DNA from: an uncultured Gemmata sp.
Lineage (GTDB): Bacteria; Planctomycetota; Planctomycetia; Gemmatales; Gemmataceae
Length of the DNA: 64,000 nucleotides
Reading direction: 5' to 3'
Assembly: GCA_937924775.1 (NCBI GenBank)
Contig: CALDUT010000009.1
Span: 62,001 to 126,000 of the forward strand
Position numbers and translations under genes: made by a program. Positions 1 to 64,000 of the stretch are shown here, piece by piece. Under the pieces are notes generated by a model. It searched no databases. It saw only the letters and a list, made by a program, of their open reading frames with translations, and had not been told where the DNA came from. How positions within the stretch are numbered: position 1 is the stretch's first letter; each line of letters opens with the position of its first letter.

Positions 1-299
1 ATGTCGTGGAAGAACTGTTGTGGGGTAACTTCCAGCGTCGCCAGAGTGGACCCGAGCGTGTCGCGGAGGGTGGCCAGCGGACCGGCGGTGAGCCATTGTT
101 TGCCTAATGCGGTGGAGGGGAACGCTTCGGCAAAAGGCGATGTCAGAATGGCGGTGGAGTGTGCGCGGAAGTTCTGGAGTACCGCGACGAGGGCAAAGTC
201 CGGGGGAGCGAGCCGCAAAGCCTCATCGCGAGGGGCGGCGGTCAATGGTGAGGCGCTGAGGCCGGCGAGAACGAGCGTGAGGTTCCAACGAGCTTTCAT
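1..299 (-). CDS. Secreted protein of unknown function, N-terminal fragment
   Basis: Only the first 99 or so codons lie in the window; the gene continues past base 1. The ATG at 297-299 (minus strand) opens a reading frame with a basic start (MKAR), a hydrophobic stretch and an Ala-rich cleavage region (SPLTAAPRDE), which is a convincing Sec signal peptide. The mature part begins with a segment (LRLAPPDFALVAVLQNFRAH) of the kind seen in long, poorly characterised planctomycete exported proteins, but I cannot name a family. It lies downstream of the sigma/anti-sigma pair on the same strand, with a 110-base gap, so it could be co-transcribed with them. Function unknown. Confidence 0.6.
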   Translation of the reverse strand, partial: MKARWNLTLVLAGLSASPLTAAPRDEALRLAPPDFALVAVLQNFRAHSTAILTSPFAEAFPSTALGKQWLTAGPLATLRDTLGSTLATLEVTPQQFFHD

Positions 300-409
300 G
301 GCACAGGACCCGGGAGTTCCACACCCTGGCCGAGAGGCTGCGGCAGGGCCGCCCGGGGGTGGTGGGGATGTCTGGTTGCAACCACGTGCCGCTGGTGGCG
401 GTTGGCGTT

Positions 410-1177
410 TCAAGAATTCGGTTTTACACTGCTGAGGTCGCGGAGAAAGCGGTGGAAGGCTTTCTCCGCCGTGCCGGTGATCGGTTCGAGCCCTGTCCGG
501 GCGACAGTGGGCAGTTCCACGAGGGTTTTCCGGGCTGGTTCGAGGGTTTGGTTCATCGGGTCGGGCCTCGCGGCCGGTTTGGTGAACGGGGCGGCCAGGA
601 CCTCGATGAGCTTCGGGGCGACCGTCACCGATTCGGCCAGTGGTTTGGGGGTTTCCCAGAGGCTTTCACTGGCTTTGGCCCACTGTTCGCTCAACCGCAC
701 CGGTTCGGGTGGTGTGGGCGGAGGAATCGCCGAAGCTGGCGGCCCCGGCGGCCCAGCTATCGGGGGTGGGGCGGATTGCTGAGCCACTTCCGCGTTATTG
801 GGGACAGCCGGTCCATGGAGGAAAACGCCCACGGCCCACAAAACAGCCGCCGCTAAGGCGAGGCTGCCGGCGGCGGTGGCCCACCGTAGCCGCAAGCGGG
901 CGCGGCGATCGGCGTTCACGCGCGCAAGGATTTGTTCCGTGAGGTACTTGGGGAAGGTCGTCGTTGCCCTGGGGCTGTCGGTCAGGGTGATGGTGAGCAG
1001 CTGAGCGGCCTGAATCCGTTCGCGGCACGCCGGGCAAGCCGGGAGATGGGGATCGTTATCTAACGTGGCCCAATTGGCTTCACCATCAAGAACACGTTGG
1101 AGCGTCTCGAGGGTGGCCCGGCATGCGGCCGCTGGCCCATCGAAACTGTTGTGGGGACAACGGTGTGCGTGCGCCAT
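410..1177 (-). CDS. Zinc-binding anti-sigma factor (zf-HC2/ZAS type), membrane anchored
   Basis: A 255-residue protein that should hold the neighbouring ECF sigma factor inactive at the membrane. Residues 44-51 show the ZAS motif HxxxCxxC (H44, C48, C51). A single hydrophobic segment follows at about 97-122, and a Pro-rich periplasmic tail (130-165) leads into an unrecognised C-terminal domain. The frame stays open far upstream into the sigma gene, but the ATG at 1175-1177 gives the normal ZAS start and a 14-base gap after the sigma stop, so I chose it. The sigma-then-anti-sigma order is the usual operon for this family. What signal releases the sigma factor cannot be read from the sequence. 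Confidence 0.85.
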   Translation of the reverse strand: MAHAHRCPHNSFDGPAAACRATLETLQRVLDGEANWATLDNDPHLPACPACRERIQAAQLLTITLTDSPRATTTFPKYLTEQILARVNADRRARLRLRWATAAGSLALAAAVLWAVGVFLHGPAVPNNAEVAQQSAPPPIAGPPGPPASAIPPPTPPEPVRLSEQWAKASESLWETPKPLAESVTVAPKLIEVLAAPFTKPAARPDPMNQTLEPARKTLVELPTVARTGLEPITGTAEKAFHRFLRDLSSVKPNS

Positions 1178-1191
1178 GGTAGTGTGTGCGG

Positions 1192-1749
1192 TTAGTGGCT
1201 GTGGGGTTGCCCGTTGGTGGGGATGAACCCGCGTTGGCGGAGTCGTTCCACAATTTCGAGCCGGGCCCGGTGCAACCACGTTTTGATGGTACCTACGGGT
1301 CGTTCCACCGCGGCGGCAATTTCGTCGTAGGATTGGCCGAACTCGTGGAACAGGATGAAGACGTCGCGGTAATCCGGACGCAGTGCCTCGACCGCCGCCC
1401 GGATTTCGCGGGCCACTTCGGCAGCGTCGTCTGCGGGGCGGTGGTCGGCGGTTTCGTGCAGGTAGTCCGCCAATTCTGGCAGTTTGTCCCGCTGGCCGAT
1501 CCAAGTGCGGCACCGGTTGATGGCGATGCCGACAATCCACGGCCGCAGTGGGCGGGTACTATCCCACCGCTTCAAACTGCGGAAGACGCGCAGAAACACC
1601 TCCTGCGTGACATCTTCGGCGTCGTGTTGGTGGCTGAGCAGCCGGCGGCAGATCGCAAAAACTTCTGCCTGAAAGCGTTCGACCAATTCGCGATAAGCCG
1701 CTCGGTCGCCCTGCAAGCACCGGTTCACCAGCGCGGCGTCAGCGGTCAC
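1192..1749 (-). CDS. ECF (sigma-70 family) RNA polymerase sigma factor
   Basis: A 185-residue two-domain sigma factor. Region 2 is at about 12-80, with the core-binding/-10 recognition helix including DAEDVTQEVFLRVF at 43-56. Region 4 is at about 115-170, with a helix-turn-helix around YDEIAAAVERPVGTIKTWLH. There is no region 1 or 3, as expected for ECF factors. The start is GTG at 1747-1749, supported by a GAGGA ribosome site eight bases upstream; a nearby ATG is out of frame. It is followed directly by the anti-sigma gene, so the two are probably co-regulated and autoregulated (inference). Target promoters are unknown. Confidence 0.95.
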   Translation of the reverse strand: MTADAALVNRCLQGDRAAYRELVERFQAEVFAICRRLLSHQHDAEDVTQEVFLRVFRSLKRWDSTRPLRPWIVGIAINRCRTWIGQRDKLPELADYLHETADHRPADDAAEVAREIRAAVEALRPDYRDVFILFHEFGQSYDEIAAAVERPVGTIKTWLHRARLEIVERLRQRGFIPTNGQPHSH

Positions 1750-2068
1750 AATTCATCCTCACTATGCGGATATACTCTTTCCGCGGGGGTGGAGTTTCAA
1801 AAATACTTTTCGCCCGGCGGCCGGACTCCTTCGCTGCCGAAGTGCTTTTTCTTGGAAATTTCCGGCGGCCGGTTCCAGAACACGAGGAGGGTGGCCTTGT
1901 GGAGGTCCGTCATTTTCTCAAATTTCCGCTCCTTGGCTGGCTCTGCTGTTCAACCGCTGCCGGCGGTGGTCGCGATAGCCCATCGCCGGAGTGTACAATC
2001 GTTGAAGATATAGTCAAATGCGGGTGGCCGTGATTTTTTCGTGGCCGACGGGGTATAACAACACTCTG
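1750..2068. other. Divergent intergenic region between sigma factor and sigma-54 activator
   Basis: This 319-base stretch separates two divergently transcribed regulators and must hold both promoters. On the plus strand a -10-like TATAGT lies at 2009-2014 without a clear -35. If it is used, the first downstream ATG at 2018 would be too close to the transcription start, which favours the ATG at 2069 for the activator. I see no strong inverted repeat or gene here. Confidence 0.5.
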
Positions 2069-3709
2069 ATGAATACGGTTTCGGTGGATTCGGCGTTCTC
2101 GTCGCCCCCGGCGGGGTTGGTGCAATCGCCTGTGGGGGAGCGGGCCAACGTATTGTTGGCCGTGGCGCAGGCAGTGGCCGCGCACACCGATTTGGGTGCA
2201 TTGCTGCGGGATTTGGCCGCGGCCTTAGGCGACCATCTGCCGCCGGGCTATATCAGCTTCGCTCTGCTGGATGTCGCTTCTCACACCGGGAAGCTGCAGT
2301 TTCTCGAACCTTTGGGGGGAGCGGCTCCCCCCCATCGCGACGACACCCCCACGGAATTGCCCGCCCACGAATCTCCCACCGCCCACGTTTGGGAGACGCA
2401 AGAACCCCTGTGGCTTGATACCGCGTCTGGCAGCGATGGCCGTTTCCGCATTCTTCAGGCCGCGCATCTGAAGCAGGGGGTGAAGGTCGCGTGTTTCGTG
2501 CCGCTGTCCACCCCCCGGCGGAAGCTGGGAGCGATGGCCTTCGCCAGCTATCGACCCATTGTTCCGGCCCCTGGAGATGTCGATTTCGCCCTGCAAGTGG
2601 GCCGGTTGGTGGCGTTGGCCGTGGAAGGGGCCTTAACGCGGCAGGAATTGCAACGGGCCAACGAACGGCTTGCGGCCGAGAAACTGTACCTCGAGGAAGA
2701 AATCCGCACCGATCGGCGCAGCGATGAAGTCATTGGCCACAGTGCCGCGTTGCAGGAAGTTCTTCAGCAGATTGAAGTTGTGGCTCCCACCGATTCTGCC
2801 GTCCTCATCACCGGCGAGACGGGCACTGGCAAGGAGCTGATCGCCCGCGCCATCCACCGGCTCAGCCGCCGCCGCGATCGCACGTTCGTGAAACTGAATT
2901 GTGCTGCGATTCCCACCGGTTTATTGGAAAGCGAATTATTTGGTCACGAAAAAGGGGCTTTTACTGGGGCGGTGGAACGGCGTGTCGGCCGCTTTGAGCT
3001 GGCCGATGGCGGTACCTTATTTCTCGATGAAGTGGGGGATATACCCGCGGAACTGCAACCGAAGTTGTTACGGGTGTTGCAGGAGCAGGAGTTTGAACGG
3101 TTGGGCAATGCTAAAACCCTCCGGGTCAATGTGCGGCTCATTGCGGCCACGCATCGCAACTTGGCGAAGATGGTCCGCGAAGGCAAGTTCCGCGAAGACC
3201 TCTACTATCGGTTGCACGTCTTCCCGGTCCATCTGCCGCCACTGCGGGAGCGGCGTGAGGACATCCCCGAGTTAGTCCGGCATTTTGTCCGCTTCTATTC
3301 ACGCCGCTTCGGTAAGACGATCGACACCATTCCCGCGGCGGCGATGCAAGCCCTGGAGCAGTACCCGTGGCCGGGCAATGTACGCGAATTGCAGCATCTG
3401 ATCGAGCGAGCCGTGATCCTCTCGCGAGGTCCGGAACTGCGGGTGCCCCTGAGCGAGCTGGCAACTCCCCCCCGGGAATCATCGGGGCCAATACCGCCCC
3501 AAGTGGCCCTATCCTCCCCGCCAACGCTCAAAGATACCGAACGCGAACTGATCCGCCGGACGTTGGAAGAGTGCAATTGGGTGGTCGGCGGCGAACACGG
3601 AGCGGCCGCGCGGCTCGGTTTGAAGCGAACGACGTTGTTGTCGCGGATGAAGAAATTGGGCATTCATCGACCGGGGAATTCGAGTGTCGAAGATTCGTCA
3701 CCGACGTGA
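2069..3709 (+). CDS. Sigma-54-dependent transcriptional activator (GAF-AAA+-Fis)
   Basis: A bacterial enhancer-binding protein of 546 residues, which uses ATP to open promoters bound by sigma-54 polymerase. An N-terminal GAF-like sensor spans roughly 25-185, then a short coiled linker. The AAA+ domain (about 220-450) has Walker A GETGTGKE near 250, the sigma-54 contact loop GAFTGA near 297 and Walker B GGTLFLDEVGD near 320. A Fis-type helix-turn-helix lies at about 490-533. There is no receiver domain, so it is probably controlled by a ligand bound to GAF rather than by phosphorylation. An in-frame ATG at 2018 would add 17 residues; neither start has a good ribosome site. A sigma-54 promoter lies just downstream, making the next gene a likely target (inference). 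Confidence 0.94.
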   Translation: MNTVSVDSAFSSPPAGLVQSPVGERANVLLAVAQAVAAHTDLGALLRDLAAALGDHLPPGYISFALLDVASHTGKLQFLEPLGGAAPPHRDDTPTELPAHESPTAHVWETQEPLWLDTASGSDGRFRILQAAHLKQGVKVACFVPLSTPRRKLGAMAFASYRPIVPAPGDVDFALQVGRLVALAVEGALTRQELQRANERLAAEKLYLEEEIRTDRRSDEVIGHSAALQEVLQQIEVVAPTDSAVLITGETGTGKELIARAIHRLSRRRDRTFVKLNCAAIPTGLLESELFGHEKGAFTGAVERRVGRFELADGGTLFLDEVGDIPAELQPKLLRVLQEQEFERLGNAKTLRVNVRLIAATHRNLAKMVREGKFREDLYYRLHVFPVHLPPLRERREDIPELVRHFVRFYSRRFGKTIDTIPAAAMQALEQYPWPGNVRELQHLIERAVILSRGPELRVPLSELATPPRESSGPIPPQVALSSPPTLKDTERELIRRTLEECNWVVGGEHGAAARLGLKRTTLLSRMKKLGIHRPGNSSVEDSSPT

Positions 3710-3863
3710 CGGGCGCGACGAAATATCGTCACTTCGACCATGACATACCCACCCTCTCCACCAGTTCCGCCCCCGTCGCCGCGATAACAATGAGTGGGCG
3801 ATGAGGGGCATCTGGGCCGAGTGGATGGATTTCGCGTGGGAATTCGGTTTTCAGTTGGTGAAG

Positions 3864-3879
3864 TGGTACGCGACATGCA
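3864..3879 (+). promoter_or_regulatory. Predicted sigma-54 (-24/-12) promoter
   Basis: The sequence TGGTACGCGACATGCA matches the consensus TGGCACG-N4-TTGCA with two mismatches and keeps the required GG-N10-GC spacing. It sits between the sigma-54 activator and the DUF1559 gene, with an expected transcription start near 3890, about 45 bases before the ATG at 3935. The adjacency of activator and promoter adds weight. Confidence 0.7.
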
Positions 3880-3934
3880 CTTCCTCACGTCTAGCGTTTT
3901 TTCGTTGTGCATATCCTCGTGAGGTGAGGTTGTC

Positions 3935-4900
3935 ATGCCCGGTTGCTGTTCACGCGAGCCTCAGCGCGGTTTTACTCTGATCGAACTGCTGGTGGTGATC
4001 GCGATTATCGCGATTCTCATCGGCTTGCTGTTGCCGGCAGTGCAAAAAGTCCGCGAAGCCGCTGCGCGGCTGAAGTGCCAAAACAATCTCAAACAAATTG
4101 GCTTGGCCTTGCACAACTACGAGAACACCATGGGCTATTTCCCTCCGGGCGATGCCCCGCCGCACCGCGGATCTGCCTTGGTGTTACTGCTGCCTTACGC
4201 CGAGCAATTGGCCAAATACAACCAGTTCGACTTCACCCAGAACTTGCACACGGCCGCGGTGAACCTCGCGGGCCGGACCACTGATGTACCGTTGTTCCTG
4301 TGCCCCTCCGATCCCTCCACGGCTACCGTCAGCAATCAAGGTCGCAGCAATTATCTGGCGAACCTCGGCGCGCGAGGATGGTTCCGCAATACGGATCCGT
4401 CCACGGCCGGCATGTTTGCCTACTCGACCAGTGGCTTCATCGGGTTGAAGCACTCCGACATCACCGATGGCACCAGCAATACCGCGATGTTCGCGGAAGT
4501 GAAACGGGGGAATTTCGATGGGGTGGCCGATCCGTTGTCGGTCTATCGGATCCCCTTTGCAACGTGGGATCAAAACCAATTGGCCAATGATCTGAACCCG
4601 GTGCCGATCTGTGATACACAGACTTCCACCTTCTTGGATTACACCGGGCTGCAATATCATCGCGGCTTTTTGATCACGGCCTTCTACACCCACACCGCTC
4701 CGCCGAACTACCGCGGCCGCGATTGCATCCGCGACGTCGGTTTCGACCGCGGCCACGTTCAAGCCCGGAGCTACCACAGCGGCGGTGTCGGGGTGGTTCG
4801 GGCCGATGGCTCGGTCACGTTCGTTCGCGACACGATCGACATCAACCAGTGGCGGGCCTTCGGCACACGAGCCGGTGGCGAAGTTCTCAACATCAACTAA
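3935..4900 (+). CDS. DUF1559 pseudopilin-like exported protein
   Basis: A 321-residue member of the DUF1559 family, abundant in planctomycetes. The N-terminus is a type IV pilin/type II secretion pseudopilin signal: after a short basic leader, the prepilin peptidase site is G12/F13 in [11 protein letters not shown], with the conserved glutamate E17 (position 5 of the mature protein) and a hydrophobic helix to about residue 36. The SBP_bac_10-like DUF1559 body follows, ending in the characteristic segment with [14 protein letters not shown] near residue 285. A good ribosome site (GTGAGG) precedes the ATG. It probably assembles or is displayed in the envelope, but the precise role of these proteins is not known. 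Expression is likely sigma-54 dependent. Confidence 0.96.
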
Positions 4901-4991
4901 GCGTTCGGTGCATTGCCACCCAGGCGCGGCCGCCGGTCAGGGATCGGCGGCATATTCATTCTTCGAGAACCTGGCACAATTTCGCAACACC

Positions 4992-5402
4992 ATGAACTCA
5001 CGGATCATCGATTGGCCCCGGTGGTTGTTTCTGACCGCTGTCCTGAGCCTGCCGGCATGTGGGGGTTCCGAATCGGTTTCCTCCACGCCGCCCCCAAGGG
5101 ACTTGGCCAACGCCTTGAAAGAACTGGGCGAAGTCTACAAGTACCGGGCCGCGGAAAAGATGCCGCCCCCCGCCAAAGTGGAAGACCTTGCCGACCATGA
5201 AGACGCCTTCGGTACCGCTTGGCCCGCGATCCAAGATGGGCAAATCGTCATCCTGTGGCGAGTCGGATACGATCCCAATTCCACGGCCATTCTGGCCTAC
5301 GAAAAAACGGTGCCAACCTCCGGCGGCAACGTGCTCCTCCGCAACGGGACCGTGAAGACGATGACGGCGGACGAATTCAAATCCGCCCCTAAAGCCCGAT
5401 AA
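4992..5402 (+). CDS. Small predicted lipoprotein
   Basis: A 136-residue protein starting at the ATG at 4992. A signal sequence ends in a lipobox LPAC, followed by GGSES, so it should be a diacylated lipoprotein. The rest is soluble and has no family I recognise. It begins 91 bases after the DUF1559 gene on the same strand. Small lipoproteins next to DUF1559 genes are common in planctomycetes, so the two may be co-expressed (inference). The ribosome site is weak. Confidence 0.8.
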   Translation: MNSRIIDWPRWLFLTAVLSLPACGGSESVSSTPPPRDLANALKELGEVYKYRAAEKMPPPAKVEDLADHEDAFGTAWPAIQDGQIVILWRVGYDPNSTAILAYEKTVPTSGGNVLLRNGTVKTMTADEFKSAPKAR

Positions 5403-5528
5403 CGTCGTCGGGCGCAATCGACACCCGCGCCGCTTGTGATGGGCTTGCGTCAGCTATCCCCGGTCGCTGTCGCGTCCGGGCTGAGAGAGAGCCGCTATCC
5501 CAAGTCGTTAGCGCGTCCGGGAGATGGC

Positions 5529-5555
5529 GGCCTTCCGGACGCTTTGTGGAAGGCC
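5529..5555. terminator. Hairpin between convergent genes
   Basis: GGCCTTCC (5529-5536) pairs with GGAAGGCC (5548-5555) over an 11-base loop. It lies between the ends of the plus-strand lipoprotein gene and the minus-strand GHL10 gene, where a bidirectional terminator would be expected. There is no clear T-run on either side, so termination is not certain. Confidence 0.4.
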
Positions 5556-5622
5556 TGCGGCCGCCTTGCCACATCCACGGCGGTCTGTCGGCCAGACTAG
5601 GGATTTCCGCTACCGGCGAGTG

Positions 5623-7074
5623 TCATTTCAGTTCGACCGGTTCGCTGATACGGCCAGTCCGGTCGAGAACGTAGACGCGGACGCGCTCGCCTTCCGGCAC
5701 CGGGATGGCGGCAGCACCATCGGCGGTCAGACCGACCACCCGCGTTTTCCAGTCTGTGCCGGCGAGCGTTTGCACGACGACAAACCGCGCTCCGGCCGTC
5801 GCTTGCACCTGCAGAGTGGCACCAGCGCGGCGGAGGGTGGGGGCCGCCGGGGGGGCTTTCCCCTCGGCCAACCATGGTGTTTCCGGCACGAGGGCCGGTT
5901 CGGCATAGGTCTTTTGCAGTTCGTCGGCGATTCCGCCACTATTGCGGACCAAAGCTTTCATGCTGAAGTGAATGACCCCCGGCGGTTCGACCATCTGGCG
6001 TGTCAAGGCGATCTGATCGCGAATCTCCGTGGCTTTCCAGCCTTTTTCGGCACCGGTGACGCGGCTGGTGTACAGACCCGGCCACAGGTGCCGCTTTTGG
6101 GTATTCTGTTTGCGCCACCACTCCAACAACTTCGGGAAGCTCTGCTTTTCCTGTGCAATGGGCCAATACAACTGCGGCGTGTAATAGTCGCACCAGCCTT
6201 CGTTGAGCCACAGTTTGGCGTCGGCGTACAATTCCGCAAATTGGTCGAAGCCGGCAATGCCCTCGGGATGGCCCGGACGCCAGATACCGAAGGGGCTGAT
6301 ACCGACTTTCACCCACGGCTTGATTTTTTGGGTCTGAGTATACATTTGCTGAACGAAGGTATTGACGGCGTCGCGGCGCCAGTCGTCGCGGCTGAGGCGG
6401 CCACCGGCTTTCTGGTAGGCCTCCCAGGTATCGTCATCGGGAAATGGGATGATCTTTCCAGCCGCGTCCTTCTCTTTGTAGGGGTAGAAGTAATCGTCGA
6501 TGTGGATGCCGTCGATGTCGTAGCGGCTGACCACGTCGCGGATAACGGCGAGGCAGTGGGCCTGTACGTCCGGGTGGGTGGGGTTCATCCAATAGTGCGT
6601 GCCGTAGGGTTTGGCGATGTCGGGCCGGGTTTGAGTGATGTGATTTTTGGCAATCGGGGATTTGGCGCTGGAATGCCGGGCCCGGTAGGGGTTGAACCAC
6701 GCATGCAATTCCAAGCCGCGGCGGTGAGCTTCTTCCACGGCAAAAGCGAGCGGGTCGTAGCCGGGGGATTGCCCCATTGTGCCCGTGAGATATTCGCTCC
6801 ACGGTTCGAGTTTCGATTCGTACAACGCATCGGCCATGGGGCGAATTTGGAAAATGACCGCATTGAGCCGCAATTCCCCACAGCTATCGAGAATCGCCAC
6901 CAGTTCCTTCTTTTGCTGCTCGGCCGTCAGCCCAGGCCGACTGGGCCAGTCGATATTGGCCACGGAAGCGACCCAAACACCACGGAATTCGCGTTTCAGC
7001 GGCGGTGGATCGGCGGCTTCAGCCACCGGCATCAAGCTAACGACGGCAAAACCGGCCATCAGCCAGCGGATCAT
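5623..7074 (-). CDS. Secreted GHL10 / YngK-like glycoside-hydrolase-family protein
   Basis: A 483-residue protein with a signal peptide (MIRWLMAGFAVVSLMPVAEA, cleavage near 20) and an early GHL10 (PF02638) hallmark, REFRGVWVASVANIDWPS, at 28-45. The (beta/alpha)8-type domain extends to about residue 390 and contains ELHAWFNPYRAR and a DGIHIDDYFYPY segment rich in acidic residues. A short Ig-like tail follows. The ATG at 7072-7074 has a GAGG ribosome site seven bases upstream. YngK-type proteins are predicted cell-wall or glycan-active enzymes with few characterised members. Its position directly after the MurNAc etherase/kinase gene on the same strand suggests it acts on peptidoglycan-derived glycans, but that is inference. 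Confidence 0.92.
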   Translation of the reverse strand: MIRWLMAGFAVVSLMPVAEAADPPPLKREFRGVWVASVANIDWPSRPGLTAEQQKKELVAILDSCGELRLNAVIFQIRPMADALYESKLEPWSEYLTGTMGQSPGYDPLAFAVEEAHRRGLELHAWFNPYRARHSSAKSPIAKNHITQTRPDIAKPYGTHYWMNPTHPDVQAHCLAVIRDVVSRYDIDGIHIDDYFYPYKEKDAAGKIIPFPDDDTWEAYQKAGGRLSRDDWRRDAVNTFVQQMYTQTQKIKPWVKVGISPFGIWRPGHPEGIAGFDQFAELYADAKLWLNEGWCDYYTPQLYWPIAQEKQSFPKLLEWWRKQNTQKRHLWPGLYTSRVTGAEKGWKATEIRDQIALTRQMVEPPGVIHFSMKALVRNSGGIADELQKTYAEPALVPETPWLAEGKAPPAAPTLRRAGATLQVQATAGARFVVVQTLAGTDWKTRVVGLTADGAAAIPVPEGERVRVYVLDRTGRISEPVELK

Positions 7075-7201
7075 GGTGAACCTCGCAACAATCCGAGAGG
7101 AAATCTGTACGCCACCGGGGGAGGCTCCGCGGAATGCCCGAACCTTCTGGCCCAAGGTGTTTTCCGAGTGGCGGGAACCGCCGCAGGTTCATTTCATCGC
7201 C

Positions 7202-9082
7202 TTAAATCGTCACGGTGGCCTTTTCGAGGGCCAGTCGAACAGCACCTTCGGCCGGCTCGGTGACCAGCGTGATCGGGCAGGGGTTGATACCCTGGTGAGC
7301 GAGGGCGGTCAGGAAGCGTTCGCGGTAGCTGGGGCAGCCGATGATGAGCCCACCGGCCAAGGCCAGGGGAAAAACGTCGCCCAAGTTCAATTGACGCGCC
7401 GCGGCGATGGCGGTGGCGGCCAGTTCGGTCGCGGCGTCGTTGACAATCTGCGCTGTGGTAGGATCGCCCGCGTCGGCGATGGCAAGAATCGTGGGGGCCA
7501 GAGCGGCAATGGTTGCCCGATCGGCCCCGCGATAGACGAAGCCGACCAACTGTTGGGGCCGGGCGAAACCGAGGGCGGCGAGGAGGCGTTCGGTCAGCGG
7601 GGTGGTGGGGGATCGACCATCCGCAGCGCGGACCGCAGCGCGAAGTCCCGCCAAAGCGATGGCGTAGCCACTGCCTTCGTCACCTAACAGTGGCCCCCAA
7701 CCGCCAGAGCGGGCCGTGCGGCCATCCGCGGCGCGGGCATAGGCCATTGAGCCGGTCCCGGCAACGACGGCCACGCCCCACCCCCTGGGCGTGCCCGCTG
7801 CCAGGAGCAACGCCGCATCTTCAATCACCTCAACAGTTTCCGCCAATTTAACACGCTGCGCCCAGTCGCGAATAACCTGCTGATCGTCGGGTCGGCCGGC
7901 CCCGGCAAGCCCCAAGACGGCGGTTTGCACACACCGGCGAACTTTTCCTGCGGCGCTGAACGCCCGATCGATCGCTTCGTCCAGAGCTGCCAGAGCCGCC
8001 GGAGTGCCGACCACTTGCCGGTTCGACGGCCCCGATTCACCTCGGCCCACAACTTTCATGTGGCCGTCGCGAGTGCGGCTGGCCAGCAATGCCACCGTTT
8101 GCGTTCCGCCGCCGTCGATGCCCAAAAACAACTCTTCATGAGAGGCCGAACGATAGCTGTGGCCATTTCTGGAACAATGGCTGCCGTTTTTGCCGCTGAT
8201 CATCACCGCACTGCGGACGCGGCCATTGGCTTGCCGCAACCGCTCCCGTGCTTCCTCGGGTGAAACCCCGGCCAGATGCGATACCAACGCCGTTTTCAGT
8301 TCCCGATTGCACCGTTCTAACAGCAAATCTGCCGTGTGAACGTCCAACCCCGTGACTTCCCGGACGATCCGGTTGGTCCGATGCTGCAGCTTCTGATTGG
8401 TCGCCCGCAGATCGACCATCAAATTGCCAAACGTCTTCCCCAACTGCACCATCGCCCCGGTACTGAGCATGTTCAGCACCAGTTTGGTGGCGGTACCAGC
8501 CTTCAGGCGGGTGGAACCGCTCAACACCTCCGGCCCCACCACCGGCGTGATCGCAAGATCCACCCGGGCGGCGATGTCCGAATCTGGATTGCACGACAAA
8601 CCGATCGTGAACGCCCCGACCTGCCGGGCATAATCGACTGCGGCTAGCACATACGGTGTGCGGCCGCTGGTGGCAATGCCCACCAGTACGTCATTAGCCG
8701 TAAGTCCAATCGCCGAAAGATCTTGCACAGCGTATTCGGGGTGATCTTCGGCGCCCTCGACCGACCGCACCAAAGCGGTCGGCCCGCCGGCGATCAGCCC
8801 CACCACCATATCCGGCGGAGCATTGAACGTAGGTGGGCATTCGCTGGCATCCAAAACCCCTAAGCGGCCAGAAGTTCCCGCCCCGATGTAGATCAGCCGC
8901 CCGCCGTACCGCAGCCGGGCCGCAATCACTTCAATCGCCTGGGCGATCGCTTCGGCCTGCGACGCCACCGCTGGCACCACCCGGGCATCTTCCGCGGTCA
9001 TCAACTGCACGAATTGCAGCGGCGTCAGTTCGTCGAGGTTGGCCGACGCGGGATTGCGGGCTTCGGTCTGTAGGTGATCCAT
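7202..9082 (-). CDS. murQ: Fused MurNAc-6-phosphate etherase and BadF/BcrA-type sugar kinase
   Basis: A 626-residue two-enzyme polypeptide. Residues 1-300 are MurQ: a SIS domain with IYIGAGTSGRLGVLDASECP (65-84) and a second SIS block with GIATSGRTPYV. Candidate catalytic glutamates are E81 and one of E109/E112. MurQ splits MurNAc-6-phosphate into GlcNAc-6-phosphate and D-lactate. Residues 318-626 form an ASKHA kinase of the BadF/BadG/BcrA family, with the phosphate-1 loop GIDGGGTQT and VVAGTGSMA. This is the family of MurK/NagK kinases that phosphorylate MurNAc and GlcNAc at O6. A linker of about 18 residues joins them. The fusion would take free MurNAc to GlcNAc-6-phosphate without releasing the intermediate (inference). 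Start ATG is at 9080-9082; the ribosome site is weak. Confidence 0.94.
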   Translation of the reverse strand: MDHLQTEARNPASANLDELTPLQFVQLMTAEDARVVPAVASQAEAIAQAIEVIAARLRYGGRLIYIGAGTSGRLGVLDASECPPTFNAPPDMVVGLIAGGPTALVRSVEGAEDHPEYAVQDLSAIGLTANDVLVGIATSGRTPYVLAAVDYARQVGAFTIGLSCNPDSDIAARVDLAITPVVGPEVLSGSTRLKAGTATKLVLNMLSTGAMVQLGKTFGNLMVDLRATNQKLQHRTNRIVREVTGLDVHTADLLLERCNRELKTALVSHLAGVSPEEARERLRQANGRVRSAVMISGKNGSHCSRNGHSYRSASHEELFLGIDGGGTQTVALLASRTRDGHMKVVGRGESGPSNRQVVGTPAALAALDEAIDRAFSAAGKVRRCVQTAVLGLAGAGRPDDQQVIRDWAQRVKLAETVEVIEDAALLLAAGTPRGWGVAVVAGTGSMAYARAADGRTARSGGWGPLLGDEGSGYAIALAGLRAAVRAADGRSPTTPLTERLLAALGFARPQQLVGFVYRGADRATIAALAPTILAIADAGDPTTAQIVNDAATELAATAIAAARQLNLGDVFPLALAGGLIIGCPSYRERFLTALAHQGINPCPITLVTEPAEGAVRLALEKATVTI

Positions 9083-9395
9083 AACGCGACAACCCAACCG
9101 ACGGGATACCAGCGATGAACAAAATTCACGAAACGATCACAGGAAAAGCTTTATGCAACGAGCGTGCCGCCAACAGTTTCTCTCCCCATGGCACGTTATC
9201 AACTCGACTAACTCAACTCAATCTCTCATTCAACATCGTCCTAAAGGGAATATAGCTTGGAATCGCCGTGCCATCGGATGTCGGCGTAGATGACGATTTT
9301 TTGACACACTACTGTCGAATTATTGACGCGTCCCGACACGGGACATTCATCCCCTCAATCCCCCCCTTATGCCGTCGTCCCCTCACCCCTTGCCA
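9083..9395. other. Gap between symporter gene and murQ fusion
   Basis: About 313 bases without a gene, fairly AT-rich on its left side. A weak inverted repeat, CGTGCC (9163-9168) with GGCACG (9190-9195), could be part of a leader or terminator. The length suggests that the murQ fusion has its own promoter here, but I cannot point to convincing -35/-10 boxes. Confidence 0.4.
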
Positions 9396-10904
9396 TCACC
9401 CCCCGCGGGTGCCGCGGTTGGCCAACAATGCTGCGGTCACTGTGGTCGCGGTGCCAATCAATGCGAACCATGGCCACGCCACCACCGGTTGCCGCAAGAC
9501 CGACGGCATAGCGTCCCAAGCGGCGAATATCCCGGTGGAAGGCAGCCACACCACAACGACTACCCCCAAGCCGCACACCAAGCCCACCAGCGCCGCGGAC
9601 GACGACACCGGCCTCGGCAACCGCCCCAGCGTGAATAACCCCAATATCAGCCCAGTGGTCAGCCCGGCAACGCTCAGCACCATCTCGATGACGCTCCGCT
9701 GCATTGCCACCGCCGCGACCAACGCCACGCCCAGTTGGGCACAACCAAACATAATGGTTAACCCCCGCGAAACCCACAGGTAGTGTCGTTCGTCCCCTTT
9801 CGGGTACAACGGGCGGTAGAAATCGTTCACCACCGCCCCCGCGGAGCTATTCAGAGAAGACGACAGGGTGGACATCGCCGCCGAAAGCACCGCGGCCATC
9901 AATAATCCGACGACACCCGCTGGCAGCCGGTGAACAATGAAGTAACCGAACACCGCATCACCTTTGATCCCCTCGGGCAAAGCGAGCGAACCCTGTTGCC
10001 AGATCACATACAGCCCCAGCCCGATCAGCAGAAACAGCAAAAATTGCAAGAAGACGACAAACCCGCTGCCAATCAAAGCTGCCCGGGCCACCCCCAGCGA
10101 GCGGGCACAGAGGAACCGCTGCACCATGAGTTGATCGGCCCCGTGGCTGGCCATGGTGAAAAAGGCTCCGCCAATCAGGCCTGACCAAAAAGTGTACACC
10201 CGCGTCGGATCGGTGCTGAAATCGAAGAGAGTGAATTTCCCTGCAGCGCTGGCGGTGGCCACAAAACCCGACCAACCATTCTGCACATCCAGCGCGATGA
10301 AGACCGCGGCCAGTGCCGCCCCCAGCATGTAGACCGCAAACTGAATGACGTCCGTCCAAATGACCGCCTCCATGCCGCCCAAACAGGTGTATAGAATCGT
10401 GGCCGCCCCCATCACGGCAATCGAAACAGTAATGTTCCAACCCGTGAACTGGTTGAGCAGAAGGGCTGTCAGGAACAGCCGCATTCCGTCGGCGATGGTG
10501 CGGGTGATGACGAAAATCCCGGACGCGGTCCGCTGCACCCGAGTATCAAAACGCTGCCGCAGCAATTGATACGCCGTCAAGAGTTCGCCATGGAAGTATT
10601 GGGGTAAGAGTAACCACGCGACGAGGCCCCGGCCCACGATGTAACCAAGCGCCAGTTGCAAAAATGTCAGATTTCCTCCGTTGGGGTTGAACCCCAACCC
10701 GGGGACACTCAGAAAGGTCACGGTGCTGGTTTCTGTGGCGACCACAGAAATCAGCACCAACCATAAGCCGACGCTCCGCCCGCCGACGAAGTATCGCTGC
10801 GTGTCACGCTGCCGCCGAGCGAACCACGCCCCCAGCAAGATTGTGGCGAGGAGATATACCGCCACCACCGCGACATCCACCACCGGTAACCGCGCCCCAA
10901 GCAT
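9396..10904 (-). CDS. Sodium/solute symporter (SSS family) permease
   Basis: A 502-residue polytopic membrane protein of the SSF family (PF00474), with about 13 hydrophobic segments. Family marks include the YFVGGRSVGLW segment after helix 1, SVVATETSTVTFLSVPG in helix 2, and the conserved SAAMSTLSSSLNS block near 340-352. It takes up a small solute with Na+. The substrate is not readable from sequence, but it starts 56 bases after the NamZ gene and lies upstream of the MurNAc etherase/kinase fusion on the same strand. MurNAc, or the MurNAc-GlcNAc disaccharide, is therefore the most likely cargo. From memory, the Tannerella MurNAc transporter encoded beside murK/murQ is a comparable case. Confidence 0.92.
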   Translation of the reverse strand: MLGARLPVVDVAVVAVYLLATILLGAWFARRQRDTQRYFVGGRSVGLWLVLISVVATETSTVTFLSVPGLGFNPNGGNLTFLQLALGYIVGRGLVAWLLLPQYFHGELLTAYQLLRQRFDTRVQRTASGIFVITRTIADGMRLFLTALLLNQFTGWNITVSIAVMGAATILYTCLGGMEAVIWTDVIQFAVYMLGAALAAVFIALDVQNGWSGFVATASAAGKFTLFDFSTDPTRVYTFWSGLIGGAFFTMASHGADQLMVQRFLCARSLGVARAALIGSGFVVFLQFLLFLLIGLGLYVIWQQGSLALPEGIKGDAVFGYFIVHRLPAGVVGLLMAAVLSAAMSTLSSSLNSSAGAVVNDFYRPLYPKGDERHYLWVSRGLTIMFGCAQLGVALVAAVAMQRSVIEMVLSVAGLTTGLILGLFTLGRLPRPVSSSAALVGLVCGLGVVVVVWLPSTGIFAAWDAMPSVLRQPVVAWPWFALIGTATTVTAALLANRGTRGG

Positions 10905-10960
10905 AGAGAGAGTCTTTCTGGTTCCAAAGTTTCAAGAGGGATTGTTTTACGAATCACCCA

Positions 10961-12127
10961 TCAGGAATAGAGCCAGTAGGAGCGGCGGCGGGCGGCAAAC
11001 GCGGTTTCTTCCGCCTCCCATGCGGCGGCGAGGGTTCGCCATGGTGTGCCGGCTTCGAGGGCCCGGCGTTCCCGGTCGCTGCCAAAGAGCAGATCCATCG
11101 CGAGCCGGTCGGTCACGAATTCATATTCTTCCGTCCGCCAAGCAAAACGGGAGCCACACAGTTCGCGCAAGTGGGCCAGAACCGCCAGACCGGTCCGCAC
11201 CGGGAGGAAAGCTCGCCGATCGGTGACATGCAACTGCACGCCGCCGCAATCCAGTCCGGCGAATTTGTGGAACGTGGGGCGGAACCACGCCGGCCGGAAC
11301 CGCACCCCGGGAAGCTGTTCCGCTTCCAGTCGCCGGGCCAATTCACGCGGTTCGATGCCCGGGGCCCCGCACAGTTCGAAGGGTCGCGTCGTGCCGCGGC
11401 CTTCCGAGAGATTTGTTCCTTCCAACAAACACATCCCCGGATAGACCAGCGCGGTATCGAGGGTAGGCATGTTGGGTGATGGCAGCACCCACGGCAACCC
11501 GGTTTCGTCGAAATACCAATCGCGTCGCCAGCCGTCGCAGCGGATCACTTCCAATGACACCGCCGGTACGCATTCGGCTTGGTAGAGGCGGGCCAGTTCG
11601 CCGATCGTCAAACCGTGCCGCGTGGTCAGCGGATGTGGCCCGACGAAGCTGGCGAAGGCCGGCTGCAACAGCGGCCCTTCCACCGCGATTCCGCCCAAAG
11701 GATTGGGCCGATCGAGGACCACCACGCGGACACCGTGTTCGGCACACGCCTGCAGGCAATACAGCAAGGTGGCGTGGAAGGTGTAGTAACGGCTGCCGAT
11801 GTCTTGCAGATCGACGACCAGGGTATCAAGGCCACGCAGTTGTTCGACGGAGGGTCGCAGGGATTCGACCGATGAACCATAAAGACTGTGAACACGCACC
11901 GTTTCCCGGTGAGAATCGCTCACCGGAATGAGGTCTTGGGCAGTGCCGGCCCAGCCATGTTCAGGCCCCAAAAGTGCCACCAGCGTGACCCCGGGAGCCT
12001 GGGCCAACAAATCCGCGGCGTGGGCAAGGTGAGAATCGACCGAGGCCGGATGACAGACCAAACCCACCCGCTGCCCGCGGAGAGCCTGAAAAGCCGAATC
12101 GCGGAGAACATCCAGACCGCTTCGCAT
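10961..12127 (-). CDS. namZ: DUF1343 / NamZ-type exo-beta-N-acetylmuramidase
   Basis: A 388-residue full-length DUF1343 (YbbC, GH171) protein. Conserved blocks are visible: LCHPASVD-type N-terminal Rossmann-like strand, LLGPEHGWAG, VVDLQDIGSRYYTF near 105-118, DRPNPLGG, PSPNMPTLDTALVYPG and the GRGTTRPFE segment. NamZ removes MurNAc from the non-reducing end of peptidoglycan fragments. No signal peptide is visible (the protein opens MRSGLDVLRDS) and the frame cannot be extended to add one, whereas the Bacillus enzyme is exported. If cytoplasmic, it would cut an imported MurNAc-GlcNAc disaccharide. It probably forms an operon with the symporter 56 bases downstream. Confidence 0.9.
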   Translation of the reverse strand: MRSGLDVLRDSAFQALRGQRVGLVCHPASVDSHLAHAADLLAQAPGVTLVALLGPEHGWAGTAQDLIPVSDSHRETVRVHSLYGSSVESLRPSVEQLRGLDTLVVDLQDIGSRYYTFHATLLYCLQACAEHGVRVVVLDRPNPLGGIAVEGPLLQPAFASFVGPHPLTTRHGLTIGELARLYQAECVPAVSLEVIRCDGWRRDWYFDETGLPWVLPSPNMPTLDTALVYPGMCLLEGTNLSEGRGTTRPFELCGAPGIEPRELARRLEAEQLPGVRFRPAWFRPTFHKFAGLDCGGVQLHVTDRRAFLPVRTGLAVLAHLRELCGSRFAWRTEEYEFVTDRLAMDLLFGSDRERRALEAGTPWRTLAAAWEAEETAFAARRRSYWLYS

Positions 12128-12229
12128 AATAGCCGACCCCAGAACCCGTCACGCCACCGGGCCGGCCACTTCCGGTTCCCGGTGAACGGGAATGTATCAA
12201 AAGCGAGTCGCGTTGGCGCCGGGGTGGGT

Positions 12230-13201
12230 TCAGGTTGGCGGGGACGTGGATGGCTGATGGAAAGACCGATTCCGTGGGGGTCGCGTTATCATTTGCGCGT
12301 AACCGGTGTAGCCAGCGTAGCGGTCGCGGTCATGCGGATCACGGCGGCGGGCGAGTTTCCGCAGGATGTCCCGAATGCGTGGAGGTAGTCGCACGCCACC
12401 GTGACGCGTGAGGATGGCCCCGGTGATCTCAGGTTCTTCGTCCCGATGGTAAACACGCCAGCCTTTATAAGGGTGAAGCTGATAGCCGAATTCGTGTAAG
12501 ATGGCTCGCACCCGAGCCTCGAAGCCCGCCGGTGGAGCCGCGGCTACCGGCCACGAGAACGCCAGATCGTCGCAATAGCGGCTATAGCGAGCCCCAGCGA
12601 GCGCGGCGAGGTTAGCCAAGCGTATGTCCAGATCGCGATTGACACAGTTGCTCAGCGCGGGACTGGTCGGTGCCCCCTGGGGCAAGCCATCGCGATCGGT
12701 GGTGAGAATTGTCAACACGCGGGCGGTCTCATCATCCACACGCTCGCGCCACCATTGTTCCACGCGGAAAGCGTGGGTGCTGGGGAAGAAATCCTGAATA
12801 TCAGCTAGAACGATAATTTCCGCGCCGGCGTGAGTCCAGACGTGATCGGCTGTGGAATGCCCGGCCTGATAGGCCATCGCTGCCGGATGAGCTTGCTCAC
12901 CGCTCAGGTAGCGGCGAACAATCTCGTGCTGAAGTTTCTTGAGTTTGGCATCGGGTTCGGCGATTGCGCGGCGGCCGCCAGCGCGTTTGGCCCGGTAAAA
13001 TCGCCGGTAGCGGAAGTGCGGTTCCAGAGTTCCCGTAGTGAGGATGTCGCGGAAGACCTGGGGTGGCAGTTGCAGTGTGGCCGCCACCTCGACGCTGAAG
13101 ACGTCCAACGGGGCCATGGTGGCCCCGGTTGGGTCAGGTTCATCGTTATCGCTGCGGCTTTGCAGCGTTCGGGCTAGCAATGCAAAAAGCGGCCACGCCA
13201 T
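12230..13201 (-). CDS. Retron-like reverse transcriptase
   Basis: A 323-residue RT with fingers, palm and a short thumb and no extra domain, the size of retron RTs. Motif A is VLADIQDFFPST (131-142) with D134 and D137; motif B is LPQGAPTSPALSN (173-185); the catalytic box is YSRYCDDLAFS, with YCDD at 209-212. The retron region Y motif (VTG) appears as ITG at 259-261, followed by RLPPRIRDILRKL. The region X motif NAxxH is changed to HVWTH (120-124), keeping the last His. The start ATG at 13199-13201 has a GGAAG ribosome site. The SPFH gene ends 37 bases upstream, so the two form an operon. There is no room for an msr-msd directly beside the RT gene. Diversity-generating or group II intron RT are less likely because maturase and VR/TR features are absent. 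Confidence 0.88.
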   Translation of the reverse strand: MAWPLFALLARTLQSRSDNDEPDPTGATMAPLDVFSVEVAATLQLPPQVFRDILTTGTLEPHFRYRRFYRAKRAGGRRAIAEPDAKLKKLQHEIVRRYLSGEQAHPAAMAYQAGHSTADHVWTHAGAEIIVLADIQDFFPSTHAFRVEQWWRERVDDETARVLTILTTDRDGLPQGAPTSPALSNCVNRDLDIRLANLAALAGARYSRYCDDLAFSWPVAAAPPAGFEARVRAILHEFGYQLHPYKGWRVYHRDEEPEITGAILTRHGGVRLPPRIRDILRKLARRRDPHDRDRYAGYTGYAQMITRPPRNRSFHQPSTSPPT

Positions 13202-13238
13202 TAGTTTCTTCCATTTTTCTCAGAAGGCCACGATAGCA

Positions 13239-13973
13239 TTACCCACTGCCGTTTTTCCGGAAAGCCAGCAGATCGGCCAAGTTGGGTAACAGCACGACGT
13301 TGCCCCCTTTACCAGCCAATGCCATCAGGGCATCGAGTTGCTGCATCCGGACAACTTCCGGGGATTCGGCCAAGATTTTGGCGGTATTCGCGCGCGCCCG
13401 AGCCGCCGCCACTTCGTGCCGCGCTTTGACCAACTCGGCCCGACCCGTGCGGTCCGCTTCCACTTCCAACATCAAGACCCGCTGCACTTCCCGCGGCAGG
13501 ATGACATCGCGCAAGCCGACGCGTGTCAATTCAACGCCATACCGTCGCGCCGGTTCCACCGCGAGTTGTAGCAATTCATGCCCCAACTCGGCGCGGCTTT
13601 CCAACAATTGATCCATCGTCTTGGCCGAGACGACATCGCGCAAAGCTAATTGCAGCTCCTGATGAAGCTGCTCCACATAGTTTTCCACCGCTTGGAATGC
13701 CAATGTCGGATCGGTGACGCGATATTGAGCGACCAAGGTGATGCGAACTTCGATCTTGTCGGCCGTCAGAAGCCCCTGCCCGGCGACGATGTGACTCATT
13801 TCCCGCAAGGAAACCTTCGCCACGTCCACAGGGGCCCAGCGGCTGAAACGGTAACGCCCCGGTTCCAGAACCTTTTCGAGCCGCCCGCCGCGGTACAACA
13901 GTCCGCGTTCGTACTGAAAGATGGTGATCTCTCGGCATAGGCCCAGCCAGCGTCGCTTCAGCGGGGTCATCAT
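13239..13973 (-). CDS. SPFH/Band 7 (slipin-like) protein
   Basis: A 244-residue SPFH-domain protein. The domain fills residues 15-180 (REITIFQYERGLLYRGG, KVLEPGRYRFSRW, LTADKIEVRITLVAQYRVTDP) and ends with a charged helix rich in Ala, Arg and Glu (165-205) typical of slipins. No N-terminal membrane helix is obvious, unlike most stomatins. Two adjacent ATGs (13971-13973 and 13968-13970) are possible starts, with a GAGAG ribosome site upstream. Slipins oligomerise at membranes. The gene precedes the reverse transcriptase by 37 bases and is preceded by 1.2 kb without genes. An SPFH partner is not among the retron effector types I know, so its role with the RT is open. Confidence 0.87.
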   Translation of the reverse strand: MMTPLKRRWLGLCREITIFQYERGLLYRGGRLEKVLEPGRYRFSRWAPVDVAKVSLREMSHIVAGQGLLTADKIEVRITLVAQYRVTDPTLAFQAVENYVEQLHQELQLALRDVVSAKTMDQLLESRAELGHELLQLAVEPARRYGVELTRVGLRDVILPREVQRVLMLEVEADRTGRAELVKARHEVAAARARANTAKILAESPEVVRMQQLDALMALAGKGGNVVLLPNLADLLAFRKNGSG

Positions 13974-14175
13974 GGCGATGGCTCTCGGTATGTTCGAGGG
14001 CCGTCCAACCCGGCGGTGGTGGCGCGGGAAACCAGGGGACGCCAGTTGACGCGCTCGTTGTTCGAACCGCGAACGCTGTCCGAACGCAGAACGCGGGTAT
14101 CCCCGACGTCGCAAGCCGGTGTCCGGCGTCGGCCCCGAAGGACCGAAAACTGCCGGGTTGAACGACTCTGACCAC

Positions 14176-14200
14176 GTTTGCCTTGCACCGCAAGGCAAAC
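14176..14200 (-). other. Perfect 11-bp hairpin in the SPFH-RT leader
   Basis: GTTTGCCTTGC (14176-14186) pairs perfectly with GCAAGGCAAAC (14190-14200) around a three-base loop. It is flanked by a CACTGAC/GTCAGTG pair (14202-14208 with 14252-14258) and by a CCGACG/CGTCGG stem (14103-14132 region) that encloses a second CCGG/CCGG stem. There is no U-run, so it is not a standard terminator. A structured non-coding RNA, possibly the msr-msd of the neighbouring RT, is one reading. Confidence 0.5.
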
Positions 14201-14540
14201 TCACTGACACCCAGTCTGCGGAACGCCAACTCGCACGCAAGCCGCGCCGCGGTCAGTGTCTGTTACTGTAAATGAGTTCGGATAACGGTACAAGGTTCGT
14301 AGAGACATGAACTTTTTTTCCCCAAACGCCCGAAAACACCTATGTCAGACATGGGAGCAAGGATGGCCACCACCTCTCGGATTCTCCCAGCCGTGATTGC
14401 TAAGGCCCATCGTGAGGGAGCCGTTCGAGAAGTTTGACCACGTTGAGGTCAGAGCACCCCCCACAGACAATTCTGCCGATACTGTCACAGTGGCCCAGCT
14501 CCTTCTCTCGGACTGTGCGGTGTGAACATCGACTTTTGTC

Positions 14541-14560
14541 TATTTTTGTATATTTTTGTA
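14541..14560. repeat. Exact tandem 10-bp AT-rich repeat
   Basis: TATTTTTGTA occurs twice in a row, preceded by a diverged copy (gacttttgtc). T-tracts at one helical turn spacing favour bent or easily melted DNA. It is the most AT-rich point of the surrounding gene-free region. Confidence 0.7.
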
Positions 14561-14609
14561 TAGTTACAATGGCCATTTTTGGCTAATTTCTGCCAAGCCT
14601 GAAAATTGC

Positions 14610-14636
14610 GAACATACGATAAGTATTCGCATGTTC
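14610..14636. promoter_or_regulatory. 27-bp imperfect palindrome
   Basis: Outer arms GAACAT (14610-14615) and ATGTTC (14631-14636) enclose inner arms CGA (14617-14619) and TCG (14627-14629) around a 7-base centre, with one mismatched pair between. It resembles an operator for a dimeric regulator or an architectural protein. It lies 44 bases from the parS-like site. Confidence 0.45.
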
Positions 14637-14679
14637 AATAATGCCAAACACTTCGGCGCGACATTCTAACAATCGCCGA

Positions 14680-14695
14680 CGTTCCACGTGGAACA
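14680..14695. other. parS-like centromere site (ParB binding)
   Basis: The 16-mer CGTTCCACGTGGAACA contains a perfect 14-bp palindrome, GTTCCACGTGGAAC (14681-14694). From memory this is identical to the core of Pseudomonas chromosomal parS sites (half-site GTTCCAC), and it differs from the widespread consensus TGTTTCACGTGAAACA at three of 16 positions. A given 14-mer is expected about 0.0002 times by chance in 64 kb. I found no second copy and no parA/parB in the window. If real, the window lies in the origin-proximal part of the chromosome. Confidence 0.6.
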
Positions 14696-15175
14696 CTTCG
14701 CCAAAACTCGACATCCCCACCACAGATAGGCCACGAAGAGAAAGGCTCTGAAGACCCAGAAGACCAAGCGTCCAACGACCGTCAACAGACTCACTCGAAC
14801 GGCTCTCGGTTCCCACCGCTACGAGGGGCAACTGTTTGGCAATGGTTGAGACTGAAAGCCGTTCTGAGATCTGAACAGACTCGTAACAACTGTCTCAGCG
14901 GGTAGCAATTGGAACTTCAACCAGGCTTGTCGAAGATTCGGCACTGTCCAGAGAGCCCTGACGCGGTGGAGGTTGGCCCCGCAACGTCTATCAGGAGTTC
15001 CTTGATACCGGTTGGAACAGCTGTCCATACGGTCCCCCCCAAGCGGTGTGTCTGCCGGGGGGAGTTAGGGGTGCTGTGGAAGCTGAGGCCGTCGACGTTT
15101 GACTTCTGGCAAGGCCTAGCGCGACGCCAGTGCCAGTTCCAGGAACGAAACACGGAAACAGACTACACTCCCAGT

Positions 15176-16234
15176 TTACTTCAACGCGGCCCGCTTTTGG
15201 CCGATCAGCTGAATGAGAGCTTTGTGTGGCTCGGCGAACTTGGCCAACCCTTCACGCATCAGGGTTTCTTCCATCTTCAGCTGATCCACCTTGGCGTCGA
15301 TCTCGGCTAGCACTTCAGGAGGCGGCAATTGATCCACCATGCGGGTGAACATGTGGCCGCTTTTCTGGACGGCTTCGTTGGTTTCCGGGGGATTGGTTTC
15401 GATGTCGCTGCCCGCGAAGGCCACAACGTACTTGATCGGATCCGGGTTGGGGTTCTTCTTGGTCTTCTTCGCCCCAGTGCTGGCGAAGATGATCTCCTGC
15501 TTGCGCGGCAGGGCTTTATCGGCCCAGAAATCCCGATTCAGCTTCCAAATCCGCTTAGCGTTCACGATGCCGACCATCCCTTGCGCCGCGGGGGATAACT
15601 CAGGCACATGCTCTTCGGTATAAACATCCACCCGGCTGACGAAGATGCTGTAGACCGACTTGACGTTCTCCTTATCCGAACGGCGTTGAATGCCCCGCCA
15701 GACAGCCTCGCGGGCCGCGATGTACTGCCGTTGGCTGAAAATCAGAGTGACGTTCGGGCACACACCGGCAACCACCAACTCCTCCAACGCGGCCAGGCCC
15801 GCCGGCGTCGCTGGAACTTTGATCATCCGGTTCTTGTGCCCCGCCGACCATTTCTGGCCCAACTCGATGTAGGCCGCGGTCCGCTCGGCGATGGTTTTTG
15901 GCTGATTCTGATCTTCCAAAAGCGGATCGAGTTCAAAGCTCACCCAACCGTCGTCCCCGCGGGTATCACTCCACACATCAAGGAAAACATCTTGAGCTAT
16001 CTTCACGAGTTTGTCGGTCATTGCCCAAGCGACAGCTTCGTCATCCAGCCCTTGGCTGAAGAAGGTTTTCATATCATTGTCGAAGCGGCCGCTCTCGATC
16101 AGGCCGGCGATGATGATTGGGTTGGATGTGGCCCCGGTCGCCCCTTGGCTGCGATTGAGCTTAATCAAGTCGGGATCGACCGAATCGAGCCAGAGCTTGG
16201 TACCCGTGGCGACCAGCGATTGTAACGGCGTCAT
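15176..16234 (-). CDS. tal: Transaldolase
   Basis: A 352-residue transaldolase of the non-oxidative pentose phosphate pathway, moving dihydroxyacetone units between sugar phosphates. Visible marks are [13 protein letters not shown] near the start, [12 protein letters not shown] at 31-42 and the Schiff-base lysine K139 in [19 protein letters not shown] follows. The C-terminal third contains a Lys/Pro-rich insertion ([13 protein letters not shown]) that makes it longer than the enterobacterial enzyme but similar to the actinobacterial type. The start ATG has a GGAGA ribosome site nine bases upstream. It has no co-directional partner close by and ends at the large gene-free region. Confidence 0.95.
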
Positions 16235-16376
16235 GGCACGTTCTCCGGAAAAAAGGGAGCGCTGGCTATCTTAGCCTATTTCGCCGTTCGCAGTAGGGTT
16301 TCCTTCCTCGGGCGGCAGAGATTGGCGTTCGACCCGATGGGGTACTTTTACTCCCCCCTGCGCATGGGTCGCTGTT

Positions 16377-16553
16377 TCAGCGGACCACCGGCAGATAGTT
16401 GGGTGTTCCCTGACCGCGAAAATCGGGTTTGTTCACACCCAATTCGCGACGCAACCAATTGACGGCTCGCTGAGCCGGCGCAGGATCGTACGCGAGATAG
16501 ACTAAGCCGGCCAGCAACACAACGGCGATCAGAGTCACGGATAATTTGGGCAT
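16377..16553 (-). CDS. Small single-pass membrane protein
   Basis: A 58-residue protein with one membrane helix at about 5-22 (LSVTLIAVVLLAGLVYLAY), followed by a basic amphipathic segment and the tail NYLPVVR. The ATG at 16551-16553 is preceded by GGAG; an ATG nine codons upstream lacks a ribosome site. It lies 47 bases after coaD on the same strand. No family is recognised, and the size leaves some doubt, but signal placement and ribosome site support a real gene. Confidence 0.6.
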   Translation of the reverse strand: MPKLSVTLIAVVLLAGLVYLAYDPAPAQRAVNWLRRELGVNKPDFRGQGTPNYLPVVR

Positions 16554-16600
16554 GGCCTGAATTCTCCAGCGAAGGGGCATTCAAGCTTAGAACAAGCCGC

Positions 16601-17101
16601 TTAGCGTCGTGCCCGTTCGAGCAATTCAGCGCGAACCGGCTCGGGCAAAAACTTCGACAAATCGCCGCCGAGGGTCGCAATCTGCCGCAACAGCGATGAA
16701 CTGACGTGAGAAAATTCTTCCTTGGCCATCAAAAAGACGGTTTCGATTTCAGAATCCAGGTTGCGGTTCATCAGCGACATCGTGAACTCATATTCCATAT
16801 CCGACAAAGTCCGCAAGCCGCGGAGAACCACCCGGGCCCCGCATTGCCGGACAAACGTTACAGCCAGCCCTTGGAAGGCCAGAACCTCCACATTCGACCA
16901 CCCCCGGGTCACTTCGCGAATCAGGCGAACCCGCTCATCGGTGGTGAAGAGGGTTTGCTTATCGGGGTTGATGCCCACACCGACGATGAGCCGTTCGAAC
17001 AGGCGGCTGCCACGTTCGATGATGTCGAGGTGCCCCCAATGCACAGGATCGAACGTCCCGGTGTACACGGCGATGCGCGGATTCAGGGCGCTAGGCGACA
17101 T
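16601..17101 (-). CDS. coaD: Phosphopantetheine adenylyltransferase
   Basis: A 166-residue enzyme catalysing the penultimate step of coenzyme A synthesis (ATP plus 4'-phosphopantetheine to dephospho-CoA). The nucleotidyltransferase signature is clear: YTGTFDPVHWGHLDII with the HxGH motif (H19-W-G-H22 region), RGLRTLSDMEYE, and the C-terminal HVSSSLLRQIA, equivalent to the ISSTxxR motif. The start at 17099-17101 has a strong GAAGGAG ribosome site. It follows the aminotransferase gene with a gap of only 10 bases, so the two are likely co-transcribed. Confidence 0.97.
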   Translation of the reverse strand: MSPSALNPRIAVYTGTFDPVHWGHLDIIERGSRLFERLIVGVGINPDKQTLFTTDERVRLIREVTRGWSNVEVLAFQGLAVTFVRQCGARVVLRGLRTLSDMEYEFTMSLMNRNLDSEIETVFLMAKEEFSHVSSSLLRQIATLGGDLSKFLPEPVRAELLERARR

Positions 17102-17111
17102 GGGTTCTCCT

Positions 17112-18227
17112 TCAGGCGAGCAAGAACCGGTCGATGTCATCGGTCGTGTTGTACGCATGCGGGCTGACCCGCACGCGTTGCGCTCGCAGGTTGACCACCA
17201 CCCGAGCCGCGCGACACCGCTTGACCACATCTTCCGGCGCTCGCGTCGAGTGGAGGAGCGAAACGATCCCCGATTTCTCGTTGTCCAGGCGTGAGCTGAA
17301 GACAGTCCATCCGCGACTTCGAGCCTTCTCGCAAAGATAGTCGGTCAGCTCAAGGATGCGATCGCGGATGGCGGTTATGCCAACAGACAGCAGCAGTTCG
17401 AGGCTGGCCCCCAACGCGGTGATACCCGGCAGGTTCAACGCTCCGCCTTCGAAACGGCCAGCATGGGGTTTAAGCCGGAAGTCGATGGTGCTGAAATCCC
17501 ACGGGTTCACCACACTGAACGCGCCCACGCCAAACGGGTGCAAACGGTCGATCCATTCCCGGCGAATGTAGCCGATTCCGGCCCCTTCGGGGCCAAGCAA
17601 CCACTTGTGCCCATCGGCGGCCAGCCCGTCGATCGGGGTTTGTTTCACATCCAGCGGAAAAACACCCAGGGATTGAATGGCATCGACGAAGAAGAAAATC
17701 CCCCTGTGGCGGCAGATTTCCCCAAGGGCGTCGAGATCGTTGCGGAAGCCACTGGCGAATTCCACCGACGAGACGGAAAGTACCGCGGTGCGGCTGTCCA
17801 TCGCGTCGATGAGATCATCGATAGCGATGCGGTTACCACGGCTGGGTACGCGGCGAACTTCCACGCCCCGGGGCGCAAGGTTCAGCCACGGATATTGATT
17901 GGCCGGATATTCTTCGGCGGCCAAAACGACATTGTCGCCCGCTCGCCAGGGGAAGCCTTCGGCCACGATACTGATGCCGTGCGTGGTGTTGGGAACAAAA
18001 TAGACATCATCGGGTTCGGCCCCGATCAGTTGTGCGGCCAGCCCGCGAACGTGCGCGACCCGGCGTAACCATTCGCCGACAGCTGTCACACCGTTAGCCG
18101 CAAGGCTTTCAGCGTAATAGGTCAACGCGGCCACAGCCGGTGCCGGCAAAGGAGCGATCGCCGCGTGGTCGAGAAACGCCCACGACGCGGTGACCGGAAA
18201 CTGAGAGCGGAACGCGGACCAATCCAT
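17112..18227 (-). CDS. Class V aminotransferase (cysteine desulfurase-like PLP enzyme)
   Basis: A 371-residue PLP-dependent enzyme of fold type I. Recognisable segments are FLDHAAIAPLP near residue 20, FVPNTTHGISIVAEG, the PLP-stacking region FFFVDAIQSLGVFPLDV and the internal aldimine lysine in LAADGHKWLLGPEG. The usual cysteine-containing loop of IscS-type desulfurases is not visible, so an aminotransferase or lyase role is as likely as cysteine desulfuration; substrate unknown. I chose the ATG at 18225-18227. A TTG 12 codons upstream is possible. It lies directly upstream of coaD. Confidence 0.92.
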   Translation of the reverse strand: MDWSAFRSQFPVTASWAFLDHAAIAPLPAPAVAALTYYAESLAANGVTAVGEWLRRVAHVRGLAAQLIGAEPDDVYFVPNTTHGISIVAEGFPWRAGDNVVLAAEEYPANQYPWLNLAPRGVEVRRVPSRGNRIAIDDLIDAMDSRTAVLSVSSVEFASGFRNDLDALGEICRHRGIFFFVDAIQSLGVFPLDVKQTPIDGLAADGHKWLLGPEGAGIGYIRREWIDRLHPFGVGAFSVVNPWDFSTIDFRLKPHAGRFEGGALNLPGITALGASLELLLSVGITAIRDRILELTDYLCEKARSRGWTVFSSRLDNEKSGIVSLLHSTRAPEDVVKRCRAARVVVNLRAQRVRVSPHAYNTTDDIDRFLLA

Positions 18228-18323
18228 ACGGAGAGGGTTACCGTTGTGATCAGCTTCACCCAAACATTCAGCGCACCGACCATGGGCGGGGTTAGCCCGC
18301 GGACATCAGGCCGAGCTGGCGTT

Positions 18324-18947
18324 CTAAGCGCCGCGACCTTGCCCGGAAATGTCCCGGTTTTCCGTGAGGACTAAATCCATGAAGACATCGTGTTCTGCCA
18401 CCGGGATCCGTTCGAAAATCTGGCACTCGAACGCCAGCCCAACCAAGGGAGCGTCGCGGCGGACACTGGCCAGAAGGCGATCGTAGTAGCCTTTGCCCTG
18501 CCCCATCCGCCCGCCGCGGAGGTCGAAAGCCGTTCCTGGGACCATGACCAGATCGAGTTCAGGCGGTTGCACCCGTTTATGAGGCAGTTGCCGCAGTTCT
18601 GGGCGAGGTTCGAGAATCTTGTACGCCCCTTCCACCAATTCTGCCATACTTTCGAGATGGAACAGCTCCAAGTGGTTGGTTTCCACCACACACCAGGGGA
18701 CCACCACCCGTTTGCCGTGCTGTAAGGCTTCGGGGAGCGTGTGTCGGGTTCGCACTTCGCTGCCGGCGTCCACGTACCACATCACGGTTTGGGCGGCGGT
18801 ATAGGCCGGCAGGGCCATGAACTTCGCACATATCACCCGGCTGAGTTCGTCTTTATTCTTCTGAGCGATCCGATTCTTTCGCGCCAGGTCGCGAATGAAG
18901 GTTTTCATCGTCTGCGAATCGGTCATTTGGGTTTTTTCAGCATCCAT
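18324..18947 (-). CDS. 5-formyltetrahydrofolate cyclo-ligase family protein
   Basis: A 207-residue protein of the 5-FTHF cyclo-ligase (MTHFS) family, which returns 5-formyl-THF to the folate pool as 5,10-methenyl-THF using ATP. Family marks are the N-terminal basic helix (RDLARKNRIAQKNKDELS), VMWYVDAGSEVRT, LDLVMVPGTAFDLRGGRMG and the phosphate-binding GQGKGYYDRLLA segment. The start ATG at 18945-18947 has GGAGG seven bases upstream; a further GTG is possible. It is divergent from the SWIM-domain gene. Confidence 0.93.
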   Translation of the reverse strand: MDAEKTQMTDSQTMKTFIRDLARKNRIAQKNKDELSRVICAKFMALPAYTAAQTVMWYVDAGSEVRTRHTLPEALQHGKRVVVPWCVVETNHLELFHLESMAELVEGAYKILEPRPELRQLPHKRVQPPELDLVMVPGTAFDLRGGRMGQGKGYYDRLLASVRRDAPLVGLAFECQIFERIPVAEHDVFMDLVLTENRDISGQGRGA

Positions 18948-19063
18948 CGGCGAGCCTCCCACCCTCTGGGGTTGTCAGTTTACCAGGAATGGACACTGCC
19001 GACATTCTGCGCGGATCAATGTCAGAATAAAATTCTTGTGGAAATAGTGATAGGACGTTCCTC

Positions 19064-19486
19064 ATGGCTGCTCCATTGCGAAACCCAAGCCACCCCTGGG
19101 GAGTTGTGACCACGACACTGCCGGGGCCAAACCGCCAACGCCGTCCTACGCGGTACGAATACCGTGTCCGTTACCGGAACCCCGACCTGCACCGGCCCAG
19201 CTGCCTAATGATCTGGGATGTGCTGGGAGGTCGCGACAATTACCAAATCGCCGCGGAACGGACCATCGACAACCGGATTGCCTGGCATTGCACCTGCCCG
19301 GATGCGATCTTTCGCGGTTCTCGGCACCCGACCCACTTCTGCAAGCACGTTCACGGATTGTTCACCTTGCTCAACATCGATTCTGGTCCCTCCGCGGCAG
19401 CCCCGCACACCACCGCATCGCCGCAACACCCTCAGGCGGGGAAAGTGCCATCGCCGCCTGCGGATGCACCACCGGCCATTGCGTAG
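19064..19486 (+). CDS. Small SWIM zinc-finger-like protein
   Basis: A 140-residue protein whose middle carries a SWIM-type zinc motif: HCTCPD followed by FCKHVHG, giving CxC-x(n)-CxH at about residues 76-99. The N-terminal part is a basic, Arg/Tyr-rich strand segment (RRPTRYEYRVRYRNPDL) and the C-terminus is a Pro/Ala-rich tail. SWIM domains bind DNA or proteins, but usually as part of larger ATPases or transposases; here the finger stands almost alone. The start ATG at 19064 has AGGA upstream. It precedes argJ by 71 bases on the same strand. Role unknown. Confidence 0.75.
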   Translation: MAAPLRNPSHPWGVVTTTLPGPNRQRRPTRYEYRVRYRNPDLHRPSCLMIWDVLGGRDNYQIAAERTIDNRIAWHCTCPDAIFRGSRHPTHFCKHVHGLFTLLNIDSGPSAAAPHTTASPQHPQAGKVPSPPADAPPAIA

Positions 19487-19557
19487 TCCCCAAGAAGCTC
19501 AACAATTCTTGGGAGGGATGGCTTTCTGTTGGTTCCGTGGCTGGATACGATGGGAGC

Positions 19558-20736
19558 ATGAACGAGTGGCATTTAGCGTCCGGCTACCGGTTTGCCGGCA
19601 TTGTCAGTGGGTTGCGTTCAGAACCAGATCGGCGGGATCTGGCGGTGATGATCAGCGAAGCGCCGGCGGCCGCCGCGGGTGTGTTCACGCAAAACCGCGT
19701 TTGTGCTGCCCCGGTGCACGTGAGCCGCGCGCGGTTGCCCCGGGCCGATGCCCGAGCGATTGTCGTTTGTTCGGGCAACGCCAATGCGTGTACCGGTGAA
19801 CAAGGCCTCCGCGACGCCCACCGGATGACAGAACTCGTCGCTCACGAACTGAATTGCTCTCCCGAGCAAGTGCTGGTCGCTAGCACCGGAGTGATCGGCC
19901 GACCCTTGCCCATGCCGATCCTCGAAGCCGGTATACCACAAGCGATCCGCGCTGCGACCATTGGCCGCGACGCCTTTTCCGATGCCGCCCACGCCATTCT
20001 CACCACCGATACGGGAACCAAAGTCGCCACCCGTCGTTTCGGGGCCTTCACCCTTACCGGGTTTGCCAAAGGCGCGGCCATGATCGGCCCGAATCTGGCC
20101 ACCATGCTGGGCTTTGTCCTGACCGATGCCGCGATCACGCCCCCAGACCTGCAACGCATTCTGAAAATCGCTGCAGAGCAAAGCTTCAACTGTATCTCTG
20201 TCGAAGGCCACACCAGCACCAATGACTCGGTCTTTCTGCTGGCCAACGGCCACGGTCCGCCGCTGAACGGCCCAGAATTGGAAGCATTCGCTCTGGAAGT
20301 GCGGCATGTTTGCGTGGAACTGGCCCGCAAGATCATTATCGACGCCGAAGGAGCCGAACACATTATCACGATTGAAGTGGACGGCTGCCGCACCGATGCC
20401 GACGCCCGGCAGATTGCCAAAACCATCGCCGAAAGTGCCTTGGTCAAAACGGCCGTGTTTGGCAACGACCCGAATTGGGGCCGCGTCGTTTCTGCTGCCG
20501 GCTACTCGGGTGTCGTCTTCGACGAGAAAGACTTGTCGTTATGGATGGGCGATATGCCGCTTTACCGCGCAGGAACGCCCTTACCGTTTGATACCGCCGC
20601 GGCTTCTTCTTACTTGAAGCACAACCGCGAAGTTCACTTCAAACTGCGTTTCACTCTAGGTAACGGCCGCTGCACGTTCTACACCAGCGACCTAACCTAT
20701 GACTATGTCAAACTGAACGCCGAATATACCACATAA
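19558..20736 (+). CDS. argJ: Bifunctional ornithine acetyltransferase / N-acetylglutamate synthase
   Basis: A 392-residue ArgJ, which moves the acetyl group from N-acetylornithine to glutamate in the cyclic arginine pathway. The autoproteolytic site is present as ATMLGF, with T182 the new N-terminus and nucleophile of the beta chain; STGVIGRPLPM and NDPNWGRVVSAAGYSG are other family blocks. The protein ends in the expected Y-V-K-LNAEYTT. The ATG at 19558 has GGGAG four bases upstream; the frame is open further left but without homology. No other arg genes are in the window. Confidence 0.97.
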   Translation: MNEWHLASGYRFAGIVSGLRSEPDRRDLAVMISEAPAAAAGVFTQNRVCAAPVHVSRARLPRADARAIVVCSGNANACTGEQGLRDAHRMTELVAHELNCSPEQVLVASTGVIGRPLPMPILEAGIPQAIRAATIGRDAFSDAAHAILTTDTGTKVATRRFGAFTLTGFAKGAAMIGPNLATMLGFVLTDAAITPPDLQRILKIAAEQSFNCISVEGHTSTNDSVFLLANGHGPPLNGPELEAFALEVRHVCVELARKIIIDAEGAEHIITIEVDGCRTDADARQIAKTIAESALVKTAVFGNDPNWGRVVSAAGYSGVVFDEKDLSLWMGDMPLYRAGTPLPFDTAAASSYLKHNREVHFKLRFTLGNGRCTFYTSDLTYDYVKLNAEYTT

Positions 20737-20791
20737 CGGCATGCCGGGAACCTCCTTCGGGATCCCCTAGCCGTAGCGGAGCGACCGACGC

Positions 20792-21760
20792 ATGACCGGC
20801 AGCTCTCTTTTGATCGAATTGTGCCAGTTGTCGCGTTCGTTCGGGTCGTTCACCGCGTTACACGACATCAACTTAGCCCTCCCGCCGGGGCGCATCGGGC
20901 TATTGGGCCCCAACGGTGCGGGGAAATCCACCCTGCTGAAAATTCTCATGGGCTTGCTGCCGCCTTCGCACGGCCGCGGGCGAGTGCTAAACGAAGAGCT
21001 CGGCAGCGACCGGGACAGCGAAGGGAATTGGCGGCTGCGGCGACTGATCGGCTTTATGCCCGAAGCCGATGCCTTGGTGCCCGGGTTGACCGGGGTCGAG
21101 TATGTCGCCCTGGCCGGTGAGTTATACGGTATGCCCCGCCGCGATGCCACCCGGCGGGCTCACGAAGTGTTGTCGTATCTCGAATTGGAAGAAGCCCGTT
21201 ACCGGCGGCTGGAAGAATATTCCACCGGCATGAAACAACGGGCCAAACTCGCTCAGGCGCTGGTCCACGATCCCCCTGTGCTGCTGCTCGATGAACCCAC
21301 CAGCGGTCTCGACCCTGCGGGCCGCGATGCCATGCTACGACTGATCAAATCGCTGGCGGTGGATCACGAGAAATCGGTTCTACTTTCCACGCACTTATTG
21401 GCCGACGTGGAAGCTGTGTGTGAACGGGTTGTCATTCTGGCAGGGGGTCGCATCCGCGGGCAAGGGACCGTGGCCGAGCTCTGCTCACGACGGCTCGACC
21501 GGTACCGCCTTCGCGTTCAGGGCGATTCACTCGCCGCCTACCGCGACCAATTGAGCCAAGCCGGGGTCACGATTCTCAACGATGCGGGTGATGGAGAATG
21601 GCGCGTCGCGGTGCCACCGGGTTGGACCAATCTGACCTTCTTCCAATTGGCAGCAGCGTGTCATGTCGTGATTCGCCTGCTGGTCCACGACGATGAAACG
21701 CTGGAAGAACTGTTCCTCCGCACGGTGGGCTCCGCGGCCAGCATCCGCGAGCCGGGCTGA
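20792..21760 (+). CDS. ABC transporter ATP-binding protein (ABC-2 exporter type)
   Basis: A 322-residue ATPase. Walker A is GPNGAGKSTLLK near residue 39, the Q-loop region is FMPEAD, the signature is YSTGMKQRAKLAQ, Walker B is VLLLDEPTSGLDPAG and the H-loop is LLSTHLL. About 90 residues after the NBD resemble the C-terminal domain of CcmA/NatA-like export ATPases. No permease gene follows; the next gene is on the opposite strand. It must pair with a permease encoded elsewhere, or act in a non-transport role. Substrate unknown. Confidence 0.92.
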   Translation: MTGSSLLIELCQLSRSFGSFTALHDINLALPPGRIGLLGPNGAGKSTLLKILMGLLPPSHGRGRVLNEELGSDRDSEGNWRLRRLIGFMPEADALVPGLTGVEYVALAGELYGMPRRDATRRAHEVLSYLELEEARYRRLEEYSTGMKQRAKLAQALVHDPPVLLLDEPTSGLDPAGRDAMLRLIKSLAVDHEKSVLLSTHLLADVEAVCERVVILAGGRIRGQGTVAELCSRRLDRYRLRVQGDSLAAYRDQLSQAGVTILNDAGDGEWRVAVPPGWTNLTFFQLAAACHVVIRLLVHDDETLEELFLRTVGSAASIREPG

Positions 21761-21835
21761 CTTCGACCCCAGCTCAACCGACGAAGAAAAGCCACCCCTC
21801 GGGCCCTCACAGATCCAACGTGGCGGACTTCCCGT

Positions 21836-22522
21836 TCACCGGGCCGGGCTGACATCCGCGGTTTGGGCCGCTTGCCATTGTTCCACAGTACCAATGGGAA
21901 GCCAATAGTTGGCGGCCACAATATGAAACGGGCCGCGGGCGGCCAATTGGGCCACAGCATCGGTGATTTCGTATTCTCCTCGCGGCGACAGGGGCAGTGT
22001 CAGGTCGAAAACCGTGCGTGGAAAGACATACCCGCCGACGTTGGCCAACTGCGGTGGCGACAACCCTTTGGGTTTCTCGACAATCCGTTCCAGCGTGCCA
22101 TCAGGCCGGCGGAAGAGGATGCCGTAGTTTTCCGGAACATCAACCGGGTGAGCGAGAATCCCCATCGGCACTGCGGCTAATCGGGCCAGATCGGCCCGGC
22201 CGATGAGATCGTCGCCATTGAGAACCATCACTGTATCGCTCCGGATGGCTTGCCGGCAGCTCAGGAGAGCGTCGCCGGTACCACGGGGTTCGGTTTGCCG
22301 AACGGTGTGCCAGTTGCGCACATGCGTTTGCCGAGCGAGATAATCTTCCACCTGTTCCGCCAGATAATTGACAACAACAACCAGACGTTCCACCGGGGGC
22401 AGGGCGCCGATGATCCAATCGAGAATCGGCCGCCCTTGGACCAGAAGCAGCGGTTTGGGAGTGGATTCGGTGTAAGGGCGAAGGCGGGTTCCCTTCCCCG
22501 CGGCGAGAATGATGGCATCCAT
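21836..22522 (-). CDS. Sugar-phosphate nucleotidyltransferase
   Basis: A 228-residue NTP_transferase family enzyme. The N-terminus has the nucleotide-binding signature MDAIILAAGKGTRLRPYTES followed by KPLL; VLNGDDLI provides the metal-binding Asp and VEKPKG is the sugar-phosphate contact. It should join a sugar-1-phosphate to an NTP, giving an activated sugar for envelope glycans. Specificity (glucose/thymidylyl or mannose/guanylyl) cannot be fixed. The start ATG is at 22520-22522, with the family-typical position. It stands alone between an ABC ATPase and a secreted protein. Confidence 0.9.
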   Translation of the reverse strand: MDAIILAAGKGTRLRPYTESTPKPLLLVQGRPILDWIIGALPPVERLVVVVNYLAEQVEDYLARQTHVRNWHTVRQTEPRGTGDALLSCRQAIRSDTVMVLNGDDLIGRADLARLAAVPMGILAHPVDVPENYGILFRRPDGTLERIVEKPKGLSPPQLANVGGYVFPRTVFDLTLPLSPRGEYEITDAVAQLAARGPFHIVAANYWLPIGTVEQWQAAQTADVSPAR

Positions 22523-22673
22523 GGCGGCTATCCTGTCTGTCAGGTTGTGGGCCAACCGCGGCTTCATTCTATGCCGGGGGTAAAGACAAGTGCGAGAGTG
22601 CGGCACCGGTTCTCGTGACCACACCCTCGCGAGGCAACGTCGTCAGGCGAGGCTGTTGAGTTTATGGGCTCTC

Positions 22674-22706
22674 CTGGGGATTTCTTGTGTGACATGAAAT
22701 CCCCAG
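22674..22706 (-). terminator. Terminator-like hairpin after the secreted thioredoxin-fold gene
   Basis: CTGGGGATTTC (22674-22684) is perfectly complementary to GAAATCCCCAG (22696-22706), with an 11-base loop, starting five bases past the stop codon of the minus-strand gene at 22711. The stem is strong but no U-run follows on the minus strand. Confidence 0.55.
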
Positions 22707-22710
22707 AGAT

Positions 22711-23301
22711 TTAGCGGACGTAAAGCGGCGTGGGGCAGCGGCCATTGGCGCAACCGCCGTAGACCGGTGTCGCGGGATAGGAGGCCGGGATGATGCTAGC
22801 CCCGCCGCTGCAGCTTCCGCCAGAGCAGCCGCCGACGTAAACCGGAGCGTAGTAATAGGTTGTGGCCGGTGCCCCCACCGTGACGGTGGTGGCCGGCATG
22901 CCGGTGGCGGTGGCGTAGGTCAGGGTGTGTTTCGACAGATCGCTGGCGGTGACCGTGCCGGCTTGCCGTAAGGCTTGGTAAGAACCACCGCAGCTGCTGA
23001 TCACCAGCCCGCCGTTGGGCATCTGGAATTGGCTAGCCAATTCGCGACCGGCTTCGGTTTCCAGATTCACCGACACACAGACGCATTTCTCGGTCAGCAG
23101 CTTTTTCGCTTCAGCGGTCAGGTTCGCGTCGTTCATGAGAGTGGCGAACGCAGGGCCTTTGGCGATCAGCACCACCACCGGCTTGTTCTCGGTTACAGCC
23201 CGCTTCATGGCGTAGCTGTAATCGGTGTGGGCCTGGAACCCCGGGGCGGTGGGAACCAGCGAGCCGGCCAGGGCGATGACGGTCAGAAACGTCGTGGTCA
23301 T
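22711..23301 (-). CDS. Exported thioredoxin-fold-like protein with Cys/Gly-rich tail
   Basis: A 196-residue protein with a signal peptide (MTTTFLTVIALAGSLVPTAPG). Residues 25-110 read like a thioredoxin-family scaffold (YAMKRAVTENKPVVVLIAK, then CVCVSVNLETEAGRELASQF) but without a CxxC redox centre at the expected place, so a redox role is doubtful. The tail is rich in Gly, Cys, Tyr and Pro (GGCSGGSCSGG, GGCANGRCPTP), similar to short tails in other planctomycete exported proteins. The start ATG at 23299-23301 follows an AGGAGG site. A promoter and a terminator-like hairpin flank the gene, which is therefore probably monocistronic. Confidence 0.82.
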   Translation of the reverse strand: MTTTFLTVIALAGSLVPTAPGFQAHTDYSYAMKRAVTENKPVVVLIAKGPAFATLMNDANLTAEAKKLLTEKCVCVSVNLETEAGRELASQFQMPNGGLVISSCGGSYQALRQAGTVTASDLSKHTLTYATATGMPATTVTVGAPATTYYYAPVYVGGCSGGSCSGGASIIPASYPATPVYGGCANGRCPTPLYVR

Positions 23302-23913
23302 CCTCGATGTACCTCCTGGTTTAACCACTGAGAACTTCCCGCGACATACATGCCCGGGAAGGAGCCATTTATAGACGAAACTGTACAGAAAGTGAACTGT
23401 TAAAATCAGAAATTCTAGCCAATTCGTCACAATTGCTCATGGCTGTCATACTGGATTAGCCAAAACGCGCTTGAATAAATGGGCAGGATAGGACAGTTGC
23501 GAAAACGTGGTGGGAATCAACCGCTGGCTTCCCCGTCTCCGCAGGCGAATTCTCCTCTTTGGGCAGTTCGGATCCGCGTGAAAAAAGTTCTCTTGGGGCG
23601 CAAGAGCCGATTCCGGAGCGATTTATCGGTGGGAAGGTGCGATTGGGTCGGTTGGTTGAGGCGACCGCGAAATGACAACCGGAATTTCGCTACTTGAGGA
23701 TTGTTACATCCGATTTTCAAAGTTGTGCTGTTGTCGGAGCGAAAAGAATGGTATCTTGAAACCGAATCTCTTCTAGCGAGTGTGCCTTCCCGACGGTTTT
23801 AACGGGCCATGTTTCCCACCGGGTTTGCCGCGTTACCACCGCCGGTGGATGTGTGGCCATGACCATATGCGTTCGCGGAATTGATCCTGTCCAACCGGTG
23901 GTGTGAGGCGACC
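23302..23913. other. Divergent intergenic region
   Basis: About 610 bases between two divergently transcribed secreted-protein genes. It contains the promoter proposed for the left gene (23368-23396) and, near 23381, the short palindrome CTGTACAG. The right half is less distinctive, and I see no RNA gene or strong repeat. Confidence 0.5.
23368..23396 (-). promoter_or_regulatory. Predicted sigma-70-type promoter
   Basis: Read on the minus strand, TTCACT (23391-23396) and TATAAA (23368-23373) are separated by exactly 17 bases, matching -35 and -10 boxes at four and five of six positions. It lies about 65 bases upstream of the start codon at 23301. The CTGTACAG palindrome falls in the spacer and could be an operator. 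Confidence 0.55.
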
Positions 23914-26514
23914 ATGCGACGCTGGCCATGGCTTGACCGTTTCTTGGACAGCCCCCCTGATAGCTGGAAGCCGCGTTGTCTTCTTCGGGTGGAGGAATTG
24001 GAACCGCGCGAGGTTCTCTCTCTGTTCGTGATTCCCCCCTCACCGTCGATGCCGCTGGAGATTGATGAAAACCAATCGGTCGCATTGGCCTTTGAGGTAC
24101 TCGGCCCTGACATACCCGATGCCCCCTATACCCTCACCATCACCGGTAGCAATGGCTTGCTCCAAATCACTGAAACGTTAGCGGCCGCCAATAATGTTTC
24201 CGTCGATGGTAATAATTCCGGCACGGTCACTTTGGTCGGTCGAATCAGCGACCTGAACACGGTCCTGGTCGATGGTTTAACCTTCAACCCGACGCCGTTT
24301 TATAGTGGCGATGCCGCAGTTACACTCACCGCCGTCACCATCCCCCCCAACAATCCGTCGAATATCCTGTCGGCGAGCGAGGTTCAGGCGATCGCAGTGC
24401 AACCGGTGGTTTCTTCGGCCACCGTTGTGGTCGCGGCTTCGGATCAAGTTTTCGCCCCGGCGTCTGGCTTTATCTTTCCCCCGGGGTTTGTGACGATCTC
24501 CGGTTGGAACGATGCCGATGGCTCCGAAACCATCACTCTCGACATCGTAGTTACGCCGACATCAAGCAGGGCCAGTAGCGCATTCACCCTCTCCGCCGAC
24601 GGAACCACCCTTACACCGGTGGCCACCAACCGATGGCGTCTGACCGGCCGTAACCCGACGGCGTTTCAGGCCCTGCTGGATACGCTGGTCCTGACCCCGG
24701 CATCGTCGCAACCATTCTCCGGCACAGTTTTTGTGGATTTTGAAGGAACTCTGGTGGATCAAGCGGTGTTCGGCCCCACGGGGTCCCGCCCCGCCCCCCT
24801 CGCAGTGACGACCGAACCGCAGGATCTCAGTTCCGCCACGGCGATGATTCGCTTTTTCGTCGGCGGGTCAGTGACTGTCGCCTCCCTCAGCACGCAGGAA
24901 GGGACTGCGGCCGATTTGGGCAGTGGTCGGATCATGGCCACCAGCCCCGACAAGCAACCCGGGGATGTATACGTTCTGTCGCTGAGCGTTCCCAGTGGAC
25001 TTTTGCTTGTCCGTAGCTCGGCGGTGCCGGCGGGTTTGACGGTCGATCGCCAGGTCGCAGGCGATGGCAGTACCACTCTCCGCCTGATCGGTCCGATCGC
25101 CACAATCAACCAGTTTCTGGCCGTACCCAACAGTGTGACTTACACCGCTGCGGCATCCACCGCCAGCGGTTTGATCCCGCTGACGGTCGGCTTGGTGAAT
25201 CTACCCGGAGTCAGTTGGAGTTTCAGCCTGCTTTCAAATTTTCCCCCCTCGAACTGGCTCCCTCCGGGGGCACTCCCCGGGACCACGCTGACCAATGGCG
25301 GCGGTTCTTTGCTTCTGGACCCTGCCGCGGGAGGATTTTTCACGCTGAACATGCCGCCATCGGTTCCCAACTCGTTCGATACCCTGTCGCGGCGGGAGGC
25401 TCCGCTTCCGTTTAGCATTGTGGTTGCCATGCAGTTTACCCCCGTCGCAACGCCGGTGGGGCCCTCAGCGGCGGATGTGGTGACCACGCAAGATACACCA
25501 GTGGGTGTGGTCATCCATCTGGTCCCACCATCGACCGACCCTACAGAGACGGTGGAAATCCTGGTGAAGGGCGTGCCGGCCGGGGCTTCATTCAATCGGG
25601 GAACCCATCTGGGGGGCGGAAAATGGTCGTTCCAACCCACGGATTTGGAGGGTCTGATCTTCATTCCTCCGCCGGGAGTGACGGGGGAGTTCCCCCTGGT
25701 GGTCACAGTGATTGTCACGGATACCAATTTATCGTTGGAATTGACGGATATTTCCACGATTGCGACGACCTTCACCATCACGGTTCTGCCAGTACCACCG
25801 GCCAGTTCGCCACCGCTGTTTTTGCCTCCGGATTTGGGAACACCACTGAGCGGAGGGGGCGTGGTCAGTCGCGATAGCGACCTGCCCGGACTTTTCGGTG
25901 GTTTGGGCGCCGGTAGTTTTGCGGACTTACCTACCCCACAATCCGAGGTTTTTCTGGGTTATACCGGCAGTTCCGGGAATTCCTCATTGCCGTTCGGCCA
26001 ATGGCCGCGGGTGGAGCTATCGGTACCGTCGCCGGAAAGCTTCTTTGCGTCAGTGGAACCGGTGGTGCCGATTTATGCCACGAGCGAGAAACACCCCCTT
26101 CCCCCGGTGTTGCCGCTGGATCAAACACTCCCGATCGCCGGTTTCACCGATTCGGGGGGGGATAGCTTCGCCTTGGTGGATATGGTGTACCGCGACGCAA
26201 GCGTAGGAAGTCCTTTCTCCGTGGCACCCCCGCCCCACGAACCGGACCGGCCGCCGGCGGTAGGGACGGCGGAACCGGTGGCTTTCTCCCCAATGGCCAA
26301 CACCAGCTCTGACCCGCTCGCCGCCAGCATGGCCGCCGTTGCGGCTCCGGATGAAACGCCGCGCGCGTGGCTGATTGGAGTTGGGACTGCGATGATAGCG
26401 GGCTCGATCACCGCATGGGGGTGGCTCCGTGGCCGATCTGGTGGGATTGTGGGGCGAACACTCCGCCGCCTCGTCTCTGCACTGTTACACCCCAGCGTAA
26501 AGAGGACCTCATGA
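23914..26514 (+). CDS. Large surface/exported protein with planctomycete LEPREVLSL signature
   Basis: An 866-residue protein. The N-terminus carries the planctomycete-type segment LRVEELEPREVLSL at 24-37, found at the start of many very large exported proteins in this phylum. The body is rich in Thr, Val, Pro and Gly, with repeated beta-sandwich-like units (for example NSGTVTLVGRISDLNTVLVDG and a similar block near 400) that look like cadherin/Ig-type repeats, though I cannot assign a domain firmly. A membrane helix near 835-852 (WLIGVGTAMIAGSITAWGW) and an Arg-rich end form a C-terminal anchor. Its last codons overlap the start of the kinase gene (ATGA), so the two are translationally coupled. 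Confidence 0.88.
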   Translation: MRRWPWLDRFLDSPPDSWKPRCLLRVEELEPREVLSLFVIPPSPSMPLEIDENQSVALAFEVLGPDIPDAPYTLTITGSNGLLQITETLAAANNVSVDGNNSGTVTLVGRISDLNTVLVDGLTFNPTPFYSGDAAVTLTAVTIPPNNPSNILSASEVQAIAVQPVVSSATVVVAASDQVFAPASGFIFPPGFVTISGWNDADGSETITLDIVVTPTSSRASSAFTLSADGTTLTPVATNRWRLTGRNPTAFQALLDTLVLTPASSQPFSGTVFVDFEGTLVDQAVFGPTGSRPAPLAVTTEPQDLSSATAMIRFFVGGSVTVASLSTQEGTAADLGSGRIMATSPDKQPGDVYVLSLSVPSGLLLVRSSAVPAGLTVDRQVAGDGSTTLRLIGPIATINQFLAVPNSVTYTAAASTASGLIPLTVGLVNLPGVSWSFSLLSNFPPSNWLPPGALPGTTLTNGGGSLLLDPAAGGFFTLNMPPSVPNSFDTLSRREAPLPFSIVVAMQFTPVATPVGPSAADVVTTQDTPVGVVIHLVPPSTDPTETVEILVKGVPAGASFNRGTHLGGGKWSFQPTDLEGLIFIPPPGVTGEFPLVVTVIVTDTNLSLELTDISTIATTFTITVLPVPPASSPPLFLPPDLGTPLSGGGVVSRDSDLPGLFGGLGAGSFADLPTPQSEVFLGYTGSSGNSSLPFGQWPRVELSVPSPESFFASVEPVVPIYATSEKHPLPPVLPLDQTLPIAGFTDSGGDSFALVDMVYRDASVGSPFSVAPPPHEPDRPPAVGTAEPVAFSPMANTSSDPLAASMAAVAAPDETPRAWLIGVGTAMIAGSITAWGWLRGRSGGIVGRTLRRLVSALLHPSVKRTS

Positions 26515-28319
26515 AACCGCACCAGCTCCAGGAAACCGGTCTGATGGCGTCCGAACCGCCCACCACACCGGAAACCTCATCGCCTACGGAAACCAGCGGC
26601 ATGACCCAAACCGCCCCCGCTACGGACGCCACCGTAGCCCGTGCCATCGATACGGAATTTGCCACCGGGGCTATCCCCGCACCGATGCAACCGCAGTACT
26701 TTGGCAAGTACGAACTGCTCGGGGAGATTGCCCGCGGCGGCATGGGCGTGGTCTACCGGGCCCGGCAGCACGGCCTTGATCGCCTCGTGGCCCTCAAGAT
26801 GATTCTGGGGGCCACCCCCAACGACGACAGCACCCAACGTTTCCTGCAAGAAGCCCGCGCGGCGGCGGCCATCGATCATCCTAACGTCGTCCCCATTTAC
26901 GACATTGGCGAAATCGGGGATAAACCCTACTTCACGATGGCCTTGATCGAAGGCCCCAATCTGCGTACGTTTGTGGAATCGCAGGGGGTTCCATCGATTG
27001 CGACCACGGTTTCGATCTTTGCCCAGATTGTGGCCGGGGTCGCTCATGCCCACAAATTGGGCATCATTCACCGGGACTTGAAGCCGGCAAACGTCCTGAT
27101 GGACCGCGACGGCCGCCCACGCATCACCGACTTTGGCCTGGCCAAACGGACCAGTATCGACACGCAACTGACCACGACCGGGCAGGTGGTTGGAACACCC
27201 CAATACATGGCTCCCGAACAGGCCCGCGACAGCAAGGATGTCAGCCCGGCGGCCGATGTTTACGCCCTGGGGGCGATCCTCTACTTCATGCTCACGGGTC
27301 GCCCGCCATTCCACGGCGAAAGCTTCACCGATCTTCTCATCAAGGTGGTCCACGAACCACCCACCCCGCCACGGCAGCTCCAGCCTGATATTCCCGACGA
27401 TCTGGAAGCTTTGTGCCTGAAATGCCTGGCCAAATCCCCCCAGGACCGCTTCGCCGATGCCAACGCATTGGCCGCGGCCCTGGTACCCATTGCCGAACGC
27501 TACCTGGGACCGTCGGCCATATTCACCCCGTCCCGAGGCAGTTTGCCAAAACTGCCTGCGACCCACGATGACACCGCGGGTTTGAGCGAAACCACAGGCG
27601 TGCCCAACTCGGCACTACCGCCGCCATCGGGACTCCCGTCGGCGGCTCGCGGACGTTCCCACCGTATCCCTGTGGCGGTGGGTTTGGCCACCCTGGCCGT
27701 GTTGCTCAGCGGTGTCGTCGTTGTGTTGGTGACCCGGGGCACGCCAACAGACAATTCCCCAGATTCGCAAGCCGCGGCTCCGACCCACCCCACCGGAAAC
27801 ACCCCAGCCGACACTCCCACCCCGAAAACCGTGGAATGGCCCGCGATCAGCCGCAACGACTTTCCACTCGATGTCCAAATGATACCGGCACCCCACAACG
27901 GCGTCTTGCCGGTGAATCAAGAAATGTACATCCAGTTGAAAGCTGATCGCGATTGCTTCGTGACCGTCTGGGTGTTGGATCACGAGGGGGCCACACTTCT
28001 TTTCCCCAATGAGGATGAGCCGAATTGTGCCCTGAAGGCCCACGAGGCGCGGATGGTGCCCGGCCAGAACACCGGAACCCTTCTGACCACGCCCACGGTG
28101 GGGGAATCCGACCGCCTGCGGGTCATCGCGACAACCGGCAGCCGCCCGGTATTGCCACGCGGGAAGGTGGAGGGGAAATTCACCCGCTATCTCAGCCCCG
28201 CGGAGCAAAACGCGGCAATTTCAACGATGCGCGGACTGGTTTACAAGAAGGCCGCGTCGACCACAGAAGGAAGTTTAGTCAGCGAACGAGAATTCGTGTT
28301 CCGCGTGCTGCCGAAGTGA
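26511..28319 (+). CDS. Membrane Ser/Thr protein kinase with DUF4384 domain
   Basis: A 602-residue PknB-like kinase. The catalytic domain is at about 66-335: glycine loop GEIARGGMGVVY (71-82), VALK lysine K96, catalytic HRDLKPANV (187-195), DFG at 207-209 and GTPQYMAPEQ. All key residues are intact. A membrane helix follows at about 385-406, and the C-terminal outer part (about 445-570) is DUF4384-like (YIQLKADRDCFVTVWVLDHE). It starts inside the stop of the surface-protein gene with a GAGGA ribosome site and is followed by the CHAT gene. DUF4384 is often fused to caspase-like peptidases, so the neighbour is suggestive. The substrate is unknown. Confidence 0.95.
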   Translation: MKPHQLQETGLMASEPPTTPETSSPTETSGMTQTAPATDATVARAIDTEFATGAIPAPMQPQYFGKYELLGEIARGGMGVVYRARQHGLDRLVALKMILGATPNDDSTQRFLQEARAAAAIDHPNVVPIYDIGEIGDKPYFTMALIEGPNLRTFVESQGVPSIATTVSIFAQIVAGVAHAHKLGIIHRDLKPANVLMDRDGRPRITDFGLAKRTSIDTQLTTTGQVVGTPQYMAPEQARDSKDVSPAADVYALGAILYFMLTGRPPFHGESFTDLLIKVVHEPPTPPRQLQPDIPDDLEALCLKCLAKSPQDRFADANALAAALVPIAERYLGPSAIFTPSRGSLPKLPATHDDTAGLSETTGVPNSALPPPSGLPSAARGRSHRIPVAVGLATLAVLLSGVVVVLVTRGTPTDNSPDSQAAAPTHPTGNTPADTPTPKTVEWPAISRNDFPLDVQMIPAPHNGVLPVNQEMYIQLKADRDCFVTVWVLDHEGATLLFPNEDEPNCALKAHEARMVPGQNTGTLLTTPTVGESDRLRVIATTGSRPVLPRGKVEGKFTRYLSPAEQNAAISTMRGLVYKKAASTTEGSLVSEREFVFRVLPK

Positions 28320-28425
28320 TAAGTGGGAGATCCGGGTCTGGAGCCGCGAGGAATCACCCCAGAAAGGCATCCGCCCCGATTCCCCCGCGGAATCAGCGAA
28401 TATTGGCTTGTGGAGTCGTTCCGTC

Positions 28426-31400
28426 ATGGTCCCTGTCGTTGTCGTACTCCTCGCCGCTATGCAGCCGCTGTCGGCCACCGACTTGGCCGAAACCTACAAA
28501 CAGGCGGAAAAGCTCTACGCGGCCGATCGCTTCGGGGACGCCGAACCCCTCTACCAAGCCGTTTTGAAAACCGATGACCAATTCTTGAAGCGTCAAGCCT
28601 TCAATCGCTTGCTGAATCTGTATGTACGGTCGGGCCGGCCCGATAAGGCGATTGGTCTCGCCAACACGTTTCGTCAATGGCTGCAGCAAGTCGGTGATCC
28701 CGATACGGCCGCGCTCGACTTGGTGGTCGGCCGCTGCCGGTTGGAACTCGGTTATGCCGAACAGGCCGATCAGCATCTGGTCGCCGCGTTAAAAGCCCGC
28801 CGGCCGCTATTGCCCGAAAGCCGGCTCGAAGCCCTACGCCTGCGGGCCGAAGTCGCCCTTCTGCAGAAAGATGACAAAGCCGAGCAAGCCCGCTGGCGGG
28901 AATTGGAAGAGGCCGCCCAGCAAATCGCTACGGACGCGGAAAAAGCCAACGACACCCCCTTGCGGATTCAGGCGACACGATACTGCGCCGAAGCCTTGCT
29001 CCGCCGTGGCGATGTCGACACCGCCTTACAAATGCTGGCGGAATTCCCCGCGTGGCACCGCCAAGTCCAAGACCCACTAGGGCTGCGCGATACCCAGCGG
29101 CAGCGGGCCAAACTCTACGCCGCCAAAGGCGACTACGCCCAAGCCGCAACCCTCTACCAACAAGCCCTGGAGCTTCACCGGGAAGCCCGACCGCAACAGC
29201 GACTGCTGGCTGGCGACATTCTGGCGGAATGGTCGGTCGCTGCAGTGGCCGCCAAGCAATGGACCGAGGCGGCCAAGCTGCGCAGCAATGCCGCCGCGGA
29301 ATACCGGGCCGCTCTCGATGCACCCACCGACAACCCCGACACCGGCGGGCCGCTGGTGGCCTTGCTGCGCCTGCAAGCCCTGACCCGCTCAGCCCGGCAG
29401 TTCCAGCAGGCCCTCGAAGTCACCCTCGTGGCGGGGGAACGCTGGTCGCGCGATGCCTTGGTCGAAGCTCGGTTGCAATCCGATCGCGGCAGCCTCGAGT
29501 TGATGACCTCCGCGTATCCAACCGCGCGGCAATCGCTGACCGCGGCCCTGGCCGCCCTCGACGCCGCCGAGCCCAAGAATCTCCGCCTGCTGCCGCAACT
29601 TCTCGTCCATTTGGCGACCGCGGAACTGGCCTGCGATACCCCCGAGAAAGCGGATGCTCTGCTGACCCGCTGTGTCGCCCTATACGAGCGTCATCACCTC
29701 CCCCCGGATGCCGTGCGTGTCGAGTGCGAATATCTCCTCGGCGTTTCCCACCACCGCCGCGGCGATTACGCCAAGGCGATTGTTCATCTGCGTCGCGGCC
29801 TGCAACTGGCCGCGACGGTCGGTCCCTCTGCCGACCCGGTTCGCTTCCACCTGTGGCTGAATATCGCCCTCATCTACAAGGAACAAGGCGATACCACCGC
29901 GGCTCTGGAAGCCCTCCACAACGCCGCTACCATCATAACCACCTTCGCCGAACCCGACGATCTCAGTAGAGCCCTCATCAACGCCGTGCGGACGGAGTTG
30001 CTCCTGACCCCGCGATCTGGCAGCGGGGCGGATATTCGCCGCTCCATCGCCCAAGCGATGGAACTGGTTCCAGACATTGAAGCGGCCTGTGAGAAGCACC
30101 GCGTCCGTGGCGGCTACTTGTGGGCCACCGCGCAGCATGTTCGGGCCATCGACTTACTGTCGCGCAAAGACACTGGCGCTGCGGAGCAAATTTGGTTGGC
30201 GTTAGCCGCGATTCAAAAGAAAGAAGGCCATCCTCTTTATGCCCGCACGCTCAATTGGCTCGGTACCTGCGCCGAACTGACCGGACGCGAGAGTGAGGCG
30301 ATCCAGCGATTTGAAGAAGCTCGTCTCTTCCAAACGAAGTATCCCCGCTGCCCCCCGGTGACCCGGGCCATTACGCTGTGGCGTTTGGCCGTTCTCAGCG
30401 ACAAAAACGGACGCAAAGACGAAGCCAAGAAACTTTTAGAGGAGGTTTTCGACATCGCCGACCGCGCCCGGCTCAACACCTTCGGGGAAGCGTCGCAGCG
30501 AGCGGAATTCTTTTCCCAGTTCGCACCGGCCTTTGAACTCTTGGCCACATGGTACGCCCGGGATAACGATAGCGAGGGCTTACTGCGGGTGATCGTCCGC
30601 AGCCGCAGCCGCACTCTGCTCGATCAGATGCTCGCCGCCGGGGTCGATCCGCGGGATCGGTTGAGTGGCCCGGAGCGCATTGAACTTCTGGCCCGCGAAA
30701 AACAAGCCCGACAACGCGTGTCGCAGTTGCGTTTCCAGGCGATGCTGCTTCCCGCCGAAGAAACCCACGACCCCGCCGCCCAGAAGCTCTTGGCCGATTT
30801 GGAAAGTGCCCAACGAGAATACACGGATGTGTGGCGGCGGATTGCCGATGCCGATCCACTCACGCAAATCCTGACAGATTCAACCTTTACGGAAAAATCC
30901 CTCGCTCAAGCCCGCCAAGCCGCCCATCAATCCGGCGGGGTCTTGCTCACCTACATGATCGGCCGGGATGCCAGCTACGCCGTTCTGAGTCCTGGGCCGA
31001 CGGCTCCGCTGGAGGTCTTCCCGCTCACCCTGCCCGCGGCGATCGCCCACGGCCTGGAGGAACTACCGGCCGCGGAAACCGTCGCCGCCACTGGCCTCCG
31101 CGGATTGGTTTACAAGTCCGCTGGCCAGCAACCGCAGCGCCCCGCCAAGACCCTGCCTGGCGAAATGGCCCCTCTCACAGACCGCGTGACCGCCCGGCTC
31201 ACCGCCCATTATCTGCGGCAGATCGCTGATCCGACCTTCACTCCCACCCGCGGCTTGGTCTTCGTCACCAAAAATCCGCAGCAGAAACCGGTGATCGTTC
31301 CGGAAATCCTTGGGGATGCGGTCTTACCACCAGCTTTGCGGGAAAAACTCCGCCATCCCCGCATCCAACGCGTGGTGATTATTCCCGATGGGGCGTTACA

Positions 31401-32199
31401 CAAACTACCCTTTGAATGTTTGCTCCTGTCGGCCTCACCCCAGCCGCGGTACGCGATCGACGAACTTCCGCCGCTGTGCTACGCCCCGTCGATTCCGGCC
31501 TTGGCCGTTGTCCTCAATCGACCCCGGGTGGTGGATGGTGAAGCGACTTTGCTCACTGTAGGCGACCCGGAGTATCCGCAAGGAGCCGGCCCAATGCGAA
31601 CCGCTCTCCCGCGCCTGCCCTACACAGCGGAAGAAAGCCAGCGCGTGCGGCAGTTTTTTGCTCCCAACCGCGTGACGGTATTGAAAGGAAGCGAAGCCAC
31701 CGAGGCGCGTGTTGTCGCGGCCCTACCGGGTCAACGGTTTGTTCACTTGGCAGCTCACGGCTTTGCCGACGAAGCCTTTGGGAATACCTTCGCCGCGCTC
31801 GCTCTGGCGCCCCCGCAAGGGAATCTGGAACCGAGCAACGACGGATTTCTCACGTTACATGAAATTTCACGTCTGCGTTTAACCAGCTGCGAGTTGGCCG
31901 TCCTCAGTGCGTGTGTGACGAACGTGGGTCCGCAGCGGCCGCTGGAAGCTGGGGTCACTCTGGCCGGGGCGTTTCTTAGCGCCGGTGCGCGCGGGGTGAT
32001 GGCCAGCTGCTGGGCCGTCGATGATGCCGCGACTGCCGAGTTGATGAGTGCCTTCTTCGGAGCGATCCGCCCGGCCCACGGTCCGGCCGTGGCTTATCCG
32101 GATGCCTTAAAACAAGCCCGATTGGCCATTCGCAAAAAACCGGGCTGGGAAGCCCCGTTCTTCTGGGCCCCCTTTGTCTATCTGGGGCCGCCGGAGTGA
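28426..32199 (+). CDS. Exported TPR-CHAT (caspase-like) protein
   Basis: A 1257-residue protein with a signal peptide (MVPVVVVLLAAMQPLSA). Residues 25-760 are tetratricopeptide repeats (for example AEKLYAADRFGDAEPLYQA). The C-terminal third is a CHAT domain (caspase HetF associated with TPRs) of peptidase clan CD: the His is in VHLAAHGF (H1111) and the Cys in LAVLSAC (C1163), so the catalytic dyad is complete. The start ATG at 28426 has GGAG upstream; a TTG six codons earlier is possible. It follows the kinase gene by about 105 bases. Export is unusual for CHAT proteins known from defence systems, which act in the cytoplasm. Substrate and trigger are unknown. Confidence 0.92.
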   Translation: MVPVVVVLLAAMQPLSATDLAETYKQAEKLYAADRFGDAEPLYQAVLKTDDQFLKRQAFNRLLNLYVRSGRPDKAIGLANTFRQWLQQVGDPDTAALDLVVGRCRLELGYAEQADQHLVAALKARRPLLPESRLEALRLRAEVALLQKDDKAEQARWRELEEAAQQIATDAEKANDTPLRIQATRYCAEALLRRGDVDTALQMLAEFPAWHRQVQDPLGLRDTQRQRAKLYAAKGDYAQAATLYQQALELHREARPQQRLLAGDILAEWSVAAVAAKQWTEAAKLRSNAAAEYRAALDAPTDNPDTGGPLVALLRLQALTRSARQFQQALEVTLVAGERWSRDALVEARLQSDRGSLELMTSAYPTARQSLTAALAALDAAEPKNLRLLPQLLVHLATAELACDTPEKADALLTRCVALYERHHLPPDAVRVECEYLLGVSHHRRGDYAKAIVHLRRGLQLAATVGPSADPVRFHLWLNIALIYKEQGDTTAALEALHNAATIITTFAEPDDLSRALINAVRTELLLTPRSGSGADIRRSIAQAMELVPDIEAACEKHRVRGGYLWATAQHVRAIDLLSRKDTGAAEQIWLALAAIQKKEGHPLYARTLNWLGTCAELTGRESEAIQRFEEARLFQTKYPRCPPVTRAITLWRLAVLSDKNGRKDEAKKLLEEVFDIADRARLNTFGEASQRAEFFSQFAPAFELLATWYARDNDSEGLLRVIVRSRSRTLLDQMLAAGVDPRDRLSGPERIELLAREKQARQRVSQLRFQAMLLPAEETHDPAAQKLLADLESAQREYTDVWRRIADADPLTQILTDSTFTEKSLAQARQAAHQSGGVLLTYMIGRDASYAVLSPGPTAPLEVFPLTLPAAIAHGLEELPAAETVAATGLRGLVYKSAGQQPQRPAKTLPGEMAPLTDRVTARLTAHYLRQIADPTFTPTRGLVFVTKNPQQKPVIVPEILGDAVLPPALREKLRHPRIQRVVIIPDGALHKLPFECLLLSASPQPRYAIDELPPLCYAPSIPALAVVLNRPRVVDGEATLLTVGDPEYPQGAGPMRTALPRLPYTAEESQRVRQFFAPNRVTVLKGSEATEARVVAALPGQRFVHLAAHGFADEAFGNTFAALALAPPQGNLEPSNDGFLTLHEISRLRLTSCELAVLSACVTNVGPQRPLEAGVTLAGAFLSAGARGVMASCWAVDDAATAELMSAFFGAIRPAHGPAVAYPDALKQARLAIRKKPGWEAPFFWAPFVYLGPPE

Positions 32200-32421
32200 C
32201 GCGGTGGGAGTTCCGCATCGGCCCCCGTGTGGCCTCTGAAACTGTCGTCGATGCGTCCGGTTCTCCAGCTGAATGAATGCCGCAATGGTGCCGCATTGGC
32301 CGCACCACATTGCTTTCACGCCGCGATCAGGCTCAACGTCCGCGGTCAGCCGCTCATTCCGCTCTCGACACACCGCTTCTGCGCTGCTATGAGCCCCGCG
32401 GAATTTGTCTGGAGATCGGGT

Positions 32422-33126
32422 ATGAAGCCTCCAGTTCGGTTCTTGCTGGCCACGGCGCTTTTGGGTGGTGCCGCCGGTTGTATGAACGACGGGGAGTTCT
32501 CCGTACGCAAAGCGCTGGGGTGGGACGACGAACCGCCCCGGGGGGCTGTGAGCGTGCCGAAAAACCTGCCGCCGGCTTCACTCGAAGCCGCGGAACGGGT
32601 GCAACTCTTGGGCCGGCAAATTCTTGCGCAAAATCCCTTCACCGGCCTCGAACCCTTGTTCATGACGGTGGGAGTCAAAGACCCGGTTTTGTTTCATGTG
32701 GGAACTGAACAGTTATGGATCAGTGAAGGCTTGGTGGACAAGTGCGGTACCGACGCGGAATTGGCCGCGGTTTTGTGCTGGGAATTGGCGCAGATGGTCA
32801 CGGAGAAGCGTGCCGCGCAGCGGTTTGGTCGCTCGGTCGAACCGTTGCCCGAGATCAGCCCCGGTTCCGGGGCCGCCACTCCCGGCGGTACCGCCTACGA
32901 CGCCGGCCAGCAAGCGAATTTGGCGTACCACGAACGGCAATTCCCCCGCAAAGCCCCCCCCCCAACCTCCGAAGCCGCCACAATAGCCCGCGAGCTGTTG
33001 CAAGGGGCCGGTTTCAGCGTCGCGGAACTCGATCGTGTTGAACCCTTGCTCAAGCAATCGGATCGTGGCGAGAAACTCCGCAAGCAATTGGGTGGAACCA
33101 CCCCAACACCAAAGTGGGAAAAATGA
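32422..33126 (+). CDS. Lipoprotein related to M48 peptidases, zinc site lost
   Basis: A 234-residue predicted lipoprotein (signal ending LLGGAAGC). Residues 75-135 resemble the core of M48 metallopeptidases: the strand before the active site (LFHVGTEQLWISEGLVDKC) and then ELAAVLCWELAQMVTEKRA, where the family has ELAAVLGHEIGHVxxRH. The zinc motif HExxH therefore reads WELAQ at 120-124: both zinc His are replaced and only the Glu is kept. The protein should be catalytically dead and may bind rather than cut. The start ATG at 32422 has GGAG eight bases upstream. It follows the CHAT gene by 222 bases on the same strand. Confidence 0.8.
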   Translation: MKPPVRFLLATALLGGAAGCMNDGEFSVRKALGWDDEPPRGAVSVPKNLPPASLEAAERVQLLGRQILAQNPFTGLEPLFMTVGVKDPVLFHVGTEQLWISEGLVDKCGTDAELAAVLCWELAQMVTEKRAAQRFGRSVEPLPEISPGSGAATPGGTAYDAGQQANLAYHERQFPRKAPPPTSEAATIARELLQGAGFSVAELDRVEPLLKQSDRGEKLRKQLGGTTPTPKWEK

Positions 33127-33223
33127 GAAAATGACTGTTTCTCGGCGGCTAGCCCATAGGCTTCCGGGGCTGCGGATGGTACAGTAGGACAACCTCTCCG
33201 CTGAGCCGCTTGTGGAGGTGGCC

Positions 33224-33748
33224 ATGCCGCGTGAACCCATCCCGACGTGGTGTTTCGCACTTGTTGTGGTACGCCGTGGTCAAGAGTTTCTGCTGATTCA
33301 GGAAAGCCAATACGGCGAACCGTGGTACCTGCCGGGTGGTCGGGCGGAAGCCGGGGAATCGTTCGTCGAGACGGCCATTCGGGAAACCCGTGAAGAGGCC
33401 GGCATTCTCGTTCGCGTCCTCGGTCTAATTCGCATCGAGCATTCGCCGACACCGGCCGGAGCGCGGTTACGGGTCATTTTCCTGGCCGAACCTGCCGACG
33501 ATAGCCCCTTGAAAGCCGAACCCGACGATGAATCGCTGCGGGCCGAATGGGTCCGGCTCGAAGATCTGCCGCGGTATTGTCTGCGAAGCCCGGAAGTGGC
33601 GGACGTGTTCGCCTATGTGGCCGCCGGGGGAGCTGTGTATCCGCTGGAGCTATTGCAACCCGAAGGGGCTCCGTTTCAGGTCGGTTCCGCCACCCCACCA
33701 CTTCCCGCCTCGGGGGGAATTTGTAAACACACTGTACGATTTTCGTGA
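33224..33748 (+). CDS. Nudix hydrolase
   Basis: A 174-residue Nudix protein that hydrolyses a nucleoside diphosphate linked to another group. The Nudix box GX5EX7REUXEEXGU is complete: GGRAEAGESFVETAIRETREEAGI at about 43-66. About 40 residues follow the fold, with no second domain. Start: the ATG at 33224 lies seven bases after GGAGG. The last bases overlap the start of the sugar-binding protein gene (GTGA), indicating translational coupling to an ABC importer, an unusual partner. Substrate is not predictable. Confidence 0.93.
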   Translation: MPREPIPTWCFALVVVRRGQEFLLIQESQYGEPWYLPGGRAEAGESFVETAIRETREEAGILVRVLGLIRIEHSPTPAGARLRVIFLAEPADDSPLKAEPDDESLRAEWVRLEDLPRYCLRSPEVADVFAYVAAGGAVYPLELLQPEGAPFQVGSATPPLPASGGICKHTVRFS

Positions 33749-34869
33749 ATCTCTCCCACAAACCGAACGGTGAAACCGTGGCTGGGTTGTTGCGTGTATC
33801 CGTGTTGCTGGCCCTGGCGGTGGGTGTGGCGTGTATTCCCGCGTGTGGGCCGAAGGAAACCGGCAAAATTCGTATCGGCATCGTCACCAATTGTACCGCC
33901 GACTTTTGGAAAATCTGCGAAGCCGGAGCCCGCAAAGCCGCCCACGAATACGACGTGGAGCTCCAATTCCGCGAACCGAAAAACGCTTTTGATGCCGCCG
34001 AACAAACGCCCATCATCGAAGCCTGGGAGAAACAAGGATTCGACGGTATCGCCGTCAGCGTCATCAATCCGGAAGGGCAAACGGAAACACTTGCCCGCAT
34101 CGCCAAGAAAATTCCTCTAATCACGATGGATAACGACGCCGAGAAAACCGGCCGGCTCTGCTACATCGGCATCGACAATTACGAAGGCGGCAAAGCCGTT
34201 GGCCGGCTCGTCAAGAAAGCCTTACCCCAGGGCGGCACCATTGCCATCTTCATCGGGAGTACCAAATCGGCCAATGGTCGCGCCCGCACGCAAGGCGTTC
34301 TCGACGAACTGGCTGGTCAGAAGGACGCCGCCGGCGAACCGGCTGTCATCAGCAACGGGAATGAGAAGATCGAAGGCCGCCGGTTCGGCAATTACTTCCT
34401 GGTGGATGGGGCCGCCAAGGAAGATGGCGCCCCGACCAATGCCCAAGCCATCGCCTCCGGAGTGTTGAGCCGCGTCAAAGGACTACCGAATTTGTGCATG
34501 ATTGGGCTTTACGCCTACAACCCGCCAGCGATCCTCGCCGATGCCCAAGCCAAAAGGATGGCCGATCAGATCAAGATCATCGGTTTCGATGAAGATTGGG
34601 AGACGCTCAAGGGCATCGCCGCCGGGCACATCGAAGCCACCGTGGTGCAAGACCCCTTCCGCTATGGGTATTTGTCGGTTGAAGTTCTCGCGGCCAAAGC
34701 TCGGGGGGACAGCTCCAAGCTGGCCCAGGAACCGATTCCCTACCGCATTGTCACGCGGGACGGAGGGCCAGATGAACGGGTCCACGGAATGGTCATCAAG
34801 AATCTCAATGTCCGCGATTTCGAGAAAAAGCTCCGCGACGACCTCGCCTCCGTCCCGCACAATAAGTAA
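33745..34869 (+). CDS. Sugar ABC transporter substrate-binding lipoprotein (RbsB-like)
   Basis: A 374-residue periplasmic binding protein of the Peripla_BP_4 type. The signal ends in a lipobox-like PAC (ACIPACGPK). The mature protein opens with KIRIGIVTNCTADFWKICEAGA and has FDGIAVSVINPEG and PLITMDND, typical of ribose-type binding proteins. It delivers the sugar to the ATPase and permease encoded next. The GTG at 33745 overlaps the Nudix stop; a second GTG at 33778 would give a tidier lipoprotein signal and is a real alternative. The genome shows no ribokinase beside it. Confidence 0.92.
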   Translation: MNLSHKPNGETVAGLLRVSVLLALAVGVACIPACGPKETGKIRIGIVTNCTADFWKICEAGARKAAHEYDVELQFREPKNAFDAAEQTPIIEAWEKQGFDGIAVSVINPEGQTETLARIAKKIPLITMDNDAEKTGRLCYIGIDNYEGGKAVGRLVKKALPQGGTIAIFIGSTKSANGRARTQGVLDELAGQKDAAGEPAVISNGNEKIEGRRFGNYFLVDGAAKEDGAPTNAQAIASGVLSRVKGLPNLCMIGLYAYNPPAILADAQAKRMADQIKIIGFDEDWETLKGIAAGHIEATVVQDPFRYGYLSVEVLAAKARGDSSKLAQEPIPYRIVTRDGGPDERVHGMVIKNLNVRDFEKKLRDDLASVPHNK

Positions 34870-34925
34870 CCCCCGAAAATGACCGTATCCCCGGAGCCCC
34901 CCCGGGGATTCTGCTTGCTCCCACC

Positions 34926-36440
34926 ATGTCAACTCCCCGCCTGGAAGTTCGTGGATTACGCAAACAATTCCCTGGTGTGCTGGCTCTCGACGGAGTCTCC
35001 CTGACGCTGGCCCCGGGCGAAGTGCTGGCCGTTGTCGGAGAAAATGGGGCCGGGAAATCGACGCTGATGAAGATTGTCGCCGGCATTTATTCCCCAGACG
35101 CGGGCGAAATTCGGCTCGACAGCCAACCGGTTCACTTCCGCACCCCCGCGGAAGCTATGGCGGCCGGTGTGATTCTCATCCACCAAGAATTGAATCTGGC
35201 CGAAAACCTTACTGTCATCGATAACCTGTTTTTGGGGCGTGAGGCGACCCGCGGCGGTGTCTTGCACCTCCTCAACCGCACTGCGATGCGTGAACAGGCC
35301 ACGGAGCTTCTGGCCCGCGTGGGGTTACCGGCGTCGCGGGCCCGCGTGCGTATCGAATTCCTTTCGCCAGGTGAAAAGCAGCTTGTCGAAATCGCGCGGG
35401 CGTTGGGCACTGCGGTGCGTGTGCTGATCATGGATGAACCCACCTCCAGCCTTACCCAACGCGAAACCGAGCGTCTCTATGGCGTTATTGACGGGCTGAA
35501 AAACGCCGGTGTCTCGATTTTGTACATCTCGCACCGGCTGGCGGAAGTGAAGCGCGTGGCCGATCGCGTCTGCGTGCTGCGTGATGGCCGCAATGCCGGG
35601 GAACTGAGTGGCAGTGAAATCACCCATGATAACATGGTCCGGCGGATGGTGGGCCGGGATTTACGACAATTCTACCCCCAAGTTCACCGCCGTGGTGTCG
35701 GCGGGGCCGCGGTGCTGCGACTGAAGCATGTGCGTGTGGCGGGTCGATCGGCAGAACCCGTGTCCCTGGAGGTCCGGGCCGGTGAAGTTCTGGGTATGGC
35801 CGGCCTGGTGGGGGCGGGGCGGACCGAACTGGCCGAAGCCGTCTTCGGGGTTCGCCCCCTCGCCGGTGGCACTCTTGAGCTGAACGGCCAACCCGTCCAG
35901 ATCACCGCGCCGGCTCAGGCCATCGCCGCCGGCATTCTGCTGGTGCCCGAGGATCGCCGCCGCCATGGGCTGATTCTCCCCGAAAGTGTCGGCTTCAATT
36001 TGAGCCTGCCGAATCTGGATCGCTTGAGTTCACCCTGGGGCGTGAAACGGCGTGCGGAAGCGGAACTTCACCGAACGTGGATCGAACGGCTTCGGGTGCG
36101 AACTCCCAGTGCCGCCCAACCCACCGGGCTGCTCTCCGGCGGCAATCAACAGAAAATCGTCTACGGGAAGTGGTTGGCTCGCCAACCTCAGGTGTTGATC
36201 CTCGACGAACCGACCCGCGGGGTGGATGTGGGGGCGAAAGCAGAAATTTATGCCCTGATCGATGAACTGGCCGGCCAGGGCGTGGCCGTGTGGATGATCA
36301 CAAGCGATATGGAAGAACTTTTGGGCATGGCCGATCGCATCGTGGTGATGCACGAGGGCCGTATCGCGGGAGAACTCGTCGGCCAACAGCGCACGGAAGA
36401 GGCCGTGATGCAACTCGCCACCGGGGGGCGCACACGATGA
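34926..36440 (+). CDS. Sugar ABC transporter ATPase with two nucleotide-binding domains (RbsA-like)
   Basis: A 504-residue tandem ATPase. The first NBD has an intact Walker A (GENGAGKST near 38) and signature-type LSPGEKQLVEIARAL, then VLIMDEPTSSLT. The second NBD has the degenerate GLVGAGRTELAEAVFG in place of Walker A and a good LLSGGNQQKIVYGKWLA signature with LILDEPTRGVDVG, which is the normal asymmetry for this family (RbsA, MglA, XylG). It energises uptake of a pentose or hexose. It begins about 56 bases after the binding protein, and its stop overlaps the permease start (ATGA). Confidence 0.96.
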   Translation: MSTPRLEVRGLRKQFPGVLALDGVSLTLAPGEVLAVVGENGAGKSTLMKIVAGIYSPDAGEIRLDSQPVHFRTPAEAMAAGVILIHQELNLAENLTVIDNLFLGREATRGGVLHLLNRTAMREQATELLARVGLPASRARVRIEFLSPGEKQLVEIARALGTAVRVLIMDEPTSSLTQRETERLYGVIDGLKNAGVSILYISHRLAEVKRVADRVCVLRDGRNAGELSGSEITHDNMVRRMVGRDLRQFYPQVHRRGVGGAAVLRLKHVRVAGRSAEPVSLEVRAGEVLGMAGLVGAGRTELAEAVFGVRPLAGGTLELNGQPVQITAPAQAIAAGILLVPEDRRRHGLILPESVGFNLSLPNLDRLSSPWGVKRRAEAELHRTWIERLRVRTPSAAQPTGLLSGGNQQKIVYGKWLARQPQVLILDEPTRGVDVGAKAEIYALIDELAGQGVAVWMITSDMEELLGMADRIVVMHEGRIAGELVGQQRTEEAVMQLATGGRTR

Positions 36441-37432
36441 CGCGAATTTTCGGCGTTCTGGGCTTGCTGGTCATCTTGTATGCGGTGCTTTTCAACACCC
36501 ACGAACGTGCTGGAAGCTTGAGCAATCTGATCGATGTGGCGAACTATCAAGGCCGCTACGGGCTGATCACACTCGGGGCGGCGTTGGTGATCATCGTCGG
36601 CGGCATCGATCTGTCCATCGGCTCGGTCGTGGGCGGCGCGGCGATTCTTTTTGGCGTCCTGATGATGGATGGGGTTCATCCTTACGCGGCCGTGCCGCTG
36701 GTCATTCTCTTTGGCAGCCTGATCGGGGCTGCCAACGGCCTCCTCATCACCCGGTTGCGGCTCCAACCCTTTTTGGTGACGCTCTGCGGCATGTTCATTA
36801 TCCGCGGCCTGGCCCGGATCATCGCTCAGCCCAGCCCGTATCGCGGCACGGTGAGCCTCTCGAACGTCCGCGAAGCTCATGCGGCGTTCGAACAACCGCT
36901 TTTGTCGCTGCGTTATTATCTGATCGGCAAATCGCCTAGCGATGGCGAATTGCTTTTCCCCGCACAGTTTTTCCTGCTGTTAGCTGCGGCCGCGGTCATC
37001 GGTTTTTTCCTGCATCGCACGGCCTATGGGCGTTATTGGTACGCGATTGGTCACAGTGAGTTGGCCGCGAAATACGCGGGGGTGAACGTCAACCGGCACC
37101 GGGTGACGGTGTATACAATCGGTTCCGCTTTGGCGGCGCTGGTGGGGGTGCTGCTGTTTCTCAATGAACCGTCGATTCAGTCGGACAATGCCGGGGTGGG
37201 CTGGGAATTGTATGCGATTTTGGGGGCGGTTTTGGGTGGCTGCAGCCTGCGGGGCGGCGAAGGCACCGCGGCAGGCATGGTCTTGGGAGCGATGGTGTTA
37301 CCGGTGATCGAAAATATTGTCAACTTCCGCGGGGAAAAAAGCGATGTAATTCCGTTTATCGTGGGGATGACCCTGCTATTGGGCACGATTGTGGATGAAC
37401 TGATCCGCCGTCGCTCCCGGATGTATCGCTGA
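36437..37432 (+). CDS. Sugar ABC transporter permease (RbsC-like)
   Basis: A 331-residue inner-membrane permease of the BPD_transp_2 family, with about nine hydrophobic segments. The conserved loop motif DLSIGSVVGG after helix 3 and GGCSLRGGEGT near the C-terminus are typical of ribose-type permeases. The start ATG at 36437 overlaps the ATPase stop, so translation is coupled. With the two preceding genes it makes a complete importer. The substrate is inferred to be a sugar from family membership only. Confidence 0.95.
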   Translation: MTRIFGVLGLLVILYAVLFNTHERAGSLSNLIDVANYQGRYGLITLGAALVIIVGGIDLSIGSVVGGAAILFGVLMMDGVHPYAAVPLVILFGSLIGAANGLLITRLRLQPFLVTLCGMFIIRGLARIIAQPSPYRGTVSLSNVREAHAAFEQPLLSLRYYLIGKSPSDGELLFPAQFFLLLAAAAVIGFFLHRTAYGRYWYAIGHSELAAKYAGVNVNRHRVTVYTIGSALAALVGVLLFLNEPSIQSDNAGVGWELYAILGAVLGGCSLRGGEGTAAGMVLGAMVLPVIENIVNFRGEKSDVIPFIVGMTLLLGTIVDELIRRRSRMYR

Positions 37433-37842
37433 ATGGTGGAAGTTCCACACAGGCCGTCGAGGGTGTGGCGTATCTAGTGGGTTCGTTGCTCCCGGAATTC
37501 ATCAACCCATCCGGACAGGTCCTCGGTGGACTTGGTGGAAGTCTCAGGAAGTTTGTTACAACGGCGTGACAATGGTGTCGTCGCTGGTCCGAGATACTCC
37601 CGGGAATACCGCGGTGGCAACATCGGATGGCTTTTGTCGACCTTTACGAAGCGTATGCTTGATTTCATCGGGTTGCGTCTCTACCATCAAGCCCATCCGA
37701 GTGGTCGCGACACGCGGTGCCACGATGCCATGCGATCCTTCATCGGAGGAAGGGTTTCCGATATCGCCGGAAATCGGCAACAGGCAGCGACGCCTGATCT
37801 CTCCGCGAATCGCAGTCGGAGGCGACTATGAGGAGGAAAAAA
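37433..37842. other. Intergenic region after the sugar importer
   Basis: About 410 bases without a supported gene. Short open frames on both strands lack ribosome sites and homology. Near its right end is the strong AGGAGG site used by the next gene. No terminator with a U-run and no clear promoter are seen. Confidence 0.5.
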
Positions 37843-38220
37843 GTGGAGGCCTCCCCGGTGACGCTCACCTCGCTCCGCGCGGCACGGCTATACCGTTTAT
37901 TGCGGTTGTTGGGTAGCGGACCCCAAAAACGCGCCACGCTCACGCGGCGGCTGAAGCTCGACGTTCGGGGCTTCTACCGGGATTTGGAAGCCCTGCGGCT
38001 GCTGGGGATCGAAGTGACCACCGCCGGCGATCAAACCCGCTATCGCCTCGTGGGTGAACTCGACGAAGCCCTTGCCAAACTGCCGTTTCCCGACCCGGGC
38101 CTGAATTTCCGCGATGTTCAACAATTGGCCAACGGTAACACGGCCGCGCACCGCAAACTCAAACAACGCCTCGCTTCGTTCACCAGCCCTCCCCGCGGCG
38201 GTCCCAATAAACCCCGCTGA
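37843..38220 (+). CDS. Small helix-turn-helix DNA-binding protein
   Basis: A 125-residue protein with a winged-HTH of the HTH_11/DeoR-WYL N-terminal kind: AARLYRLLRLLGSG, then ATLTRRLKLDVRGFYRDLEALRLLGIEVTTAG (about 10-70). No WYL or effector domain follows, only a short basic tail, so it is roughly the DNA-binding half of a normal YafY-like regulator. The GTG start at 37843 is chosen because AGGAGG sits six bases upstream; an ATG five codons earlier overlaps that site. Two near-identical repeats lie immediately downstream, in front of kdsB, and may be its binding sites (inference). Confidence 0.78.
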   Translation: MEASPVTLTSLRAARLYRLLRLLGSGPQKRATLTRRLKLDVRGFYRDLEALRLLGIEVTTAGDQTRYRLVGELDEALAKLPFPDPGLNFRDVQQLANGNTAAHRKLKQRLASFTSPPRGGPNKPR

Positions 38221-38230
38221 CTTTGTACTG

Positions 38231-38334
38231 AGGGGAAATCGCGTTTTCTCCTTTTCACCCCGGGTGTTGGGGGTAGCATTGGTGTTCGAATGAACATCAT
38301 GAGGGAAAATCGCGTTTTCTCCTTTCTACCCCGG
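38231..38334. repeat. Pair of imperfect direct repeats in the kdsB upstream region
   Basis: Two copies of about 33 bases share the exact core AAATCGCGTTTTCTCCTTT (38236-38254 and 38307-38325) and similar ends (ACCCCGG). They are 71 bases apart, start to start, almost seven helical turns. Each core is itself near-palindromic (AAAAtCGCGTTTT in copy 2). Between them lies TGTTCgaatGAACA (38283-38296). Confidence 0.75.
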
Positions 38335-38449
38335 CTCGTGATTGAAAGCCTCTTCCCGCCTCAGCTGACCGGCCCGACACCTCAGCTTGTCCGCGACGGC
38401 CCGTCGCGTTCTAATAGCGGCGATTCATTTCTGGACACGGAGGTCGGCG

Positions 38450-39226
38450 ATGACGGTGGCGATTGTGATTCCGGCCCGGTGGGCGTCGTCCCGGTTACCG
38501 GGCAAACCGCTTTTGCGAGAAACCGGCAAATACCTGATCGAGCATGTGTACGAGCAAGCCGTGCAAGCGCGGTGCGCGTCCGAAGTTATTGTCGCCACAG
38601 ATGATGCGCGCATCGCCGAGGCCGTTCGGCAATTCGGTGGGCAGGCCCACATGACGCGAACCGACCACGCATCGGGCACCGATCGCGTCGCGGAAGTCGC
38701 CACACGCCTGACTGCCGACATCATCATCAACGTTCAAGGCGATGAACCCCAAATCGCCCCCTGCGCCATCGACCAATTAGCTGAATTGATGAACAATCCG
38801 GCCGCGGATATGGCGACTTTGGCTGTTCCCATCACAGATCCGGAAACGTATCTGAATCCGAATGTGGTGAAAGTGGTCTGCGATGACCGCGGCCGGGCTT
38901 TGTACTTTTCGCGCAGCCCCATTCCCATGGTTCGCGATGGTTCTCCGGATTTTACCGCTCAGCCGGCACGCTTTTTGCAGCATTTGGGCATCTATGCTTA
39001 TCGCCGAGCTTACTTGCTCCACCTCGCCGCCACCGCCCCCCATCCTCTCGAACAACTGGAAAAACTCGAACAACTCCGCGTATTAGGCACCGGCGGAACA
39101 ATTCGTGTCGGACAAGTGGCCCAAGCCCATCGTGGGGTCGATACGCCGGCCGACTATGCCGCGTTCGTTGCGTGGTACCGGCAACAGGGGCTACCAGGCA
39201 CGGCGGCTCAGCGCCGGGTTGCTTGA
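38450..39226 (+). CDS. kdsB: 3-deoxy-manno-octulosonate cytidylyltransferase
   Basis: A 258-residue CMP-KDO synthetase, activating KDO for addition to lipid A. Marks are [17 protein letters not shown] at the N-terminus, VATDDARI, the conserved THxSGTDR-type segment as [21 protein letters not shown] with the metal-binding residue, and [13 protein letters not shown]. The ATG at 38450 has GGAGG upstream; earlier in-frame starts lack homology. Its presence supports a Gram-negative type outer membrane. It is followed by pyrG on the same strand, which supplies CTP, the substrate of KdsB; this pairing is common in proteobacteria. Confidence 0.95.
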
Positions 39227-39327
39227 GGGAATCGTGGCCCCCCGGCGGCCCGCGGCTGATTGGTCGGCCCCTTGTGGGACGATATAGTGACAGTGGATAC
39301 AAAGCTCCCGGAAGGATGGCTCGAAAC

Positions 39328-40977
39328 ATGACCAAGCATATCTTTGTCACCGGTGGTGTCGTCAGTTCATTGGGAAAAGGGCTGACGTCGGCCTCGATTG
39401 GGATGTTGCTGGAACGACGGGGGCTGCGCATCCGCATGCAAAAGCTTGATCCGTATTTGAACGTCGATCCCGGGACGATGTCGCCCTACCAGCATGGCGA
39501 GGTGTACGTTCTGGACGATGGCACGGAAACTGACCTTGATTTGGGGCACTACGAGCGTTTCACTCATGCGGTGTTGAACAAAGATTGCAATTATACCACG
39601 GGCAAAATTTACCTGTCGGTTATCGAGAAGGAACGCCGGGGCGACTATCGCGGCAAGACGGTGCAGGTCATTCCCCATGTAACCGACGAAATCAAGAACT
39701 GTATCCGCAAAATGGTGGCCCCGGATGTGGACGTGGTGATCACCGAAATCGGTGGGACTGTCGGCGATATTGAGGGCATGCCCTATTTCGAGGCCATTCG
39801 GCAATTTGCGTTGGATGTGGGCAAGCAGAATTGCCTTTTCGTCCATCTGACACTGGTTCCTTATCTCAAAGCAGCTGGCGAGTTGAAGACCAAACCGACG
39901 CAGCGCAGTGTCCGCGATTTGCGGGAAATCGGCATTCAACCGGATATTCTGATCTGCCGCAGTGAACGGGAAATTCCCGATGAGGAATGCAAAAAGATTG
40001 CCCTCTTTTGCAACGTGGAACGCAACGCGGTGATCGAAGAGCGCGACAAAGAGTTCAGCATCTACGAAGTGCCGCTATCGCTGGCGGAAAATCGGCTCGA
40101 TCAGCTGATTGTCGAGAAACTCGGTCTGACACAGGCCCGACCACTCGATATGAGCGATTGGCGGGCCATGCTCGACCGCATGCGCAACCCGGCCCACGAA
40201 GTGACAATCGCTTTCGTCGGCAAGTACATCAAGCATCGCGACGCCTACAAAAGCGTCTACGAATCGCTCGATCATGCCGGTATTTTCCACAATACGCGTG
40301 TGCGGGTGTTACGCCTCGAATCGGATAAACTCATCGCCGAAGGGGCGGAACAGGCGTTGGCCGGCGCGGATGGGCTTTTGGTTCCCGGCGGTTTCGACAA
40401 GCGGGGCATCGAGGGCAAAATTGAAGCCATTCGCTACGCCCGCGAAACCGATTTGCCGTTTTTTGGCATCTGTTTGGGGTTGCAGTGTGCCACGATCGAG
40501 TTTGCCCGGAATGTGGCGGGCTTGGACGGGGCCAACAGCACAGAATTTGACAAGGACACTCCCCACCCAGTCGTCTGCCTGTTGGACGAACAGCAGGGCG
40601 TGACCCAAATCGGTGGAACGCTGCGTTTGGGGGCGTACCCGTGTCACTTGAAGCTGGGTACGAAAATCCGCGCGGCGTATGGGGTTGAGGTGGTCAGCGA
40701 ACGGCACCGGCACCGCTACGAAGTGAACAACGCTTACCGGCAACAGTTGGCCGCGCACGGGTTGATCTTCTCAGGAACAAGTCCGGATGGCTCCCTGGTG
40801 GAGGCGATCGAATTGGCCGACCACCCGTGGTTTGTCGCGGTGCAATCGCACCCGGAGTTTCTGTCGAAACCGACGCGGCCACATCCGCTTTTCCGGGAAT
40901 TCATCCGCGCCAGTCTGGAGCGTCACCGGGCCAAGAAAAGCGAACGCCGCAGTGCCGGGGCGGCCGTGGGCAGCTGA
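39328..40977 (+). CDS. pyrG: CTP synthase
   Basis: A 549-residue CTP synthase, aminating UTP to CTP with glutamine and ATP. The synthetase half begins [20 protein letters not shown], with the P-loop-like SSLGKGL and [13 protein letters not shown]. The class I glutamine amidotransferase half has [12 protein letters not shown] with the nucleophilic Cys, and the His/Glu pair in [12 protein letters not shown]. The ATG at 39328 matches family starts; one four codons upstream (39316) is possible. It starts about 100 bases after kdsB. Confidence 0.97.
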
Positions 40978-41132
40978 ACACAGGCTCTGCAAGGGGCTTG
41001 TGGCACTACGGTTGTGAAACGTTTGCCCCGGACTTCCTCTCATCCGGTTGATCTGAGGTGAAGCGAGCCGGAACAACACCGTCGGGTGGCGGCCCCGGCT
41101 CACCTGGGAGTGGAAGAATTTTCGCTCACACT

Positions 41133-41921
41133 TCAATTTTTCGGGCTGACATCAAATTCGATCTGTTTCAGATCGGTGACCGGCCCTTTGATCTCGATTT
41201 CTTCTCCAAATCGGCCTTCGCGTCCGCCGCGAACACCGTTTTCGTGCCAATACACAATGCGGAACTTCCCCACCGGGGCGTTTTTGATCTCGAAGTTGCC
41301 GTTTTCATCGGTCACCGCGTAGTACGGGTGGTCGAAAATGCGGACGTAACCGGTCATCCACCCGTGAATGGTGCATTTGTACTGAATCGGCGGACCTTCT
41401 TTGCTCAGCGGTTTGGGCATTTTCCAGTCGCTGTTTTTCGGTAACGTCACGTTGTACGAATCGTTATTAGCGCTATCCCAGAAGAAGTTGTGGGCCACCG
41501 GGGCGGGGTTCTTGACCACCAATGTATCGCCAACGCGGGCACAGCTGACACGCTCTACAAACATGCAGCATGGCTGATCAATGATGACCTCAGCAGGTTT
41601 CCGCTGGGCGTCATCGGGGTGGATGGCGTCTTTGGGAAATTCGGTGACGTCCTTCTCGAGCGGCCGCAGGAACACCACCACATTTTTGATGCCACGGTTC
41701 TTGGGGTTAACGATCACGGATTCATCGAGAATATCGCCTTTGGAGAGGCAGTGGTCCTTATCTTGGGTGACTTTGAGCGGTTCCCGTTTCGGAATCGGCT
41801 TATCGGCGGGGAACACCACCTGGCCTTTGATCGTAGACCAGTTGCCGTCAGCGGCGCTGCCCCAAGTGGTTGTGGCTAACAGCAGGCTGAGACTCAGAAC
41901 CGTCCCAATCGTGCGTCGCAT
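41133..41921 (-). CDS. Exported cupredoxin-like protein
   Basis: A 262-residue protein with a signal peptide (MRRTIGTVLSLSLLLATTTWGSA). The central part has the plastocyanin-like pattern with a His in PVAHNFFW, then QYKCTIHGWMTGYVRIFDHPYY with Cys, His and Met spaced as in type 1 copper sites. The last 70 residues (AVTDENGNFEIKNAPVGKFRIVYWHE) look like a carboxypeptidase regulatory-like beta domain. Such proteins occur widely in planctomycetes; electron transfer or copper handling is possible but unproven. It is the last gene of a minus-strand run with IMPase and ROK genes upstream. Confidence 0.85.
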   Translation of the reverse strand: MRRTIGTVLSLSLLLATTTWGSAADGNWSTIKGQVVFPADKPIPKREPLKVTQDKDHCLSKGDILDESVIVNPKNRGIKNVVVFLRPLEKDVTEFPKDAIHPDDAQRKPAEVIIDQPCCMFVERVSCARVGDTLVVKNPAPVAHNFFWDSANNDSYNVTLPKNSDWKMPKPLSKEGPPIQYKCTIHGWMTGYVRIFDHPYYAVTDENGNFEIKNAPVGKFRIVYWHENGVRGGREGRFGEEIEIKGPVTDLKQIEFDVSPKN

Positions 41922-42013
41922 AGGTTATGGACTCCTGGTTGCGGAAGAAAAAGCGGGCGTCGATGTAACGTTATTGTTGGCAGGTCACCGAGCGAAAGCA
42001 ACGGCTTGTCGTT

Positions 42014-42826
42014 TCAGCCCATCGTTGTCGCGGGACTGCCCCGGGGTGTGAGGGCGGCACCGGTGAGAATTTGCAGAACTTCGGCATGAAGTTTGCTGTT
42101 TGTCGCGACCACATCGGGGCTGTGGATGGTCGGCTGGCCGCTCCAATCGGTGAAAGTACCGCCGGCTTCTTCAACGATCGCCTTGGTCGCCGCGACATCC
42201 CAGGGGTTGACACCGTGTTCGATCATGATGTCGGCGGCACCTTCGGCCACCAAAACGAAGCCGTAGAAGTCGCCGTAGCCGCGTTGCCGCTTGGTTTGTT
42301 TGTACAGGGTGTGGAACACGTCCTCCCGCCCGGCCCGGGAAAACCACCCCATGCTGGAATAGCACAGCGATGCCTCACCCAGTTGGTGGATCGTGGAAAC
42401 GTGAATCCGCCGGTCGTTGAGGTAGGCCCCATCGCCGCGTAGGGCGCGGTAGGTCATGCCCAGCACTGGGATATACACCACACCGCCGATCTGTTCACCG
42501 TGGTATTCGAGGCCAATCAGGGTCGCCCACAAGGGAACGTGGCGAATGAAGGATTTGGTGCCATCGATGGGGTCGATGATCCAGCGGTAACCTGTCGAGC
42601 CGGGCTGATTACCATATTCTTCGCCCAATAAACCATCGTTGGGAAATGCGGCAGCGATCCGCTCGCGGATGAGCTGTTCGGCCTGTTGATCGGCGATCGT
42701 GACCGGGCTACTATCCGGCTTGTGTTCGATCGCGAAGGTCGATTCGTAATAACGGCGGGCGAGATCGCCGGCGTGCCGGGCGGCTTCGACGGCGAGTTCA
42801 TAGCGGGTACGCCACTCGGAATTCAT
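42014..42826 (-). CDS. Inositol-monophosphatase-family phosphatase
   Basis: A 270-residue Mg-dependent phosphatase (IMPase/HisN/CysQ superfamily). Both metal motifs are intact: GEEYG and IIDPIDGTKSFIRHVPLWATLIG near 65-110, and the second, GVNPWDVAATKAIVEEAGG, near 215. The close spacing to histidinol-phosphatase-like members suggests HisN activity as an option, but specificity in this family is hard to read. The ATG at 42824-42826 is chosen; a GTG at 42871 would overlap close to the ROK stop. It lies 51 bases after the ROK kinase gene. Confidence 0.93.
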   Translation of the reverse strand: MNSEWRTRYELAVEAARHAGDLARRYYESTFAIEHKPDSSPVTIADQQAEQLIRERIAAAFPNDGLLGEEYGNQPGSTGYRWIIDPIDGTKSFIRHVPLWATLIGLEYHGEQIGGVVYIPVLGMTYRALRGDGAYLNDRRIHVSTIHQLGEASLCYSSMGWFSRAGREDVFHTLYKQTKRQRGYGDFYGFVLVAEGAADIMIEHGVNPWDVAATKAIVEEAGGTFTDWSGQPTIHSPDVVATNSKLHAEVLQILTGAALTPRGSPATTMG

Positions 42827-42877
42827 GGGCTTGACAGCAGTTAGGGGCGGGACACTTTTCGCAACGATCACGGCTTC

Positions 42878-43849
42878 TCAGGCCACCGATGCCGCGGCGC
42901 TGGCCGGAGCACGCGCTTTGGCGAACGCGGCACAGCCGACAATGCCAGAATCATCCCCCAGTTGGGCCGGCACGCACCGGATACCCTGGGCCGCACCGGG
43001 CAGCGTGTACCGCTGAGCAATTTCCCAAATCCGTTCGATGAACGTATCGCCCAACGCTCCGGCCACCCCGCCGCCCACCACGATCACCTCCGGGCTGATG
43101 AAGTTCACCAGCCCGCCGATCGCCGCCCCCAAAGCCCGCGCCGCATCATCCACCAGTTGGACAGCCACCGGGTCGTCTTTCTGATAATATTCGGCCAACA
43201 GAGAACTTCTCACAGATTGCAGATCCACGCCCTTCCATTCCTTACGCACCCGTTTGGGGGCATCGTCGAGGATTTCTTTGGCCCGTTTCATCATGTACTT
43301 GCGGCCGGCGATACCTTCCAGGTGCGTTCCTTGCCGCCAATGCACAATCAAATGCCCAATTTCCCCCGCGTTGCCGTTGAAACCGGTGAACAGTTCGCCG
43401 TTGAGGATCAGGCCCCCGCCCACACCGGTGCCCACAAACACCCCCAGCACATGTTTCGCACCCCGGGCCGCGCCATGGGCAAATTCGCCGTAAGTGCCCA
43501 TCCGCACATCATTTTCGACGATCAGCGGCCAACGCCACGTGGCCGGCAGAAGCGGTTGCAGCTCGATGTCGCGCCAATCGAGATTGGGAGCGAACTTGAC
43601 TTTGGTAGTGCCGATGTCAATCTGCCCAGGAACACCAATCCCCATGCCTCGGATCAATCCCGCATCCACGCTCGATTCGCGCAAAACCGCCTCGACCGCT
43701 TTGACCACATTCGCCACCACGCCCGGCGGTCCGCCTTCGGGAGCCGTGGGCTGTTTCGAGCGAGCCACGAGCTTCAGTTCGTCGTCGAATAAACCCGCGA
43801 GAATCTTCGTTCCGCCAAGATCGACGCCGAGCCAGTATCCGCTACTCAT
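42878..43849 (-). CDS. ROK-family sugar kinase
   Basis: A 323-residue ROK protein, probably a glucokinase-like enzyme. It has the N-terminal phosphate loop (GVDLGGTKILAG), GIGVPGQID, the ENDVRMGTYGE segment with the catalytic-type Asp, and VFVGTGVGGGLI. The zinc-binding loop normal in ROK proteins (CxCGxxGC after the GHxxV His) is absent: after GEIGHLIVH comes WRQGTHLEGIAGRKY, without a cysteine. No HTH is present, so it is not a repressor. The start ATG is at 43847-43849. It is first in a minus-strand run with an IMPase gene. Confidence 0.92.
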   Translation of the reverse strand: MSSGYWLGVDLGGTKILAGLFDDELKLVARSKQPTAPEGGPPGVVANVVKAVEAVLRESSVDAGLIRGMGIGVPGQIDIGTTKVKFAPNLDWRDIELQPLLPATWRWPLIVENDVRMGTYGEFAHGAARGAKHVLGVFVGTGVGGGLILNGELFTGFNGNAGEIGHLIVHWRQGTHLEGIAGRKYMMKRAKEILDDAPKRVRKEWKGVDLQSVRSSLLAEYYQKDDPVAVQLVDDAARALGAAIGGLVNFISPEVIVVGGGVAGALGDTFIERIWEIAQRYTLPGAAQGIRCVPAQLGDDSGIVGCAAFAKARAPASAAASVA

Positions 43850-43962
43850 GCCGGGCGGTTCCGTGTGTCGGTACTCTCCCTGAGAATCTCCCACGCTCTC
43901 CTAGCGCGGATATTGTAAGACCCCGCCCCCCTGACGCAACGCCCCCGCGAGAGAAAGTGACG

Positions 43963-43991
43963 TAAAAATGCCCAGCCCCCACCGACTGGGC
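43963..43991 (-). terminator. Intrinsic (rho-independent) terminator
   Basis: On the minus strand GCCCAG (43986-43991) pairs with CTGGGC (43970-43975) across a 10-base loop, then A and five U residues follow. It would stop transcripts arriving from the PEP-CTERM gene before they reach the ROK gene. Confidence 0.7.
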
Positions 43992-44198
43992 TCACAGCCG
44001 GGGTTCCACGCACCAACTCCCATTTTCGCAGAGAAAACTCGTTGGGCAAAGGGAAATGTCGACCGGCTCCGGCCCGGGAGGCCAACGACGTTCACACCAA
44101 GTTCACACCACCAGGGCTGAAAATTTTCGAGGAAGGCCTTCCCACATGAAGTAAATTGAGGAGGGATAGGACCGGATCGCCATTCACACACACACAAC

Positions 44199-44270
44199 CG
44201 TGGTTGAAAGACTGACCGGCTGCCCAGGGGTGGGCGACAGACCTCGCACAGCCGCTGTCTTTCAACCACG
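44199..44270. repeat. Nested inverted repeat (cruciform)
   Basis: CGTGGTTGAAAGAC (44199-44212) is perfectly complementary to GTCTTTCAACCACG (44257-44270). Inside, CGGCTG (44217-44222) pairs with CAGCCG (44249-44254), and GCCCA/TGGGC form an inner hairpin (44222-44235). It sits 35 bases past the stop of the PEP-CTERM gene, but no U-run follows on either strand. Confidence 0.7.
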
Positions 44271-44304
44271 CCAACAGCACGCCAACAGAATGGGTGGTTC
44301 GCAC

Positions 44305-45156
44305 TCAGCCGATGAACCGGCGGCGGAACGCAAACCCCGCCAGACCCAAGGCGAACACGCCCAGGGTCGCCGGTTCGGGAATGACGGCCACTTCGAAATT
44401 GGTTGTCGTTGTTTGGCCCGCGATGGTCCAACTGATGTTATCCACAGCACCTGTGAACACCCCATTCCACCCACTGCCAACCCCGGCACTGAAGCCGAGG
44501 ATCACCGCGTTGGGCAACTGCGCTTGCCACTGGGCGAGCGTGCGATCGTAAACTGTCGAACCGAATAACGCCGATTGGTTGTTATTCCACAAAACGGTGT
44601 TCGGCCCGATAGTATCGCTGACCCATTCATCCATCAGAGTCGGCAGTGCGTTGTATGCCCGCTCGAAGATCAAGTAACCGCGATCATTGGTGGTTGCCAA
44701 GTCCCCATCAGCATCAATCAGGATGCGCAACGCCGGATGCTGTGTTAATGGATTAGTACTCGTGCTATCACGGTACCAGTCGTAGGACATGCCTTCAAAA
44801 TCGGCAAATCTCCCCAGCGAGCTGGTCGCCGTGGCATTCCCCAAAATGTTGGTAACAGCTCCTCCCAGGAATTCAATGTCCGCCTTGCCATTGCTGTTAG
44901 GGCTGAAGAAGCGGACGGAGCCATCGCCCAAGTGAGGAAAGGCCGTATTGATGCCAACCGCCCCCCCCCCGCGGACATTGTTGTAAAACCAACCACTCGA
45001 ACCCACTGCCTGCCCAGCAGAGAAAAAAGGAAATGGGTTCGTGAACGAGTCGCCGGGAGGGCTGAGGGCGTTCGAGTAAACGATTCCCGCCGTCGCTGGG
45101 CGAGCCGTGAGGGCTAAAACCAACACGGTTGCGAACGTGACTATCCATCGATGCAT
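44305..45156 (-). CDS. PEP-CTERM sorted exported protein
   Basis: A 283-residue protein with a signal peptide (MHRWIVTFATVLVLALTARPATA). The C-terminus is a textbook PEP-CTERM sorting signal: VIPEPATLGVFALGLAGFAF followed by RRRF, i.e. PEP, a membrane helix and a basic end. This is recognised by an exosortase, which is not in the window. The middle is Asn/Gly/Thr-rich and beta-structured, without a known domain. The ATG at 45154-45156 has GGAG eleven bases upstream. Function unknown; PEP-CTERM proteins are usually associated with extracellular polysaccharide. Confidence 0.9.
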   Translation of the reverse strand: MHRWIVTFATVLVLALTARPATAGIVYSNALSPPGDSFTNPFPFFSAGQAVGSSGWFYNNVRGGGAVGINTAFPHLGDGSVRFFSPNSNGKADIEFLGGAVTNILGNATATSSLGRFADFEGMSYDWYRDSTSTNPLTQHPALRILIDADGDLATTNDRGYLIFERAYNALPTLMDEWVSDTIGPNTVLWNNNQSALFGSTVYDRTLAQWQAQLPNAVILGFSAGVGSGWNGVFTGAVDNISWTIAGQTTTTNFEVAVIPEPATLGVFALGLAGFAFRRRFIG

Positions 45157-45574
45157 AGTGCAAAATCTCCTCAATCCGAATAAAATTTTCTGCCCACCCT
45201 CAGTTAGAGCCCATCTCAATAAATAAGTTCCGAATTTTGATAAAAAGATTTTACACCGGCCAGAATTCCCACGAGGAATTTCGCCGACGACAAAATGGAA
45301 GCCGAAAGGAATTTCGACATGTTCAAAATTTGAGCATTCTCTCTGCACTTTCGAAATGACTCGGGCAGTCATCACCATCTCATGTCCCGTTGCGGCTGCC
45401 GCGTGGGGGATCATGAGGCTATCGATCACGAGATTTGCGATGCTGAATGGGCCACCGGAGTTCCCGAAGAATCTGAAGCGCCGTGCAGTTCCGGAGTTGG
45501 CTGGTGTCGGTCTACGTCCACAGGTCCCTAAATGGCGTAGTGGCACGCCGCGTGGCTGTCACTTTTGTACCATG
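45157..45574. other. AT-rich intergenic region upstream of the PEP-CTERM gene
   Basis: About 418 bases. The part 45180-45300 is distinctly AT-rich for this genome and probably contains the minus-strand promoter of the PEP-CTERM gene, though no single pair of boxes stands out. The rest is featureless. An open frame runs through it in phase with the PEP-CTERM gene but has no homology. Confidence 0.45.
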
Positions 45575-46363
45575 CTAGCGGTGGGGTTCGTGGATGAGCC
45601 GGCGCAATAGCTCCCCGACACGGGTGCTGACGCGATGGGCGTTGGCCAAGACTTCAGCATGGGCCAGCGTGGTTTCGCCCAAGCCGGCGGCCCGATTCGT
45701 AATGCACGAGAGGGCGACCACTTCCAAGCCGCAGCGGGCGGCCTCCTCCGCTTCCCTCGCGGTGGACATACCGACAGCATCCGCGCCACACACCGCCAGT
45801 GCCTGGATTTCGGCCGGAGTTTCGTAGCTGGGTCCGGTCACGGCTGCGTAAATACCGCAGAACAGTTCTCGGCCCTGCGTGCGTTCATGCGATTGCAGCA
45901 ACTGAACCAGTCGCGGGCTGTAGGGGCAGGATAAACCTTGGCCGGTGGCCAACTCCCGCCAGGCTGTGGGGCTGAGCCATTGGATGTGGCCGCGTAGGGC
46001 CATCAGCTCGCCCGGGGTTAATGCCGGGTGAATGCCGCCGGCCGCGTTGGTCAGAACGATCCGCGTGATGCCCCACTTGTGGGCTAGGCGGATGGGGCTG
46101 GTCACCACGGTCCACGAATGGCCTTCGTAGTAGTGCAAACGACCGTGGAAAAGTAGCACCGGAATGCCCGCCCATTCGCCCACCGCGATGCGTCCGCGAT
46201 GCCCGGCCACCGTGGGGGAAGCCAACCCCGCCACGGCGGCAAAGTTCAGTGTGGCGTGTTCTACAAACGCCGCGGCAGCTGAGGTGAGGCCGGAACCCAG
46301 CACCACCGCGGTTCGTGGGGCCAACGCAGCGACCGCTTGAGCGAACGCGGGGGGGGAGGTCAT
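45575..46363 (-). CDS. punA: Purine nucleoside phosphorylase
   Basis: A 262-residue PNP of the trimeric (PNP/MTAP) family, cleaving purine nucleosides with phosphate. Marks are VVLGSGLTSAA (phosphate loop), the GHRGRIAVGEWAG-type segment, FHGRLHYYEGHS, VLTNAAGGIHP and GPSYETPAEIQAL with the catalytic region, and AVGMSTAREAE. It starts one base inside the stop of the cytidylate-kinase-like gene (TAATG), so the two are translationally coupled and likely both serve nucleotide salvage. Confidence 0.94.
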   Translation of the reverse strand: MTSPPAFAQAVAALAPRTAVVLGSGLTSAAAAFVEHATLNFAAVAGLASPTVAGHRGRIAVGEWAGIPVLLFHGRLHYYEGHSWTVVTSPIRLAHKWGITRIVLTNAAGGIHPALTPGELMALRGHIQWLSPTAWRELATGQGLSCPYSPRLVQLLQSHERTQGRELFCGIYAAVTGPSYETPAEIQALAVCGADAVGMSTAREAEEAARCGLEVVALSCITNRAAGLGETTLAHAEVLANAHRVSTRVGELLRRLIHEPHR

Positions 46364-47133
46364 TACGCGCCTGTCAATTCGTCCAAGGTGTCCAGCGCTG
46401 AGGTTTCGTGGGGTTGGGCAAGTTCAACGAACATTTGCTTGGTTCGAATAGCCCAACCCACGAATTGGGCCGCGGCTTCCACGCCAAGGCGATCGGAATT
46501 GACGACTACGTCATACGCGGTGAGATCGGCCGGATCGACACCCAGAATGTGATCCAGAAAGGCCGCGCGGCGCTCATCGCGGGCCCGCACTTCGGCCGCG
46601 GCTTCGGGTCGCGTCAGCCGGAGTTCCTGAGCCATATAGGCGATCCGCGATTCGAGCGACGCAATGACGCGAACATGGATGGTCGTTTCCGGCGGCAGCA
46701 GGAACCCTGCGGCCCGGCCGACGATCACCGCGTGGCCGCGTGCCGCGATACTCAGCACCAGCCGGACCAACGCCAGCACCTCTGCCGTGGCATTCAGGCC
46801 GCGGTCGCGTTGTAGGTACTGCAGTTGCTCTTCGCTCCACGCGAGGGCATCGGTGGGGATTTCCGCGAGCAATTGTTCGCGTGCGGTGTCGGTTTGGGCG
46901 AGATAATCGAGGGTGTCGTGGTCGAACAGTTGCCAATCGAGGATTTCCGCCACTTTGCGGGCAATGGTCGCTCCGCGGGCCCCTGCTTGGCGGCTGATCG
47001 CGACCGTCAAGCCGCGCGGCCGTGCCAGCGGTGCGGTATTGGTATCACCGCGGAAACCATGGAACGGGGTGGCAGCCAGTTCGATCGGGGAGGCGGTGGC
47101 GGGGGGGACCATAAGCCAGTTCTCATCCATCAT
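46363..47133 (-). CDS. Cytidylate-kinase-like protein
   Basis: A 256-residue protein of the cytidylate-kinase-like family (PF13189). After a 40-residue Ala/Pro-rich lead, the P-loop-like segment VAISRQAGARGATIARKVAEIL appears, then WQLFDHDTLDYLA, GHAVIVGRAAGFLL and the VRVIASLESRIAYM region. The classical P-loop GxxGxGKS is replaced by RQAGARGAT, which is normal for this subfamily. The nucleotide specificity is unknown. It overlaps the upstream permease by 11 bases and the downstream PNP by one base. Confidence 0.85.
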   Translation of the reverse strand: MMDENWLMVPPATASPIELAATPFHGFRGDTNTAPLARPRGLTVAISRQAGARGATIARKVAEILDWQLFDHDTLDYLAQTDTAREQLLAEIPTDALAWSEEQLQYLQRDRGLNATAEVLALVRLVLSIAARGHAVIVGRAAGFLLPPETTIHVRVIASLESRIAYMAQELRLTRPEAAAEVRARDERRAAFLDHILGVDPADLTAYDVVVNSDRLGVEAAAQFVGWAIRTKQMFVELAQPHETSALDTLDELTGA

Positions 47134-48166
47134 CGCGGTATTCTAATCGGGAGAATAGCCACATACCGAGAAGATTGATGCCGACCATAACCAGGACCAA
47201 AACCGACCAGGCTGTGGTACTGGAAACCGCTTCGGTCATCGCGGGGAGCAATTCTACCGGATAACCGGCTTCGGCTGCTTCATTATACATCAAAGAGCGG
47301 ACATAGAAGGTCAGACTGAGTAACTTCAAACTGCCCGGCAGTGCTGCGACCACCGCTTCAAAGAAGAATACGTACACCAGGCCCACCACCACCGGCCGGC
47401 GAAAGATAGCCCCGACCAGATGAAAGAGCGAGGCGAATGCCACTGTTGCCGTCAGGGCCGCGGGCCAATAATGGCTGAGGGCTTCGCGGCCAGGAGGGCC
47501 CCCGGCCCAGCCGATGGCGACAAATCCCCCCATGGCAAACAGCAGGCACCAGGGCAAAGTACCAAGAAACTTGGCCAAATAGATACCGCTGCGGGGAATG
47601 GGGCGTGTCATGATCCAAATCAGCGAGCGGCTTTCCCGATCGGTCCCGAACGCAGCGCTGGCGTACGAGAGGGTGAACAAGGGCAAAGCAAAACCCAGGA
47701 AGACCAAATGAATGACCCATCGCGAATAGGTCATGAAGCTCCAGGTGTACAGAAACTGTTCAGACTGTAACACCGCATAGGGAATGGACAACATCAGGGA
47801 GCGGAAGGCTTCTTCGGTGGGGTTGAAGGGATTGGGGATTTCATACGGCCGGGGCGGCGTGACGAATTCTTCATCACCGGTAGCCGCGGCATAGCGTTGG
47901 GGCGGCAAGAGCCGCACCGCTTCTTGTTGGTAAGTCCCGGTGTTGCGGCGAACCCGCCGTTCGGCCAGATTCCAGCCGTTGCGTTCGGTGACCACCGAGA
48001 CCCAAAACACGATCAAAGCCAAAAGCCCCAGTGATACCCAGCCCATCTGCCGCACCCGCCAGTGGCGTTGGAAGCTCTGCACCACCAGTACTGCGAACGC
48101 CCGCAACACCGATGGCCGTTCCGCGGGTGTCGGCGCGCAGACCGTGTCAGCAACTTCGGAAGTCAT
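47123..48166 (-). CDS. ABC-2 type transporter permease
   Basis: A 347-residue membrane protein with about six hydrophobic segments, the first near 43-60 (GLLALIVFWVSVV). A long soluble loop follows, then FALPLFTLSYASAAFGTDRESRSLIWIMTRPIPRSGIYLAK, the fragment typical of ABC-2 permeases (DRESGTLxxLLxxPI). It forms an exporter with the ATPase and second permease encoded upstream. The gap to the ATPase (146 bases) contains operator-like palindromes, so it may have an additional promoter. Confidence 0.88.
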   Translation of the reverse strand: MTSEVADTVCAPTPAERPSVLRAFAVLVVQSFQRHWRVRQMGWVSLGLLALIVFWVSVVTERNGWNLAERRVRRNTGTYQQEAVRLLPPQRYAAATGDEEFVTPPRPYEIPNPFNPTEEAFRSLMLSIPYAVLQSEQFLYTWSFMTYSRWVIHLVFLGFALPLFTLSYASAAFGTDRESRSLIWIMTRPIPRSGIYLAKFLGTLPWCLLFAMGGFVAIGWAGGPPGREALSHYWPAALTATVAFASLFHLVGAIFRRPVVVGLVYVFFFEAVVAALPGSLKLLSLTFYVRSLMYNEAAEAGYPVELLPAMTEAVSSTTAWSVLVLVMVGINLLGMWLFSRLEYRDDG

Positions 48167-48229
48167 GCGATCGTTTCTCCGCCGGTCGGTATCGGTATCC
48201 CCAGGGAGGGGTGTTAGGGATGACGGTTG

Positions 48230-48253
48230 TGATCAAATGATCACTTCAGTGAT
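48230..48253. promoter_or_regulatory. Overlapping palindromes upstream of permease gene
   Basis: TGATCA occurs twice around AA (48230-48243), and ATCACT/AGTGAT form a 14-bp inverted repeat (48240-48253) that shares bases with it. ATTGTGAT-like repeats lie further right at 48290-48305. It lies 64 bases upstream of the permease start, where an operator would be. Confidence 0.45.
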
Positions 48254-48312
48254 GAAGATAGTCAGGTTCTGTATCCTGTCTGACCAAATTATCACAATAA
48301 TCACAAGTTGAG

Positions 48313-49374
48313 TCATGTTTTCCCACTGCCGCCCAATAAGTAGCCTAAAATCGCATGAGCGGATTCATCGAGCGGCTCGAAGCGGCGGATGTTCAGCCCG
48401 TGTTCGACGACCAGATGCCCGAATTGCTGATAGAACCGCTGCGGATGAGTGGCTTTGACGACCAGCGTCTCGGACGTTTCGTGGGGCAGCGGGGGGGAAA
48501 CATCGACTGCCAACACTTCGGGCAGATGCAGTAGCAACCGGGCGACCTGCCGCGGCTGGGCCACATCGATGCGCACCGAAAGCGGATAATCGTCGAGCAG
48601 GTCGCGGATTTGCGGCAGTGTGCCCACGGCCGCGATCCGCCCGCGGGCCATGATGACAACGTGATTGGTTAATTTCTCCAAGGCTTCCAGTTCGTGACTG
48701 GAAATGAGCAAACACTTCCCTTGCGCCGCCAGGGATTGGAACAGTTCGAGTAGTTCTTGGCGGCCGATGGGATCGATTCCCGAAAGCGGTTCGTCGAGAA
48801 TCAAAAGCTCTGGATCGTGGAGAAGAGCTTGGGCGAGTTTGATGCGCTGCCGCATGCCTTTGGAATAGCCGCGGAGCTTGCGATCGGCTCTTGTGGCCAT
48901 GCCGACGCGTTCGAGAACGGCTTGGGTGCGGCGGGTCGCTTCTCGTCGCGTGTATCCGCACAAGCGGGCCATCGTCCAGACGAAGCGACGGCCGGAAAGG
49001 TCTTCATAAAAAGCATCGACATCGGGGCAGTAGCCGACCAGCCGCCGTGCGCGCCAATCCCACGCATCGACGCCGCGAATCGTGACCCGACCCATCGTCG
49101 GTTGGATCTGGCCATTGGCCATGCGCAGCAGGGTTGATTTTCCGGCCCCGTTCGCACCGACAAGCCCGGTGATACCGCCGGTCAGTTCCAAGGTGATTTG
49201 ATTGAGGGCCAGTACCGGCCCATACCACTTCGACACCTGTTCGAACAGCAATAGTGGCGGCTCGGAAGACAGCGGCGCAGGGCCTTCCCTCGGTGGTGCG
49301 ACCACAGCACGGGGTTCCCATCGCCCAGGGAAGCCACCAACCGGCACTCCGGGAGTCCGTTGTTCCACATTCAC
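48313..49374 (-). CDS. ABC transporter ATP-binding protein
   Basis: A 353-residue export-type ATPase. Walker A is GANGAGKSTLL, the Q-loop region YCPDVDAF, the signature YSKGMRQRIKLAQALL, Walker B LLILDEPLSGIDPIG, and the H-loop ISSHELE. A C-terminal extension of about 90 residues follows. The start is GTG at 49372-49374, overlapping the stop of the upstream permease (GTGA), with GGAG about nine bases before. The frame is open further upstream but would run through the permease gene. Substrate unknown. Confidence 0.94.
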   Translation of the reverse strand: MNVEQRTPGVPVGGFPGRWEPRAVVAPPREGPAPLSSEPPLLLFEQVSKWYGPVLALNQITLELTGGITGLVGANGAGKSTLLRMANGQIQPTMGRVTIRGVDAWDWRARRLVGYCPDVDAFYEDLSGRRFVWTMARLCGYTRREATRRTQAVLERVGMATRADRKLRGYSKGMRQRIKLAQALLHDPELLILDEPLSGIDPIGRQELLELFQSLAAQGKCLLISSHELEALEKLTNHVVIMARGRIAAVGTLPQIRDLLDDYPLSVRIDVAQPRQVARLLLHLPEVLAVDVSPPLPHETSETLVVKATHPQRFYQQFGHLVVEHGLNIRRFEPLDESAHAILGYLLGGSGKT

Positions 49375-50303
49375 GCCACAATCTCCACGGCTTGAATCCG
49401 CCGGCGTAAGTATGCCAAACACACGACGACCACCAGCCCCACCGCGATCCACGCCAGCCCGAAATCCGGCTGCGGCGCGGGGCGGATGGTCGCGTGATCA
49501 GTTTGCAAACAGCTCAGCCCGCACAAATACAAGTTGTTCCACAAGTCGATGAGCCGCCAGCGTTCATCCTTGGTGGCATCCACTAGCCAGCCCGCCAACA
49601 TCGGTAACAGAGCGAACAATCCCATCCAGACCATCGCCAAGGGAACCGTGCGACGGAGCCACACCGCCGTGGCCATCACCAAGACGCTGAGGGTCACTGT
49701 CAGGACCAGGCCATACCCGATGATACCCAAAAGCAAGGACAGATTGTTGAAGTAGTACGTTTGCCAATCGTAGAGCAACCCGGCTTGCACCCACAGCACC
49801 ATGGCGGGCACCGTGGTGAGCAGGTTGATCAGCACCCCCACGGCGAGGCTTTTTCCCAGCAAATAGTGCCAGCGGCCGATCGGCTTGGAGAGATAAAACG
49901 GCAGGCTGCCGTGGAAGAAATCGTTGCCGATCAGCACCGAACCGGCCAATGCCAAGACGATGACGAGAACATAGCCCTGATACCAGATGAAGTTACCGAA
50001 GGTATGCTCGGTCCCGTTGAGCGAGAGCCGGTCGAGGAAGCGTGTCAGGTTTTTGGCATTCACCGGCACGCCGGCGAAGCGAATGGTATCGGTGGCCAGT
50101 TGGTTCTCAATCCAAACCACCAGATATTGCGCATAGAAGAAGAAGAAGAACACGAGTAAGGCCAGTGCGAACAACCCCCACATGAGCCGGCGGCGAATCA
50201 ACAACTTCAGTGAAACCCGAGCCAGGGCCACCGCAGCCTGCCACGGGCCCTGCGGAACGCCACGCCACGGACGATAGCGGAGAAGGGTATCGGTTTGGGC
50301 CAT
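49371..50303 (-). CDS. ABC-2 type transporter permease
   Basis: A 310-residue polytopic protein. The first long helix (MWGLFALALLVFFFFFYAQYLV) is followed by further membrane segments, and the segment GNDFFHGSLPFYLSKPIGRWHYLLGK resembles the conserved region of ABC-2 permeases. It is the first gene of the transporter set and is coupled to the ATPase by a four-base overlap. With the permease at 47123-48166 it could form a heterodimeric channel. Confidence 0.9.
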   Translation of the reverse strand: MAQTDTLLRYRPWRGVPQGPWQAAVALARVSLKLLIRRRLMWGLFALALLVFFFFFYAQYLVVWIENQLATDTIRFAGVPVNAKNLTRFLDRLSLNGTEHTFGNFIWYQGYVLVIVLALAGSVLIGNDFFHGSLPFYLSKPIGRWHYLLGKSLAVGVLINLLTTVPAMVLWVQAGLLYDWQTYYFNNLSLLLGIIGYGLVLTVTLSVLVMATAVWLRRTVPLAMVWMGLFALLPMLAGWLVDATKDERWRLIDLWNNLYLCGLSCLQTDHATIRPAPQPDFGLAWIAVGLVVVVCLAYLRRRIQAVEIVA

Positions 50304-50370
50304 ACCGGGTAAGATCGACGCTGGAGGATGCGAAAATGGTCAGCCGACGCCAGGCCGACACGCGGCACGA

Positions 50371-51099
50371 TCAGAAGCGGGGTGGTTCTTTGCGGACCAG
50401 TTCGTTGGCGTAATCGAGGCTGTCGAGCGTGCCGGCGTCGGTCCAATACCCTTCCAAATGGAAATAGCCCATGCGGCCTTGGCGGATGTAATAGTTGTTC
50501 ACATCGGTGATTTCCAGTTCGCCGCGGGCGCTGGGTTTGAGCGTTTTGATGATGCCAAACACATCGGGCGGGTAGATGTAGATTCCCACCACCGCGTAGT
50601 TGCTTTTGGGATTGGCGGCTTTCTCTTCGATGCCGACGAGCCGATCGCCGTCGAGTTCGGCCACACCATAGCGCTGCGGGTCCGGCACTTGCTTCAGGCC
50701 GATCCACGCCCAATCCGGGCGGCTGTTGGCTTTCTCCAGAAGTGGCACCAACGGATCGCGAAAGATGTTATCCCCCAGCAAAACGCAGGAGCGGCTGCCC
50801 ATGCAGAAGTGTTCCGCTAAACCGAGGGCCTGGGCGATACCCCCCGCTTCGTCTTGCACCCGGTAGGTCAGGCGGCAGCCATGATCGCGACCGGAGCCGA
50901 GCAGTTCGACGAAATCGCCCATGTGTTCGGTCCCGGAAACCAGAAGGATTTCCTGCAATCCGGCCCCGGTGAGCTTTTTGAGGGGGTGGTACACCATCGG
51001 CCAGGGGCCCACCGGCAGCAGATGTTTGTTTGTAACGCGGGTCAATTCGCCCATCCGCGTGCCTTTCCCACCGGCGAGAATCACTCCACGCATCGACAT
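50371..51099 (-). CDS. Glucose-1-phosphate thymidylyltransferase-like enzyme (RmlA type)
   Basis: A 242-residue sugar nucleotidyltransferase. Marks are MRGVILAGGKGTRMGELTRVTNKHLLPVG and YHPLKKL, QDEAGGIAQALGLAE, VLLGDNIFRDP and EEKAANPKSNYAVVGIYIY. The QDEAGGIAQAL block is close to RmlA. The protein is about 50 residues shorter than enterobacterial RmlA at the C-terminus. It makes dTDP-glucose from glucose-1-phosphate and dTTP. The ATG at 51097-51099 has GAGG six bases upstream. The rmlB gene ends seven bases before it, so both form one unit. Confidence 0.92.
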   Translation of the reverse strand: MSMRGVILAGGKGTRMGELTRVTNKHLLPVGPWPMVYHPLKKLTGAGLQEILLVSGTEHMGDFVELLGSGRDHGCRLTYRVQDEAGGIAQALGLAEHFCMGSRSCVLLGDNIFRDPLVPLLEKANSRPDWAWIGLKQVPDPQRYGVAELDGDRLVGIEEKAANPKSNYAVVGIYIYPPDVFGIIKTLKPSARGELEITDVNNYYIRQGRMGYFHLEGYWTDAGTLDSLDYANELVRKEPPRF

Positions 51100-51106
51100 A
51101 CCCACC

Positions 51107-52117
51107 TCAGAGTTGGCCGTATTGCTTCTGATAATAGCTCAAATAGTCTTTATTCTTGATGGCTGCGACCCACGCCGTGTTGGCTTGATACCAGGCGATG
51201 GTTTCCGCCAAGCCTGTCTCGAGAGGCACTTGCGGTCGCCAGCCGAAAGCCTGTTCAGCCTTGGAACAGTCGATGGCGTAGCGGCGGTCGTGTCCGGGGC
51301 GATCCGCGACATAGCGAATCAACGATTCCGGCTTGCCCAACAGCTTCAACAAAAGCTTAGTGAGTGCGATATTGGGCATTTCGCAACGGCCACCGAAGTT
51401 GTACACCTCGCCGGGGCGGCCCAACCGCCACGCCGCTTCCACCCCCCGGCAGTGATCGCGAACGTGAATCCAATCGCGCACATGCAAGCCATCGCCATAC
51501 ACTGGCACCGGTTGATCGTTGAGCAAGTTCGTAATAAACAGGGGAATCAGCTTCTCCGGGAATTGATACGGTCCGTAGTTGTTCGAGCAGCGCGTGATGA
51601 TCGCTGGCAGACCGAAGGTGTGATGGTAGGCCTGCACCAGCAGATCCGCCCCCGCTTTGCTGGCCGAATAGGGGCTGTTGGGGTGAAGTGGCGTTGTTTC
51701 GGTGAAGTAACCGCTTTCACCCAGGCTACCGTATACCTCGTCGGTGGAAATTTGAACGTACTTTTTCACACCGAACTCGCGGGCCGCATCGAGAAGCACT
51801 TGCGTGCCCACGACATTGGTACGCACAAACGGCCCGCTGTCGTGGATGCTCCGATCGACGTGGCTTTCCGCGGCAAAGTGAATGATGTCGGTGATACCCT
51901 GTTGCATGGCCGCGCGGACATCATGACGGTTCGCCACATCGCCTTTGATGAAGCGATAGCGGGGATGGCCCGCCAGATCGGCGAGATTGGCAAGGTTCCC
52001 GGCGTAAGTCAGGGCGTCCAGATTGACAATTTCGACGCTGGAATCCACCGCTAGTAAGTAGCGGATGAAGTTCGAGCCGATGAATCCGCACCCGCCAGTG
52101 ACCAGAACACGCGACAT
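51107..52117 (-). CDS. rmlB: dTDP-glucose 4,6-dehydratase
   Basis: A 336-residue short-chain-dehydrogenase-family enzyme converting dTDP-glucose to dTDP-4-keto-6-deoxyglucose. The NAD-binding motif is VTGGCGFIGSNFIR (GxxGxxG), the substrate-specific triad is seen in STDEVYGSLG, and the catalytic YxxxK is YSASKAGADLL. It is followed immediately by the RmlA-type gene. RmlC and RmlD are not nearby, so the final sugar may be rhamnose or another 6-deoxy sugar. Confidence 0.96.
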   Translation of the reverse strand: MSRVLVTGGCGFIGSNFIRYLLAVDSSVEIVNLDALTYAGNLANLADLAGHPRYRFIKGDVANRHDVRAAMQQGITDIIHFAAESHVDRSIHDSGPFVRTNVVGTQVLLDAAREFGVKKYVQISTDEVYGSLGESGYFTETTPLHPNSPYSASKAGADLLVQAYHHTFGLPAIITRCSNNYGPYQFPEKLIPLFITNLLNDQPVPVYGDGLHVRDWIHVRDHCRGVEAAWRLGRPGEVYNFGGRCEMPNIALTKLLLKLLGKPESLIRYVADRPGHDRRYAIDCSKAEQAFGWRPQVPLETGLAETIAWYQANTAWVAAIKNKDYLSYYQKQYGQL

Positions 52118-52183
52118 GCCACTTCCTCGGGTCCAACTCCCCGAAGACAGTTGTAAGTGCCAACTGCGAAGCCGTCCAACTTC

Positions 52184-53461
52184 CTACTGGGGCCGGTGCT
52201 TCTTCTGCCAGTTGTGCCATTTCTGGAAGGCCAGCGCGCGGGCTTCTGGGGTTTTGAAATAGAAGCGCGAATAGGCATATGTCCGATCGTATTCGCTGGT
52301 AGTGCCGTAGCGATCGGTGTAGCCGTAGTCTTTGAGGTTCTGGCCGGTCAGTTGGATCGCCACCGCGAGGGCCATATCGCGCGCTTGAATCTCGTAGCTT
52401 TGTAGGGTCGTTTGGCCGTCATCGTTGAGAGTATTCAAACGGAGCGTGAAAACGACGGTTGTGTCGTCGAGCATTTTCTCCAACAGGGGAAGATGCTTCT
52501 CGTTGCCGTACAGGATGAGGTTGCTGGCAGCCCGTCCGCGATAGGTCGCCAGCGCCCCGGGGGTGGTCAGCAGTTTCACCGCGATGGTGCAAAGTTCGTC
52601 CGGCAGGTTCAGGTTGCCGGCGATGGTCATCGCGTAGTACATCTCGCGTGGATCGCGCCGCGACATCAGCCAAGCCGTGGCGATGGCACGATACACCCGG
52701 CCTTCGTCCGTATCGCGATTGGCCGCGGCCACGAAGCCGGACGCGGTTAGCAAGGCACTGATGGACGTATTGCGGGCCGGGTAGACGTTCGGCACCAGGG
52801 CTTCGGCAAAAAGCAGCACCGTGATTTCGCTCAACGTCGGTTCGCGCCGGTCCACGCCGGGAATCCGGCCGTATTTGCGGTTGTAGAGTTCCACCCGGCG
52901 TTCCCAAACGCGGGTGCAGAAGTCGAAATCGCGTTGGGCTGCGGCGAAAACCAGCCGGCGGTTGTCGCGGTTGGCAATCAGCCCGGTGAAAACGGTTTTG
53001 GCCGCTTTATCTAATGACCGATCGCCCGGGAACGTATACCCAAACAGCCGAAAATCGTTGCGTACCAGAGCCAGGAACGTCTTCCACCCCGGCAGATCGT
53101 GTTCGTATTCACCTTGGGTATCCGCAAGAAACGTCTCGACGCGGGCTTGCAGTTCCTGTGCCTCGGCGTGGGGTAACAATAACGTGCAGCGATGGCGAAT
53201 CTCAGGATCAGGACTCTTCGTAGCTCCGTGCCAGAGTGCAGGCCGCGCCCAACGGCCCATCTGAGCCAGTTCGCGTTCGGCGTCTTCCCGTTCGGCAAAA
53301 ACGTCGCTGCCCAATTGCTCCACGAGCTGCTGCGCCCGGGCGTTGACCGCGGCGGGAATTGCCAGATCGGCCGGATTGGGCGACACATCAGCCCCCGGGG
53401 CCACCAAGACCGTTACCCCAACCAAGCCCAGGCAACACCCGAACGCGAGGAATCGGCGCAT
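52184..53461 (-). CDS. Exported HEAT-like repeat protein of unknown function
   Basis: A 425-residue protein with a signal peptide (MRRFLAFGCCLGLVGVTVLVAPGAD). Residues 40-85 (QLVEQLGSDVFAEREDAERELAQMGRWARPAL) match the short HEAT-like repeat found at the start of many planctomycete exported proteins. The rest is helical, with a repeating region (YRAIATAWLMSRRDP) but no family I recognise. The start at 53459-53461 has GGGGGA six bases upstream. It lies 66 bases upstream of rmlB on the same strand. Confidence 0.8.
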   Translation of the reverse strand: MRRFLAFGCCLGLVGVTVLVAPGADVSPNPADLAIPAAVNARAQQLVEQLGSDVFAEREDAERELAQMGRWARPALWHGATKSPDPEIRHRCTLLLPHAEAQELQARVETFLADTQGEYEHDLPGWKTFLALVRNDFRLFGYTFPGDRSLDKAAKTVFTGLIANRDNRRLVFAAAQRDFDFCTRVWERRVELYNRKYGRIPGVDRREPTLSEITVLLFAEALVPNVYPARNTSISALLTASGFVAAANRDTDEGRVYRAIATAWLMSRRDPREMYYAMTIAGNLNLPDELCTIAVKLLTTPGALATYRGRAASNLILYGNEKHLPLLEKMLDDTTVVFTLRLNTLNDDGQTTLQSYEIQARDMALAVAIQLTGQNLKDYGYTDRYGTTSEYDRTYAYSRFYFKTPEARALAFQKWHNWQKKHRPQ

Positions 53462-53667
53462 GGCTTCCCCCTGGGACCACCGCGAACAATGTCTTTGCCC
53501 CTCTTGTGTCGCAGAGTCCAACGGAATGCCAGCCGCGAATGGGCATGAGAATTCGCGGAGTCGTCAGTCTGCCGTTTCACCCCCGTCACTTCATCAGGGG
53601 TGAAACGCGGGTTGGTACGAATCGCCGCGGCCGAAGGCGCGGGGTGGAAGAAGGTTTTCCGGGGGAA

Positions 53668-55170
53668 TTACCCGAGGTTCATGGACATCAGGAATTCCGC
53701 GTTCGATTTGGTCTTCTTCGCTTTGTTGACCAGCAGTTCCATCGCTTCGACCGGGTGCATATCGGCCAAGACGCGGCGGAGAATGCGAATCTTCTCATGC
53801 TCTTCTGGATGGAGCAACAGTTCTTCCTTGCGGGTTCCGCTGCGGTTGACATCGATCGCCGGGTAGACGCGTTTTTCGACGAGCCGCCGGTCGAGATGCA
53901 GTTCGCTGTTGCCCGTACCTTTGAACTCTTCGAAGATCACTTCGTCCATCTTGGAGCCGGTGTCGATGAGGGCGGTGGCCAGAATCGTGAGGCTGCCGCC
54001 TTCTTCGACGTTGCGAGCCGCGCCGAAGAACCGCTTGGGTTTTTGCATGGCGTTGGAATCCAAGCCCCCGGAGAGGAGCTTACCGCCACCAGGCGTTTCG
54101 GTATTGTGGGCCCGGGCCAAGCGAGTGATGGAATCAAGCAGGATGACCACATCCTTTTTCAATTCCACCATCCGTTTGGCTTTTTCCAGCACGATTTCGG
54201 CCACATGGATGTGTTCTTCGGCGGGTTCGTCGAAGGTGCTGGCCACCACTTCGGCGTTGGCCCCTTGCACCAGCCGTTGCATTTCGGTGACTTCTTCAGG
54301 CCGTTCGTCGACGAGCAAGACGAACACATACACTTCTGGATGATTCCGCAGGATGGCATTGGCCATCTTGGATAGCAGAATCGTTTTACCGGTCCGCGGC
54401 GGAGCGACGATCAGACCCCGTTGGCCTTTGCCAACCGGCGTGATCAGATCGACAATCCGCATGGAGATGTCGTCGGGAGCCCCTTCGAGTTTGAGCCGCT
54501 GATTGGGGTGCAGCGGGGTGAGGTCTTCGAAGTTGGTGATCCCGGTGACTTCTTCCGGTGGTCGCCCGTTCACCAGCTCGATCTGCATGAGGGCGAAGTT
54601 TTCCTGATTTTCGATGGGCAGCCGAATCGGCCCTTCGACGACCAAGCCGGTACGCAGGCTCATCCGCCGAATTTGGCTGGGCGAGACGTAAATATCTTCG
54701 GGGCTGGCCAAATAGTTGTGGGCCTGGCTGCGGAGAAAGCCGTAGCCATCCGGCAAGACTTCGAGCGTGCCCGAGCCCCGCACGACTTCGCCCCGTTCAA
54801 TCGTGCGGCGAACAATGCCGACGATCAGTTGCGCTCGGTTCATGCCGGTGTGTTCGTGGATGCCCTCTTTTTCCGCCAACTCGAAGAGTTTGGGCATCGG
54901 CATGCTGTAGAGATCATTGACACGTAAGCCCCCCGGACGGACCCGCTCAGGGCGTTCGACGCGCTCCAGGCGCTCGGTGCGTTCCACGCGCTCGACGCGA
55001 TCACGCTCCGGGGCCGACGGGAGGGGAGCCGGTGTCAGTGTGGGCGGCGGTCCAGCGGCCGGGGCCGGGGAGCCTTCCGCGGGTTTCCGAATAGTCCGCT
55101 TGGCGGCAGCGGCACGAAGAAGTGCGGGGCGCGGCAGTGGCGACCCGTCGACGCCTTTGGCGTCGGGCAT
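53668..55170 (-). CDS. rho: Transcription termination factor Rho
   Basis: A 500-residue Rho. After an unusual N-terminal extension (1-85), the Rho N-terminal domain ([18 protein letters not shown]) and the cold-shock RNA-binding domain ([16 protein letters not shown]) are followed by the ATPase: Walker [14 protein letters not shown] near 256, Walker [16 protein letters not shown], and the Q/R-loop region [22 protein letters not shown]. The extension has a run of Glu-Arg-Val units (about 56-77) encoded by DNA repeats of the same type. Extended Rho proteins are known in GC-rich phyla. The start ATG at 55168-55170 has GAGG ten bases upstream. A hairpin lies in its leader. Confidence 0.95.
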
Positions 55171-55261
55171 AGCAGAGGTCCTCAAACAGAAGGGGTTAAA
55201 ATCACCAGTAACACGGATCGTTACCGGTTCGAAAGGGCGCAATCGCGCCACCCAAAATCGC

Positions 55262-55282
55262 TCTGAGAACCCGTTTCTCAGA
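55262..55282 (-). other. Hairpin in the rho leader
   Basis: TCTGAGAA (55262-55269) and TTCTCAGA (55275-55282) form an 8-bp stem with a 5-base loop, about 90 bases upstream of the rho start. On the minus strand a short run of four U lies 4 bases beyond. Rho often controls its own synthesis through its leader, so this could be part of such control (inference). Confidence 0.45.
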
Positions 55283-56244
55283 ACGTTATTCCCAAACGCA
55301 AACAGAGGGTTCGCACAGACTTCCCTGTTTCACCAACGACGAATACGGTTGTGGGCGTTGTGGCGATACACTGCCAAAATTCACGGAGGGAAGTCAAGAT
55401 ACGTTATGAGCCATCATATGCTCACGACGTCAGAAGGTGCGGTCTTCCAACTTACCGGGAGTTTACGCCATCCCAGCGCATCGTCAACCGAATTATAGCC
55501 ACCCCTTCCCGAAAAATCTAGACGCTTCCGAAAATCTCCCCGAGGGATCGAATCGACTCGCAAGATGTCCGGAACGCCCCCCACTCCGCCGCAGGCATCG
55601 CTAGGATCGGCGAGCAACCCGCGTCTTCCCGAACACGCTTGTGGCTGAAGTCACCGTCGAGTCGCGGGTGTGGATTCTCGTTCACCCACAGCCCAGCTTC
55701 CGAACATCTTGAGTCTGGGAGGCCGCCCCCGAGAGGCCGACCCAATCGGAATTGCCAGGCATGATGAAGCCAGCAATGAATGGACCATGTACTGTACTAG
55801 ATGGCATCCGGCACTTGTTCGCCTGCGGTGGTTATCTACCAGCTTCTACCAGCTACCTGAGGATCGTAGCGTTCCGAAATGCCGAGGCCTTCCTGCTCGC
55901 CTATCGCGACGGTTCAATTATGCGCAATGCTACAATCTCATGCAGCAAGAAAATCGGAAAAAATTGACAAATTAATGGTTACATGCATGATGAATTTTAT
56001 GATGTATCTTCCTTACTTCCACCCCGGGCAGTGCTCTGGGATGAATGGGTCAACACGTAGGCCTCACCAACCCGCTCGGGGGGATTGGTCCACAGTCAAG
56101 AAACGCTAATTCCGATGGAAAAACTGGAAGTTGCGATTCCCGCTGACAGGCCCGTGAGTGTGTCAATCCAGCCAGTACCTGCTCCCACTAGAGTTCTAAG
56201 AGTGGAAGGGAGCTCCGAGATGGCTGCTCCGGGGGGTGACCTAT

Positions 56245-56261
56245 GAGAGCGAGCAGCTCTC
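56245..56261 (-). terminator. Hairpin downstream of tRNA-Thr
   Basis: GAGAGC (56245-56250) pairs with GCTCTC (56256-56261), with a 5-base loop, about 20 bases past the tRNA 3' end. No U-run follows; it could mark the transcript end or a processing site. Confidence 0.4.
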
Positions 56262-56279
56262 TTGCTTGACAACGCGAAA

Positions 56280-56351
56280 AGCCACCTCAGGGATTCGAAC
56301 CCTGGACCCCCGCTTTACGAAAGCGGTGCACTACCGCTGTGCTAAGGTGGC
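56280..56351 (-). tRNA. tRNA-Thr (anticodon CGT)
   Basis: The minus strand folds as a complete tRNA. The acceptor stem GCCACCT pairs perfectly with AGGTGGC, the D arm is GCAC/GTGC, the anticodon stem CCGCT/AGCGG carries the loop TTCGTAA with anticodon CGT at 34-36, and the T arm is CAGGG-TTCGAAT-CCCTG. It reads the ACG threonine codon. CCA is not encoded; the discriminator base is U at 56280. Confidence 0.95.
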
Positions 56352-56548
56352 GTTTGCGGAAATAAGACCATTCTGCCGCGGTGGCGGTTCGCATCGCGAC
56401 GGCGAATGCTGCCGCTATTCTACCGGGGGGAATGCCTTCGACAAGCAAGCCCAGGGGGGAATTGTTCTCCGGAACTTTGTGAAAATGGCCACAAAGCCTC
56501 CGGCTGCGGAAGAATCTCTGCCGTCGAGGCATTCCTTGGGCCTATCGT

Positions 56549-56564
56549 GCATGTTATAACATGC
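56549..56564. promoter_or_regulatory. Perfect 16-bp palindrome upstream of the sulfatase gene
   Basis: GCATGTTATAACATGC reads identically on both strands and includes TATAAC, a possible -10 box. It ends 36 bases before the sulfatase ATG. About one such palindrome is expected by chance in a window this size, so position is the main argument. Confidence 0.45.
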
Positions 56565-56600
56565 GACAAACCATGAAGGCCCTCGAAAGGAGACCCCCCG

Positions 56601-58127
56601 ATGCGTTGGTCCCTGTTGCTCGTCGGGTTAGCAATCGGTGGATTGGGAATGGCCAGCCCGGCAGTTGCCCAGCCCAATATCGTTGTCGTGTTGGTTGACG
56701 ATATGGGGATCATGGATACGTCGGTTCCGTTCCTAACCGATGCGCAGGGGCAGCCGAAGGTCTATCCCCTCAATGAGTTTTACCGGACGCCGAACATGAA
56801 GCGGCTGGCCGAGCGCGGGATTCGTTTCAACGATTTTTCGTCGATGAGCGTTTGCTCCCCGACGCGGATTTCGCTTCTGACCGGTCAAAACGCCGCTCGG
56901 CACCGCACCACCAACTGGATCAATCCCGACCGCGACAATGGCGGGCCTGCAGGTCCGCCGGATTGGAATTGGAAAGGGCTGAAGAAAACCGATGTTACCT
57001 TGGCGCGTTTGCTCCAAGCGGCGGGCTACCGCACCATTCATATTGGCAAGGGGCACTTTGGCCCGCGCCATAGTGACGGGGAAGACCCGACGAACCTCGG
57101 CTTTGATGTCAACGTCGGCGGTTGTTCCCTCGGGGCACCAGGCAGCTACTATGGTCAGCAGAACTATAACAATCCTAAAGGCAAACTCCTGCGGGCCGTT
57201 CCCCATTTGGAGAAGTACCACGGCACCGAAACATTCCTCACCGAGGCGTTGACCCGTGAAGCGAAAGCTCATGTCAGCGAAGCCGTTCAGGCGAAAAAAC
57301 CGTTCTTTCTCTATTTCGCTCACTATGCCGTCCACGCCCCGTTCCAGGCCGATCCGCGCTTCGCCACGCATTACAAAGACTCCGGCCAGCCCGCGAATGC
57401 CCAAGCCTTCGCCACCCTGATCGAGGGGATGGATCATTCGCTGGGGGAAATTCTTGATCATTTGGAAAACCTGGGTGTTGCTGAAGAAACGATCGTCTTT
57501 TTTCTGGGCGATAACGGCACCGATGCCCCGTTGGGCGGACCGCACGAAGTGGCATGTGCCGCACCCCTGCGGGGTAAGAAAGGGTCGCATTACGAAGGCG
57601 GTATGCGCGTCCCCTTCATCGCGGCCTGGGCCAAGCCCCAAGCGAATCAGGCGATGCAAAAACGGCTGCCGATCCCCGCCGGGGCCATTCAAACCCAACC
57701 GGCAGTGGTCTACGATCTGTTTCCCACAATTCTGAATCTCGCGGGCGTGGAGGTCCCTAAAGGCCACGTCCTCGACGGCTCGCGGCTCGATACCCTTCTG
57801 GCCGGTCGGGCCGACCCCACCCGGAGCCGGACTTTCTTAATGCACTACCCGCATGCACCCCACCGGACCGATTACTTCACGAGTTACCGCGACGGCGATT
57901 GGAAGGTGGTTTATCATTACTTTCCTACTGAAGTTTCTGATAATTCCCACTACCAACTCTTTCACTTGGCCCAGGACCCATTTGAATCGAAGAACCTTGC
58001 CAGCACGGAACCGGAACAACTCCGGACCATGATGAAACGCCTGGTCGCAGCTCTGGAAAGCCAGAACGCCCTGTATCCCGTCGATCCCAACGATAAGAAA
58101 ACGCCGCAGAAGCCCAAGATTCCTTAA
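56601..58127 (+). CDS. Exported arylsulfatase-family sulfatase
   Basis: A 508-residue sulfatase (family S1) with a signal peptide (MRWSLLLVGLAIGGLGMASPAVA). The formylglycine motif is SVCSPTRISLLTG, with C85 converted to formylglycine in CxPxR. Metal ligands are in VLVDDMG and FLGDNGTDAPLGG. Residue IGKGHFG matches the usual GKWH-type block in modified form. It hydrolyses a sulfate ester on a carbohydrate or other substrate in the periplasm; planctomycetes carry many such genes. The ribosome site is AAAGGAG. No anaerobic or FGE maturase is nearby. Confidence 0.95.
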   Translation: MRWSLLLVGLAIGGLGMASPAVAQPNIVVVLVDDMGIMDTSVPFLTDAQGQPKVYPLNEFYRTPNMKRLAERGIRFNDFSSMSVCSPTRISLLTGQNAARHRTTNWINPDRDNGGPAGPPDWNWKGLKKTDVTLARLLQAAGYRTIHIGKGHFGPRHSDGEDPTNLGFDVNVGGCSLGAPGSYYGQQNYNNPKGKLLRAVPHLEKYHGTETFLTEALTREAKAHVSEAVQAKKPFFLYFAHYAVHAPFQADPRFATHYKDSGQPANAQAFATLIEGMDHSLGEILDHLENLGVAEETIVFFLGDNGTDAPLGGPHEVACAAPLRGKKGSHYEGGMRVPFIAAWAKPQANQAMQKRLPIPAGAIQTQPAVVYDLFPTILNLAGVEVPKGHVLDGSRLDTLLAGRADPTRSRTFLMHYPHAPHRTDYFTSYRDGDWKVVYHYFPTEVSDNSHYQLFHLAQDPFESKNLASTEPEQLRTMMKRLVAALESQNALYPVDPNDKKTPQKPKIP

Positions 58128-58327
58128 ACACCGGGGTTTTCACGATCTTGCCGGTGGAAGCTCCCACGTTTCGGCGGGACAACAACCGACTACCGCAGGC
58201 TTGGGCTGAAGGTGTTGGCGGCGGCCGTTTTTGCTTGTATCCCCAGCCGCGGCAGCAATAATCGCCGTCAGTGCCCCCAGTGGGTGGGGTGGGGTGAACC
58301 TGTTGTTTTTACCTGTGGAGTCTTCCC

Positions 58328-59692
58328 ATGTCGCGTCCTCCTCTCCATCGTCGGACCTTCCTGAAAACCGCCGCGGCTGTTGGTGTCGGCACGTTGGCGG
58401 CTCCGAACTACCTTCGCGCCCGCAACGCGAATGACAAGCTCAACATCGCCATGATTGCCTGCGGCGGTCGCGGGGCGACCAATCTGCGTGCGGTGGAAAG
58501 TGAAAACATCGTGGCGTTGTGTGATGTGGATCAAACCGCGGTCGAAAAAGCTGCGGAGAAGCACAAAAACGCCCTAAAATTCCAGGATTTCCGGCAACTG
58601 TTCGACAAAGCCAGTAACCGCTTCGATGCGGTTGTCATCAGTACCTGCGAGCATACCCACGCCCTCGCCACTCTCCTGGCCCTCCACCACGGTAAGCACG
58701 TTTATTGCGAAAAACCGCTGACTCATAACATTTGGGAAGCCCGTGTTATCCGCGAGGCAGCCGCGAAAACGAAACTGGCGACCCAGATGGGTAACCAAAA
58801 CCACGCCAGCGACAACTTCCGCCGGGTGATCGAACTGGTTCGCACCAATGCCATCGGCCCGGTGACGGAAGTCCATGTCTGGGTTTCCCGCGCCTGGGGT
58901 CTGCAATCGGTGGAAGACGCCAAGAAATACGAAAACCACCCGGCGTTCAAAGACGAAATGGTCGGGCTGACCGATCGCCCTAAAGAGGTGATGAAAGCCC
59001 CCGCACATCTCGATTGGGACCTGTGGCTGGGCCCGGCTCCCGAACGGCCCTTCCATTCGGTCTATGTTCCAGGGCCGAAGTGGTACCGCTGGTGGGATTT
59101 CGGCAATGGTACCATGTCCGACCTCGGCTCGCACTGGAACGATCTGCCATTTTGGGCGTTGCAGCTGAAAGCCCCGATTTCTGTCGAAGCGAAAGGGCCC
59201 ACGCCGCATCTGGAGATCGCCCCGGCGTCAATGCAAGCCATCTACGAGTTCCCCGCGCGCGACAACCTGCCTCCGGTCCGATTGACGTGGTATCAAGGCA
59301 CCATGAAACCGGAGATGTGGACGACCAAGAAGATCCCCCAATGGGCCAACGGTATCCTCTTCATCGGCAGCAAAGGCATGATTTTGGCCGACGCTAGCAA
59401 GCATGTGCTGTTGCCCGAGAAGGATTTCGAGGGCTTCCAGCGGCCGGAACCGTTCCTGGAGAAATCCCCCGGCCATTACGCGGAATGGATTCACGCCTGC
59501 AAGACCGGGGCACCAACGCTTTCGAACTTCGAATACGCCGGTTGGCTGACCGAGTCGAACCATCTGGGTAATGTCGCCTTCCGCGCCGGCCAAAAACTAC
59601 TCTGGGATGCGGACAGGATGAAAGCTACGAACTGCCCCGAAGCCGATGCCTTCATCCGGCGGGAGTACCGCAAAGGGTGGAAGCTGGTCTGA
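58328..59692 (+). CDS. Tat-exported Gfo/Idh/MocA-family oxidoreductase
   Basis: A 454-residue NAD(P)-dependent oxidoreductase. The N-terminus has a twin-arginine motif ([15 protein letters not shown]). The Rossmann fold begins [15 protein letters not shown], and the conserved YCEKPLTHN motif lies near 134-142. The C-terminal part includes [27 protein letters not shown]. Such secreted Gfo/Idh/MocA proteins are expanded in planctomycetes and usually act on sugars. It follows the sulfatase by 200 bases on the same strand, so it may act on the desulfated sugar (inference). Confidence 0.94.
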
Positions 59693-59962
59693 GGGCGAAT
59701 TCGGCCGGTTCACAAAAATCGCCGGCCCAGGTATCGTCGGAAATCTGTGAAATCGGGCGTGAGGACAAGTTGGTCCGGTTCACGGCCCCACGCAGCTGCC
59801 CCCGGCAGTGTCGCGTGGCCGTGAACTGGGACTTCACCGCGTCGGGCCCGTTCCTGAAGCCCCGAGCCTATAGCCCCGAGGACTTCTGACCTCTTGCCGG
59901 TGAAGGTGCGAAAATTTCGGGCCAGCGACACTGCCGCTCGGGGACGGACGCGGAACCCCCGC

Positions 59963-60925
59963 CTACTTCTTCAGCCACTCGGTAGTGAAGGTTTCTGGGA
60001 CGAACGTCGGATTCAAGGTGATGTCGCGGAAGTAATAGGCTCCGACCAGCACGCGGGTACCGTCGGGTTCGGTCCGGTACAACTCGGTGCCGACTTGTAG
60101 CCACAATTGCGGATCGATGAAGATGGTGACATCCGTAAACCCTTCTGCGGCAACGACTTTCGGATCGGAACGGGCGGTGCCGCCGATTTCGAAGGCATCG
60201 ATTTCAATCCGTGGGCAGTACCGCCGAATCATGAGGCACTCGCTCGCGGTCTTGTCGCTGAATTTTTTGCCCAGATAGTCGAATTTCAACTCCCCGACGT
60301 CTTGGCGGGCTTTCCAGGCCTCATAAGTGCGCAACATAGTGCGGTATAACCCGGCATCGCGGATGCAGTACCGGGATTGCTCCTGCGCCGGCTTGCTATT
60401 CGGTAGCATCGGTGGGCCGAGTTTCAAACCAAACGCCTTGGGCCGCCAAGTGACAACCTTCCCGCCCAAACCATTCTCCGCTTCCGGCTTTTCACTAAAC
60501 AACGTGCCGGTGATCTCCGATCCCAAGACTTTTCGCGCCCCGGATTGCCATTTCATCAACACCTCGATCGCGGTTTGATGGGTGTGCGGATCTGGCACAT
60601 CGCCGCGAACCCACAGATCGATCACCTCCACCGGGGGCATCTCCGGATGGGGCGGCTGGCCTTTGACCCGTTCTTGTTTCTCCAAGGTACAATGAATGCC
60701 GCTTTTCACTTCCCGCTGGTAGCGCATCAGACATTCCGCAAGCAGCTTCACCGGATCGGTTTGAGCGAGTTTTTCGAAGTCGATTTGTGTGGCGAGTGTT
60801 TCGCCGGTGTCTTGAAATTCGGGAGCCGGGGGAGGCGGGGCACCCTGGGTGAGGGTGTGATAGGCATAAACCGCCGCCCCTGCAATCACGGCGAAAACCA
60901 CGCCGGTGATAGCCACGGTACGCAT
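59963..60925 (-). CDS. DUF1571 exported or membrane-anchored protein
   Basis: A 320-residue protein. It begins with a membrane helix or signal anchor (VAITGVVFAVIAGAAVYAYH at 4-23). The rest matches the DUF1571 pattern seen in planctomycetes: QTDPVKLLAECLMRYQREVKSGIHCTLEKQERVKG and the ending PTFVPETFTTEWLKK. The domain resembles LolA/VioE-like beta sheets, but function is unknown. The ATG at 60923-60925 has GGAGG eleven bases upstream; the frame is open further but without homology. Confidence 0.88.
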   Translation of the reverse strand: MRTVAITGVVFAVIAGAAVYAYHTLTQGAPPPPAPEFQDTGETLATQIDFEKLAQTDPVKLLAECLMRYQREVKSGIHCTLEKQERVKGQPPHPEMPPVEVIDLWVRGDVPDPHTHQTAIEVLMKWQSGARKVLGSEITGTLFSEKPEAENGLGGKVVTWRPKAFGLKLGPPMLPNSKPAQEQSRYCIRDAGLYRTMLRTYEAWKARQDVGELKFDYLGKKFSDKTASECLMIRRYCPRIEIDAFEIGGTARSDPKVVAAEGFTDVTIFIDPQLWLQVGTELYRTEPDGTRVLVGAYYFRDITLNPTFVPETFTTEWLKK

Positions 60926-61235
60926 AATTCCGGTTCCTCCGGTTCGACGACGCGATGATGGGAACAGTGTAGCGTCGGCTCCGGAGGGGAACAACTCGAC
61001 CCGTCGTGGCGGTGGGACTGGCCGCATGGGAAGGACCTCACCGGGTGAATGGGGGAGAAGGGCCGCGATTCTCTCTTCGACCAAAGACGGCCGCCAACTT
61101 CCGTTGAACTTTGGATCCCTGGCGAGTATGGCGGACACGGGGGAGTGAACCATCCTTCATGATGCAAGGGCATCGGCATCCCGCGTTACCACTGGGAACG
61201 ACCGATGCGAACGATGGCCTGAAGGAGCGCTACCG
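60926..61235. other. Divergent intergenic region between DUF1571 and BBP7 genes
   Basis: About 310 bases. On the plus strand TTGAAC (61104-61109) and TATGGC (61127-61132) are 17 bases apart and could be a weak promoter for the BBP7 gene. No strong repeat or RNA gene is seen. Confidence 0.35.
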
Positions 61236-62600
61236 ATGCGAATGCCGTGGTGGAGCGTTTTCGGATGTCCTCACCGTCTACTGGGAAGGGCGCTGCGAAA
61301 GTTATGGCGGCCCGCGCCGTGGTGGAGCGTGGTGGCGAGCGTCGGGGTGGGATGGGGGGTCGCTCAGGGGCAACCGGTACCAGGGGATTCCCTTCCGCCC
61401 ATTCCCCCGCTTGCCGCGTCGTCTCCGCCGGCGACGCCAGCGCCCTCAGCGTCCGGGCGGCCCACGCCGACGCTGCCGGCCCCGGTGGTGAATCCGCTGC
61501 CGCCATTGTTACCGGTACCCGCCCACGAACCGCCATTGGCCGAAGTACCCCGGCCACCGATGGGTGGTGGAATCGAGTACGACCCGGGTTACCAGTATTT
61601 GCCTGAAACTCTTCCGCAACGCCCGGGGAACGCGGACCAGTATGGCGCCGGGGGGCGGTGGTGGGTCACACCGTCGTTCGAATTGGGTTGGATGCCGCGG
61701 TCGATTGTCGCCACCGATTTGCGGCTGCGGTTGAACGATCCGGCGATGCGGGGGGGGAATGGTCCCTGCCCGGTACTTCCCAGCGCTGGAACCCACGCCG
61801 GCCAATTCGGGGCCGGAATGGCTTTGGCAGTGGGACGCTGGTTCGGCCAAAATAATATCCACGGCCTCGAAGGGAACTTCTACTTTCTGAATTCCGCGAC
61901 AACTTACGATGCGTTCATGCCGGGGTATGTGGTCAGCTTTCCCCGTAGCCGCGGAACCGCCGCGGCCCAGATTCTGCCGTATCCACCGGCCGTCTCGCCG
62001 GTGGTCGTGGGCACTTTTCCTTTCACTCTCGACACCTTCTTCGCCACAGTGGAGGTCAATTACCGGCGAAACATGATCGGCACGCCGCATGCCCGGCTCG
62101 ATTTGCTGGCCGGTTACCGCTACGGCTATGTGGAGGACGCATTGTATTTGGGCGACTCCTCCGACCGTTACGACGACTACCGCCACAACCGTTTCGCGGT
62201 GGCGAACCATTTCCACGGTGGGCAAATCGGCCTGGCGGGGGAAGTGCGGTGGGAGGGCTGGTACGTCGCGGGAGCCGCGAAGATCGCACTGGGTGGTACC
62301 ACACCCGACCTGACCACCACCGGAGCATTCGCCGGGGCCGAGGGGCTGATCGGCCACCGTTTCCGCCCCCTGGGGGCCCTCGCTCAGGAGGAACGCACCG
62401 AGTTTGCCGTCCTACCCACGGTCAACGTCCAACTGGGGCACCGGTTGGGGGAATACTCACGGGTGTTTGTGGGTTACTCGTTCGCTTATCTGAGTCATGT
62501 CACCCGGATCAGCGATGCCACCCGCCTGGGCTTCTCCCCGCTGAACACCAATGACTTCTGGGTCCAGTCGATCGGCTTGGGGGCCGATTTCCGGTTCTAG
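61236..62600 (+). CDS. BBP7-family outer-membrane beta-barrel protein
   Basis: A 454-residue protein. An unusually long basic leader precedes the hydrophobic stretch (WWSVVASVGVGWGVAQGQP). Residues 50-125 are Pro/Ala-rich, a linker. The remainder is a predicted beta-barrel with the planctomycete BBP7 pattern: RWWVTPSFELGWMP, GLEGNFYFLNSATTY, VEVNYRRNMIG, LDLLAGYRYGYVEDAL, FVGYSFAYLSHVTR and ending in ADFRF with a terminal Phe, as outer-membrane proteins do. The ATG has AAGGAG eleven bases upstream. Role in the outer membrane unknown. Confidence 0.85.
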   Translation: MRMPWWSVFGCPHRLLGRALRKLWRPAPWWSVVASVGVGWGVAQGQPVPGDSLPPIPPLAASSPPATPAPSASGRPTPTLPAPVVNPLPPLLPVPAHEPPLAEVPRPPMGGGIEYDPGYQYLPETLPQRPGNADQYGAGGRWWVTPSFELGWMPRSIVATDLRLRLNDPAMRGGNGPCPVLPSAGTHAGQFGAGMALAVGRWFGQNNIHGLEGNFYFLNSATTYDAFMPGYVVSFPRSRGTAAAQILPYPPAVSPVVVGTFPFTLDTFFATVEVNYRRNMIGTPHARLDLLAGYRYGYVEDALYLGDSSDRYDDYRHNRFAVANHFHGGQIGLAGEVRWEGWYVAGAAKIALGGTTPDLTTTGAFAGAEGLIGHRFRPLGALAQEERTEFAVLPTVNVQLGHRLGEYSRVFVGYSFAYLSHVTRISDATRLGFSPLNTNDFWVQSIGLGADFRF

Positions 62601-62673
62601 CCGCTGACAAGACTGCCTCCAGACGGCGTCAAACCGCGGCAAACGCTAGGAAGCCACTTTGGGTTCGAGCCGG

Positions 62674-64000
62674 TCACTTCGCACCGGCTTTGGGGGCTTG
62701 GTCCGGGTCGATAAGTTGCAGGGCACTTCGGGCGGTAACAGCCAGGGAAGGATCGCGGGCGTGGATGAACTGGGCGATTTCGGGCACGGCGGCTTTCGCG
62801 TCGGCCCCGATACGGCCCAGCGCCCGCACCGCCATATAGCGTTCGTTCTCACTCTCGGTTCCAGTCAGATTGGCATCTTGCAGGCACCGGATGAGAAAAG
62901 GAACCACCCGAGTATCCCGGTTGGCTTGCCATAACAATTCCGCTGCGGTGATGCGGACGCGATAGTCGCGGTGCGTCAGGCCGCGGTGGGCCTCCTGGAG
63001 GCCTCTTGCGTCCGCCGCGATCCGGTATAACGCCAAGGCGGCATGAATGCGGACCATGGGGTGGGGATGTTCGAGCTTCCGCTTCAAGAGGGCCACAACC
63101 GGTTCGGTATTCGTGGGAGCGATAAGACCCAGCGCTTCGCAGGCGGCCGATTGGACGAAGGAAGGTTCATCGCCGTCCAAAAGCACCAGCAGAGCCGGTG
63201 TCGCCTCGTGGGCGGCGGGGCCCATTCGCCCGAGGGTCTCCGCCACACACGTCCGCACGCCGGCGCGGACATCGAAGAGCCGTTTCACCAGATCGGGAAC
63301 CGCAGTTTTCCCCGCGGCTCCAAACTCCACGCCGAGGACTACAGCAGCTTCTTCACGGGTCGCCGCGTTGGCGGCCTGCAACACTTGCACCACGGCGGGA
63401 AGCGCGGCTTGGTCCCCGATTGATTCGCCACAAGGCGACCGCACACAGCAGCCGGAATGCATCCTCTTTGCTGTCGAGCGCCAGCAGCAATTCCGCGATC
63501 ACAGCCTGTCCCGGCGGCTGAAGATGGGCAATGGCTTCGGCCGCGGCCAGGCGGTATTCGCGGTTCTCGACGTAATCACAAATGGTCCGGGCATGTTCCG
63601 GTTGCGGGTCGATTTGGTAGATGGCGACTGCAACCGGCAGCGGTAATCGGTCGTTGGCATCACGCAGTTGGGCCAGTGCCGGGAGAGCGGCTTTGGCGTC
63701 GGGCCCGATGCGCCCCAGAATCGCTGCCGCACGCCAGTGATTCTCCAACAAGAGGTTACGATCTTTGAGCAAACCCACCAACCGCGGTACAGTATCCGGG
63801 GATTGGTTCCCGAGCAGATCGACCGCCAACAGGACCTCCTGCAGGTTATCGGATTGCAGCAACGCCGCGATCCGTTCCCGGGTTTGCGCTGTGGGATTGA
63901 TCCGCAGAAACACCGGATGGGGTTGAGGCAACAGCGGCCGGTTGGCTTCCACAGCATCGCGGAGCAGGGTCAGAGCCAGCGGGTCGCGATCGATCCGCCA
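62674..64000 (-). pseudogene. HEAT-repeat protein gene, partial and frameshifted
   Basis: The gene enters the window at 64000 and ends at 62674. It encodes consecutive HEAT repeats of about 35-40 residues (for example AAAILGRIGPDAKAALPALAQL, then RVRSAV-type helices and GRIGADAKAAVPEIAQF). A single-base frameshift lies in the run of four C (63414-63417 on the plus strand): translation in one frame gives ...VALWRINR, then loses homology, and the adjacent frame resumes DQAALPAVVQVLQ without a gap. Removing one base restores a continuous repeat protein. It may be a recent mutation or a sequencing error in the run. The protein would have mediated protein-protein contacts; partner unknown. Confidence 0.75.

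Follow-up and report, generated by a model that had tools for sequence, protein, structure and literature searches.

A conserved candidate sigma-54 switch ahead of one DUF1559 lineage in Gemmata and its relatives, with a probable link to murein-sugar genes

The window analysed here, a stretch of 64,000 nucleotides from an uncultured Gemmata sp. (GCA_937924775.1, contig CALDUT010000009.1, positions 62,001 to 126,000), very probably carries an enhancer-driven sigma-54 switch, consisting of an activator gene, two dyads, and a promoter, that controls an operon of a DUF1559 gene and a lipoprotein gene. What was observed directly, in the genomes compared, is that the DNA elements exist, are conserved, and occur together with the activator. 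In the mechanism that we propose, an oligomer of the activator would bind the dyad pair at its own gene's 3' end, its GAF domain would read a cytoplasmic signal, and its AAA+/GAFTGA domain would remodel the sigma-54 RNA polymerase waiting at positions 3864-3879, which would then start the DUF1559-lipoprotein operon. The same activator would probably fire a promoter at 9154-9169, and hence the genes for a MurQ-kinase fusion and a GHL10 hydrolase, and in some relatives it would also fire a further DUF1559 gene elsewhere. The binding, the open complex, the direction of control, and the operon structure are what the known biochemistry of this protein class would lead one to expect.

Genomes and features of the switch

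The genome of the window is designated G000, the window lying on its contig C9; comparisons were made with a family set of 95 genomes and a class set of 397 genomes. The elements of the candidate switch and the genes on either side of it are as follows (a strand is given where the element has one).

2018-3709, forward: sigma-54-dependent activator (bEBP) with the order GAF - AAA+ (GAFTGA) - HTH_8, from Pfam, a predicted fold, and 15 orthologues
3685-3700: enhancer-like dyad 1, TGTCGAAGATTCGTCA, within the activator's last codons, 11/12 dyad positions
3716-3731: enhancer-like dyad 2, CGACGAAATATCGTCA, 31 bp after dyad 1, 9/12 positions
3864-3879, forward: predicted sigma-54 promoter, -24/-12, TGGTACG-CGAC-ATGCA, from sequence reading, with a counterpart in 15/15 loci
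3921-3929, forward: ribosome-binding-like GAGGTGAGG, from sequence reading
3935-4900, forward: DUF1559 (SBP_bac_10) protein with a prepilin N-terminus, PF07596 and PF07963
4992-5402, forward: small lipoprotein of 136 residues with a lipobox, of the kind found behind switch-linked DUF1559 genes

The predicted promoter and its conservation

The site at 3864-3879 lies between the activator and DUF1559 reading frames, both on the forward strand. By direct reading, its GG occupies 3865-3866 and its GC 3877-3878, with a gap of exactly 10 bases, and two letters set it apart from TGGCACG-N4-TTGCA, a T for C in the -24 part and an A for T in the -12 part; a sequence-only reading of this DNA had reported TGGTACG-N4-ATGCA, with GG-N10-GC kept and two mismatches, and the letters stand exactly where it placed them.

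Taken alone, the consensus match is at chance level. The exact 16-base pattern has a single match in the window and none in 100 shuffles, a count that has to be read with the pattern's derivation from the site itself in mind; the fair test, the consensus allowing at most two mismatches, gave 5 matches in the window where 7.9 were expected. The family form, TGGTAYGC-N4-TGCA, gave 26 matches in 19 same-genus genomes against 31 for the reversed control, and motif statistics were dropped as evidence, neither the family form nor the two-mismatch consensus being in excess over its control. Ten of the 26 matches lie directly behind the activators of the 10/10 same-genus genomes that bear one, G000 included. 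The looser TGGYAY-N6-TGCW has 66 matches in G000 against 43 for the reversed control, among which only 3864-3879 was noticed, by eye, close upstream of a DUF1559 gene. Another sigma-54-like sequence of the window, CGGCACGCTTTTTGCA at 38964-38979, lies within an ORF and was treated as chance.

What points beyond chance is the position of the site and its conservation, rather than the motif match. Close orthologues of the activator were found by tblastn in 15 of the 95 family genomes (own included; the others 56-89% identical), and at the class level the same 15 genomes, of 397, match at E <= 1e-40. The sensory region has matches in 17/95 family genomes at E <= 1e-8, the remaining two, in G088 and G041, belonging to distant relatives of the activator; among named records the nearest comes from a Gemmata MAG and is 89% identical (L126). 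A -24/-12 site with its GG and GC ten bases apart precedes the DUF1559 gene in 15/15 activator genomes, reading TGGTAYG in 13 loci, TGGCACA in G035, and GGGTACG in G092, and in every one of these loci 58-75 bases separate its first base from the first start codon ahead of the prepilin motif. When 12 loci were anchored on the site (three close relatives being left out of the 15, and loci within one genus being non-independent), pairwise identity over the 16 bases was 75% vs 28-29% in the flanks, so that the site stands out of unalignable DNA. No such site lies behind three more distant GAF activators of the family, those of G088, G092b, and G041.

Comparison thus makes a match at chance level look real. 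That it is a functionless resemblance, GG-N10-GC with two mismatches arising in a G+C-rich genome as the motif counts above would allow, is highly improbable and is contradicted by conservation, the site being kept at one place in 15/15 loci amid flanks of near-random identity and dyad pairs accompanying it in 15/15. The genome also encodes the sigma factor itself, with one PF04552 (rpoN) match of 206.5 bits in G000.

The activator

The sequence-only reading had also placed a GAFTGA-containing activator with a GAF-domain sensor beside the site, and both descriptions hold. The reading frame matches Sigma54_activat (PF00158) at 250.5 bits, with GAFTGA and the Walker A motif GETGTGKE visible in the translation, and ends in a Fis-type HTH_8 (PF02954, 29.5 bits vs a cut-off of 22); its conserved start is probably the ATG at 2069. 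The GAF identity of the N-terminus rests on the predicted fold because the Pfam GAF_2 match, 23.0 bits, falls under its cut-off of 28.6. This predicted fold (mean pLDDT 83.7, with two of five models below 60) resembles GAF domains, the best matches being 3k2n (E 1.5e-8), a domain of another sigma-54 regulator with no ligand in its title, and 5w10, a GAF domain with cAMP. Twelve regions of G000, the activator itself included, match the activator at E <= 0.001.

The orthologue in G035 (L328, 4920-7073 after reversal) has a tandem duplicated sensory region with two GAF-region matches. The upstream neighbour of the activator in the window is an ECF-type sigma factor (Sigma70 r2 + r4_2) at 1192-1749 on the reverse strand, after which comes an ORF at 410-1177 (reverse) with no Pfam match that may encode an anti-sigma factor; this pair adjoins the activator in G014 too and was not found beside it in the stretches examined of 12 other loci.

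The dyads behind the activator gene

Two dyads like TGTCGAnnnnTCGACA lie at the 3' end of the activator gene, upstream of the promoter, in 15/15 loci. The best pairs reach sums of 19-24 out of 24 at a spacing of 29-31 bp in every locus, whereas shuffles average about 14 and in 0/500 per locus score as high as observed; for G000 the sum is 20/24, again reached by 0/500. The dyad was first spotted by eye and then scored, and the shuffles are a test of its strength, not of its discovery. The first dyad in G003 is a perfect palindrome, TGTCGAAATTTCGACA. The dyads keep their spacing, whereas the promoter follows the pair's first base at anything between 99 and 301 bases. The activator frame extends into the first dyad, whose spacer holds an in-frame stop in several orthologues. 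No dyad of at least 9/12 lies behind the activators of G088, G092b, and G041, which are without the DUF1559 switch. From position, conservation, and the habit of such proteins, we infer that the dyads are predicted binding sites of the activator.

Beyond the switch, the perfect dyad was rejected as a genome signature: it occurs in 8/15 activator genomes vs 15/80 without an activator in the family, and is not specific alone, the figures within the genus being 7/10 vs 0/9. None of the three perfect dyads of G000 is at the switch. Other dyads of G000 (93 matches with at most one mismatch vs 34 in the control) are not claimed as targets. Of 20 such regions checked, 16 passed the scan rule, and only C8:167341 and C14:10162 among these have even a score-6 site downstream; seven of 13 inspected sit inside an ORF. 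Two dyads common to G000 and G014 sit in stretches that are 80-84% identical and are perhaps ordinary conservation. A pair 30 bp apart at G000:C18:77730-77775 (L247) falls within an ORF, and no sigma-54 site of score at least 6 follows it.

Five of 80 loci with more distant activator homologues, mostly from Nitrospira and Acidobacteria, have a dyad scoring 11 or 12; two of these are the Gemmata and Gemmataceae records L126 and L127. A perfect dyad lies just upstream of an Acidobacteria homologue that is 47% identical (L185, 5846-5861), and 11/12 dyads lie around a homologue in Telmatospirillum (L201, 4442 and 7437). The binding sequence may therefore predate the switch of the planctomycetes.

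A real sigma-54 promoter could have another bEBP as its main driver, the adjacent GAF activator then serving other genes. Adjacency is no proof to the contrary, G000 has the 12 matching regions noted above, and 10/12 of the murQ promoters described below are without a dyad of at least 10/12 in the gap before them. The dyads, however, sit at the 3' end of the activator gene itself, the site is present in all 15 activator genomes, and the distant sites before extra DUF1559 genes track the activator, and we regard another main driver as improbable.

The DUF1559 gene and its lipoprotein partner

The gene downstream of the promoter encodes a DUF1559 protein, with 159.9 bits for PF07596 (cut-off 23.3), 36.9 bits for PF07963 (N_methyl), and 19.1 bits for the H-X9-DG model (cut-off 19). 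Its small lipoprotein partner matches no Pfam or NCBIfam family, and its predicted fold has no Foldseek match at E <= 0.001; the best Z from VIA-align was 3.1, its six rows including two type IV pilins (Z 2.8 and 2.5), and no family is claimed. The lipobox Cys is invariant in 11 aligned lipoprotein sequences. An HMM made from seven sequences finds the lipoprotein behind 13/15 promoter-proximal DUF1559 genes, the exceptions being those of G007 and G024, and has 0 matches within 700 bases behind the 39 other DUF1559 genes of G000. Counting second copies, 13 genomes have it behind a total of 16 DUF1559 genes, with one weak match among these.

In a tree of 64 DUF1559 proteins, most linked copies form lineages of their own, deep nodes being weakly to moderately supported, and the switch-linked protein of G007 is placed elsewhere. 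One type of promoter-proximal DUF1559 is common to G000 and G012, while G014 has another (48% identity) despite an activator 89% identical to that of G000. The linked types thus differ behind a retained switch, which points to exchange or differential loss of the promoter-proximal gene.

The 54 PF07596 matches of G000 were reduced to 40 distinct pilin-type starts by excluding fragments and matches without a recognisable prepilin start. Within 350 bases before these starts, only the gene at 3935 has a score-7 site and a dyad of at least 10; L057 and L075 have a score-6 site without a dyad, six others reach a score of 5, and at L274 there is a dyad of 10 but no site. The suggestion that DUF1559 proteins can be under specific sigma-54 control is well supported for this gene, through footprinting across loci, dyads, rpoN, and the predicted GAF fold, and should not be extended to the class: a strong site with a dyad was found at one of the 40 G000 genes scanned, the switch as a general DUF1559 rule was rejected, and such control is the exception among DUF1559 genes. 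The site at L057 (G000:C10:429847), the sigma-54-like CGGCACGTCATTTGCC, lies 143 bases before the FTLIE codons of another DUF1559 gene and is possibly a target of another activator.

A further DUF1559 gene as a test of the regulon

A DUF1559 gene of G001, about 12 kb beyond the switch, carries two dyads 22 bp apart and TGGCATCGGACTTGCA. The expectation set beforehand was that relatives of this gene would carry the elements only where the activator exists. Homologues at E <= 1e-60 were found in eight genomes. In four of these genomes, all with the activator (G001, G002, G004, and G089), the gene has a -24/-12 site of score 6-7 and dyads; it lies about 15 kb from the activator in G002, about 385 kb in G004, and on another contig in G089; the G007 member of the set is the switch-linked gene itself. 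In G051 and G022, which are without the activator, the gene has neither dyads nor a site of score at least 6, and in G011, also without it, there is no such site and only a score-5 site and one 9/12 dyad, unsuitably placed.

The elements thus appear to track the activator as expected, although G001 and G002 are close relatives and G089 has weak dyads, 40 bp apart with 10 and 9 of 12 positions. The activator-free genes are 50-53% identical to the query vs 62-92% in activator genomes, and their absent sites may be partly a matter of distance. The extra subtype is sister (support 100/99) to the switch-linked DUF1559 of G007.

Murein-sugar genes and a second predicted promoter

Genes on the reverse strand face the DUF1559 operon, with a second promoter among them.

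5623-7155, reverse: GHL10 glycoside hydrolase, homologue of the solved Cwp19 (PF02638, 236.3 bits)
7202-9097, reverse: MurQ (MurNAc-6-P etherase) fused to a BadF-type MurNAc/GlcNAc kinase (TIGR00274, PDB 4s12, 8zo3)
9154-9169, reverse: second predicted sigma-54 promoter, CGGCACG-CTCG-TTGCA, upstream of murQ
9291-9306: enhancer-like dyad near the murQ promoter, TGACGATTTTTTGACA, 10/12 positions
9313-9328: enhancer-like dyad near the murQ promoter, TGTCGAATTATTGACG, 10/12 positions, 22 bp from the previous one
9396-10904, reverse: SSF sodium:solute symporter (PF00474, 146.8 bits)
10961-12127, reverse: NamZ exo-beta-N-acetylmuramidase (PF07075, 243.3 bits; PF20732, 189.5 bits)

The DUF1559 operon is convergent with the GHL10, MurQ-BadF kinase fusion, and SSF symporter genes in 13/14 loci examined, a comparison that leaves out G012 (a 4.4 kb contig) and has G092 as its exception, and namZ comes next in four loci (G000, G014, G010, and G003). 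The MurQ half is an etherase by TIGR00274, at 393.6 bits vs a cut-off of 302, and the C-terminal half of the fusion resembles a solved MurNAc/GlcNAc kinase; the fusion likely starts at the ATG at 9082. NamZ carries both of the Pfam domains by which it is assigned. The GHL10 protein matches Cwp19 (5oq2) at E 2.6e-83 and by this homology may act on peptidoglycan.

In G018 (L319, 11401-13252) two separate matches take the place of the MurQ-kinase fusion, owing to a frameshift or to there being two genes. Just upstream of namZ in the window lies a retron-type reverse transcriptase (12230-13201, reverse), which scores 158.9 bits with the retron St85 model, below its cut-off of 235; it is kept at 78% beside the HflK-like gene (13239-14210) in G014.

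Among the best 30 murQ loci, CGGCAYG-N4-TTGCW stands at -84 to -91 of murQ in 12/13 activator genomes and 0/17 others. The activator genome without it is G035, where only 29 bases separate SSF and murQ, and two of the 17 activator-free genes show one scoring 6 or 7 at another position (-65 in G047, -389 in G081). Over nine loci the site shows 84% identity vs 24-28% in its flanks. The contrast of 12/13 vs 0/17 is confounded by relatedness, the activator-free murQ genes being 42-64% identical vs 64-90% in activator genomes, and the missing sites may be partly a matter of distance.

We consider it likely, from these comparisons, that the activator also fires the murQ promoter and that the regulon is accordingly wider than the DUF1559 operon. 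Its weakest point is the scarcity of dyads in the murQ intergenic region, where only G000 and G014 have any of at least 10/12 (12/12 in the corresponding gap of G014), while G007 and G024 have single dyads farther up, within SSF. Control of murQ elsewhere would need dyads 5-8 kb away, the single dyads within SSF, or another activator.

The activator's targets might instead be the DUF1559-lipoprotein operon and further DUF1559 genes alone, with the murein genes its neighbours by synteny and served by another sigma-54 activator. Besides the scarcity of murQ-gap dyads, the -24 letters differ between the two promoters, TGGTAY before DUF1559 vs CGGCAY before murQ, and G012 and G092 keep the switch although a genome search found only the kinase half of the fusion in them at E <= 1e-50 and no MurQ-half match. 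Against this narrower regulon stand the distribution of the murQ site by activator and the convergent synteny of 13/14 loci; we think it rather unlikely, and give it the weight that we do because G012 and G092 are without the MurQ half and because the activator-free comparison genes are more distant.

Relation to known systems

The activator is like FhlA-type GAF bEBPs in its order of GAF, AAA+, and Fis-type HTH. Its best NCBIfam match is PRK15429 (formate hydrogenlyase activator), at 492.8 bits and below the cut-off of 830, so it is no FhlA equivalog. The FhlA binding site is a sequence other than this dyad, and, in contrast to FhlA systems, no hydrogenase genes are among the neighbours identified here, and the dyad is the one given above.

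The protein shares its prepilin N-terminus, PF07596 domain, and H-X9-DG end with the DUF1559/PF07596 family, whereas a dedicated activator, a sigma-54 promoter, and the lipoprotein set its lineage apart from the 39 other pilin-type copies of G000. We take COG2165 to be the pseudopilin group. Passages of a 2025 survey (PMC12316311) predict sigma-54 promoters near bEBPs in Planctomycetia and report a lesser sigma-54 enrichment there for COG2165, treated as a T2SS component. Its main text has 0 occurrences of DUF1559, Gemmata, or pseudopilin, and the regulons in its passages are without the dyads, lipoprotein, and MurNAc link of the present switch. In passages of PMC10632474, DUF1559 is the largest paralogue group of Planctopirus limnophila, with 68 copies of unknown function, two of them essential, and passages of PMC2754498 count 74 DUF1559 genes in Rhodopirellula baltica, called a solute-binding protein family from Pfam. 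The passages of these two papers tie no DUF1559 gene to a sigma-54 promoter and give no specific role for a DUF1559 lineage.

The enzyme families of MurNAc salvage (NamZ, MurK, MurQ) occur here beside a transporter, and the locus differs from known MurNAc salvage in its predicted sigma-54 control and its coupling to a DUF1559 operon. The murQ repressor in E. coli is MurR. DigH is, we assume, related to GHL10. Passages of PMC12288456 describe DigH as an E. coli hydrolase of denuded glycans and do not mention GHL10. Passages of an older survey (PMC3162934) describe a broad association of sigma-54 with the bacterial exterior, peptidoglycan building blocks included. Titles and abstracts on NamZ/MurQ, on MurNAc with sigma54, and on Gemmata peptidoglycan, few of them from subscription papers, describe no sigma-54 regulon of MurNAc salvage. 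The pairing of a bEBP with a sigma-54 promoter is thus of a known kind, and what is new is the target set and its probable murein-sugar link.

What the switch may sense and serve

More speculatively, the GAF ligand could be a murein-sugar metabolite such as MurNAc or MurNAc-6-P, a suggestion that we put forward as possible and short of probable. The conserved neighbours argue for it, namely GHL10, the MurQ-kinase fusion, and SSF, with NamZ in four loci. A signal unrelated to murein (e.g. nucleotide or redox), governing a surface or division-stage programme that merely includes sugar recycling, is likewise a substantial possibility rather than an expectation: GAF ligands are very diverse, and of the best fold matches 3k2n names no ligand and 5w10 binds cAMP.

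More doubtful still is a joint reading in which this DUF1559 subset and the lipoprotein would form the surface arm of murein-sugar salvage or remodelling, sensed via GAF and co-expressed through sigma-54 with the MurNAc enzymes, the pair capturing, handling, or exporting material at the cell surface.

Conclusions

The comparison offers an example of a chance-level motif match rescued by conservation across genomes. It yields a conserved and testable candidate switch that links one lineage of the DUF1559 family to named murein-sugar enzymes and a specific lipoprotein, and with it a concrete handle in the form of a substrate for growth, a regulator, and a promoter, and it adds a predicted murein-salvage regulon to sigma-54 biology. 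If true, the surface-arm reading would give one DUF1559 lineage a specific role.
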